NCBI GenBank assembly: GCA_016191165.1
Contig: JACPPF010000025.1
Coordinates: forward strand, 1 to 38,189
DNA length: 38,189 nt
DNA from: Planctomycetota bacterium
Lineage (GTDB): Bacteria > Planctomycetota > Planctomycetia > Gemmatales > Gemmataceae
Direction: 5' to 3'
Shown here: one piece after another, positions 1-38,189 of the stretch
How positions within the stretch are numbered: position 1 is the first letter of the stretch
Layout: every line of letters starts with the position of its first letter
The notes under the pieces: model-generated
What the model was told of the DNA's origin: nothing
What the model saw: the letters and a program-made list of their open reading frames with translations, nothing else
Database searches by the model: none
Position numbers and translations under genes: made by a program

Positions 1-525
1 CGTGTCGCCGTCGGCGTCGCTGGCGTTGACCTGCAAGGCGACGACGTCGCCGCGCAGGTTTTCCTGGTTGCTGATCGAGAACGTCGGGGCGGTGTTGGCT
101 ACCGTGGCCCCGGGGTTGGCGGTCATGCCGGAGGTGTAGGGGTCGTAGGGCGTGATGACGACCGAGACGTAATCGTTCTTGTTGCCGTTGCCGGACTGGC
201 TCAGGTCGAGAGTATCGCTTGTGGACGACGTGGCGAGGGTGGACTTGACGGTGTTGCCGTTGACTTTCCAGACGTAGTCGAAGGTGATGGCATCGCTATC
301 GGAATCGCTGGCGGAGACGGTGACGGTGAGGATGTCGTTTGTCTTCGGCGAGAACGAATCGAGCATGGCGCTGTTGATCATCGGCGCGGCATTGGGCACG
401 ACGCGATCCTCCAGGCGCTCGATGGTCAGGCGTGCAAAATCCCCCCGCTTGCGCGGGGGGCTGGTATTACCGTGCGCCCCCCCTATATACATGAGTTTAC
501 CTATCCGGGAGAGCTGGCTGAACAT
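1..525 (-). CDS. Repeat-domain surface/secreted protein, N-terminal part (runs off the window)
   Basis: The minus strand is open from an ATG at 525 to the window edge, 175 codons. Residues about 30-45 read TIERLEDRVVPNAAP, the 'LEDR' motif seen near the N-terminus of many large planctomycete exported proteins. From about residue 50 the sequence is Thr/Ser/Asp/Asn-rich with Ig- or cadherin-like features (SASDSDSDAITFDYVWKVNG, DTLDLSQSGNGNKNDYVSV, NASDADGDT), so the rest is probably tandem beta-sandwich repeats. Residues about 20-30 (GNTSPPRKRGDF) are encoded by a palindromic repeat, so the real N-terminus may have been altered by its insertion. Role inferred: cell-surface or secreted structural/adhesive protein. 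The family name is uncertain; the coding call is good because composition and frame hold throughout. Confidence 0.7.
   Translation of the reverse strand, partial: MFSQLSRIGKLMYIGGAHGNTSPPRKRGDFARLTIERLEDRVVPNAAPMINSAMLDSFSPKTNDILTVTVSASDSDSDAITFDYVWKVNGNTVKSTLATSSTSDTLDLSQSGNGNKNDYVSVVITPYDPYTSGMTANPGATVANTAPTFSISNQENLRGDVVALQVNASDADGDT
439..470. repeat. Palindromic repeat, family A, inside the surface-protein gene
   Basis: A hairpin with 8-bp arms (441-448 and 453-460, CCCCCCGC/GCGGGGGG) around TTGC is followed by CTGGTATTAC. The same layout (TCCCC, GCTTGCGC-like centre, GGGGGCTGGT) recurs at 3567-3600, 31849-31876 and, inverted, 31803-31838. This copy lies in frame in the coding region. 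Confidence 0.7.
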
Positions 526-655
526 GGTGCGATTCCTTGCTTGAGAAATGGAGCGAGTTCTTCATCTGGTTAGACTTTATCGGTGGGGTGACGGGTTTGT
601 CACACAATTTTCTAAAATCTTTATTGGATGTGCCCCGCGTATTTACCTCGAGGGC

Positions 656-1684
656 CTACCGCAACCCCGTCGCCCTGTACACCTTCTCCATGGTGCGCTG
701 TGTCTCGATGCGCGCCTTCCGCGCTCCCTCGCGCATGATGTCCTCGACGGTGTCCGGCCGGGCGGCCAGTTCCTTTCGCTTCGCGCGGAATGGGCCGAAG
801 TAGGCGTCGATCTTTTCCTTGAGCAGTTTTTTCGCGCCGCCAAAGCCAATGGTGCCGGCTTTGTACGCCGCCGCCAACTCGTCCTTCTCGGCGGGAGTCG
901 CGAACAAGCAATAGAGCGCGAAGACATTGCACGGCTCCGGGTTGAGCGGCTGGCCCATCGGCGTACTGTCGGTCTTGATGCTCATCACGGTCTTTTCCAG
1001 CGGCTTGCCCTCCGCGAAGATGTCGATCGTGTTGCCGTAGGACTTGCTCATCTTTTGGCCATCGGTGCCGGGAACCTTCGATTCCTTGTCGAGCCGATAG
1101 GTTGGAATCGGGAAGATGTCCTTGCCGAAGGCGCGGTTGAATTTACCGGCAATGTCGGCGGTCATTTCGAGGTGCTGCACCTGGTCCTTGCCGACCGGCA
1201 CGACGTTGGATCGGACGATGAGAATGTCCGCGGCCATGAGGACAGGATAGGTGAAAAGACCGACGCTGGCCTCGATGCCTTTTTCCACCTTCTCCTTGTA
1301 AGAGACCGCTCGCTCCAGCAGGCCCATGTTGGTGACGGTGCTGAGAATCCAGGTCAACTCGGCGACTTCGGGCACGTCGGACTGGCGGTAGAACACCGCC
1401 TTTTCGGGATCGAGCCCCAGCGCGAGGTAATCGAGCGCGACATCGAGCGTGTGTTGCCGCAGCAGGTCGGCGGCTTTCAGCTTGCGGTTTTGGTCGACCG
1501 ACATCTTCTCGGCGAGGTCGCGCATGGTGGTCTGCGCGTGGTAGTTGGCGATGAAGTAGTAGCAATCGGCCTGGTCCTGCAGTTCGATGTGCTGCTTGAT
1601 GGCGCCGAAATAATTGCCCAGGTGCAGCTTGCCGGAAGGCTGTACGCCGCTGAGGATGCGTTGACGCTTCGGAGTGGGATCCAT
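656..1684 (-). CDS. trpS: Tryptophanyl-tRNA synthetase
   Basis: Class I aminoacyl-tRNA synthetase charging tRNA-Trp in the cytoplasm. The 342-residue product has the usual bacterial length. The signature PSGKLHLGNYFGA at residues 16-28 carries the HIGH-type motif (HLGN), and QKMSKSYGN at about 210-218 is the KMSKS loop that binds ATP. YPVLMAADIL and GKDQVQHLEMTADIA are further TrpRS hallmarks. I chose the ATG at 1684 rather than the upstream TTG at 1714, because the extra ten codons fall partly in a palindromic repeat. The gene stands alone; the surface-protein gene starts about 130 bp downstream on the same strand. Confidence 0.96.
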   Translation of the reverse strand: MDPTPKRQRILSGVQPSGKLHLGNYFGAIKQHIELQDQADCYYFIANYHAQTTMRDLAEKMSVDQNRKLKAADLLRQHTLDVALDYLALGLDPEKAVFYRQSDVPEVAELTWILSTVTNMGLLERAVSYKEKVEKGIEASVGLFTYPVLMAADILIVRSNVVPVGKDQVQHLEMTADIAGKFNRAFGKDIFPIPTYRLDKESKVPGTDGQKMSKSYGNTIDIFAEGKPLEKTVMSIKTDSTPMGQPLNPEPCNVFALYCLFATPAEKDELAAAYKAGTIGFGGAKKLLKEKIDAYFGPFRAKRKELAARPDTVEDIMREGARKARIETQRTMEKVYRATGLR

Positions 1685-1703
1685 GGTTGATTCTTTTTCG
1701 AAG

Positions 1704-1730
1704 CGCTCGCCCAAGGCGAGCGGCTAAACG
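1704..1730. repeat. Palindromic repeat, family C (half copy)
   Basis: Hairpin CGCTCGCC-caa-GGCGAGCG followed by GCTAAACG. Related copies end in the same GCTAAACG at 10116-10142, 13692-13721 (variant GCTAAAACG), 15643-15680 and 31699-31780. It lies just upstream of trpS. Confidence 0.6.
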
Positions 1731-1795
1731 AGGAATACTGATGTTCACGCGAATACCATTTCACTGTACACTGACGGACAAACCCTGGCCAGCAT

Positions 1796-1834
1796 CCCTC
1801 ACCCCTGGCCCCTCTCCCGGAGGGCGAGGGGAGC
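1796..1834. repeat. Palindromic repeat, family B
   Basis: CCTCACCCC then CCCCTCTCCC-ggagg-GCGAGGGGAG: a GC-rich hairpin of the same type as those at 10463, 16062, 16645, 17664, 17740 and 35646-35760. This copy is intergenic, between trpS and the next plus-strand gene. Confidence 0.65.
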
Positions 1835-1850
1835 ACAAGGAAGGTTCGTC

Positions 1851-2603
1851 ATGGATCGACGCAAACTGGCATTGCTCGAGGCGATCAAGATCGCCGCACA
1901 GGAAGGCGGCGAGGTTCGGCTTTACCGCCGCGGCAAGCTGCCCGGACTGTTCGCGCAGCGCACGCGCCTCAACGCCGAGATCGCCAATCAAGCAATCCAG
2001 GACGGGCTACTGGAAATTGTTCGCGTCGAAACCATCGGCAAAACGGCCGTCGAGTGGGTGCACGTCACGCCCAAGGGATTGGACCTGCTCCTGGACAGTG
2101 AATCGCCCGTGCGTGCCCTGGAGAACCTGCGCGAAACCCTGGCGCTCAATCAAAGCGGACTGCCCGCCTGGGCCAGCGAATGGTCCAGTCGAATCAGCGA
2201 ACTTGCGAGGACGATCGAGGTCGAGGTGACAACGATGCGCCAGCAACTCGAACGGCTTTCGCAGCGGGTGAGCGCTGCGCTCGATCGGCTCGAAGCGGCG
2301 AGGCCCAAAACGCCGGCGCCGCCGGAAGTCCCCTGGGCACGAGAGACGCTGGATTTTCTCGAGCGGCGCGAAACCGTTGGCCTGGGCCCGCGCTGTCCGC
2401 TTGCTGATCTTTTCGCAACGCTGCGCGAAAAGCACGGGGATTTGTCGATCAAGGATTTCCACGCTGGTTTGAAACGGCTGCTCGATAACCAAGCCATTCG
2501 CTTGCATCCCAGCGCCGGTGTCGGCGATGCGCCGGGGCCGGAATGCGCCTTGCTCGACGGGGCGGCGATTTACTATTACGTCGAGCGAGTTCGGCCCAGT
2601 TAA
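1851..2603 (+). CDS. Uncharacterised protein with N-terminal winged-helix-like region and coiled coil
   Basis: 250 residues, not assigned to a family. The start is firm: AAGGAAGG lies 6 nt before the ATG. Residues 1-85 (many Leu/Ile/Arg, ending in TPKGLDLLLDSESP) look like a winged-helix fold. Residues about 100-155 are heptad-like and rich in Leu, Glu and Arg (MRQQLERLSQRVSAALDRLEAAR), suggesting a coiled coil. Residues 165-245 form a second helical region (RETVGLGPRCPLADLF) ending in YYYVERVRPS. No signal peptide or membrane helix, so cytoplasmic; DNA binding is possible but unproven. It is followed after 15 bp by a radical SAM gene on the same strand, so co-transcription is likely. Confidence 0.8.
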   Translation: MDRRKLALLEAIKIAAQEGGEVRLYRRGKLPGLFAQRTRLNAEIANQAIQDGLLEIVRVETIGKTAVEWVHVTPKGLDLLLDSESPVRALENLRETLALNQSGLPAWASEWSSRISELARTIEVEVTTMRQQLERLSQRVSAALDRLEAARPKTPAPPEVPWARETLDFLERRETVGLGPRCPLADLFATLREKHGDLSIKDFHAGLKRLLDNQAIRLHPSAGVGDAPGPECALLDGAAIYYYVERVRPS

Positions 2604-2618
2604 TTTGCGGGTCATCCC

Positions 2619-3533
2619 ATGAATACGATCCTCGTCCCGGATGACGCCTGGGTTCTCGCGCAGCGTCCCGCCCGCAACGCGGTGTCGGCGGATCGACCCT
2701 ACGCGTTCCTGATTGAGCCGGAGGGGGCGCCGGGTGGCGGCGTGGTCGATGTGGCGACCGTATTCCTGACCAATCGCGAGTGCCCGTACCGATGCTTGAT
2801 GTGCGACCTGTGGAAGAACACGCTGCAAACTTCGGTCGCACCTGGCGAGATTCCCGGGCAAATTCGCTGGGCCCTGACTCGCCTGCCGTCGGCCCGGCAT
2901 CTCAAGCTCTACAACTCCGGTAACTTCTTCGACGCCAAGGCGATCCCGCCTGAAGATCACGCCGAGATCGCCCGACTGGCGACGCCGTTTGAACGCGTGA
3001 TCATCGAATGCCATCCGCGTCTGATAGGTGCGCGAACCTGGGCATTTCGCGATCGGCTTGCCGGCGATCTTGAAGTCGCAATGGGCCTGGAAACCGTTCA
3101 TCTCGACGTGTTGGCCCGGCTTAACAAGCGCATGACGCTTGACGATTTCGCGATCGCCGCCCATTCGCTAAATACCGAGCGCGTCGCCACGCGCGCCTTC
3201 ATCCTCGTGCGACCGCCGTTTTTAAGCGAGATCGAAGCGCTGCTCTGGGCCAAGCGATCCCTTGACTTTGCTTTCCGTGCGGGTGTTGGCTGTTGCAGCT
3301 TGATTCCGACACGCACGGGCAACGGCGCGATGGAGGAATTGGAACGGCTTGGGCACTTCGCGCCGCCATCCCTGGAGACGCTAGAATCCGCCCTCGAATA
3401 CGGCCTTTCACTGCGCGCTGGCCGGGTGTTTCTGGACCTGTGGGACATCGATCACGTTTCGCCGGACGCCACGAATCGGGTCGAACGCATCGCCCGCCTG
3501 GCACGTATGAATCTGGAACAGCGCATTATGTAA
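2619..3533 (+). CDS. Radical SAM protein resembling the RaSEA/TIGR01210-type family
   Basis: The 304-residue product has the radical SAM cluster motif CPYRCLMC (C55, C59, C62), which would bind a [4Fe-4S] cluster and SAM. Downstream motifs LYNSGNFFDAKAIP, FERVIIECHPR, VAMGLETVHLDVLARLNK and FILVRPPFLSEIEALLWAK follow the layout I recall for the TIGR01210 group, whose archaeal member RaSEA works in archaeosine formation. That match is from memory, so the substrate here is unknown. The gene sits 15 bp after the preceding uncharacterised gene and 76 bp before a halogenase-like flavoprotein, suggesting a three-gene unit for a modified small molecule, lipid or RNA. Confidence 0.85.
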   Translation: MNTILVPDDAWVLAQRPARNAVSADRPYAFLIEPEGAPGGGVVDVATVFLTNRECPYRCLMCDLWKNTLQTSVAPGEIPGQIRWALTRLPSARHLKLYNSGNFFDAKAIPPEDHAEIARLATPFERVIIECHPRLIGARTWAFRDRLAGDLEVAMGLETVHLDVLARLNKRMTLDDFAIAAHSLNTERVATRAFILVRPPFLSEIEALLWAKRSLDFAFRAGVGCCSLIPTRTGNGAMEELERLGHFAPPSLETLESALEYGLSLRAGRVFLDLWDIDHVSPDATNRVERIARLARMNLEQRIM

Positions 3534-3566
3534 ATCAGCCCGCGGCGACAGCAAGGGGCGGTGACC

Positions 3567-3600
3567 ATTCCCCTTGCTGGCGCAGGGGGCTGGTAAAACC
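3567..3600. repeat. Palindromic repeat, family A
   Basis: ATTCCCCTTGC-tg-GCGCAGGGGGCTGGT, with the same right end (GGGGGCTGGTA) as the copy at 439-470. It lies between the radical SAM gene and the flavoprotein gene. A TTG start at 3574 for the latter would fall inside it, which argues for the ATG at 3610. Confidence 0.6.
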
Positions 3601-3609
3601 GGATTTCTG

Positions 3610-5100
3610 ATGACCAAAACAATAAGCTGCGATCTGGGCATCATCGGTTCCGGTTTCGGCGGTTCGCTGTTGGCGATCATTGCGCGCCGGTTGGGGTTTT
3701 CCGTCGTTCTCCTGGAGCGCGGCACCCATCCACGTTTCGCCATCGGTGAATCCTCGACGCCGCTGGCCAACTTCAAGCTTGAGCGCATCGCCAATCGCTT
3801 CGACCTGGACTGGCTGAAACCGTTCGCAAAATACGGTCCCTGGAAGGCAACGCATCCTCAGATTCAATGCGGTCTGAAGCGCGGCTTCAGCTTTTTCAAG
3901 CATCAGCGCGATCAGCCGTTCACACCACGGCTGGACAACGCCAACGCGCTTCTCGTCGCTGCCAGCCCGGAAGACGCGCGTTCCGACACACACTGGTTTC
4001 GCGCCGATTTCGATGCCCACCTGGTTGACCAGGCGGTCGAGGCCGGGGTTGTTTACCTTGATCGCATCGAGATTCAATCGGCCAATCGCGAAAGCCCCTG
4101 GCGTTTGCAGGGCCTTCGATCGGACGAGCCTGTCGAGATCCGCGCCGCCCTCGTCGTCGATGCAACCGGCGACGGGCAACTGCTCGGTCGAGCCCTTGGG
4201 CTGGAACGCGTCGATTCCACGCAACTGCTGACTCGCTCACGCGGCTTGTACAGCCACTTCACAGGCGTTGCGCGCTGGCACGACCTGCTCGGCGCAGCGT
4301 CAACGGCCGAACACCCGTTCCCCTGCGATGCGGCTGCGTTGCACCAAATCATCGATGGCGGCTGGATGTGGGTCTTGCGCTTCGACCATGGCATCACCAG
4401 CGCGGGCTTTTCGCTTGATCCCGACCTCCATCCGATTCGGCCCGACGAAGCACCGGACGCGGAATGGGAGCGCCTGCTAAACACCTATCCCTCGCTCGCC
4501 CGGCAATTTCGTGATGCCCAGGCAATTCGGCCCATGGTTCGCACCGGCCGCCTACAACGACGATTCACACGGGCAGCCGGGAGCGACTGGGCGCTCCTGC
4601 CCCACGCGGCGGGATTCCTCGATGCCTGGCTCAGCCCGGGTATCGCCCAGACACTGTTCGCCGTCGAACGGCTGGGCCGGATTCTCGCGGAGGATTGGCA
4701 CACCCCCAACCGCAAGCGTCGGCTTCTTGAATACGGCGAAACGGTGCTGCGCGAACTGGCGTGGATGGACGAGATCACATCGACCTGTTTTCGCTGCCTT
4801 GATCGTTTTGAGGTGATGGTCAGTGCCGCGATGATCTACTTCGTCGCAGCGATCTATTGTGAGGAGCGCGAACGCGCGGGTGAGGCGCCGCCCGATGCCG
4901 CGTTTTTGCTCGCGGATGAGCCCGAATATCGTCGGCTCGCCGCCGAGGTATGCCGGCGCGCGCCGACCGTTCGCGCCGAGGACGCCGCGAATTTCGCCAC
5001 GGAGTTTCGACATGCGTTTGAGGCGTATATTCGATGCGGGCTGTGCGATCCAGGGCGGCGGAATCTGTATCCGTATCCGCCGGGGGAATGTGCATCGTGA
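3610..5100 (+). CDS. FAD-dependent oxidoreductase, flavin-dependent halogenase-like
   Basis: 496 residues from the ATG at 3610. A Rossmann FAD-binding motif IIGSGFGGS is at residues 11-19, followed by LLERGTHPRFAIGESSTP (about 34-51); the GES(S/T)TP segment is typical of flavin-dependent halogenases and related monooxygenases. AALVVDATGDGQLLGRALG matches the second FAD contact. The halogenase WxWxIP motif is only partly present (GWMWVLRFDHG, about residue 251), so true halogenation is doubtful; a halogenase-like monooxygenase or geranylgeranyl-reductase-like dehydrogenase fits equally well. Near the C-terminus, TCFRCL and YIRCGLCDPG hold Cys pairs of unknown use. It follows the radical SAM gene and converges on a small membrane-protein gene. 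Confidence 0.85.
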   Translation: MTKTISCDLGIIGSGFGGSLLAIIARRLGFSVVLLERGTHPRFAIGESSTPLANFKLERIANRFDLDWLKPFAKYGPWKATHPQIQCGLKRGFSFFKHQRDQPFTPRLDNANALLVAASPEDARSDTHWFRADFDAHLVDQAVEAGVVYLDRIEIQSANRESPWRLQGLRSDEPVEIRAALVVDATGDGQLLGRALGLERVDSTQLLTRSRGLYSHFTGVARWHDLLGAASTAEHPFPCDAAALHQIIDGGWMWVLRFDHGITSAGFSLDPDLHPIRPDEAPDAEWERLLNTYPSLARQFRDAQAIRPMVRTGRLQRRFTRAAGSDWALLPHAAGFLDAWLSPGIAQTLFAVERLGRILAEDWHTPNRKRRLLEYGETVLRELAWMDEITSTCFRCLDRFEVMVSAAMIYFVAAIYCEERERAGEAPPDAAFLLADEPEYRRLAAEVCRRAPTVRAEDAANFATEFRHAFEAYIRCGLCDPGRRNLYPYPPGECAS

Positions 5101-5130
5101 AAGCCAGGGCCCGCGGGTTGCTGGCGTTCA

Positions 5131-5376
5131 TCAATTGTCGTCCGAATCATTCTCTGCTGGCTTTGAGTCCTTCGGCGTCATCAGCAACCAGACGAGGCCG
5201 GCAACGCCGAGCACCAGGGAAAGACTGGAACAGCAACACCCGCCGAGGATGCCGGGAAACGCTTCGTTGAAGCTGATCCGCGGTCGATTCACAAGATGCA
5301 GGCCGAACGAAATGCCGCTGATGGCAAGACCGAGCAAGAAGCCGGCGATGCCGATGATCAGGAGTGCGATTCTCAT
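5131..5376 (-). CDS. Small two-helix membrane protein
   Basis: 81 residues with two strongly hydrophobic segments, residues about 3-26 and 44-67 (ILGGCCCSSLSLVLGVAGLV), and an acidic C-terminal tail (SKPAENDSDDN). The family is not recognised. It starts 71 bp after the reverse-transcriptase gene ends, on the same strand, and could be co-transcribed with it. Retron Ec48 is known to carry a separate two-transmembrane effector, so a role as retron effector is conceivable, but the product is much shorter and could equally be an unrelated small planctomycete membrane protein. The CCC cluster in helix 2 is unusual. Confidence 0.65.
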   Translation of the reverse strand: MRIALLIIGIAGFLLGLAISGISFGLHLVNRPRISFNEAFPGILGGCCCSSLSLVLGVAGLVWLLMTPKDSKPAENDSDDN

Positions 5377-5447
5377 TGGAAGCCCTCATGCGGAATGCGT
5401 GCTCCGTTCTTTCGTAGCCAGCACGGGCGAATGTGACAAACCGCATA

Positions 5448-6716
5448 TCACCGAGTCCAGTCGATGTGTTCGAACAACGCCTGGAGTCTGGCGCCGCGTG
5501 CCGGGTTAAGGTGGCGCAGGTGGGCAACCCGTCCCAAAAGGTGCCGGCGAAAATCGGGATGGCGTTCGCGATTCTGGCACGCGGGGCCGTGACGCGCGCA
5601 GTTGTGGAGGATCGCCTTCAGCCGGTCAAAATCCTCGCGCCGGCAGTTCGTTTTCACATTGACGACGACCCCCGCGACTTGCTGGCACACGCTTTGGCGC
5701 ATGAAGCGCGTTTTTCGAAAGTTCAACTCAAAGCCCTCCTCTCCCGCGATGATGCCAACGAGAACGTTGACGCGTCGGACTGCCCGTTCCAGGTCGTGGC
5801 CGCCGGAGATCGCCAGATCGTCGGCGTAGCGCGTGTAGGTTGCCCCGAGTTTTTCCGCAAGCGCACTCAGACGCACGTCCATGCGCCGGGCCGCGAGGTT
5901 CGCGAACGCGGGAGAGGTCGGCGCTCCTTGCGGCAAATGACGCCGACGCCAGTGAATCCCAGCAACCGTCACGTCGTCCGGCGTCCGCGTCGTGCACAGG
6001 CCAGTCAACAGGCTCGCGACATCAGCGGGATACCCGGCCGTACGAAAAATCGCCCGCACCCGCGCCGCCGACACCGACGCGAAGAAGTCGCGCAAATCAA
6101 AATGCAACACCATCTGCTTGCCAACGTGCGGCCGGGCATAGGACACGATCGAGCGCCCAGTGCGAAAGCCATGCGCGGTATCGTGCGGCGGAATGTGATC
6201 GAGAATCTCATGCAGGATCCGCCGCTGAATGGCCTTGAGGTGAGGCTTCGGCGCTTCGAGCAAGCGTGGCTTGCCGCGGCGTCGCGGGACCCACACGTTG
6301 ACGTAATGCCGCAACTTCGCATCGGCTTGCCGCAGTGTCCATTCCTTGATGTCGGCCAGCCATTCGAGGCGGGTCAGCGGTACGTTCAGCCAGTGGGCCA
6401 GTTGAACGGGAGTGGCCAGCACCGGGACCGGCCAGCGCGCGGTCATGGGCGCGGGTTCAACTGGCACAGCGCGTTGTTCCGGTTCGTGCGGGAGTGCGGA
6501 GATCGCCTTTTTCAAGAATTTGGTGAGCTGCTTGAGACTTGGACGCGAGCCACCGAAGTGCTCCCATACCTGCCCTACAACTTTAGCAGTCAGGGCTCGG
6601 TCGTCCGGAAAAGTGAACCAAACGCGCGACTTCAGCGCCAGACGAACCCAGTTGCCCGCGCGCAGCGTGGCGGCAAGTTGTTCGACGAAATCGGGATCAA
6701 CGTGGAAAGTTGCCAT
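5448..6716 (-). CDS. Retron-type reverse transcriptase
   Basis: 422 residues from the ATG at 6716. All core reverse-transcriptase motifs are visible: FDLRDFFASV at 206-215 (first catalytic Asp), LPQGAPTSPAFANL at 261-274, YTRYADDLAISG at 294-305 (catalytic YADD), then FRKTRFM and the VTG-like VAGVVVN at 347-353, which together point to the retron clade rather than group II introns (no maturase or HNH domain). About 100 residues precede the RT domain (helical, WEHFGGSRPSLKQLTKFLKK), as in some longer retron RTs such as the myxobacterial ones. A longer ORF with a GTG at 6845 exists, but its first 43 codons overlap the strongly structured RNA upstream, so I prefer 6716. Expected role: copying the msd RNA into branched msDNA, usually in anti-phage defence. 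Confidence 0.9.
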   Translation of the reverse strand: MATFHVDPDFVEQLAATLRAGNWVRLALKSRVWFTFPDDRALTAKVVGQVWEHFGGSRPSLKQLTKFLKKAISALPHEPEQRAVPVEPAPMTARWPVPVLATPVQLAHWLNVPLTRLEWLADIKEWTLRQADAKLRHYVNVWVPRRRGKPRLLEAPKPHLKAIQRRILHEILDHIPPHDTAHGFRTGRSIVSYARPHVGKQMVLHFDLRDFFASVSAARVRAIFRTAGYPADVASLLTGLCTTRTPDDVTVAGIHWRRRHLPQGAPTSPAFANLAARRMDVRLSALAEKLGATYTRYADDLAISGGHDLERAVRRVNVLVGIIAGEEGFELNFRKTRFMRQSVCQQVAGVVVNVKTNCRREDFDRLKAILHNCARHGPACQNRERHPDFRRHLLGRVAHLRHLNPARGARLQALFEHIDWTR

Positions 6717-6723
6717 GAGAGAA

Positions 6724-6886
6724 ACGGCGCGGCATTCAACCTTCTCGTCTCGCGCGGCCTTATCTGCGTGAAGCGCAGGCCGAGGCCGCGCGCTGGAACG
6801 CTCGGGATTGTCGCACGCGCGGGGTAGCCCCGCACAGACACCCACGCTGCCGAAACAGCCTGGCGTCTTCTTGAAAGCCGCGCCGT
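6724..6886 (-). ncRNA. Candidate retron msr-msd RNA
   Basis: Read on the minus strand, a1 = ACGGCGCGGCTTTCAA (6886-6871) and a2 = TTGAATGCCGCGCCGT (6739-6724) are inverted repeats matching at 15 of 16 positions. They enclose 131 nt, and a2 ends 7 nt before the RT ATG, the standard retron arrangement (a1, msr, msd, a2, ret). The interior holds a hairpin GCGGGG-cta-CCCCGC (6833-6819) and a larger one with 9-bp perfect arms CGCGCGGCC/GGCCGCGCG (6792-6784 and 6759-6751) capping CTGCG-cttca-CGCAG. The first is a candidate msr stem and the second a candidate msd stem. I could not fix the branching guanosine. An alternative stem (6893-6884 with 6846-6838) competes with a1. Confidence 0.65.
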
Positions 6887-6893
6887 GGGGTGT

Positions 6894-6921
6894 ATTGTCA
6901 ACAATAAAACCAGAGCGTCAA
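6894..6921 (-). promoter_or_regulatory. Candidate promoter of the retron
   Basis: On the minus strand TTGACG (6921-6916) is separated by 16 nt from GACAAT (6899-6894). The a1 arm begins 7 nt further, at 6886, just where transcription should start. Spacing and -35 resemble the two other promoter candidates in the window (TTGACA-N16-TAGAAT). The -10 is only 4 of 6 to consensus. Confidence 0.4.
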
Positions 6922-7108
6922 CCGCCTATATGACCGGTTACGGTTGGTTTTCAGGTGAAGCACCGCCGGCGACGACGCTGTCGTGGCCCGGCGTCATATC
7001 CGGACGACGGCCTCCTGGCCACCATGAGCTACGCTGGCGTTTACCTCTTTGACAGTTCGAAGCGTGTTCGCACGGGCAGTGGGTAGCCTTAGCAGTTCGG
7101 TTGCCCTT
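6922..7108. other. Intergenic stretch without a gene call
   Basis: Short GC-rich inverted repeats are present, for example ACGAC-agc-GTCGT near 6970-6985 and the start of a weaker hairpin around 6905-6955. A 60-codon minus ORF across 6994-7176 overlaps the antitoxin gene in another frame and has no family features. I see nothing here that must be coding. Confidence 0.4.
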
Positions 7109-7594
7109 TTAACCAGAGACGCTCGCTTCGGTCCCCGTCGCCAGCTCCGCTGCCGTACCGCTATGCGGATCTTCATTCAATTGCCGCAGCAGGTCCCGCA
7201 CTTCGGGGAGAGCAAAGAAGAGTCTCAGCGAGTTGTCCATGAGGCGCGATTGCATCTGGGTTCCCGTTTCCAAACGCGACAGTGTGGCGTCCGCGCTTCC
7301 GATCAATGAAGCGAGCTCCTTTTGGGTCAGGCCCAGACGCTTGCGTTCCTGGCGAATCTCCTCGGGTTTCAGGAAGCCACGCTGTTGCCGAAATGTCTCC
7401 GTAATCCGCTGGCTGGCAGCGTGGGGTAGGACCGTGTTGCCGCAGCGCTCGCAGCGTCCGACTTGCAGATCAGGAATGTTCACGGTGTAAGTACGGCCAT
7501 CATGGCTTATTTCCGTCGAATAAGGGAGCATCACTAGCTGGACTGCTCTCTCCCGGCAATGACTGCACATCCACGGCAGAGGCTTCATTTTCAT
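7109..7594 (-). CDS. MqsA/YgiT-type antitoxin: zinc finger plus HTH
   Basis: 161 residues. The N-terminal half carries two CxxC pairs (C10/C13 and C48/C51) around a short linker (YTVNIPDLQVGRCERCG), the zinc-binding layout of MqsA/YgiT antitoxins. The C-terminal half (about 76-135: IRQERKRLGLTQKELASLIGSADATLSRLETG) is an XRE-type helix-turn-helix for operator binding. In MqsRA systems the toxin gene comes first and the antitoxin second; the same order holds here, with 21 bp between the upstream ORF and this one. Expected role: neutralise the partner and autorepress the operon at the palindrome at 8005-8018. The 35-residue tail after the HTH is longer than in E. coli MqsA. Confidence 0.85.
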   Translation of the reverse strand: MKMKPLPWMCSHCRERAVQLVMLPYSTEISHDGRTYTVNIPDLQVGRCERCGNTVLPHAASQRITETFRQQRGFLKPEEIRQERKRLGLTQKELASLIGSADATLSRLETGTQMQSRLMDNSLRLFFALPEVRDLLRQLNEDPHSGTAAELATGTEASVSG

Positions 7595-7615
7595 GGTACA
7601 CCATCAAACAGTCGG

Positions 7616-7972
7616 CTATTGGTGATAGTTCACAAGCGAGACTGACGGATAGTCCGGATCTTCATCAAAAAGGTAGAACTCCACGAAGAGGCCTTTCAAC
7701 AAGCCCTGATATGGGATGTTCACCTTGTACCAGTAGTTTCGTCGATGCTGCCATTCTTTCCGGGTTTCCTTCTTCTGGAAAATTGTGCCGCCGTTTCGGA
7801 CAAATTGAACAGGCAGTTCCGTTACCTCGTCCGGGTATAAATTCGCAATTGGCGGTCTGGCGCGCAACCGCTTTTCCTCTTTCTCATCCCATTCCAGACA
7901 CCCGCTGACCTCCACGAGATCGATTGCCTTTCGGACCAACTCCAATTCCTGGAGATCATCCGGCGCGGGCAT
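7616..7972 (-). CDS. Probable toxin partner of the MqsA-like antitoxin (unrecognised family)
   Basis: 118 residues, first gene of the two-gene operon. The start is well supported: AGGAGG lies 7 nt before the ATG at 7972. The C-terminal half is beta-rich and aromatic (YWYKVNIPYQGLLKGLFVEF, FDEDPDYPSVSLVNYHQ), suggesting a small RelE/BECR-like or other ribonuclease fold, but it does not match the MqsR sequence I know. Function is inferred only from position before an MqsA-type antitoxin, from size, and from the operator-containing promoter. The surrounding 7.97-8.06 kb is noticeably more AT-rich than the neighbours, a possible sign of horizontal acquisition. Confidence 0.7.
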   Translation of the reverse strand: MPAPDDLQELELVRKAIDLVEVSGCLEWDEKEEKRLRARPPIANLYPDEVTELPVQFVRNGGTIFQKKETRKEWQHRRNYWYKVNIPYQGLLKGLFVEFYLFDEDPDYPSVSLVNYHQ

Positions 7973-7990
7973 TTTTTACCCTCCTGTGAT

Positions 7991-8024
7991 ATTCTAAGCA
8001 TTATTTGACCTATGTCAAGTCAAC
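7991..8024 (-). promoter_or_regulatory. Promoter with overlapping palindromic operator for the toxin-antitoxin pair
   Basis: Minus strand: TTGACA (8018-8013), 16-nt spacer, TAGAAT (7996-7991). The -35 overlaps an exact inverted repeat TTGAC-N4-GTCAA at 8005-8018, and a further TTGAC half-site lies directly upstream (8024-8020). The shared -35/operator fits autorepression by the HTH antitoxin. Confidence 0.6.
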
Positions 8025-8068
8025 AAAAAATGTTCCATAACTTATTATTTTACAAATAGTTCCGAATC

Positions 8069-9355
8069 TTAGCCGGTCGCTTCTTCGAGGTGGGTGGCTC
8101 TGGCAAAAGCGGCATTCGCAATAACCGCCGGCGCCGATGCCTTCGTGTGGTCCATGCCCTTGTAGGCGCCGAAATCGTTGAACCAGAATCGCTTCGCCAG
8201 CCGGTACGCCCAGCTTTTCTCTGGAATCTGTGCAGCCGGGTTGAATTGCGAGGTGCGCACCTCCATCGCCGCCAGTTCGGCCATGGCACTCTGGCGTACG
8301 GTGGAGTCCTTCGCACCATGTTTTTCCGCGAGCGCCTTCAGCAAGTCAGGACGTTCGAGGACGATGCAGCCGCGCGTCGTTTCACTTGCCAGCTTGCGGA
8401 AGTCTTGCAGGAAGGCGGAGTGCAGAAACTTGTCGCGGAGGTGGCGATCGTCGTGTTCGTGCTTGATCGATTCCTTCGTGAACTGCACGATCGGGCACGG
8501 CTCGATGTCGCCCCAGGGGTTGATGTGATGGCTAACGCCCGTCGCCGCCGGGCAGAGGGCCTGGCCTTCGCCGTCGAAGTAGGCGTCGATGATGATGATC
8601 GGCTTTTTCGTCCGCATCTCCACCACGAACTTGCGCAGCTCAAGCTGCTGCTGCGGCGTCAAGCACAGTTCGTGCGAGGCGTCAGGACCCATCGGGCGAT
8701 ATACGTGAAACCACGTGTACATGACGCCCATGTCGATCAGGCGGTCGAGCCATTTTTCGTTCACCAGATCGAGGTTGGTCTGGCACACGCTCGTGCAAAC
8801 GCCGGTGAAGACCTTGTGCTTCAGGCAGTTTTGGATGCCCTGCATCGTCTTCGAGAGCACGCCGTCACGGCCGCGGCGCTGATCGCTGACGATCTCGGAA
8901 CCCTCGACCGAAATCAACGGCGTCACGTTGCCAAGTTTGCGCAGATGCTTCGCGCGGTCTTCGGTGATGAAGTGGCCGTTGGTGAAGACCTGGAAGTAGC
9001 AATCCGGATGGGGTTCGAGCAAGTCGAACAGGCGGGGATGCATGAACGGCTCGCCGCCGACGATGCCGAAGAAGACGTTGCCCATGTCCTGGGCTTCCTT
9101 CACCATGCGGTGGAAGGTCTCGGGGGCCATCGCTTCCATCTTCTCGGCGACATCGACCCAGCAGCCCTGGCAGCGCAGGTTGCAGCTATTGATGACCGAG
9201 ACGTAAAGAAATGGCGGAAACACCTCGCCGCGGCGCATCCGGCGTTTGTGTTTCTCGACGGAGAGCATGCCTTTGAAGCCCATGTTCCACGCGAGCTTGA
9301 AGAGCAAGCGTTTGTCGGCTTCGAGAAGCATTCGTTTGAGGAGGGAGAAATACAT
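8069..9355 (-). CDS. Radical SAM protein with SPASM-like C-terminal region
   Basis: 428 residues. The cluster motif CNLRCQGC (C58, C62, C65) comes after PPFLYVSVINS, followed by the GGEPFMHPRLFDLL motif and FTNGHFITEDRAKHLRKLGN, all standard for the radical SAM TIM barrel. Later Cys residues in ALCPAATGVSHHINPWGDIEPCPIV resemble a SPASM/twitch auxiliary cluster. The N-terminal 45 residues are basic and amphipathic, so peripheral membrane association is possible. The substrate is not identifiable; HpnH-like lipid modification is one possibility, but HpnH motifs do not match well. It stands alone on this strand, divergent from the HNH pair. Confidence 0.9.
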   Translation of the reverse strand: MYFSLLKRMLLEADKRLLFKLAWNMGFKGMLSVEKHKRRMRRGEVFPPFLYVSVINSCNLRCQGCWVDVAEKMEAMAPETFHRMVKEAQDMGNVFFGIVGGEPFMHPRLFDLLEPHPDCYFQVFTNGHFITEDRAKHLRKLGNVTPLISVEGSEIVSDQRRGRDGVLSKTMQGIQNCLKHKVFTGVCTSVCQTNLDLVNEKWLDRLIDMGVMYTWFHVYRPMGPDASHELCLTPQQQLELRKFVVEMRTKKPIIIIDAYFDGEGQALCPAATGVSHHINPWGDIEPCPIVQFTKESIKHEHDDRHLRDKFLHSAFLQDFRKLASETTRGCIVLERPDLLKALAEKHGAKDSTVRQSAMAELAAMEVRTSQFNPAAQIPEKSWAYRLAKRFWFNDFGAYKGMDHTKASAPAVIANAAFARATHLEEATG

Positions 9356-9456
9356 GCGAGTCCCATGCAGGCGGAAATAACGTTGTTTCGCGGGCTACTG
9401 CACCATTATAATCGGAGTAGGATTGATTGCGACCACCATTTTTTGCGAGTCGATTC

Positions 9457-9678
9457 ATGGGAGACGAAATCAGAGTCCCGCGCGAATTGTTGGAACAGGT
9501 TGCCGCCGCGCGCCTGCCCGCCGTCACCGATGTGCGTTTGCAAGATTTGATGACCCGCAACAACGACGGCGCGTTGACTCAGAGCGAGCGGACGGAACTT
9601 GAATCTCTTGTGGCCATGAGCGAATCCCTTTCTCTGATGCGTGCCAAGGCAATTCATTTCTTGGGTCGGAAGCCCTGA
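9457..9678 (+). CDS. Small protein preceding an HNH nuclease
   Basis: 73 residues from the ATG at 9457 (MGDEIRVPRELL), helical and acidic, with DVRLQDLMTRNNDGALTQSERTELESLVAMSE. Unnamed family. Its stop codon ends 1 bp before the ATG of the HNH gene, so the two are translationally linked. The charged helical character and the coupling recall an antitoxin or accessory subunit, but I see no DNA-binding motif. Confidence 0.75.
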   Translation: MGDEIRVPRELLEQVAAARLPAVTDVRLQDLMTRNNDGALTQSERTELESLVAMSESLSLMRAKAIHFLGRKP

Positions 9679-9679
9679 T

Positions 9680-10087
9680 ATGTCCACCCGGCCAGAAATT
9701 CGCGAAGCAGTCCAATCGCGGGCCGCACAGCGGTGCGAATATTGCCGTATGTGCCAGGCCCTTCAAGGCGCGACATTTCACCTCGAACATATTGTTCCAA
9801 ACGCCCAAGGCGGGTCGAGTGAACCTGAGAACCTTGCACTCGCCTGCCCAAGCTGCAATCTTCACAAGGCGGATCGAACGGAGGCTGTCGATCCGGAGAC
9901 CGGAACCCAAGTGCCCCTTTTTAATCCGCGGCTACACACCTGGGCGGATCACTTTTCCTGGCGCGATTACCATGCTGTCGGCTTGACCGCCATCGGTCGC
10001 GCAACGGTCGTGATCTTGCAATTCAATTCCCCACGCCACCTGTTGATCCGGGAGGCTGAAGAAAACTTTGGATTATTCCCACCGTGA
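9680..10087 (+). CDS. HNH endonuclease
   Basis: 135 residues from the ATG at 9680. A zinc-binding pair CEYC (C19, C22), the HLEHIVPNAQGGSSEPENLALAC segment (metal and catalytic His at about 34-37, Asn 51) and CPSCNLHK (C56, C59, H62) form a complete HNH/beta-beta-alpha-metal domain. The C-terminal half (WADHFSWRDYHAVGLTAIGRATV) is typical of stand-alone HNH proteins often found with a short upstream gene, as here. DNA cleavage is expected; the biological target (defence, mobile DNA) is not evident. Confidence 0.9.
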   Translation: MSTRPEIREAVQSRAAQRCEYCRMCQALQGATFHLEHIVPNAQGGSSEPENLALACPSCNLHKADRTEAVDPETGTQVPLFNPRLHTWADHFSWRDYHAVGLTAIGRATVVILQFNSPRHLLIREAEENFGLFPP

Positions 10088-10115
10088 TTCGCAGCGGACA
10101 ACCGCGTCCCCAATT

Positions 10116-10142
10116 CGCTCGCCAAAGGCGAACGGCTAAACG
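10116..10142. repeat. Palindromic repeat, family C, providing the mqnC stop codon
   Basis: Hairpin CGCTCGCC-aaa-GGCGAACG then GCTAAACG. On the minus strand it reads CGTTTAGC, and the TAG inside it (10138-10136) is the stop codon of mqnC. It may also act as a terminator between mqnC and the HNH gene. Confidence 0.55.
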
Positions 10143-11287
10143 CAAGGCGCCGAATCGGCATCGACAAACCGATAGAACACATCCCGTTGCCGCGGCACGT
10201 AACCCAGCTCGCGAATCGCGTTTTTGATCTGCTCCAACGTCAAATAATGGACGGTTCCCGCCGAGGCGACGACGTTTTCCTCGATCATCAGACTGCCCAT
10301 GTCGTTGGCGCCGAACATCAGGGCGAGCTGCCCGACCTTCAAACCCTGCGTCACCCACGATGACTGAATATTGGGAATGTTGTCGAGGTAAAGCCGCGCA
10401 ATTGCCTGAGTCCGCAGGTACTCGAACGAGCCCGCGGGCGGAATGCGCGACATGTCGGTTCCCCCGTCAGCCCCCGCCCCGCCCCCGCGAAGGGGAGAGG
10501 GGGGCGTCGCGGGTGGTTGCAAGGTCCAGCAGATGAACGCGGTGAAGCCGTGCGTTTCGTCCTGAAGCTGGCGCAGGCGGTCAAGATGCTCGATGCGCTC
10601 GGGCAGGGTTTCGACGTGCCCAAACATCATGGTGCAGGTGGACCGCCCGCCGAGTTGATGCCAGACGCGATGGACTTCGAGCCATTCGTCGGTCAGGCAC
10701 TTGTTGACGGTAATCGCCTGACGGACGCGATCAACGAGAATCTCGCCGCCGCCGCCCGGGAGGCTGCCCATTCCCGCGGCCTTCAATCGTTCGAGCACCT
10801 CTCGTAGCGGCAGTTTGTTGATTTTGACGAAATTCCAGATCTCCGGCGCGCTGAAGGCGTGAAGGTTGAAATTCGGATAGCGCGATTTCAGATCGCGCAG
10901 CAATTCCTCGTACCATTCCAGCTTGAGCGACGGATGGTTTCCGCCTTGCAGAAGCGCCTGATCGCCGCCCAAGGCGATCGTCTCGTCGATCTTCCTGTAC
11001 AACTCCTCGCGCGAAAGGACATAGGCATCGGCAGCGCCTGATTTGCGGAAAAACGCGCAAAAGTCGCACACGGCCGCGCAGACGTTGGTGTAGTTGATAT
11101 TGCGATCGATGTTGTAGGTACGATACATTTTCGGATGCAGCCGGCGGGTCACGGCGTCGGCGGCCTTGCCAAGGGCGTTGAGGTCCTTGCAATCGAAAAG
11201 GGCGACGCCATCGGCGAATGTGAGGCGCTCGCCCGCGCTGGCCTTGTCGAGGTTTTTTTGAATGTTCCGATTCATGGAGATATTCAT
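10136..11287 (-). CDS. mqnC: Cyclic dehypoxanthine futalosine synthase (MqnC)
   Basis: Radical SAM enzyme of the futalosine route to menaquinone, cyclising dehypoxanthine futalosine. The 383-residue product has the MqnC signature YNIDRNINYTNVC with cluster cysteines C70, C74, C77 (CAAVCDFC), then GGNHPSLKLEWYEELLR, LHAFSAPEIWNF, LPGGGGEILVDRVR, MMFGHVETLPERIEHL and NIQSSWVTQGLKVGQLALMFGANDMGS, which separate it from MqnE. Starts at 11287 or 11275 are both possible; an upstream GTG at 11335 is less likely. Residues about 261-275 (TPPSPLRGGGAGADG) are encoded by a palindromic repeat inserted between the conserved WTLQP and SFEYLRTQAIARL segments. No other menaquinone genes are in the window. 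Confidence 0.93.
   Translation of the reverse strand: MNISMNRNIQKNLDKASAGERLTFADGVALFDCKDLNALGKAADAVTRRLHPKMYRTYNIDRNINYTNVCAAVCDFCAFFRKSGAADAYVLSREELYRKIDETIALGGDQALLQGGNHPSLKLEWYEELLRDLKSRYPNFNLHAFSAPEIWNFVKINKLPLREVLERLKAAGMGSLPGGGGEILVDRVRQAITVNKCLTDEWLEVHRVWHQLGGRSTCTMMFGHVETLPERIEHLDRLRQLQDETHGFTAFICWTLQPPATPPSPLRGGGAGADGGTDMSRIPPAGSFEYLRTQAIARLYLDNIPNIQSSWVTQGLKVGQLALMFGANDMGSLMIEENVVASAGTVHYLTLEQIKNAIRELGYVPRQRDVFYRFVDADSAPCV
10463..10506. repeat. Palindromic repeat, family B, in frame inside mqnC
   Basis: On the minus strand CCCCCCTCTCCCCTTCGCGG followed by GGGCGGGGCGGGGGCTGACG, a GC-rich imperfect palindrome. It falls in frame without a stop, in a surface loop position of MqnC. Confidence 0.65.
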
Positions 11288-11393
11288 ATGAAGTCCAGGG
11301 CGGCCCGGAGAAATGATCCCCGCTGACCCGAACACAACCGTGCGATGCTAACCGCCGCCGCGTCACGGGATTAACACCAACCAAGGGCGCCAA

Positions 11394-12398
11394 ATGCCGG
11401 AACCTCTTGCCAGTGATGCCCTCCTTGACCCGGTGGTCAAGCACATGCGGGGCGACTTCGTGCAACTTCGCGCCGCGCAGACCGTGGGCGAAGCGCTCGA
11501 GAGCATTCAGGCGCAGCAGCCAGAGGGGCGCATCATCTACTTCTATATTGCGGATGCGGTGGGCCGACTGGTCGGCGTCGTGCCGACGCGCCGCCTGTTG
11601 CTGAACCCGCGCGATCGGCGTCTCGGAGACATCATGGTTACGCCGGTGGTTCAGATTCCGCATTCGGCCATGGTACTTGACGCCTGCGAATTCTTTGTCC
11701 TGCACAAGCTTCTCGCGTTTCCCGTGGTGGACGACGACCGGCGAATGATCGGGCTAGTCGATGTCGATCTTTACACCCGCGAATTGAGCGACCTCGACCG
11801 CCGTGACGACAGCGACCATCTCTTTCAACTCATCGGCGTCCACCTGTCGGAGGCGCAGCGTCATTCACCCGTGGCGGCTTTCCGGGGTCGTTTCCCCTGG
11901 CTACTCGCGAATATTGCCGGCGGAATCCTGGCCGCCTTGCTCGCCTGGTTGTTTCGGTTTGAACTGGAACGGGCGATCGGGCTTTCGCTGTTCATCCCCG
12001 TCGTACTCGCCCTGGCGGAAAGCGTCTGCATTCAGTCCGTCAGCTTGACTTTGAAAACCCAGAACGCCGGCCGGAAGCCCTGGTCGCTATTCTTGAAGAG
12101 AATTGTGAGCGAACTCACGGCCGGCGCGTTGCTCGGCGTCGCGTGTGGTTTGATCGTGGGGTTGGCAGCGCTGGGCTGGCTTTGGCAGCCTTCGGTTGCC
12201 CTGTGCATTCTGGGAGGCATCGCCGGCGGCGTGAGCGTGGCCGCGGTGCTTGGGATGGCTATCCCTCATCTGCTGCACCTCTTGAAGCGCGACCCGCAGG
12301 TTGCCGCCGGTCCAATCGCGCTGGCCCTCACCGACATGGCAACGCTCTTGATCTACCTGACGTTGGCCAGGCTCCTGCTCGCAGGTTCCGGACAATGA
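11394..12398 (+). CDS. MgtE-like divalent-cation transporter with CBS pair, lacking the N-terminal domain
   Basis: 334 residues; AAGGG lies 6 nt before the ATG. Residues about 10-140 form a CBS-domain pair (GRLVGVVPTRRLLL, IPHSAMVLDACEFFVLHKLLAFPVVDDDRRMIGLVDVDLYTR). From about 165 the membrane domain follows the MgtE pattern: RFPWLLANIAGGILAALLAW, SLFIPVVLALAESVCIQSVS, and DPQVAAGPIALALTDMATLLIY, five helices in all. MgtE normally begins with an about 130-residue superhelical N domain, absent here. The usual glycine-rich GGNAGSQ stretch before the pore is replaced by AESVCIQS, so selectivity may differ from Mg2+. It converges with the TPP gene downstream. Confidence 0.85.
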   Translation: MPEPLASDALLDPVVKHMRGDFVQLRAAQTVGEALESIQAQQPEGRIIYFYIADAVGRLVGVVPTRRLLLNPRDRRLGDIMVTPVVQIPHSAMVLDACEFFVLHKLLAFPVVDDDRRMIGLVDVDLYTRELSDLDRRDDSDHLFQLIGVHLSEAQRHSPVAAFRGRFPWLLANIAGGILAALLAWLFRFELERAIGLSLFIPVVLALAESVCIQSVSLTLKTQNAGRKPWSLFLKRIVSELTAGALLGVACGLIVGLAALGWLWQPSVALCILGGIAGGVSVAAVLGMAIPHLLHLLKRDPQVAAGPIALALTDMATLLIYLTLARLLLAGSGQ

Positions 12399-12438
12399 AC
12401 CCCTTGATCCGGCCGCGAGTGACGGCATGAAAAAAGCA

Positions 12439-13026
12439 CTATTCCGCAAGGAGAACGCACCCCGCCCTTTTTTCGGCCTGCGCCTGGCGAAAGGCATCGG
12501 CCAAATCCTGGGCCGAATGCCGGTTATCGAGAATGACAAATGGGACCTTCCACGCCTGCATGATTGGCTGCGCGAACACCGGGCAGGTGTCAGGAGTCGC
12601 GCCTTGCTGATGGGAGTAGTAATTGCGCACGCCGACGACAAAAAAGAGCGGCAGGTTCAAATCGTGAATCACATTTCGCAAAGCGTCGCCGGCCTCGAAC
12701 AGGCCGGTACATTGAATCAAGATGATTGGCCGGCGCCCCCCCAGGTGCAGCCCGGCCGCCAGCGCAAATGCCTCGCCCTCCCGGCACACCCTGATCAGGC
12801 TCAAGCCTTCAGCCGATGACAGCGCGGCGTCCCAGGTCCCCAGGTCGCTATCGGGGATCCAGATGACATGCGTGATGCCGCATTCTTTCAGGGCGGCGAC
12901 GATGGAAGGGCCGTCGAGCATATAGGTTCGGGGGCCAGGGGCAGGCGTCGGCCAAGGAAACCGGGCGGGCGCCATGCGAATATTCTCGCGAAACGACGGG
13001 TGCCGTGCAAGGGTCTCGATTTTCAT
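12439..13026 (-). CDS. TPP-binding (Pyr-domain) subunit, sulfopyruvate/phosphonopyruvate decarboxylase alpha-like
   Basis: 195 residues from the ATG at 13026. The motifs DGPSIVAALKECGITHVIWIPD, LIRVCREGEAFALAAGLHLGG and PIILIQCTGLFEAGDALRNV match the N-terminal pyrimidine-binding half of the ComD/phosphonopyruvate decarboxylase family; the Glu in CREGEA would activate thiamine pyrophosphate. The PP-binding half (ComE-like) is missing and no partner gene is nearby, so it must pair with a distant subunit or have another function. Residues 1-45 before the domain are unusually long, and starts at 12975 (MAPARF) or near MLDGPS are possible. Confidence 0.8.
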   Translation of the reverse strand: MKIETLARHPSFRENIRMAPARFPWPTPAPGPRTYMLDGPSIVAALKECGITHVIWIPDSDLGTWDAALSSAEGLSLIRVCREGEAFALAAGLHLGGRRPIILIQCTGLFEAGDALRNVIHDLNLPLFFVVGVRNYYSHQQGATPDTCPVFAQPIMQAWKVPFVILDNRHSAQDLADAFRQAQAEKRAGCVLLAE

Positions 13027-13053
13027 CGTGCGCCTTGGCGGAGGCCCAGAAAC

Positions 13054-13090
13054 GAACAAGGCCCGCTGAATGAAACAGCGGGCCTTGTTC
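13054..13090 (-). terminator. Strong hairpin terminator candidate
   Basis: 15-bp perfect arms GAACAAGGCCCGCTG/CAGCGGGCCTTGTTC with a 7-nt loop, 18 bp after the CxxCH gene ends and upstream of the TPP gene on the same strand. No long T-run follows, only GTTTCT. Confidence 0.6.
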
Positions 13091-13108
13091 CGGTTCTTCG
13101 GGCATCGT

Positions 13109-13459
13109 CTACTTGTGGGCCTTGTGGCAGGCGCCGCAGTCGGCGGCCTTGGCCAGAGCTTCGCCGTCACCGGCCTTGGCAGCGTCCAGGAGAGCCTTAG
13201 TCTTGGCCTTCCAGCTATCCTCTTCGCCCTTCGGGCACTTGTTCGCCGCCAGGTCGGTGAACAACGCGATTAGCTGCTTCTTTTCCTTCTCGCTCGCCTT
13301 GCCGGAGGCGACTTTCTTGCACAGGCCGCTCTTCATGGCCTTCTTCATGACGGTCTTGATCGACGCAATCTTTTTCTTGTCGCCGCCTTCACTGTTGGCG
13401 TCGCACAACAGGAACAAGCCGAACACGGCAACCGCACCAACCAACAAACCACGAATCAT
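13109..13459 (-). CDS. Small exported protein with single CxxCH motif
   Basis: 116 residues. An N-terminal hydrophobic stretch (about 4-19, GLLVGAVAVFGLFLLC) acts as a signal peptide, and the Cys at 19 could be a lipobox-like position. The mature part is Lys/Ala/Glu-rich and helical, with C47, C75 and a C-terminal CGACH (C108, C111, H112) that could bind one haem c. It is too short and lacks the usual distal Met pattern of a normal cytochrome c, so it may be a minimal cytochrome or a cytochrome-like planctomycete protein; haem binding is inferred. A good ribosome site (GGTGGGG) precedes the ATG. Confidence 0.75.
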   Translation of the reverse strand: MIRGLLVGAVAVFGLFLLCDANSEGGDKKKIASIKTVMKKAMKSGLCKKVASGKASEKEKKQLIALFTDLAANKCPKGEEDSWKAKTKALLDAAKAGDGEALAKAADCGACHKAHK

Positions 13460-13799
13460 AGTTTAGCCCCACCTTATTTGGACCGTGCCGACCCAACCGC
13501 GAGCCGGCATCGCTAACCTTCCCCATTACCGTGCGAAAACGAACACCGTTTGCCGTGGGAAAGACGAAAGCTTTTTCTAATCGCCACGGCGGTCATCTGC
13601 AAGGGAATTCCGCCGGAATTTTAATAATCCTTTAATTGGACGAGCCGATGCCCCAAGATATTCAACGAAAAAACGCCGCGACAATCATTTGGCTGCGACC
13701 CGGAGGGTAGCGGCTAAAACGATTCATGTTCTATTGAACCGTTGATATTCACGATGCAGGGGCCGTCAATGGACGCCAGTAAAATCTTCTCTGCCTTGC
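13460..13799. other. Intergenic region with a degenerate family C repeat
   Basis: About 340 bp without a coding ORF. It is more AT-rich near 13610-13680 (AATTTTAATAATCC). A family C-like fragment lies at 13692-13721 (GCTGCGACCCGGAGGGTAGC then GGCTAAAACG). The promoter of the CxxCH gene should be in the first 100 bp, but I see no clear hexamers. Confidence 0.5.
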
Positions 13800-14432
13800 C
13801 TATTTTTTGTCACTTTTACCGGGGGTGTACTTTTCGAGTTCCATGAGGATCGACATTCCACCAGCATCGACGGTCTGCCTGACGAAGCCGATATTGGGGA
13901 CGAACCAATACGCGGTCGTGACGGTTTGTCCCTTGGTCTCCAGGCGGATGGCAACGTGGAGGGCCTTGAACTTGCCGGCGGGTACCTCGACGTTGGCCTC
14001 CTTGGCCTCGCAGAAATACTTGCCCTGTTCGGCTCCGACTTTGATGTTGCCGTCCCACTTCGAGTTGGACTTGGCAGGAAACTTCAACAGGCAGATCGGC
14101 GGAACGATTTCCTGGCCGTTGTTGCGATAGCGAAAAACCCCCTCCGGGGTAACGCGGAGGTGTTCGGTGGCGACGATATTGCCGTTGAGCGAGGCTTCCA
14201 GGCGAGCCAGGGGCTTGCCGTCGATCGTTTCGATCTTCGCGATGCGCGAGATGGCGTTGACCGAGTTGCCACCCACCGTGACCCGGAAATTCCATTCATT
14301 CCCCACCTGAAGCGGATAGTAATTCGGCGGCGGCGGCGGCGCCTTCTTTTTTTCGTCCTGACCGCGCGCGAAGGGCGCCGTCAGCAAAAAACCGAATGCC
14401 AGGAGAACACCGAGGCAACGTTGAGCCTTCAT
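13800..14432 (-). CDS. Secreted protein, paralogue A of a tandem pair
   Basis: 210 residues with a Sec signal peptide (about 1-24, LGVLLAFGFLLTAPFARGQ) and a short Lys/Pro-rich linker (DEKKKAPPPPPNYYPLQVGNE). The mature domain is beta-rich with segments NYYPLQVGNEWNFRV, TEHLRVTPEGVFRYR, VEVPAGKFKALHVAI and TTAYWFVPNIGFVRQT. The next gene upstream (14530-15156) has the same blocks in the same order, so they are paralogues by tandem duplication. The family, common in planctomycetes, has no function I can name; the structure suggests an exported ligand- or lipid-binding beta fold. Confidence 0.85.
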   Translation of the reverse strand: MKAQRCLGVLLAFGFLLTAPFARGQDEKKKAPPPPPNYYPLQVGNEWNFRVTVGGNSVNAISRIAKIETIDGKPLARLEASLNGNIVATEHLRVTPEGVFRYRNNGQEIVPPICLLKFPAKSNSKWDGNIKVGAEQGKYFCEAKEANVEVPAGKFKALHVAIRLETKGQTVTTAYWFVPNIGFVRQTVDAGGMSILMELEKYTPGKSDKK

Positions 14433-14529
14433 AAGAGGACCTTTCTTCTGGGTTGATGGCTTTCGTCAACCGCTTGCGGATTAGGAATGCTAGAGGCCCG
14501 GACATGCCAGGCCGCACGCGACGAATGCT

Positions 14530-15156
14530 TTACTTCTTACGTTCAAACTTCTCCAGTTCCAGCATGATCATGGTGCCAGCGGTCTCGAATGTTTGTTTGA
14601 CAAAGCCGACATTTTTGGCGAACCAGTAGGTCGTTTCGACGCGCTGACCGTTTTCCTCGAGCTGAATGAGGACGCGCAACGTCTTGAATTTCCCGGCGGG
14701 GACTTCGATGGTTTCTTCCCTCTGGATTTCGCCGGCGTAGGTGTGCTTGGCCCGCTCCTTGCCGACGGTGAATTCGCCTTTCCATTTCAAGCCAATCTTT
14801 GCCGGGTAGGGCAGGAGTTGGAAGGGCGGAACGACCTCGGCGCCATTGAAACGGCTGCGGAATACGCCCTTATCGGTTTGCTTGAGGTGTTCGGTGAGAG
14901 CCACGTTTGCACTATCGAGACGGGCAAGCGTTTCGCCATCGATTTTTTCGAGTTTGGAGATGCGCGTGGTGATGTTGACGTTTTTGCCATTGGCGTTGAC
15001 GCGGAAATGCCAGGTATTGCCGACGTCAACGGGATAGTAATTTGGGGTTTTGGATTTGGCGTCCTTCTTGACCTTTTTGCCATCCTGGGCGTTGGAAAAC
15101 GCAGTCAGCATCAAACCAACCGCAAGGATGCCAAGGAACGAGGAAAAACGCCGCAT
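14530..15156 (-). CDS. Secreted protein, paralogue B of a tandem pair
   Basis: 208 residues from the ATG at 15156 (MRRFSSFLGILAVGLMLTAF), with a clear signal peptide ending near SNAQ. It shares with the downstream gene NYYPVDVGNTWHFRV, TEHLKQTDKGVFRSR, EVVPPFQLLPYPAK, EVPAGKFKTLRVLIQL and TTYWFAKNVGFVKQT. A longer ORF with start at 15234 adds 26 codons before this signal peptide, so the later start is preferred. The linker is Lys-rich (DGKKVKKDAKSKTP). The 97-bp gap to paralogue A contains no obvious terminator, so co-expression is possible. Confidence 0.85.
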   Translation of the reverse strand: MRRFSSFLGILAVGLMLTAFSNAQDGKKVKKDAKSKTPNYYPVDVGNTWHFRVNANGKNVNITTRISKLEKIDGETLARLDSANVALTEHLKQTDKGVFRSRFNGAEVVPPFQLLPYPAKIGLKWKGEFTVGKERAKHTYAGEIQREETIEVPAGKFKTLRVLIQLEENGQRVETTYWFAKNVGFVKQTFETAGTMIMLELEKFERKK

Positions 15157-15301
15157 GGGAAACGCCTTTCTGGAGTGGCCGGGAAGGAGACAGACCCAGC
15201 GGACAGTGTAAGGTGGACGTGGGGGGAATGTCAATCAGGAGGGTGAAAAAAATGCGAAAAGGCCGGAGCGCTCGGACGAACCGTGACTCGAATTCGCCCC
15301 G

Positions 15302-15592
15302 TCATTTCGAGGTGGCCTTAAGAAATCGCCGCACGGTCTTCAACGGTAGGTCCAGCAACTCGCCAATCTCCCTGGCGGACATGCTTCGGGATTGGCACCT
15401 GCGGGCCAATTCACGCCGCGCGATCGTTTTGCCTTTTTCGAGACCTTTTTCAATGCCCGTCTCGTGGGTTTCCTGCCAAACCTTGCTTTTGCGAAGATCG
15501 TGCAACTGGAACATTCGCGCTACGCCCTCTGCTTGCGGGATTGGGCGTGGTTGCCGTCCTGTTGGCATGGTGGCGCCGGCGGCGGCGAGCAA
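15302..15592 (-). pseudogene. C-terminal fragment of an Rpn-type (recombination-promoting nuclease) protein
   Basis: Residues from MFQLHDLRKSKVWQETHETG onward, followed by EKGLEKGKTIARRELARRCQ and AREIGELLDLPLKTVRRFLK, match the C-terminal tail seen on Rpn/DUF-type transposase-like proteins (FHLxDLKKSRVYQEAxxEG). The N-terminal PD-(D/E)XK nuclease domain, normally about 200 residues, is missing upstream, where only repeats lie. The piece is therefore a remnant, or a short stand-alone ORF starting at 15514. Confidence 0.5.
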
Positions 15593-15642
15593 TGGCCAAG
15601 AACGCGGCGAACGGGTAAGGTAAACGATGGAATACCAGCATT

Positions 15643-15680
15643 CGTTTAGCCCCCGCCTGGCGCCACGCGGGCGCTAAACG
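15643..15680. repeat. Palindromic repeat, family C
   Basis: CGTTTAGC-c-CCCGC, loop, GCGGG-CGCTAAACG: imperfect palindrome directly upstream of the Shine-Dalgarno (GAGG) of the Hsp70-family gene, so it lies in its 5' leader. Confidence 0.6.
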
Positions 15681-15695
15681 AGGAAGAGGATCCGC

Positions 15696-17603
15696 ATGTC
15701 CGCATCCCGTTTCGTCGTCGGCATCGACCTGGGCACCACCAACTCCGCGCTCGCATACTACGACACCGGGGCGGGCGATGACGCGGCACTGGTTCATCTC
15801 AAAATTCCCCAGGTCGTCGCGCCCGGCATCGTCGAGGAACGCGCCCTCTTGCCCTCCTTCATCTATCTCCCCGGCCCCGGCGAACAACCGGCCGGGGCGC
15901 TGAAACTGCCCTGGGCTGCCGAACGCGATTACTGCGTCGGCGAATTCGCGCGAGTCTTCGGCTCGCAGGTTCCAACGCGCCTGGTCGCCTCCGCGAAGTC
16001 ATGGCTGTGCCATGCAGGCGTCGATCGCAAGGCCCCTATCCTTCCGTGGAAGGCGCAGGCGGCTCCCCCCTCTCCCTCCGCGAGAGGGGCCGGGGGTGAG
16101 GGCCGGCGCGTCTCGCCCCTCGAAGCGACCACGTTTTACCTCAAGCACTTCGTCGATGCATGGAATCACCTGATCGCAAAGGACGTGGCGGAGCATCGCC
16201 TCGAGAATCAGGACATCATCCTGACCGTGCCAGCGTCGTTCGATGCGGTCGCGCGCGAATTGACCGTTGAGGCAGCCAGGGCGGCGGGACTGGAAAAAAT
16301 CACGCTGCTCGAAGAGCCGCAGGCCGCCTTTTATGCGTGGATCAACGCCAGCCATGACAGATGGCGCGAGCAGGTCGAGGTCGGCGATGTGGTGCTCGTG
16401 TGCGATGTTGGCGGCGGCACGTCCGACTTCTCGCTCATCGCCGTCAGCGAGGACGCCGGGCAGCTCGTCCTCACACGTGTCGCCGTCGGTGATCACATCC
16501 TCCTGGGCGGCGACAACATGGACCTCGCCCTTGCCCACCACGCGGCCCAGGGTTTCACGGCCAAGGGAATCAAGCTGGACCAGGGGCAGATGCATGCGTT
16601 GTGGCATGCTTGCAGGATGGCGAAGGAAACGCTGTTCGCGAACCCCCTCACCCCCGACCCCTCTCCGGCGGAGGGGAGAGGGGAGAAACCAAACTCGGCC
16701 CCGGTCACCGTACTTGGCCGCGGCAGCAAGGTCATCGGCGGCACGATCAAGGGCGAGTTGCTAAAGGACGATGTAGAAAAAGTGCTCGTCGAGGGCTTCT
16801 TCCCGCAAACGCCGCGCGACGAGAAACCACGCATGCAACGTACCGTCGGCTTGCAGGAGATCGGCCTACCCTACGCGGCCGATCCGGCGGTGACCAAGCA
16901 TCTGGCGGCGTTTCTATCGCGGAACGAGGAAGTTCTGATCGCACAAGCGGGCGCCAAGCGGGGGAAGAAGAAGGCGGCGCAGCCGGCGGTCGTCCTCTTC
17001 AACGGCGGCGTCTTCAAGGCGAATCCGCTGCGCGAGCGGATGCTCCATGTGCTCGGCCAATGGATCAACCCCAAATCGGGCGTGCGCGAACTTCAAGGCA
17101 GCGATCTCGATCGCGCTGTTGCCGGGGGCGCCGCCTACTACGGCCTCGTGCGGCGCGGACAGGGCATCCGCATCCGCGGCGGGGCGGCGCGCGCCTACTA
17201 CATCGGCGTCGAGACGTCGCTACCCGCCGTTCCCGGCAGCCCGCCGCCGATCAAGGCGCTCTGCGTCGTCCCCTTCGGCATGGAGGAAGGAACCGAAAGC
17301 GATGTCCCCGGGCTCGAGTTTGGCCTGGTCGTCGGCGAACCTGCGGAGTTCCGCTTCCTCGGTTCCGCGACGCGCCGGCACGACACGGTTGGAACCCTGA
17401 TCGACGAATGGGCCGGTGAGATCGAAGAGATTCTGCCCATGAGCACGACCCTCGAAGCCCCTGGCAAACAGGGGGTCACCGTTCCCGTTCATTTGCACAG
17501 CAAGGTCAGCGAAGTCGGCATCCTGGAACTGTGGTGCATCAGCCGCGATGGCAAACAAAAATGGAAACTCGAATTCAACGTTCGTGAGCAAGGCTTGACC
17601 TGA
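15696..17603 (+). CDS. Hsp70 family protein (DnaK/YegD-like) with two in-frame repeat insertions
   Basis: 635 residues; GAGG lies 6 nt before the ATG. The actin-like ATPase fold is clear: VGIDLGTTNSALAY at 8-21 (phosphate 1), DIILTVPASFDAVARELTVE (connect), TLLEEPQAAFYAW, VLVCDVGGGTSDFSLI (phosphate 2), GGDNMDLALAHHA and VVLFNGGVFKANPLRERML (adenosine motif). The C-terminal substrate-binding part diverges from DnaK, as in YegD-type chaperones. Two segments are not chaperone-like but repeat-encoded: residues about 123-137 (APPSPSARGAGGEGR) and 317-331 (PLTPDPSPAEGRGE). Both are in frame. They sit in loops before the conserved SPLEATTFYL and SAPVTVLGRG segments, so the protein may remain active. 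Confidence 0.9.
   Translation: MSASRFVVGIDLGTTNSALAYYDTGAGDDAALVHLKIPQVVAPGIVEERALLPSFIYLPGPGEQPAGALKLPWAAERDYCVGEFARVFGSQVPTRLVASAKSWLCHAGVDRKAPILPWKAQAAPPSPSARGAGGEGRRVSPLEATTFYLKHFVDAWNHLIAKDVAEHRLENQDIILTVPASFDAVARELTVEAARAAGLEKITLLEEPQAAFYAWINASHDRWREQVEVGDVVLVCDVGGGTSDFSLIAVSEDAGQLVLTRVAVGDHILLGGDNMDLALAHHAAQGFTAKGIKLDQGQMHALWHACRMAKETLFANPLTPDPSPAEGRGEKPNSAPVTVLGRGSKVIGGTIKGELLKDDVEKVLVEGFFPQTPRDEKPRMQRTVGLQEIGLPYAADPAVTKHLAAFLSRNEEVLIAQAGAKRGKKKAAQPAVVLFNGGVFKANPLRERMLHVLGQWINPKSGVRELQGSDLDRAVAGGAAYYGLVRRGQGIRIRGGAARAYYIGVETSLPAVPGSPPPIKALCVVPFGMEEGTESDVPGLEFGLVVGEPAEFRFLGSATRRHDTVGTLIDEWAGEIEEILPMSTTLEAPGKQGVTVPVHLHSKVSEVGILELWCISRDGKQKWKLEFNVREQGLT
16062..16105. repeat. Palindromic repeat, family B, in frame inside the Hsp70-family gene (first)
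   Basis: CCCCCTCTCCCTCCGCGAGA then GGGGCCGGGGGTGAGGG. It is in the opposite orientation to the second copy in the same gene. No stop arises in the reading frame. Confidence 0.7.
16645..16688. repeat. Palindromic repeat, family B, in frame inside the Hsp70-family gene (second)
   Basis: CCCCTCACCCCCGACCCCTC then TCCGGCGGAGGGGAGAGGGG. It is read as LTPDPSPAEGRGE, an amino-acid string that I recall from repeat-encoded ORF segments in many bacterial genomes. Confidence 0.7.
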
Positions 17604-17663
17604 TTCTACAACGCTGTATTTTCGAATGGCGTTGACGAAACCGGTTGGCAAAAAAAGTGGTTG

Positions 17664-17716
17664 CCCCCCTCTCCCATCGGGAGAGGGGATGGGGGCGAGG
17701 GGCGAGGGGCGAGGGG
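17664..17716. repeat. Palindromic repeat, family B, with a 7-bp tandem tail
   Basis: CCCCCCTCTCCC-atc-GGGAGAGGGG, then GGCGAGG repeated three times (about 17694-17714). Located just after the Hsp70-family gene. Confidence 0.6.
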
Positions 17717-17739
17717 TTCCTACAACCGAATACCCAATT

Positions 17740-17776
17740 CCCTCACCCCAGCCCCCTCCACCAGAGGGAGAGAGGA
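17740..17776. repeat. Palindromic repeat, family B
   Basis: CCCTCACCCCAGCCCCCTCC-accag-AGGGAGAGAGG, oriented opposite to the copy at 17664; together they form a BIME-like inverted pair. Confidence 0.55.
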
Positions 17777-17783
17777 TAACCTA

Positions 17784-17909
17784 GTGCCTCGTCCAGACTA
17801 AATTTTAGGGTTGCTCCCGTAGTGTGGACTTTAGTCCACACGCCGCTCGCGTGGACTGAAGTCCACGCTACGACCGACCCAAACCCAAAATTCAATTTGG
17901 ACAACGCAT
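17784..17909. mobile_element. MITE-like element flanked by TA
   Basis: 126 bp bounded by TA dinucleotides (17782-17783, 17910-17911). The 30-nt ends are inverted repeats matching at 22 of 30 positions (left GTGCCTCGTCCAGACTAAAT..., right, reversed, ATGCGTTGTCCAAATTGAAT...). The middle holds the palindromes TGTGGACT-tt-AGTCCACA and CGTGGACTgaAGTCCACG. TA flanks suggest an IS630/Tc1-mariner-type non-autonomous element. Confidence 0.5.
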
Positions 17910-17945
17910 TAGCGAGGTTTCACCTCAGACCAAAACGGCGGCCAC

Positions 17946-18172
17946 ACAAGCCCGAAGCGTTAGCGAGGGAATTCTTCTGCATCCTCCCTCGCTAACCAAC
18001 ATCTTTCAAGGATGACGTAACTCATTGAACGTAAATGCGATACGGCGTTGGAAGCCTGTGCAGCTGCGGTACTTGCATTCATGGCACCCAAAAATGGGCG
18101 ATTCGGCCGTATCTGCTTGTCCTTCGGAAGGTTACACCGCCTTTGAAAGATGTTGTAACGCTTCGGGCTTGT
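17946..18172. repeat. Long palindrome interrupted by an insertion
   Basis: 17946-17970 (ACAAGCCCGAAGC then GTTAGCGAGGGA) is complementary to 17985-17996 (TCCCTCGCTAAC) plus 18160-18172 (GCTTCGGGCTTGT). If the 159-bp element at 17997-18155 and one TAAC are removed, a perfect 25-bp-arm hairpin with a 14-nt loop is restored. The sequence resembles the AAGCGTTAGCGAGGGA repeat I recall from planctomycetes. Confidence 0.7.
17997..18155. mobile_element. 159-bp insertion with terminal inverted repeats and 4-bp TAAC target duplication
   Basis: Left end CAACATCTTTCAAGG, right end CCTTTGAAAGATGTTG; inverted repeats identical over 13 bp, then offset by one A. TAAC stands on both sides (17993-17996, 18156-18159). 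No ORF inside, so a non-autonomous element (MITE). Confidence 0.65.
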
Positions 18173-18426
18173 ATCGAAACTTGACTCATACGCTATGAGA
18201 TTCTCGGATCAAGGAACCTTGCCCTGTTGAATTACACGGTGCGGTTTGCCAAAACTTGACCCAGGGGCCTTGGGTTTTCTCAGCAATGGCAGGCTGGCAG
18301 CCTGCCCAACGAAAATTGACATGCCATGAAATGACAGAAAAGGTTTTTTTTGATTGACACGCGGGGTTTCCGCTGGTTTCATGGTGCAGACCTAGCCAAC
18401 GACATTTCATCGACCAGGAGAATTTC
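18173..18426. other. Leader/intergenic region before the 18427 gene
   Basis: Contains the palindrome GGCAGGCT-ggc-AGCCTGCC (18288-18306) and a T8 run near 18345. A promoter is expected, but only isolated TTGACA boxes are visible; no convincing -10 at the right distance. Confidence 0.4.
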
Positions 18427-18840
18427 ATGGCAGACGACGATATTCGCGAAGGCGATCCGGATCGAGTACGCAAGAAAAAGGCGCCGCCGCCCGATGACGA
18501 CGCGGATGACGCGCCGAGAAAAAAGAAGAAAGTCGCCCAGGACGATGACGACGACAACGACCTCGGTAATTCACCGCTGAGCGCAATCGTGCCCGTCGGC
18601 GGGAGCATCTGGGCGGTGCTGTCGCTTTATTCGGCGCTGCTCTGCTTTATTCCAGGATTGTCGCTCCTGGCGATCCTTTTTGGCGTGCTTGCACTGGTGA
18701 CCCACAAGCACAAGGCGTCCTACGGCTCAATCACCGGCAACATGCGGGCCATCTTGGGTATCGTGATCGGTTTCATTGTGTTGGTAGGCTGGGGCATCGG
18801 GTTGTTCGTCTACCTATCGAATCCACGCGCCTTCCGGTAG
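18427..18840 (+). CDS. Membrane protein with charged N-terminus
   Basis: 137 residues; AGGAG lies 6 nt before the ATG. Residues 1-47 are low-complexity, alternating Asp/Glu and Lys runs (KKKAPPPDDDADDAPRKKKK), probably cytoplasmic and disordered. Two to three hydrophobic helices follow at about 53-92 (ILFGVLALVTH) and 103-130 (AILGIVIGFIVLVGWGIGLF). The layout resembles DUF4190-type planctomycete membrane proteins, in which hydrophobic helices follow a polar leader. Function unknown. It is flanked on both sides by repeat-rich DNA. Confidence 0.8.
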   Translation: MADDDIREGDPDRVRKKKAPPPDDDADDAPRKKKKVAQDDDDDNDLGNSPLSAIVPVGGSIWAVLSLYSALLCFIPGLSLLAILFGVLALVTHKHKASYGSITGNMRAILGIVIGFIVLVGWGIGLFVYLSNPRAFR

Positions 18841-18856
18841 CACGGTCGCTATGTTC

Positions 18857-18992
18857 ATACTGCACGGGCCACGAAAGGACACATCCTTGTTAACGAGCCG
18901 CGACCGTGAGGGAGCGTTGGGCTTTTCCCCGCCCCCACTCCCTCACGGTCGCGGCTCGTAATACTTGTGCCAATCTCGGGCGCGTGCAGTAT
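18857..18992. repeat. Palindromic repeat, family D, nested in a flanking inverted repeat
   Basis: Core hairpin with 22-bp perfect arms at 18893-18914 and 18938-18959 (ACGAGCCGCGACCGTGAGGG...). Outside it, ATACTGCACG (18857-18866) and CGTGCAGTAT (18983-18992) form another exact inverted repeat. An imperfect CTCCCAGGCTCCG/CGGAGCTTGGGA repeat follows at about 19003-19053. Confidence 0.65.
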
Positions 18993-19082
18993 ATTCGAGC
19001 TCGCTCCCAGGCTCCGTCAAAAGAAACTCACAGACCCGGAGCTTGGGAACGCACTTAGACTCGCACGCATCAGTTTCCGCGG

Positions 19083-20606
19083 TTAGTTTTTTCTTTGTTT
19101 GGCGCGGTCGAGGATCACTCGAAACCGCGGATCATCCCGGATCGGGTCGAGATCGTCCTCGGCCACGAGGCGAGGCTCCGTGGCAATGTCGCCTGCCTTC
19201 TCGAGAAGGTCCAGTGCGTGCTTGCGGTATTGTTCTCGCAGTTTCGCGTCAGCGGTTGCGCCACAAGCCAAGGAATACACCCGCGCCAACAAAAAGACCG
19301 TCGGGCTGCGTTTTCCCAGCGTTGGGCGCAAGTTGTCCGCGACCTCGATGGCCTTGACAACCCGCCCCAGGTGGACCTCGGCGCAGAGCCATTCGATTTT
19401 CACATGCTTGACACGAGCATCGACGGGAAGCGCTTTGATGAATTGCCGCGCCAACTCCTGGGATTTTTCAAAGTGCGCGTGGGCCTTATTCATGTCGCGG
19501 CGTTTCTTGGCCTGAACGCCGAGACGATAGGCATGGCTCGCCTCGAATTCCTTCATGCTGGGGTCGCCTCGCAGCGCGTCGAGGTCGGCATCGATGCTGG
19601 TCTGGAAGAAATCGGTGAACCCGCCGTCGTGGGCAAGCTGCAAGCAGCGGATCGCGTTCCTGCGAAATCGATTCTGTAAGCGTTTATCGGCCAGGGTGAG
19701 GGGGTCCGGTTTGCGGTTTTCCTCGACGGTGTCGATGGCCAGGGCAAAGACACAGGCCAGGCGATACTCGGCGTCGGCCTCGTCCTTGAAGGCCCAGACC
19801 ATGTTCTCGGCCACCTCCATGGTCCGGGAGAGTTCGCCCAGGGCGATTTGCGAAAAGAACAGATCGATCTGAAGGTGGGCCGATATCGCCGAATCCGAGT
19901 AGTCGGCGAGGGTCCGCTCGCGGATGCCCCGGCTGACCTCGAAGTACTGGCGGGCCTTGGTCGGGTTTTTCTTGACCTGCTCGGCAAGCCCGAGGGTGTA
20001 GAATGAACGGGAGTAATCGCGAATGCCATCGATCAATTCGTTGGAGGTGGCCAGCCGTCGGCTGATGTCGTTGAGCCTTTTGTAGTGTTTCTCGGCGCCA
20101 TCATAAAACTTCGCCGCCGCGTCCTTGTTGCCGTCCTTCTCGGCCAGCTTGCCGTGGTTGTATTCAAGCTCGCCAAAAATTTTGACAAGGGACGCCCAGC
20201 GGAGCAGGATGTTGCGGCTTGTGCGCCGTTCGCGCATCAACTCTTCGCTCATCTCGTCGGCCTTGATCAGGTATTTCTTTCTCGTCGCGTAATCGCCGGC
20301 GTTGAAGGCGGCCTTTTGATAGGTCCAGCACAGGGCCTCGCGATAGGGAAAGCTGTGTTCCTTCACGGCCCGGCGTTTCGAGGAGCCGAAATCATGTTTC
20401 TTTTCCTCCTTCTCGTACATCTTGAAGATTCTGGTTCGGAGCGCCAGTGACTCGTCGAATTGCTCCAAGCTGTCCAGGCTATCGGCGAGGGACGTGATCG
20501 CATCTACCTTGGCGGGCAGATCGACGTCGGGGTCGCCCACAAGCTGACGGCGAAGTTCCAGCGCCTCGGCGTGCAAACGTTTGGCTTCATCCAGTTTTTT
20601 TTGCAA
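19083..20606 (-). pseudogene. C-terminal TPR part of the Ser/Thr kinase gene, out of frame
   Basis: 507 codons, rich in helical Tyr/Ala/Leu repeats (QKKLDEAKRLHAEALELRRQ, AHAHFEKSQELARQFIKALP, LAQFFL-like spacing) typical of tetratricopeptide helices. The ORF opens inside the A8 run at 20602-20595 and has only a TTG there as start. If one A is removed the upstream kinase frame reads on as SLKIAKKLDEAKRLHAEAL with no break. So this is the continuation of one kinase-TPR protein, separated by a one-base frameshift (mutation, sequencing error or slippage). C-terminal residues RDDPRFRVILDRAKQRK are a common end of such proteins. It would be translated only after frame restoration or by rare initiation. 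Confidence 0.75.
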
Positions 20607-22548
20607 TCTTCAGGGAGTTGGCCCGTAGATTCAGAAGCGCGGCGCGGAAGCCCAGAGCGAGCGGATCGCCGGGCCGAAGTTTCCGCCATTGCTCGACGCT
20701 GGCGATTCCCTTGGTGAACCATTTTTTGCTCTCGGCATATTGGCCGAAGTCATGCGTGACGGCACAGAGCGTCTGGTACATCCACACCTTGTTGCGCAGG
20801 GAATCGATGGACGCCTCGCCGGGCTCCTGATCGACCTGGCGTTCGAGCTGGGTAATCAAAACTTCGTACAGGCGCCGCCGGCTGTCGCCGGGGACCATCG
20901 CGTCTTCGCAGTAGCGGCGCGCGTCGTTGGCGAACAAGCCGACCGCGTCGAGCGATTGCCGCAGTCGGCTCTCGGCGAGCTTGCGCTGTTTTTCCTTTTC
21001 CGTGATTTCTTTTTTGATGTCGTCGTTTTGTTTCTGGATGAGCCTGTTGGCGCTGGTCAAATCGTCGTTACTTTTCTGAATCACTTCATTCGCCTGAGCC
21101 AAAAGAACGGTGGCGGCGGAAAGCGAGACGATGCCGACGAGGAGGGCGGCGGCGATGCCGGTGACGAGGGGGCGATGCCGGGCCATCCAGCGGCGGGTTT
21201 TGACCGTCCACGGATCAGGCCAGGCGTTGACGGGTTCGTCGGCCAGCCAGTGTTTGATGTCATCGATGAGGGCGCGCGGATTGGCGTAGCGATCCGCGGG
21301 TTTTTGCGCCATTGCCTTCAAGCAAATCGCTTCCAGCGGCGGGCTGATCTCCGGCTTGAGCTGGCGAGGCGCGCGGAAATCGCCGGCCTGCACGCGCTTG
21401 AGCAGGGCGGCAAGGTCTGCCTTGCCCCCGGCTTCCGTTTCAAAAGGCGCCTGCCCGGTCAGCAAACTGTAGAGGGTCGCGCCCAGGCTGTAGATGTCGC
21501 TTGCGGGTCCAAGTTGATCGAGCCGACCCGCCGCTTGCTCGGGGCTCATGTATTGCGGCGTTCCAACCGCCGAGCCTTGCATCGTCGCCGCGCTGCCGCT
21601 GGCGGAAGACGGTCGCAACATCGGCTCTTCGGACAGACTGGGTGCGTCCGGGTCGGCCGCCGCGCCCAGCGGTTTGGCCAGGCCCCAGTCCACGACCAGC
21701 GTTTCGCCGTACTTGCCCAGCATGATATTGCCGGGCTTCAAATCGCGATGCAGCACGCCGCGGTCGTGAGCATATTGCATGGCGTTGCAGACGTCGATCA
21801 GGCGTTCCAGAAGCTCGCGCAACTCCAATGTCTTTTCAGGCCAGGGCCGCGCGTCACCATGAAACTTGGTGATGGCATCCTTGAGGCTGTCGCCGCGGAT
21901 GAAACGCATGGCATAGAACGGCCGCCCGTCGGCATACTGCCCCAGCCCATAGACCGGCACGATGCCGGGGTGTTCCAGGCCGCCGGTGATCTCCGCTTCG
22001 AGCATGAAGCGCGATCGGCTCTCGGGATGATCGGCATGGCGGTCCTGAATCTCCTTGAGCGCGACATCGCGATTCAACTCCTCGTCATGGGCCACGTAAA
22101 CTAGGCCCAGGCCGCCGCGGGCGTGCGGGCGCAGGATTCGAAACCGCAGTCCCCTGGAGCTCGACGCGCCGACGGCGACCTTGATCGTCGTCTCCCGGGG
22201 AAGATCGATCGTCGGGGCGGCGCCCGCCTGGGCGAGGCTGCCCTGCACGTCGGAATCGCTGATCCGCTCCAGTTCGTCGAGCACCTCATCGGCGAGCGCG
22301 CTGATCGCGGCCAGGCTTTTGCTGGGGTCATGGCCATGCAAGGCCAGATGCTTCTGCACGAGCGCGTCGAGCAGCGCGAACGTGTCCGCTGCAATCGCGT
22401 CCTGCTCCCGGAGAATTTGGCTCAGCGGCTTGTTCTTGTTGAGCACCCAGGTCTTCATCGCGGTAACGAGCGCGCCGCGCGTGATGAAACCCATTTGCAG
22501 GGCGAAGATGCCGAAGAGAATGTTGCGGTCGGTGATTGATTTGCGCAT
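20587..22548 (-). CDS. Transmembrane Ser/Thr protein kinase (Pkn type), N-terminal part
   Basis: 653 codons from the ATG at 22548; GGAG lies 6 nt before it. Residues 1-110 (RNILFGIFALQMGFITRGAL, DPSKSLAAISALADEVL) form the N-domain typical of planctomycete kinases. The kinase domain (about 137-435) has ARGGLGLVYVA (glycine loop), VALKEI (K165), VLHRDLKPGN (HRD 267-269), VVDWGLAKP (DWG in place of DFG, usual in this group) and GTPQYMSPEQA. One helix at about 461-483 crosses the membrane. A coiled coil (IQKSNDDLTSANRLIQKQ) and the start of TPR repeats follow. The frame ends after KIAKKTG at an A8 run; the TPR region continues in another frame. Expected role: membrane-bound signalling through Ser/Thr phosphorylation. 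Confidence 0.92.
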   Translation of the reverse strand: MRKSITDRNILFGIFALQMGFITRGALVTAMKTWVLNKNKPLSQILREQDAIAADTFALLDALVQKHLALHGHDPSKSLAAISALADEVLDELERISDSDVQGSLAQAGAAPTIDLPRETTIKVAVGASSSRGLRFRILRPHARGGLGLVYVAHDEELNRDVALKEIQDRHADHPESRSRFMLEAEITGGLEHPGIVPVYGLGQYADGRPFYAMRFIRGDSLKDAITKFHGDARPWPEKTLELRELLERLIDVCNAMQYAHDRGVLHRDLKPGNIMLGKYGETLVVDWGLAKPLGAAADPDAPSLSEEPMLRPSSASGSAATMQGSAVGTPQYMSPEQAAGRLDQLGPASDIYSLGATLYSLLTGQAPFETEAGGKADLAALLKRVQAGDFRAPRQLKPEISPPLEAICLKAMAQKPADRYANPRALIDDIKHWLADEPVNAWPDPWTVKTRRWMARHRPLVTGIAAALLVGIVSLSAATVLLAQANEVIQKSNDDLTSANRLIQKQNDDIKKEITEKEKQRKLAESRLRQSLDAVGLFANDARRYCEDAMVPGDSRRRLYEVLITQLERQVDQEPGEASIDSLRNKVWMYQTLCAVTHDFGQYAESKKWFTKGIASVEQWRKLRPGDPLALGFRAALLNLRANSLKIAKKTG

Positions 22549-22639
22549 GGACGACTCCATCGGGACGACGAACGGGTTCGCGTTCTTCGTGTATAATACC
22601 GATAAACCTGGCGAAAAAAACGTGCTGATGGAACCGGAC

Positions 22640-22948
22640 ATGAACGCAGTCATCACCTTGCCGCCGCCCGTTCTTCCCGCGCCACCGCGAAGCGAATCGA
22701 AGTGGCAACGGGAGTATTCCGCTTTCCAGCGGCTATTGCCTCAACTCATACTCAGCCATCGCGGGAAGTATGTGGCGATTCACGACGAAACGGTCGTGGA
22801 CGTGGGAGACGACAAGCTCGCGCTGGCCTTGCGCGTTCCGACGCGGATTGGGAATGTCGATATCCACGTGGCTCGGGTGACCGACGAGCCGTCGCCGATC
22901 GCGCGTTCGGGCGTGCGGCGGGAGAATCTACCCGGAGGCCCGGCGTGA
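22640..22948 (+). CDS. DUF5678-like protein
   Basis: 102 residues from the ATG at 22640 (a start at 22628 is also possible). The core ALALRVPTRIGNVDIHVARV follows KYVAIHDETVVDVGDDKLA, the pattern I recall for DUF5678 proteins (KYVAIxxGKVVDxGDD). It is divergent from the kinase gene, sharing the 22549-22639 region, where TATAAT occurs at about 22593. Its stop overlaps the GTG start of the next gene (GTGA at 22945-22948), indicating translational coupling to the retropepsin-like gene. Function unknown; the pair is common in planctomycetes and cyanobacteria. Confidence 0.8.
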   Translation: MNAVITLPPPVLPAPPRSESKWQREYSAFQRLLPQLILSHRGKYVAIHDETVVDVGDDKLALALRVPTRIGNVDIHVARVTDEPSPIARSGVRRENLPGGPA

Positions 22949-23324
22949 TTCGCTACAACTATTTGACTCAACTCCAGCCGCCTGCGCCCTTTGTCAACCT
23001 TGTTGTCAAAAACCCGGTTACTGGCGCGGAACTGAATGATGTGCCCGCTCAACTTGACTGTGCCGCGGATCGCACGGTGTTTCCCGAGTCTGTGGTCAAG
23101 GCGCTTGGCCTGCCTCAGATCGGTACGATCACGATTGGCGGCGTCGGCGGTTTGTCGTGCAGATGCCATCCTACGCCATTGATCTTTCAATTCACCAAAT
23201 AAAGTCATTGATCATCGAGGTTGTCGCGAGTCCTGGGGAAACCTGGGTGCTGCTTGGTCGCGACGTAATGAATGCTTATCGCGTACTTCTCGATGGTCCG
23301 CAACTCGCGTTTGAGATTGATTAG
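22945..23324 (+). pseudogene. Retropepsin-like aspartic protease, frameshifted
   Basis: The first frame (GTG 22945 to 23202) reads VNLVVKNPVTGAELNDVPAQ, LDCAADRTVFPESVVKALGL and TITIGGVGG, the start of a clan AA aspartic protease. After GGVGG at about 23150 the fold continues in another frame as FVVQMPSYAIDLS, then VVASPGETWVLLGRDVMNAY and LDGPQLAFEID, ending at 23324. A single missing base near 23150 explains both halves. The catalytic motif is D-C-A (LDCAADRT) instead of the usual D-T/S-G. It is coupled to the DUF5678-like gene. Confidence 0.75.
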
Positions 23325-23334
23325 ACGACCCGGT

Positions 23335-24360
23335 TTACGACAACTCATAAATCCGCAGCGCGCTATCAAAGCACGGCACGGCGAGGCGGCGGTTGTCGGG
23401 GTGCATGGCGAGGTCGCGGACGTTGTTTGGGACGGCGACGTTTTGCACGGAGTTTTGCTGGTCGGGGCGCCAGAACCAGATCGCGCCGCCGCTTCCGCCA
23501 CCGGCGCCGATTACGTAGCCCTGCGGATGAAAGACGACGCCCCACGCCGTGCCCTGGAAAGCGGGTTGGACACGGAGAACCTGCGTGCGCTGCCCGGTCT
23601 GCCAGTTGAAGAGCACGATGGCGGGGTTGCCGACGCCGGCGAAGGCATTGGTGACATTGGTGATGCCCGCGCAGGCGAGCAGCGAGCCGTCCCCGCTGAA
23701 GGCCATGCCGCGCACGCCGCCGTGATCGGCACGGAAGGTCGGATCGTAGCGGAAGATGACCGAGGCATCCATCGTGCGCGTCTGCCGGCCCGTTTGCAAA
23801 TCCCATTGCTTGACGTTGCCACGTAGATCGCCGGACACCAGGGCGCGCTGGGTCGGGTGAAACGCGATGTTGTAAACGTGGCAAGTGTGCCCTTCAAAGG
23901 TGCGCGCCAGGGTGAAGTCGGCGATGTTCCACAGTTTGACGAGGTTGTCATTGCCACAGGTCGCGAACTGGCGTTGATCGGGGCTCATGGCGATGGCGCG
24001 GACCCAGCCGTCGTGTGCCTGGAAAGCGCGCTCGGGCGAAGGCGCTGACGCGGCATCGAACGGCCAGACGAAAATCTGCCCATTGTAATCGGCGCTCAGG
24101 AGTTTGCGCGAAGCCGTGTGGAAGGCCAGGCTGCGCACCCAGCTGCGATGGCCGACGAACGAAACCTTGGCGCGATCGGCCAGGTTCCAGCGCTGGATGC
24201 TGTTGTCCTGCGCGGCCGCGAAGACGAAGCGGCCCGTCGGCTCGAAGCGGCAGGCGATGAGCGGACTGGTGTGGCGCACGTCGAGAGTCAAGCGCGTTCG
24301 CGCGGGCGTGATCGTGCCGTCGGCGGACGGGGGGCCGTTTCGGGAAAAGATGCCGGGCAT
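23335..24360 (-). CDS. WD40-repeat protein
   Basis: 341 residues from the ATG at 24360 (GGAG 7 nt upstream). Seven WD40-like blades can be counted, each with a [H/F]xP or [F/M]S[P/G] turn and a closing W/F-x-[L/F]: SIQRWNL, GQIFVWPF, LVKLWNI, NVKQWDL, AIVLFNW, AIWFWR, LRIYEL. This closes a single beta-propeller. No signal peptide or kinase domain. It probably acts as a cytoplasmic protein-binding scaffold. It lies 22 bp downstream of the EVE-like gene on the same strand and may be read from the same transcript. Confidence 0.9.
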   Translation of the reverse strand: MPGIFSRNGPPSADGTITPARTRLTLDVRHTSPLIACRFEPTGRFVFAAAQDNSIQRWNLADRAKVSFVGHRSWVRSLAFHTASRKLLSADYNGQIFVWPFDAASAPSPERAFQAHDGWVRAIAMSPDQRQFATCGNDNLVKLWNIADFTLARTFEGHTCHVYNIAFHPTQRALVSGDLRGNVKQWDLQTGRQTRTMDASVIFRYDPTFRADHGGVRGMAFSGDGSLLACAGITNVTNAFAGVGNPAIVLFNWQTGQRTQVLRVQPAFQGTAWGVVFHPQGYVIGAGGGSGGAIWFWRPDQQNSVQNVAVPNNVRDLAMHPDNRRLAVPCFDSALRIYELS

Positions 24361-24382
24361 GGGGGGACTCCATTTTGAAAAG

Positions 24383-24886
24383 CTATTTATCGAGTTGTAA
24401 CAAAGCGAGGTATTTGTTCTCGGTGATTTTGTGAACCGTATGCATCCCAAAAACTTCCTTTGAAAAGGACCTGTTGCGGGGGGACTTCGCCCACTGTATA
24501 TCGAGGTGGCTGGAATACGGCGTGCCGAGGCTATTGCGTGCGACCGGGTTTTTCTTGGGGTCGTAGTAAACGGCTCGCTTCACAGTTCCAATAGCCGCGA
24601 GTTGCTTCCTACCGCGACGCGCAATGACGGTATGACCAGGTTTGATGGAATGCCAGAAATAATGCAACGAAACACGAAAGTTTCGTGCCGCATTGAGTGG
24701 CTCGTCCTTGTATGTATCGCAAATATGTTCGAGAAGCTGTTCCTTGGATAGTGTTGATATGTCACCCAGGTCTCCCCAGCCTATCGAGATAATTCCGCTA
24801 TCCAGATCGTATTGCCAGGCTTTCTCGAATTCGTCAGGATTCGCAGCGTCAAATTCAAACGGCGCAATAACCCAGAAACGTGACAT
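24383..24886 (-). CDS. EVE/PUA-like domain protein (McrB-N-type)
   Basis: 167 residues from the ATG at 24886; AGGAGA lies 7 nt upstream. VIARRGRKQLAAIGTVKRAVYYDP, an aromatic VSLHYFWHSIKPG segment and LDIQWAKSPRNRSF follow the layout of PUA-superfamily EVE or McrB N-terminal domains that read modified bases in DNA or RNA. There is no attached nuclease or AAA domain. The VapBC-like pair lies just upstream, so it may belong to a small defence or stress island. The ligand is not predictable; confidence in the fold is moderate. Confidence 0.65.
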   Translation of the reverse strand: MSRFWVIAPFEFDAANPDEFEKAWQYDLDSGIISIGWGDLGDISTLSKEQLLEHICDTYKDEPLNAARNFRVSLHYFWHSIKPGHTVIARRGRKQLAAIGTVKRAVYYDPKKNPVARNSLGTPYSSHLDIQWAKSPRNRSFSKEVFGMHTVHKITENKYLALLQLDK

Positions 24887-25005
24887 GCGCTGCTCTCCTG
24901 CTTTGGTTTGGGGAGGATTCATCTCGTCCGCAACGCCGTGTCGGTATCCAGCATTGGCGAAGGAATCGGCTCATTCCACATTGAGGTGTTGCTCGGCAAC
25001 CCGAC

Positions 25006-25437
25006 TCAAGGCAAGGATGCAAGCGACACAACGAACGGAAACACGGGTTGCAAGGCGTTGACCAGCTTAATGTCGGCTGTGATGAATTCGCACTGTTCCA
25101 ATTCGGCCAAGGCGACGTACAAACAGTCATAAACGCTTTGCCGATGTTGCTTGGCAATCTCCTGGGCTCGCGGCAACAGGGGGACCGCGTCATGAATTAT
25201 CGGCAGGAGCTTCAGTGCTTGCGTCAAGTACAGTTCGGCATCTCCTGGCCCAATCCGCGACACCTTCTTTTGTTCCTCCATCAGCAAAGCATTGGCTAAT
25301 TCCGTGGGAAACAAATCGGGGGCCAAGAGTTCACAAATCCCCTGCTTAAAGTCGTCACGAATGACGAGCGCCTTGGGCGTGTCCGCCTCGGCAACGAACC
25401 ATTTGAAGGCCGTGGCGCAATCGATGACATACTTCAT
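25006..25437 (-). CDS. PIN-domain ribonuclease toxin (VapC-like)
   Basis: 143 residues. The PIN acidic tetrad is visible: D6 in VIDCATAFKWF, E46 in FPTELANAL, D104 in SVYDCLYVALAE and D122 in FITADIKL. Family members cleave tRNA or rRNA when freed. Its start overlaps the stop of the antitoxin gene by 4 bp (25434-25437), so they are translationally coupled. The order antitoxin then toxin is standard for VapBC. Confidence 0.88.
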   Translation of the reverse strand: MKYVIDCATAFKWFVAEADTPKALVIRDDFKQGICELLAPDLFPTELANALLMEEQKKVSRIGPGDAELYLTQALKLLPIIHDAVPLLPRAQEIAKQHRQSVYDCLYVALAELEQCEFITADIKLVNALQPVFPFVVSLASLP

Positions 25438-25679
25438 TTGCCATCCAGCGCTGCGCGGAGAATGTCGACGGTCCGACTATCACGCATCTCCCTGATAATA
25501 TCCACGCCGACATCGGCACCGGGGTACAACTTGGCGTTCTTCGCGCGCAAGCGGTCCATCTCCTCGCAGGCTCTCTTCATCACTGCGGGATCGCGCACAC
25601 CCTTCACGGCATATGCGGCTGCTTCACGCAACTCGGCCATAACTTCAGGAGGAGCGGATTCGGAGGCTTCAATTGCCAT
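25434..25679 (-). CDS. Putative antitoxin of the VapBC-like pair
   Basis: 81 residues; AAGGGG lies 9 nt before the ATG. The sequence is helical and charged (VMAELREAAAYAVKGVRDPA, MKRACEEMDRLRAKNAKLYP), and the C-terminus (VDIIREMRDSRTVDILRAAL) resembles PIN-partner antitoxins that wrap the toxin. No AbrB, RHH or Phd fold is recognisable, so the DNA-binding mode is uncertain. The assignment rests on the 4-bp overlap with the PIN gene. Confidence 0.75.
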   Translation of the reverse strand: MAIEASESAPPEVMAELREAAAYAVKGVRDPAVMKRACEEMDRLRAKNAKLYPGADVGVDIIREMRDSRTVDILRAALDGK

Positions 25680-25761
25680 TGGGTTTTCCCCTTTTCGAGC
25701 GGAGCGGATGTCCCTATCTCATTGTTGCAAGAGGCCGGCAATACCGCAAATGGTAGATCGC

Positions 25762-27051
25762 CTACGCCAACACTTCGGTGATCGCCGACGCCTGTGGGTC
25801 GGCCATCGGGATGGGCCGGCCTTCGTGGTGGAAGTTGCGTGTCGGGTTCAGGCCCAGGGCTCGGAAGTAGGTGTGGAACAAATGCCCGCCATTGACCTGA
25901 CGCTCGGTCACCGCGGTGCCGTTGGCGTTGGTGGCGCCGATCACCGCCCCCGGGCGGATGCCGCAGCCCGCCATGGCGATCGACAACGACGCGCCCCAGT
26001 GATCGCGGCCATAGTTGCGGTTGATGTTCGGCGTACGGCCAAACTCCGACATCACGACGACGAGCGTCTTTTCCAACATGCCTCGTTGTTCGAGGTCGTC
26101 GATCAGCGTGGCGAAGGTCTTGTCGAATTCGCCCAGCTGTTCAAGATGGAAATTGAAGTTCTCGTGATGCGTGTCGTAGTTGGAATGCGTGACCTTGACG
26201 AAGGAAACGCCCGCTTCGAGCATGCGCCGGGCCAGCAGCATGTGTCGGCCGAAATCGTGATTGCCATAACGATCGCGGAAGTAGCGCGATTCCTGATTCA
26301 GGTCGAACAAGTTGCGGCGGCGGATGACCTGCATCGCCTGGCCATAGGAGTTGGTGTACGCCTCGGTGTCCGCGCTGCGGCGGGTCTGCGCGAAGCGGTT
26401 GTTGATCCGGGCCCGTAGCGCGTTGCGTTCCTGATCGGCGAGTTCGGTGAGCGTGGCCGGGCGGATCAGGTTCGGCGGCGGGTTCCCGTCGGCCAGAGTC
26501 ACCGAGGCGTAACGCGGGCCCAGGAAGGCGGAATCGTTACGGTTGAATCCGGACTCGCCGCGCGGCGACACGTGGATATAGCCGGGCAACGGGCTGTCCT
26601 CATTGTTGAGCAACTTTGCGACCGCCGAGCCCAGATGCGGATAGCGTTCCGCCGGGTTCTGACGTCGGCCTGTCTGCATGATATAGGCGCCGACGCCATG
26701 ATCGTTCGTGTTGATATTGATGCTCCGCACCAGAGCCATGCGGTGCATCTGGAGCGCGGTGTGGGGCAACAGTTCGCTGATATGAACGCCGGGGACGGAC
26801 GTCGGGATCGCCTGGAACGGGCCGCCGGTGGGAGTGCCTGGCTTCGGGTCCCAGCATTCAAACTGGCTAACCCCGCCAGCGAGGAAGATCACGAGCACCC
26901 GCTTGTCCTGCCTGCGGATCTCCTCGGCGTTGACCGGGGAAAGCATATCCTTGAATCCGAGCACGCCGACTCCCGCGGCGGCCGTGCCGGCCAGAAACCG
27001 GCGCCGGGACATCGTGTGTTCCGAAGAATTGCAGGCATAATTCGCGTTCAT
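25762..27051 (-). CDS. DUF1501 protein with Tat signal (first copy)
   Basis: 429 residues from the ATG at 27051, preceded by a purine-rich GGGGGGAAAG. The Tat signal SRRRFLAGTAAAGVGVLGF is at about 14-32. The body matches DUF1501: KRVLVIFLAGGVSQFECWDPKP, SELLPHTALQMHRMALVRSI, VVVMSEFGRTPNINRNYGRDHWG and HLFHTYFRALGL, a sulfatase/alkaline phosphatase-like fold. In planctomycetes these genes usually follow a DUF1549/DUF1553 cytochrome-like gene; none is present. Exported; substrate unknown. Confidence 0.92.
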   Translation of the reverse strand: MNANYACNSSEHTMSRRRFLAGTAAAGVGVLGFKDMLSPVNAEEIRRQDKRVLVIFLAGGVSQFECWDPKPGTPTGGPFQAIPTSVPGVHISELLPHTALQMHRMALVRSININTNDHGVGAYIMQTGRRQNPAERYPHLGSAVAKLLNNEDSPLPGYIHVSPRGESGFNRNDSAFLGPRYASVTLADGNPPPNLIRPATLTELADQERNALRARINNRFAQTRRSADTEAYTNSYGQAMQVIRRRNLFDLNQESRYFRDRYGNHDFGRHMLLARRMLEAGVSFVKVTHSNYDTHHENFNFHLEQLGEFDKTFATLIDDLEQRGMLEKTLVVVMSEFGRTPNINRNYGRDHWGASLSIAMAGCGIRPGAVIGATNANGTAVTERQVNGGHLFHTYFRALGLNPTRNFHHEGRPIPMADPQASAITEVLA

Positions 27052-27269
27052 GTCTTTCCCCCCTTGCTCGGATTGAAACGTTGCAAAAAAATGTCCACGA
27101 GGCAGGTGATCCCGCGTTTGCCCAAGGGTGAAAGTTCGTGACCGTTCGGCGCGGCAAGTAGGGCTTGCGGAATCAACGTTGATCTTACCCGAGAAAACGT
27201 TCCGGTGCAACCAGATGCCTGAAAATCCGAAAAAAATGTGGCGCCGCCTACCGCGTGCCAATTTTCCGG

Positions 27270-27313
27270 TTGACAACTCAAACCAGGAGCGTAGAATTGA
27301 GATGTAGTCTCAA
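27270..27313 (+). promoter_or_regulatory. Promoter and operator of the BFD-like gene
   Basis: TTGACA (27270-27275), 16-nt spacer, TAGAAT (27292-27297). An inverted repeat TTGAGA-tgtag-TCTCAA (27297-27313) overlaps the -10 and the expected start point. Its position fits a repressor, plausibly iron- or Fe-S-responsive given the gene, but it is not a Fur consensus. Confidence 0.55.
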
Positions 27314-27348
27314 CAAGGTTTGCCTGATTCTTGCCGGGTCAAGCTCTC

Positions 27349-27588
27349 ATGGATCGGCCCTACCATCACGAAGCGTGCGATGGCTGCCCCGAAAAGCTCG
27401 TGTGCCGCTGCCTCCACGTGACCGAATCCCAGGTGATTCGCATGATCGAGCGGCTGGAGTTACGGACCGTGCGCGACCTTCGGCAATACACGGGTGCCGG
27501 CGATGGCTGCACCTGTTGCCATGCTCAGCTGGAAGAATATCTCGAAAAATTTGGTTGCGCCGCGGTGGAATCGATTGCGATCGGTTGA
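27349..27588 (+). CDS. BFD-type [2Fe-2S] protein (bacterioferritin-associated ferredoxin-like)
   Basis: 79 residues from the ATG at 27349. Cluster ligands C19-x-C21 (VCRCLHVTESQV) and C54-x-x-C57 (GAGDGCTCCHAQLEEYL) have the spacing of BFD domains, which bind a [2Fe-2S] cluster and, in Bfd, help release iron from bacterioferritin. The extra N-terminal CDGC (C10, C13) is unusual and might carry a second metal. It has its own promoter with an operator-like palindrome. It lies alone between the DUF1501 gene (divergent) and the two-component system (convergent). Confidence 0.88.
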   Translation: MDRPYHHEACDGCPEKLVCRCLHVTESQVIRMIERLELRTVRDLRQYTGAGDGCTCCHAQLEEYLEKFGCAAVESIAIG

Positions 27589-27613
27589 AAAAAAGTTCAA
27601 GGCATACAACAGC

Positions 27614-27640
27614 AAGGCCACGACATGATGTCGTGGCTTT
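27614..27640. terminator. Bidirectional terminator
   Basis: AAGGCCACGAC-atgat-GTCGTGGCTTT hairpin (11 bp with one G-U), between the convergent BFD-like gene and the histidine kinase gene. Short T/A runs on both sides. Confidence 0.65.
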
Positions 27641-27671
27641 GTGCGTTCTGCGACAAGGCGCTCGATGAGAA

Positions 27672-29543
27672 TCAGCGCTGCGCGTATTCGAGTTTCGGTC
27701 GAACCGCGGTCGTGAGGGCAGGTGTTGGCGCAAGCAGAGGCAGTTCGACAAGGAACGACGTTCCCAGGTCGCTGCTCTGAACCTGGATCGTGCCGTCCAT
27801 CAAATCCACATAGCTCTTGACGATCGCCAGGCCGAGTCCGGCGTGCGGCGTTTCCGCGTAGCGGGACGCATCCGCCCGGAAAAATCGCTCGAAGATGCGG
27901 GGCAGCACCTCCGGCTTGATGCCGATTCCTGTATCGCGCACTTCGATGCGGACACGCCCTTTGACCTGTTCGATTGAGAGGTAAATCGTGCCGTTGGGTT
28001 GGTTGTATTCGACGGCGTTGTGCAAGAGGTTTGTGAGAACCTCGCGCAACTTGTTCGGGTCGGTCCGGGTCGTGATCGGGTCGGGCAGGTGAAGCGTCAG
28101 GTCAAGATCCTTGGCCCGGGCCAACGGGCGAATCAGGTCGGCGCACTGGATTGCCAGATCGATAACATCGACGTCGGCGGGGCGATATTGATCCGCCCCG
28201 GCGTCGAGGCGCGCCAGCGTCAGCAGGCGTTCGACCAGGTGATACATGTTTTGGCCTGACCCGCGGCATTCTTCGAGAATCTCTCGATATTCTTCAGGGC
28301 TACGAAATTTGCGCAGACCGACTTCGAGTGTGGTCATCAGGGCGGCAAGGGGAGTGCGCAATTCATGCGAGATGTCGGCGGCCGCCTGCTTCTCGCGCTC
28401 GAACGCTTTCTGCAAATGCTCCAGGGTCTTGACAAGCCGTTCGGCGATTGGCTGCAATTCTTGAGGCAGCTGGCGGTGGTCCATGGGCAACTGAAAATCC
28501 CTGGGCGACACCCGACTCACCGCATCCGACATTTTGGAGAGCGGCGCCAGGCCCATGCGGATGACGACATAGCCGCCCAGCCAAAGCGCCGCCAGCGAGG
28601 ACAGGCCAATCCAGAACATGCGGGTTTGCAGTTTGGCCAGGTCGCGATCCGTCGCGGTGCTCAACTCGGCGATCTGATGGTCGCGACCTTGCTGGAAGCT
28701 CAGAATCTTCGCCTCGGTCGGCGCCAGGTCGCTGGCGTACTGGATGTAAAAAAAATGAGTCCGAATCACCGGCGGGCGTGGGATCGGCCGCCCCGGCATC
28801 CCACGCGGGCCCTTGCCTCCGCCCTTGACAAACGGCGGCCGGATCGGCTGCTTCGCCGGAAAAAACGGCGCCGCGACACCCTTGTAAAGCCACGGCGAGA
28901 ACCGCACTCCAAAGCTCGCGACGTAGGCCTTCAACGTCACACGCCGAACCCTTACGCCGTTTTTCATTTCAACTTCGTCGAAAACCTCGCCGGCCGGCGC
29001 TGACCGCTTGCGCACCTTGGGCTGAAGCGAAAATCGCTCTTCCCCCATCGACTCCGAACGCTGCATTGGCCAGCCATTGCTGCGATACGTCTGAAAATAC
29101 TCCTGGGCGAATTTGCCATCTTCCTCGGGGACCATGCGTTCGGGACTTGCGATGTGCGTGGATAAAGGCTGCATGTTGAAAAGCCGGGAAGCGAGGTCCT
29201 TGTTGTTCACCTGATGCCAGTACAACAAGGAATTGAAGCCGCCGCCGGGCATGAACTGGTGGCCGAACATCCCGGCGAAGGCAAGTTGGCCCTCGGCATG
29301 GATGTAGTTGGACTCGGAAAGGTTGGCGAGACGCTGGGCCTGTTGCAAGATGCGCCGGTCCAGGTCGTCGCGTTCCGCCTTGCAGTTGGCGTCGCATTGC
29401 GTTTCGATCAGTTTGCGCGAATCGTGCTCACGCTCACGCAGCGACACCGACGTGGTGTGATAGGATACCCAGGCCACCGCGGCGAGAGCAGCCGTCGTCA
29501 GAAAAAGGAACGAGACGATCAGCGAACGGCGAATGGATCTCAT
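27672..29543 (-). CDS. Membrane sensor histidine kinase
   Basis: 623 residues from the ATG at 29543. Helix 1 at about 9-28, an about 280-residue periplasmic sensor, helix 2 near FWIGLSSLAALWLGGYVVI, then HAMP (LSKMSDAVSRVS), HisKA with DISHELRTPLAAL (H393), and HATPase with the N-box NLLHNAVEYN, DTGIGI, FERFFRADAS and GLGLAIV. The sensor includes a Pro/Gly-rich stretch (about 228-256, RPPFVKGGGKGPRGMPGRPI) that may be repeat-derived. The gene begins 4 bp inside the response-regulator stop, so the pair is one operon with the regulator first. Signal unknown. Confidence 0.95.
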   Translation of the reverse strand: MRSIRRSLIVSFLFLTTAALAAVAWVSYHTTSVSLREREHDSRKLIETQCDANCKAERDDLDRRILQQAQRLANLSESNYIHAEGQLAFAGMFGHQFMPGGGFNSLLYWHQVNNKDLASRLFNMQPLSTHIASPERMVPEEDGKFAQEYFQTYRSNGWPMQRSESMGEERFSLQPKVRKRSAPAGEVFDEVEMKNGVRVRRVTLKAYVASFGVRFSPWLYKGVAAPFFPAKQPIRPPFVKGGGKGPRGMPGRPIPRPPVIRTHFFYIQYASDLAPTEAKILSFQQGRDHQIAELSTATDRDLAKLQTRMFWIGLSSLAALWLGGYVVIRMGLAPLSKMSDAVSRVSPRDFQLPMDHRQLPQELQPIAERLVKTLEHLQKAFEREKQAAADISHELRTPLAALMTTLEVGLRKFRSPEEYREILEECRGSGQNMYHLVERLLTLARLDAGADQYRPADVDVIDLAIQCADLIRPLARAKDLDLTLHLPDPITTRTDPNKLREVLTNLLHNAVEYNQPNGTIYLSIEQVKGRVRIEVRDTGIGIKPEVLPRIFERFFRADASRYAETPHAGLGLAIVKSYVDLMDGTIQVQSSDLGTSFLVELPLLAPTPALTTAVRPKLEYAQR

Positions 29544-30223
29544 GTTTCGTCCTCTTCCCCGCGGAGCATGTAACCTTCGCCCCACCGCGTCAGGATGAGC
29601 GGCTTGTCGAACCCCTTGTCGATTTTCGTGCGCAGATAGCGAATATAGACATCGACGACGTTGGAAGTATTCTCGTCGTATTCGTCGTACAGGTGTTCCC
29701 AGATCATTGTCCGCGTCACCACCTTGCCGCGATGAAAGGCCAGGAACTGCAAAAGGGCGTATTCGCGCGGGGTCAGGTGAATAAGCTTTCCGGCGCGTTT
29801 CACGGCGCGGGCGGACGTGTCGATCTCAAGGTCGTGCACGCGCAGCGTCGGGTTTTTGACCTGATGGCTGCGCCGGACGAGCGCACGCAACCGCGCCAAC
29901 AATTCCTCAAGCTGGAACGGCTTGGTGAGGTAGTCATCCGCGCCAAGGTCCAACCCTCGCACCTTATCCTCGGTCGTATCCTTCGCGGTCAAAATGAGAA
30001 CATGAGTCTTGATCTCATCTTTACGCCATTGCTTCAGGAGCGTCAAGCCGTCCACCCTGGGCAGCATCAGGTCCAGCACGATCACATCGTAACTCGCGCC
30101 GCGCGCCTTGAAATCGGCGTCCTCGCCGTCCTCGGCAGTGTCCACGGCAAGGCCTTCCTCCTCCAGACCGCGCTTGAGTGCCTTGAGCAATGGCTTATGG
30201 TCTTCAACCAGCAGTACACGCAC
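29540..30223 (-). CDS. OmpR/PhoB-type response regulator
   Basis: 227 residues, starting with GTG at 30223 after a GGGGGGG stretch. Receiver domain: acidic pocket E7-D8, phosphorylation site D51 (YDVIVLDLMLPRVDG), Thr/Lys switch ILTAKD near residue 100, KPFQLEELLARLRAL. Winged-helix DNA-binding domain at about 130-225: LTPREYALLQFLAFHRGKVV, VDVYIRYLRTKIDKGFDKPL, GEGYML. It is the cognate partner of the downstream kinase (4-bp overlap). The targets are not visible; there is no obvious direct-repeat box upstream at 30224-30394. Confidence 0.95.
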   Translation of the reverse strand: MRVLLVEDHKPLLKALKRGLEEEGLAVDTAEDGEDADFKARGASYDVIVLDLMLPRVDGLTLLKQWRKDEIKTHVLILTAKDTTEDKVRGLDLGADDYLTKPFQLEELLARLRALVRRSHQVKNPTLRVHDLEIDTSARAVKRAGKLIHLTPREYALLQFLAFHRGKVVTRTMIWEHLYDEYDENTSNVVDVYIRYLRTKIDKGFDKPLILTRWGEGYMLRGEEDET

Positions 30224-30394
30224 GCTATGTCCCCCCCGTCGTTGCGGACCAATGGTGATTATCCATTTATTACCTTAACACAAACGAATTAAAGTTTAAT
30301 GAAGCCGACGACCGTCCGCGCTTTCCAGACGAAATAATGAGTGAGATTTAATCTGTATGACGTTCCTTTGCTGGCGTTGCGCCAAGGCGGGACT

Positions 30395-31630
30395 TCAGGC
30401 GGGGGCGGGGAAATTCTTGCACAGTTCGGCCACTTGCGAACGAATTCGGGCGAGCGATTCCACGTTACCAGGCTCGGCTAGCGCGGCGTCAATCCAGGCG
30501 GCGATCTGGCGCATTTCCGGCGGACCCATGCCGCGCGTGGTCAATGCGGGCGTACCAATCCGGATGCCTGACGGATCCAGAGGCGGGCGCGCGTCAAACG
30601 GGATCTTGTTCTTGTTGACGGTTATACCCGCCTTATCTAACGCCTCTTCGGCAAGCTTTCCCGCTAGCCCACGCGCGGTCACGTCAACCAGCAGTAGGTG
30701 ATTATCGGTGCCGCCCGAGACGATGCGAAAGCCGAGTCGAGCCAATTCCTGCGCCAGGGCCTTGGCATTCGCGATGGTCTGGATGGCATACGCCCTGAAG
30801 GCCGGCTTGAGCGCCTCGCCGAACGCGACCGCCTTGGCGGCGATGACGTGCATGAGGGGTCCACCCTGCAAGCCAGGGAAAACCGCGGAGTTGATCTTCT
30901 TTTCCCATTCCTCCTTGCATAACACAACGCCGCCGCGCGGACCGCGCAGCGTCTTGTGCGTTGTCGAGGTGACGAAGTCGGCAAATGGGACCGGGCTCAC
31001 ATGCTGCCCCGCGGCGACCAGCCCCGCGATGTGAGCCATATCAACCATGAACAATGCTCCAACCTCGCGGCAAATTTCGCCGAATGCCGCGAAGTCGATC
31101 TCGCGCGGATAGGCGCTGGCGCCGGCGACGACCAGCTTCGGCCTGTGTTCGCGCGCCAGTCGGGCAACCTGATCGATGTCGATGCGCTCATCCGATTGCC
31201 GAACGCCGTAACCGATGATCTTGTACCACTTCCCCGAAAAATTGAGATGCATCCCGTGCGTCAGGTGTCCGCCATGGGCGAGGTCCATCGCCAGGACCGT
31301 ATCGCCATGCTGGAGGGCGGCGAAGTAGACGGCCATGTTCGCCTGGGCGCCGGAGTGCGGTTGCACATTGGCGCGGGCGCCGCCGAAGAGCTTCAACAAG
31401 CGCTCGATTGCCAGACGTTCCGCGACATCGACGAATTCGCAGCCGCCGTAGTAGCGCCGACCGGGATAGCCCTCGGCATACTTGTTGGTGAGCACCGACC
31501 CTTGCGCCGCCATCACGGCCGGGCTCGTGTAGTTTTCCGAGGCGATCATCTCCAGCCCGTCCTGCTGACGGCGTTTTTCATTTTCGATGGCTTGCCAGAT
31601 GTCAGGATCGGCGGCTTGAAGGATGTCCAT
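30395..31630 (-). CDS. glyA: Serine hydroxymethyltransferase
   Basis: PLP enzyme converting serine and tetrahydrofolate to glycine and methylene-THF. 411 residues, normal length. [75 protein letters not shown] and [14 protein letters not shown] (PLP lysine K226) are all present. The ATG at 31630 has GAGG 7 nt upstream; the ATG at 31642 is an alternative. Single gene, with repeat-rich DNA upstream. Confidence 0.97.
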
Positions 31631-31698
31631 GAATGGCCTCATGCGCGGAAGCGGGGACGATACATCAATTATATTCCGCGCCGTGGGGAATGTTACAT

Positions 31699-31780
31699 CG
31701 TTTAGCCGCGACCCGAAGGGGAGCGCGGCCGCGACTGGGCTTGATCCCGCCCGCGCTCCCCTTCGCGTCGCGGCGAAACG
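31699..31780. repeat. Palindromic repeat, family C (full copy)
   Basis: 30-nt arms (31699-31728 and 31751-31780) starting CGTTTAGCCGCGACCCGAAG and complementary at 28 of 30 positions. This is the only full-length family C copy in the window. Confidence 0.7.
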
Positions 31781-31802
31781 CGATACCGTTCGTCAAGCGA
31801 AG

Positions 31803-31876
31803 GGATACCAGCCCCACGCGCAAGCGTGGGGGTTTGGGCAGCCTCGAAGATCCCCCAGCTTGCGCTGGGGGCTGGT
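31803..31876. repeat. Inverted pair of family A repeats (BIME-like)
   Basis: 31803-31838 is a family A copy on the minus strand (GATACCAGCCCC ... GGGG), and 31849-31876 one on the plus strand (GATCCCCCAGC-ttgc-GCTGGGGGCTGG). Together with outer GATACC/GGTATC they form a mosaic inverted element. A spurious ORF across it reads TSPTRKRG, a string I recall from annotated planctomycete hypothetical proteins. Confidence 0.65.
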
Positions 31877-31892
31877 GCGGTATCGAAAAGTC

Positions 31893-32498
31893 CTAGGCCA
31901 GGTCAACACCCAGCGCTCGCAACTGATCCGCCAAACCGTCGTTGGGTTGATAGACGATGCCGTGAAAACCGCACGCCCGCGCGCCGTCGATATTCGCCGG
32001 CATGTCGTCCACGAAGACGCACTCCGACGGTTTGGCCCGGGCGGCGCGCTGGCAGTGATGAAAGAAATCCGAGTCCGGCTTGCGCGTACCGACTTCATGC
32101 GACAAAACCAGCGCATCGAAATGGCGCAGCAGTTCCGCGAACTGCGACAGATAACGCCGGGCGTGAATTGCATTCGTGTTGCTACCCAGAACCAGGCGGT
32201 AGCGGCCCTTCAACCTCGGGATCAAATCGCAAACCTCCGGGTTCTTCCAGAAAATATCCGCCACGGCATGCGCCAAAAACTCGACGTTGCAGCGCAACTG
32301 CCAAAGCTCCCGGGCCCGGCGAAGAAAGGCGGCACTGGATAGGAGTCCGCGCTCCACCTGATCCTCCAGGGGACCCTGATAAACCGACGCGAACATTTCT
32401 TGCGGCGACAGCGACGTGAACGGTTTTAGCTTTTCCAGGGCGCGGTAATGATCGAAGAAACCCACGACGTTTCCAAAATCGAAAATGATCGTTTTCAT
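31893..32498 (-). CDS. HAD-superfamily hydrolase (subfamily IA, YihX-like)
   Basis: 201 residues; AAGGA lies 5 nt before the ATG. Motif I FDFGNVVGFFDH (nucleophile D7; the usual second Asp is Asn, as in YihX/epoxide-hydrolase-N-type members), motif II VLGSNTNA, motif III lysine in TRKPDSDFF, and motif IV VFVDDMPANIDGA. A cap of about 60 helical residues lies between motifs I and II. Probably a small sugar-phosphate phosphatase or dehalogenase-type enzyme in the cytoplasm; substrate unknown. Confidence 0.92.
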   Translation of the reverse strand: MKTIIFDFGNVVGFFDHYRALEKLKPFTSLSPQEMFASVYQGPLEDQVERGLLSSAAFLRRARELWQLRCNVEFLAHAVADIFWKNPEVCDLIPRLKGRYRLVLGSNTNAIHARRYLSQFAELLRHFDALVLSHEVGTRKPDSDFFHHCQRAARAKPSECVFVDDMPANIDGARACGFHGIVYQPNDGLADQLRALGVDLA

Positions 32499-32545
32499 GC
32501 AAATCCTTCTGGTAATGGGCGCCTGATGTAAGGCGCCTGAAATAA

Positions 32546-32651
32546 CTTCCCGAATTCACAAACGAGCCGCGACCGTTCGGGAGCGATGGCGGCGGATGAT
32601 GGCGATGCTCCGTTCCCCAACCGTCGCGGCTCGTACCGCGAGATCGGGAAG
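32546..32651. repeat. Palindromic repeat, family D, nested in a flanking inverted repeat
   Basis: Core ACGAGCCGCGACCGTTCGGG (from 32562) with a right arm ending AACCGTCGCGGCTCGT (to 32634). Outside it CTTCCCGA (32546-32553) and TCGGGAAG (32644-32651) are exact inverted repeats. Same nested layout as the copy at 18857-18992. Confidence 0.6.
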
Positions 32652-32743
32652 CAATTTCTCCCGACGTTGCTTACGCAAACATGATAACCGAATTCCCTGC
32701 TCAGCCGCAATCTCACGTGGTTCGCCTCGTACACCAAACTCTC

Positions 32744-33580
32744 TCACCGCTCGTTGCCGGTTCCCGGCGACTGACCGCGAAGCAAGGGTTTTTTCGTATA
32801 TTCAGTCGGCACCGACACGACGGGCTCCTCCAGGGTCACATCACTCCGGCGTCGGCCGACGAGGCGGACATAGCCGAGGTAACGGCCGGCGTCGGCTTCG
32901 AGCGTCTGGATTTCGAGGGTGTTGTCGGGGAAGCCGGTCCTGATCCAGTCGAGCCACAAGCGCCAGCCGTCCGGCATGGTGTCAGCGAGGTCGATGGTCA
33001 GGATGCCGGGCCGTTCCAGGTGCCGGCGCCACCAAGGGGCCGAATGAAAGGCCCAGAAGCTGAGGTCCCACCACGCTCTCAGGTGTTCGGGGAGCGGGCC
33101 GTCGATTTCGCGCACCAGGCCGGCACTCGCGATCCCGAGCTGGCCGCCGGGCTTCACGAAGTGCGCGAGGTAGTTCAGATACCGATCATCGGTCCCGTAA
33201 TAGGGATAGTTATCTATGCAGGTGATCGCGTCGAAGAAATCCCAGGCGAAGGGTAGATCGCGCGCGTCGGCATGGATTGGGAATACGCCGTCCTCAACGC
33301 CAGCGTCGCGGATGCGCTGAAGGCTCTCCGACGGGTTGAACCACAGGTCGGTCGCCCAGACCTGCACGCCGAATTCGCGCCGCAGAAAGATCGACGACGA
33401 CGCCCGCCCGCAGCCAAGGTCGAGCACCCTCATGCCGGGCCGCAAGTCCATCGCCTCCGTGAGCCATTCGGTCAGCCAGAGAGAGTTCGCACCTCCGCTG
33501 GCGTGAGTCAGGACCCAGTCGGGATGGTACTGGGACGACCGGGGGAATCGATCGGAAAGTAGCCGGGTGTCCGTCGTCAT
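32744..33580 (-). CDS. SAM-dependent methyltransferase
   Basis: 278 residues; CCGGAG lies 6 nt before the ATG. Class I motif I MRVLDLGCGRASSSIFL (about 50-66), motif II VWATDLWF, motif III IHADARDLPFAWDFFDAITC, and FVKPGGQLGIASAG as post-motif. The C-terminal part (HSAPWWRRHLERPGILTIDL, DGWRLWLDWIRTG) carries aromatic residues typical of small-molecule or lipid methyltransferases related to cyclopropane synthase/SmtA. The substrate is not identifiable. It lies divergent from the second DUF1501 gene. Confidence 0.9.
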   Translation of the reverse strand: MTTDTRLLSDRFPRSSQYHPDWVLTHASGGANSLWLTEWLTEAMDLRPGMRVLDLGCGRASSSIFLRREFGVQVWATDLWFNPSESLQRIRDAGVEDGVFPIHADARDLPFAWDFFDAITCIDNYPYYGTDDRYLNYLAHFVKPGGQLGIASAGLVREIDGPLPEHLRAWWDLSFWAFHSAPWWRRHLERPGILTIDLADTMPDGWRLWLDWIRTGFPDNTLEIQTLEADAGRYLGYVRLVGRRRSDVTLEEPVVSVPTEYTKKPLLRGQSPGTGNER

Positions 33581-33705
33581 GTGAATCTCCGGAGTGGCGT
33601 CTGAGTTTGTCCCTTTCGCGAAGATAAATCTATCGAAACCCGGGCCGTTTTCGTGTAGGATGCACTTCGCGGGTTTCTTGTTATTTCATCGCCGGGGGGG
33701 CATCC

Positions 33706-35115
33706 ATGATCGACCATCTATCTCGCCGGGAGGTTCTCAGGGCTGGCGCCATCGGTCTCGGCGGGCTCGGGCTTGCAGAGTTGTCCGCGCTGCAGGCCCT
33801 CGGGGACGCGAATACGCCTCGCGCACGCTCGGTGATCTTCGTTTTCCTCACGGGCGGCATCTCGCATCAGGATAGCTTCGATCTGAAGCCCGATGCGCCC
33901 GACACGGTCCGCGGCGAGTTTCAGCCGATCGCCACGCGCACGCCGGGCGTGCGCATCTGCGAGCATTTACCGATGCTGGCGCAGCGCACCGACAAGTACG
34001 CGATCATCCGTTCGATGGCGACGGGCAGCAGCGGGCACGAGGTCGCCTGTCATATGCTGTTGACGGGCCGGCTCGATATGCCCGTGGGGTTTTCATTGCA
34101 AAACGTGCCCAATCCGCACGAATGGCCTTCGATCCCCGTGCAGGTCAATCACGCGAAGCAAGGGCGCGGGCGCAACAACCTGCCCGTGTCGGTCGTGTTG
34201 CCGGAACCAAGCGTCAATGAGGCGAGCAAGGTCCGCCCCGGGCAATACGCCGGGCGCCTGGGCCCGCGCTGGGAAGCCTGGCATCTCCGCATGGCGACGC
34301 AGTGCGCCCTGGGCAACGGCGCCTGCCCGCATTGCTTCCGCTTCGAGGGCACGCCGTTCCGCCACGAACCGCCGACGATCTTTGAAACACCCAGCCTCAC
34401 CCTGCCCGACGGCGGCGGCGCTCGCCTGCGTGGCCGGGTTAATCTGCTGGAATCCATCGAACAACAACGTCGGCATCTCGGTCACAGCGCGGAAACCCAG
34501 CGTCTCGATCGCCACCGCCAGCAGGCGATCAGCGTCCTCAACGACCCGCGCACGCGTGCCGCCTTCCAGGTCGAACGCGCCGACGCGCGCACCTTGCAGC
34601 GCTATGGCCGAAACAAGTTCGGCCTTTCCCTCCTGATGGCCTATCGCCTGGTCTCGGCGGGTGTCAGTCTCGTGCAGGTGAACCTCGGCAAGAACTCGTC
34701 GTGGGATACGCATCGCCGCAACTTCGTCAACCTGCGCGACAACCTCTTGCCCTACTTCGATCGCTCGGTGTCGGCCCTGCTTGACGATTTACATCAGAGT
34801 GGGATGTTACGCGACACGCTGGTAATCGTGACCGGCGAATTCGGCCGCACGCCGCGTATCAACCGCGACGCCGGTCGCGACCACTGGGGCCCGGTGATGA
34901 GCTTGATGATTGCCGGTGGCGGCGTGCGCGGCGGGCGCGTCATCGGCTCGACCGACCGCATCGCCGGCGAACCAACTGCGGATCGCCAGACCCCCGAAAA
35001 CCTCGCGGCCACGCTCTACAGCGCCCTGGGTATCCCACACAACGCCACCTGGCAGGACACGGACGGCAGGCCGTATGAACTTTATCGGGCGCAGCCGATC
35101 GCGGGGCTGACTTGA
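33706..35115 (+). CDS. DUF1501 protein with Tat signal (second copy)
   Basis: 469 residues. Tat signal SRREVLRAGAIGLGGLGLAE at about 6-25. Core motifs ARSVIFVFLTGGISHQDSFD, CEHLPMLAQRTDKYAIIRSM, SLLMAYRLVSAGVSLVQVNL and VTGEFGRTPRINRDAGRDHW match DUF1501, as in the gene at 25762-27051 (which shares EFGRTPxINRxxGRDHWG). The two copies differ elsewhere and are not a recent duplicate. No DUF1549 partner upstream; a methyltransferase is divergent instead. Exported; hydrolase-like fold with unknown substrate. Confidence 0.92.
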   Translation: MIDHLSRREVLRAGAIGLGGLGLAELSALQALGDANTPRARSVIFVFLTGGISHQDSFDLKPDAPDTVRGEFQPIATRTPGVRICEHLPMLAQRTDKYAIIRSMATGSSGHEVACHMLLTGRLDMPVGFSLQNVPNPHEWPSIPVQVNHAKQGRGRNNLPVSVVLPEPSVNEASKVRPGQYAGRLGPRWEAWHLRMATQCALGNGACPHCFRFEGTPFRHEPPTIFETPSLTLPDGGGARLRGRVNLLESIEQQRRHLGHSAETQRLDRHRQQAISVLNDPRTRAAFQVERADARTLQRYGRNKFGLSLLMAYRLVSAGVSLVQVNLGKNSSWDTHRRNFVNLRDNLLPYFDRSVSALLDDLHQSGMLRDTLVIVTGEFGRTPRINRDAGRDHWGPVMSLMIAGGGVRGGRVIGSTDRIAGEPTADRQTPENLAATLYSALGIPHNATWQDTDGRPYELYRAQPIAGLT

Positions 35116-35269
35116 CCGCCAAATAAGTGAAAAGTCGTAATAGCGTCACAAGTCCTTGCTGCGTGGTTGTTTGCCGCGATTTTCTTGAGGACTTCTCACG
35201 GGGCGCGGGGGGTATCGGCCTTGCGGTGAGTTCGAGCTACCCAACTGGCGGTGAGTATCTCAAAAGCAC

Positions 35270-35296
35270 GAAAACCTCGATTTTTTCGGGGTTTTC
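35270..35296 (+). terminator. Rho-independent terminator of the second DUF1501 gene
   Basis: Stem GAAAACCTCGA/TCGGGGTTTTC (11 bp, one G-U) with a TTTTT loop, about 155 bp after the stop codon. Confidence 0.5.
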
Positions 35297-35644
35297 AGCG
35301 CCTGGATGGCAAGACGCCCACGAACCGGGTGTGCCACCTGCGCAAAACTGAACTCGCGGGTTTATTACCCCCGACATGCTGAGCGTGCCACGGTCGGGCG
35401 TAAACGGAACCCGTCAGGTCAGGTTTGGCGAAATCGCACCACTGACATTGCAAATCCTCCGGGCTTGCTGGATTGCGAATTTGAACGGCCCGTCCTATCC
35501 GAGGGAATTAAGTATGGTGTCCCCGACCTCGGCCTGGCGAACATGACCTTCGTCGAGGACATCCCGCGCCAGCGCCTCGTCGTTACTCCGGTGGCGAAGC
35601 CGCCGGCAGGACCCGCGGTCCTCGGCGACACTTCGTAGCAAAGC
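35297..35644. other. Region without a convincing gene
   Basis: An ORF of 110 codons (35306-35638, plus) ends in VTPVAKPPAGPAVLGDTS, but it has no recognisable domain, no ribosome site and an arginine-rich N-terminal half. It may be a remnant or non-coding. Confidence 0.3.
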
Positions 35645-35645
35645 A

Positions 35646-35760
35646 CCCCTCTCCCTCGGCTCCGGGAGAGGGGTCGCCCCTTTTCTTCCCTCTCCCTCTG
35701 GGAGAGGGGTGGTCGCTTTTCCCCCTCTCCCTCCGGGAGAGGGGTCGGGGGTGAGGGTGA
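35646..35760. repeat. Array of three family B palindromic repeats
   Basis: Copies at about 35646-35674, 35687-35710 and 35719-35760, all of form CCCCTCTCCCT-n-GGGAGAGGGG, in the same orientation and separated by 8-14 bp. The last ends in GGGGGTGAGGGTGA, the fuller repeat form. Confidence 0.7.
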
Positions 35761-35954
35761 TCTATGGATCGCCGCCTGTTTTCTTTTTTGAATCTCGATC
35801 GCGCCCGGCGTTCGGGGTGCGCGCTGACCATGAAAAAACGCCTGGAACCGCCGCGACCAGGAGGTTGCCGGTAAACAGCTCTTCTCAGCCCCAAAATCCA
35901 TACAGCCTTAATTCGGCAACAACTGCGATCCGAATTCGGCCCGGCACAGCTGCT

Positions 35955-36146
35955 TTCGTTCCAGGCGTATTTCCAGGCAATGCCGGTGCCGACTTCGATC
36001 TTTTTGGTGAGCCGGCCGCTGTGGTCGTAGTAGTAGTTCCAATAAGCATCGGCGGTCATCTGATTGTATTGCGTCGAGTAGCTGCCGCCGTTGCGGTTGC
36101 CGTTGGAGTCGAAGGTCAGCGCGGAGCCGTTGTCGTTGTTGGATTG
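35955..36146 (-). pseudogene. RHS/YD-repeat remnant
   Basis: Minus-strand reading after a TGA at 36149 gives SALTFDSNGNRNGGSYSTQY, then YYYDHSGRLTKKIEVGTGIA and WKYAWNE, two YD-type repeats of an RHS protein. It is preceded by a stop and loses the pattern after WKYAWNE, so it is only about 64 codons of a once larger gene. It ends 20 bp from the insertion sequence, which may have cut the gene. Confidence 0.6.
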
Positions 36147-36324
36147 TCAGCAGGAATCACCGAAAAAACAATGACCCCCGACCCGAATGGCACTGTCCTT
36201 TGCCTGGTTTGGGGTTAGGGCGATTCATCCCGAATGAACGATTGTCGGGCAACGGGCGGCGTTTGGTTTTGGGGCTGAGCGCTTGGCTGCCGCGGCGCGG
36301 CGCGCACCGGTCCGGGACTCCTAG

Positions 36325-38174
36325 CAGCACGCGTTTGCCTTCCGGGAACGTTGCGGCGACGATTATTATTCCAATCGTCTGCTCAGCCATTTTCTGCTCC
36401 ACTGCGACTCGGGACTCAAGGTCGCGCAGGTCGCCCGCCTGGTCGGTATCAGTCGACCCACGGCTTCCAACCAGCAAGGGGTCTCTTCCAAAGAAGCGAT
36501 TCAGGCGGCCCACCATCGCATGGCCGGTCGGCCCCACGGCAAACTGCTGCCACGCTATGCCGGCCCCATCGCCGAGTTCATCCTGAGTCATGCCGACGCC
36601 ACCCGCTACGACATGCTCGACTTCATCGAGCGCACCTGGGGCGTGCGCGTTTCCACGGTGGCCTTGCACCACTTTTGCAAGAAGTTCGGCCTCGATCGGG
36701 CCACGCGTGCCGAAGCCACAACGCCCCGGCCCAGCGCGGATCGCACGCCCGCCGAGCCGCGCGCCGACGAAGCGGTGCCACCGAGCCAGCCCGTGCCGGT
36801 GCCGCCTCCCCCTTTTTCTCGACGCGGACGCAATATGCGGGGGCGTTCCTCTTGATGCCACCTGCCTTGGACTGGTTGGCCACGGCGGAGGAATGTTTCG
36901 CGGACGAATACGGCTCGCTGCGGCAGGGCTTGTTGACCAGCGTCTTCTCTTTGGTGATCGGCATGGAACGCATCTTCCATCTGGACGAGATGGAGGATGC
37001 CGGCTTTGCTCGCCTGTGCGGCGGCCGACGCTGTCCGTCGAGGCACACGGTCGGCGGCTGGCGTCGAAATCTGTCCTGGCACGAGGTCGATGCCTTTTGC
37101 CGGCGCACCTGTCCGTGGCATTTGCTGCACAACGAAGACGCGCGGGTGAGTTTCGACGAGCACACCATCCCGCGTTGGACCAAGAAATTCCACATCGGCA
37201 AGGGCTATAGCACCACCCGCAACAAGTAGATGCGTTGCGAGAAATTGTTCACGGGCTACGATCTGGTCAGCGGCCGATTCCTCTGCGTGCGCGGCACGCC
37301 GGGGAACGTGAACTTGCAAGAGTTGGCGGTGCCGCTGGTGCAGCAGGTGTTGCAGCAGGGCCGGCCGCGCAGCTTGCATGCCCTGTTCGATGCTGGCGCC
37401 GGCAAGTCGGATGCGGGCGTGCGGGCGTTGTGGGACTTGGCCGAGCAACACGCCAACCTGGACGTCACCCTGCGCGCCTGTCGCTACCCGCACCGCATGC
37501 GGGCCTGGAAGCAGTTGCCCAGCGGCTTGTTTGTCTCGATCGAAGATCCGGGCGTGTGCGTCGGCGCTCCGCCCAAGGAGGTCCGCCTGGCCGAAACGCA
37601 GACGGTGCTCAAGGATGAGGAAGCAGAGCAGGCGATTCGCACCATCGTCTGCCGCGAGATTCGTCCGGGTCCCAAGAAGGACCGCTGGCACCCGCTGTTC
37701 ACGACGTCCACGCAAGCAGCGGAAGAGGTTTTGCCGATCTTCCGGCTTCGGCAAAACCACGAGCAAGGCCATCGCGTCGAGGTGCACGACCTGATGGCGG
37801 ATGCGGTGCCGTGTGGTTACGACAAGGAGAGCCCAGACCGGATGCGGCCGCGTTTCCATCGGGGGCCTTTGCAAATGATCGGCTGGCTGGTGGCGTTGAT
37901 GTACAACGCGGCGGCGGATCTGGCCCAGACGCTGGGGCCCGACCATGTCGGGGACCATGTGCGGACCCTGAGACGCAAGTTCTTCAACCGACCGGGAACG
38001 ATATACGAAACGCCCGAGGCCTTGATTGTGTACCTGGACCCGTTCCTGGGTCAGAACGAGTTGCTGCCGGTCATCGATGAGTTGAATGCGGGCAATCATC
38101 GTTTGCCTTGGTTGGACAATCGCCGTCTGGTCATGTCGCTAACGCCCCCAGGGGAAGCCCGCGCAGGACCGTAG
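36325..38174 (+). pseudogene. Transposase gene, HTH + DDE-type domain, with -1 frame change and in-frame TAG
   Basis: Frame A (36325-36855) has SRPTASNQQGVSSKEAIQAA (HTH region) and MAGRPHGKLLPRYAGPIAEF, then a Pro-rich linker. Frame B continues at about 36816 with FFSTRTQYAGAFLLMPPALD, SLRQGLLTSVFSLVIGMERI and VSFDEHTIPRWTKKFHIGKG (likely first catalytic Asp). It hits TAG at 37227 and continues in the same frame (MRCEKLFTGYDLVSGRF, HALFDAGAGKSDAGVRAL, second acidic position) to 38174. Frame A also has a TAG at 36322, and no ATG before 36520, so the N-terminus is uncertain. The frame change falls on the heptamer CCCTTTT (36810-36816), so it may be programmed; the amber codon looks like decay. 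I do not recognise the exact IS family. Confidence 0.75.
36810..36816 (+). promoter_or_regulatory. Possible -1 ribosomal frameshift heptamer
   Basis: C CCT TTT in frame A fits X-XXY-YYZ. Slipping by -1 leads directly from PPPF into the DDE-domain frame (FSTRTQ), and frame A stops 39 nt later. No clear stimulatory stem is seen. Confidence 0.4.
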
Positions 38175-38189
38175 GGTGTCATTGTTAAG

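What the first reader, a model, noticed from the sequence alone, without database searches (positions are those of the whole stretch)
5448..6921. Complete-looking retron: promoter, a1/a2 arms, structured msr-msd candidate and RT
The RT carries retron-clade motifs (QGAPTSP, YADD, VTG-like VAGVVVN). Directly upstream on the same strand lie TTGACG-N16-GACAAT, 7 nt later the arm ACGGCGCGGCTTTCAA, 131 nt with two strong hairpins, and the partner TTGAATGCCGCGCCGT (15 of 16 complementary), 7 nt before the RT ATG. This is the canonical a1-msr-msd-a2-ret order. Retrons from planctomycetes are, to my knowledge, little studied.
Basis: partly seen in the sequence, partly recalled or inferred. Interest (0 to 1): 0.85.

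Follow-up and report, generated by a model that had tools for sequence, protein, structure and literature searches.

The report
Retron family without a neighbouring effector
The window holds a genuine retron, a reverse-transcriptase gene with its own folded RNA template for making small DNA-RNA hybrids, and it belongs to a wide, little-described family from planctomycetes to Burkholderia and Myxococcus that shows no toxin or effector gene next to it, unlike the studied anti-phage retrons.

Summary
Promoter, a1 (6886-6871), a2 (6739-6724) and RT (6716-5448, minus strand) are exactly as described. The RT groups with retron RTs by profile, tree and predicted fold. The decisive test is comparative: an RNA model built only from 40 non-planctomycete relatives finds window 6719-6890 (minus) at 89 bits, E 8.6e-17; the next window hit has 18 bits. 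The same RNA lies directly upstream of the RT in 77 of 80 named loci from seven phyla, with compensatory changes in 24 of 30 pairs (independent set). No Rfam family matches. The RT clade is already in PADLOC (RT_other/RT_outgroup), apart from type XIII/Mx162. Two features stand out: no gene is conserved beside the RT across 141 loci, so no dedicated effector was found, while the RT carries a helical N-terminal domain without a known fold match; and in one planctomycete genus the RT is single-copy in 15 of 15 near-complete genomes, core-like rather than patchy (in the window's own genus none of six other species has it). msDNA production is strongly predicted, not shown. Two key retron papers could not be checked for prior description.

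The parts
6916..6921 (-). -35 box TTGACG of the retron promoter
   Evidence: TTGAC conserved 22-50 nt upstream of the RNA in 59 of 112 homologous loci against 2.7 expected
6894..6899 (-). -10 box GACAAT (4 of 6 to TATAAT), spacer 16
   Evidence: family consensus TAnAnT at about this spacing
6871..6886 (-). a1 arm ACGGCGCGGCTTTCAA, ending in the family signature CAA
   Evidence: covariation with a2
6870..6870 (-). predicted priming (branch) guanosine directly after a1 (CAAG; family mostly CAAGC, window CAAGA)
   Evidence: position by alignment; rule from PMC6868368; function inferred
6836..6868 (-). msr hairpin 1, variable in sequence
   Evidence: fold of the window RNA; only partly in the consensus structure
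6817..6835 (-). msr hairpin 2 with the near-invariant core GGGGNNACCCC
   Evidence: pairs kept in 98.7-99.7% of cells
6751..6792 (-). msd hairpin (outer stem GCGCGGCC/GGCCGCGC, inner stem CTGCG/CGCAG)
   Evidence: strong compensatory changes
6740..6810 (-). predicted reverse-transcribed stretch (msd), about 65-75 nt; ends approximate
   Evidence: inference from the alignment and the usual retron layout; not measured
6724..6739 (-). a2 arm TTGAATGCCGCGCCGT
   Evidence: covariation with a1
6719..6890 (-). whole msr-msd RNA as matched by the independent covariance model R2
   Evidence: 89.0 bits, E 8.6e-17
5448..6716 (-). ret: reverse transcriptase, 422 aa
6432..6716 (-). N-terminal four-helix domain of the RT, residues 1-95, function unknown
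   Evidence: AlphaFold2 models; no significant PDB fold match; no Pfam family for the window's copy

Best explanation
It is a retron. One promoter drives a transcript that starts near a1 and runs through the msr-msd RNA into the RT gene. a1 and a2 pair and present the guanosine at 6870; the RT binds the RNA (probably through hairpin 2 and the msd stem), primes from the 2'-OH of that guanosine and copies the msd, leaving an msDNA of about 65-75 nt joined to about 55 nt of RNA, held in a complex with the RT. Shown here: gene order, conserved RNA structure, conserved promoter, intact RT of the retron clade. Inferred: priming site, msDNA and its ends. Downstream role: most likely a sensing or guarding complex as in other retrons, but the partner is not a conserved neighbouring gene. 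I think it most likely acts through the RT's own N-terminal helical domain, either as a docking site for a partner encoded elsewhere or as part of the response. The claim of a retron making msDNA stands at about 0.9; the downstream role at about 0.45.
For: RT: PADLOC retron RT profiles at 493 and 471 bits full length; tree puts the family in one clade (99/97), outside group II intron RTs; retron RTs fill the first 18 Foldseek rows and VIA ranks 1-14 (Z 28-21) ahead of group II, DGR and DRT enzymes. RNA: independent model hit E 8.6e-17; RNA upstream of the RT in 77 of 80 named loci, two of the three misses being truncated contigs, and in further planctomycete genomes; 24 of 30 and 36 of 42 pairs with double-sided changes, 0 of 500 shuffles as high. 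Promoter conserved. Priming context CAAG at the end of a1 fits the published rule that the stem contains or ends just 5' of the priming G, with contexts TAGC, CAGA, CAGC, GAGC (PMC6868368). No conserved neighbour. Lineage-wide retention: 15 of 15 near-complete genomes of one genus.
Against: NAXXH is YARPH and VTG is VAG in the window. The priming context reads CAAGA, not the family's CAAGC. No msDNA evidence. The role of the N-terminal domain is a guess: no fold match, weak and scattered Pfam hits, and one clade has a different N-terminus. Neighbour tests used simple ORFs within 3-5 kb. In the window's own genus none of six other species has the RT at E <= 1e-60, so in this host it is patchy.
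Confidence: 0.9

Rival explanations
1. A classical three-part defence retron whose effector is a local gene in this window: the MqsA-like antitoxin with its 118-aa partner upstream (7109-7972), or the 81-aa protein with two hydrophobic stretches directly downstream (5131-5376), which recalls the 2TM effector of type IV retrons (from memory, a lead only).
For: The genes are close and on the same strand; MqsA-type family match; two hydrophobic stretches.
Against: None of these genes has a homologue near the RT in 141 related loci, and no PADLOC retron effector model fits them convincingly. RTs this closely related would be expected to share a partner.
Confidence: 0.1
2. A domesticated host element rather than a defence system: the msDNA or the RT complex serves a chromosomal function and is kept by vertical descent; vertical inheritance has been proposed for Mx162 in myxobacteria.
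For: Single copy in 15 of 15 near-complete genomes of one genus, 14 of them without any stop; RT tree follows host families in large part; no effector; vertical inheritance published for myxobacterial retrons (PMC6868368).
Against: Present in only 13 of 27 Myxococcus-type genomes at high identity and patchy in the window's own genus; Acidobacteria, Burkholderia and Prauserella members suggest transfers.
Confidence: 0.35
3. A non-retron RT (group II intron, DGR or DRT-like) with an unrelated upstream hairpin.
For: All share the RVT_1 domain.
Against: Retron profiles and structures score far above group II (51 bits), Drt2 (31 bits) and DGR; the RNA is conserved with the RT across phyla.
Confidence: 0.02
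4. A decayed copy that no longer makes msDNA in this organism.
For: Substitutions in region X, region Y and the priming context.
Against: Open reading frame intact, YADD and QGAPTSP intact, RNA pairing and promoter intact; a changed N in NAXXH is also seen in validated RT-Mxa2 and RT-Eco6.
Confidence: 0.07

Closest known systems
PADLOC RT_outgroup (PDLC03740) / RT_other (PDLC02949) retron RTs
   Same: Best full-length profile matches of the window RT and of its relatives; this is the same RT clade by profile.
   Different: PADLOC as held here gives the RT profile only; the RNA, the breadth and the missing effector are what is added here.
Type XIII retrons, including the Mx162-type (Retron-Mxa1) RT
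   Same: Next best typed profile (334 bits); RTs with an N-terminal extension; priming context CAGC in Mx162.
   Different: Separate clade in the tree; type XIII RTs score 433-515 bits with RT_XIII and one has the SWIM_XIII gene beside it, which the window lacks; Mx162-type loci carry a much longer hairpin and give no hit with the window's RNA model. That L213/L214 are Mx162-type rests on my recollection of the RT sequence.
Retron-Eco1 (Ec86)
   Same: Closest solved structure (7v9x, Z 28.1 over 305 residues); a1-msr-msd-a2-ret order.
   Different: 27% identity over the aligned part; Eco1 lacks the N-terminal domain and has an effector in its complex.
Retron-Mxa2 (Mx65)
   Same: From the literature: N-terminal extension and a substituted N in NAXXH, as in the window.

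Membership tests
Retron | RT groups with retron RTs, apart from group II, DGR and DRT enzymes | tested here: met
   Profiles, tree, folds
Retron | a1-msr-msd-a2-ret order with conserved a1/a2 pairing | tested here: met
Retron | Priming guanosine at the end of a1 in an AGC-like context | tested here: met
   CAAG directly after a1 in window and relatives; window reads AAGA, family mostly AAGC; CAGA is known from Eco2. Priming itself not tested.
Retron | NAXXH in region X of the RT | tested here: inconclusive
   Window YARPH (N replaced); several relatives have NAXPH; 14 of 16 validated RTs have NAXXH, the two outliers also differ at N
Retron | VTG at the start of region Y | tested here: inconclusive
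   Window VAG; relatives VAG or VTG
Retron | Produces branched msDNA | not testable with these tools
   Needs an experiment
Tripartite defence retron | Dedicated effector gene or fused effector domain | tested here: not met
   No conserved neighbour in 141 loci; no known effector domain recognised in the RT
Type XIII retron | RT_XIII as best profile, and SWIM_XIII partner | tested here: not met
   RT_other 493, RT_outgroup 471, RT_XIII 334 bits; separate clade; no partner conserved at the locus
Rfam RNA families, including retron msr | Match at gathering score | tested here: not met
   No match in the window or in relatives

The most novel reading that the evidence does not exclude
A retron kind that works without a linked effector: a lineage-fixed RT-msDNA complex whose new helical N-terminal domain recruits an unlinked partner or replaces the effector, kept as a core gene in some planctomycetes and spread across at least seven phyla.
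Probability: 0.35. Interest if true: 0.8.

Novelty: new variant of a known kind. Interest (0 to 1): 0.62.

Why it matters
Retrons are understood as three-part anti-phage systems in which msDNA holds a toxic effector in check. A large family with a strongly conserved template RNA, a conserved promoter and an intact RT, yet no neighbouring effector, is a direct test of whether that scheme is general. Its presence in every near-complete genome of one planctomycete genus also offers a setting in which the function of a retron that is not patchy can be studied. The RNA model adds a handle for finding such retrons, which Rfam lacks, and the family offers new compact RT-RNA pairs for DNA production in cells.

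Tried and rejected
Rfam at gathering and permissive thresholds: only chance microRNA-like hairpins. First genome-contig scan with the single protein found nothing; the alignment query worked. Judging the arms alone: not enough, at the 95th percentile of a null. Swapping a1 and a2 between sequences was a weak test because arms share GC-rich ends (own pairing 0.88, swapped 0.73); column-wise covariation was decisive. Second RNA copies in the same genome (C162, C30, C47): weak, inside or beside unrelated genes, with similar scores on both strands where checked, taken as chance. Second RT of the genome (C121): no RNA of this family. Neighbour clusters at the family level: only lineage synteny (phosphomutase after the RT in Gemmataceae, Burkholderia context) and common planctomycete paralogues. 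N-terminal domain: Foldseek in PDB gave no significant match (a missing match is no proof of a new fold); EAD1 in 2 of 31 members at E 0.03 is too weak to use. Mx65 membership: could not be tested; family members in Myxococcus genomes have CCAGC, not GAGC. Viral contigs: only distant RTs, at most 39% identity. The papers that classify retrons (gkaa1149, fuab025) and census them (s41587-024-02384-z) are not held.

Full report
What is there. On the minus strand of the window lie, in order, a promoter (TTGACG 6921-6916, GACAAT 6899-6894), an arm a1 (6886-6871), 131 nt with hairpins, an arm a2 (6739-6724) and, 7 nt on, the start of a 422-aa reverse transcriptase that ends at 5448. The RNA folds well beyond shuffled sequence (-93.9 kcal/mol, z -4.6). 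The arm match on its own is only at the 95th percentile of a null taken at random places, so comparison with relatives was needed.

The RT. Its best PADLOC profiles are RT_other (493 bits) and RT_outgroup (471 bits), both covering nearly the whole protein, then RT_XIII (334). NCBIfam ranks retron RT families first, with group II intron and Drt2 far lower. A maximum-likelihood tree puts the window's family in one clade (99/97), with the type XIII/Mx162 group and other retron RTs outside it and group II intron RTs far off; some reference branches are long, so exact relations among retron types are unsure. The predicted structure (mean pLDDT 91.8) matches retron RTs first: Foldseek rows 1-18 and VIA Z 28.1 to 20.9 for ranks 1-14, ahead of group II, DGR and DRT enzymes. 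The catalytic YADD and QGAPTSP are intact. The two retron-specific motifs are relaxed in the window: NAXXH reads YARPH, VTG reads VAG; relatives show NAXPH and VTG. Published retrons Eco6 and Mxa2 also differ at the N of NAXXH (PMC6868368).

The RNA. RT homologues were taken from planctomycete genomes. Upstream of their RTs the arms have other sequences but pair again, mostly ending in CAA and starting in TTG, and 53 of 61 loci have a hairpin of the GGGGNNACCCC type upstream. Thirty-nine were aligned: 42 consensus pairs, 36 with changes on both sides, 93.6% of cells paired, 0 of 500 shuffles as high. The model from this set (R1) found the RNA on the RT strand just upstream of the RT in 77 of 80 named loci; two of the three misses are contigs cut off just before the RNA. 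Some of the 80 are the same contigs as in the training set, so a stricter test was made: 40 RNAs from non-planctomycetes only (Acidobacteriota, Burkholderiaceae and Oxalobacteraceae, Myxococcota, Verrucomicrobiota, other Proteobacteria, Desulfobulbaceae) were aligned by themselves. In them 24 of 30 pairs show double-sided changes, 95.2% of cells pair, 0 of 500 shuffles reach the score, and sliding the partners destroys it. The model from these (R2) finds window 6719-6890 minus at 89.0 bits, E 8.6e-17; the next hit in the window has 18 bits. E-values from these short calibrations are rough; the margin is large. The promoter is part of the family: TTGAC in 59 of 112 loci against 2.7 expected, peak 32 nt before the RNA, followed by a TAnAnT-like box. 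Rfam 15 has no matching family.

How it should work. In known retrons the stem formed by the two arms contains or ends just 5' of the priming guanosine, which lies in TAGC, CAGC, CAGA or GAGC (PMC6868368). Here the arm ends in CAA and the next base, G6870, is strongly conserved, mostly as CAAGC; the window has CAAGA. The conserved stretch before a2 (GACNAGACTCG in the family) is where copying should begin, and the msd hairpin 6792-6751 would be copied, giving about 65-75 nt of DNA. These last steps are inference.

Effector. In 141 loci no gene is conserved beside the RT; clusters reflect lineage synteny only. None of the window's own neighbours except an HNH gene, seen in one other locus, recurs near the RT, and none is a convincing PADLOC retron effector. 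The RT has a roughly 90-residue N-terminal domain of four helices, conserved in most of the family but replaced in one clade, without a significant PDB fold match or a Pfam family in the window. It is the only built-in candidate for a partner or docking site. That is a hypothesis.

Distribution. At E <= 1e-60 the RT is in 172 of 397 sampled genomes of the class. In one genus of another family it is single-copy in 15 of 15 near-complete genomes at 72-82% identity to the query, so core-like there. In the window's own genus none of six other species has it. It occurs widely outside planctomycetes, including a Burkholderia cenocepacia replicon with the RNA in place and 13 of 27 Myxococcus-type genomes. 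Myxobacterial genomes carry type XIII and Mx162-type RTs as separate paralogues; these give no hit with the RNA model. The closest RTs in viral contigs are distant.

Verdict. A retron by every test that could be run in silico. New here, as far as could be checked, are the RNA family with its near-invariant hairpin, its breadth, the absence of a linked effector and the core-like status in one genus. The RT clade itself is in PADLOC, the literature search found no paper on planctomycete retrons, and the main classification and census papers were not available, so earlier description of the RNA cannot be excluded. Mx65 may belong here; not tested.

Noticed in passing
G000:C121:54736-55593 (locus L002): A second retron-like RT in the same genome (best PADLOC RT_XIII 251 bits, RT_X 235 bits) with a hydrophobic stretch before the RT domain and no RNA of this family beside it.
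   Followed up: partly
G000:C141, C29, C151: Further RVT_1 matches in the same genome, so it carries several reverse transcriptases.
   Followed up: no
window 7109-7972, minus: An MqsA-type antitoxin (CxxCG plus HTH) beside a 118-aa protein without any family match, probably a toxin-antitoxin pair.
   Followed up: partly
window 3574-5100, plus: A flavin-dependent tryptophan-halogenase-like protein of 508 aa.
   Followed up: no
window 9641-10087, plus: Small HNH endonuclease with weak PtuB similarity; a homologue also lies near the retron RT of L061 at 38% identity.
   Followed up: partly
L210, L211 (Pyxidicoccus and Myxococcus genomes): RT_XIII-like RT with a helical-repeat-like N-terminus, directly followed on the same strand by a leucine-rich-repeat-like gene that no PADLOC model matches.
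   Followed up: no
L213:2994-3118 and L214:860-945: Mx162-type RT loci with a very long near-perfect hairpin upstream that falsely resembles microRNA families in Rfam; presumably the Mx162 msd.
   Followed up: partly
L063, L067, L071, L077, L102 (Gemmataceae): A phosphomutase-like gene follows the retron RT on the same strand in many members of one family, probably fixed synteny.
   Followed up: no
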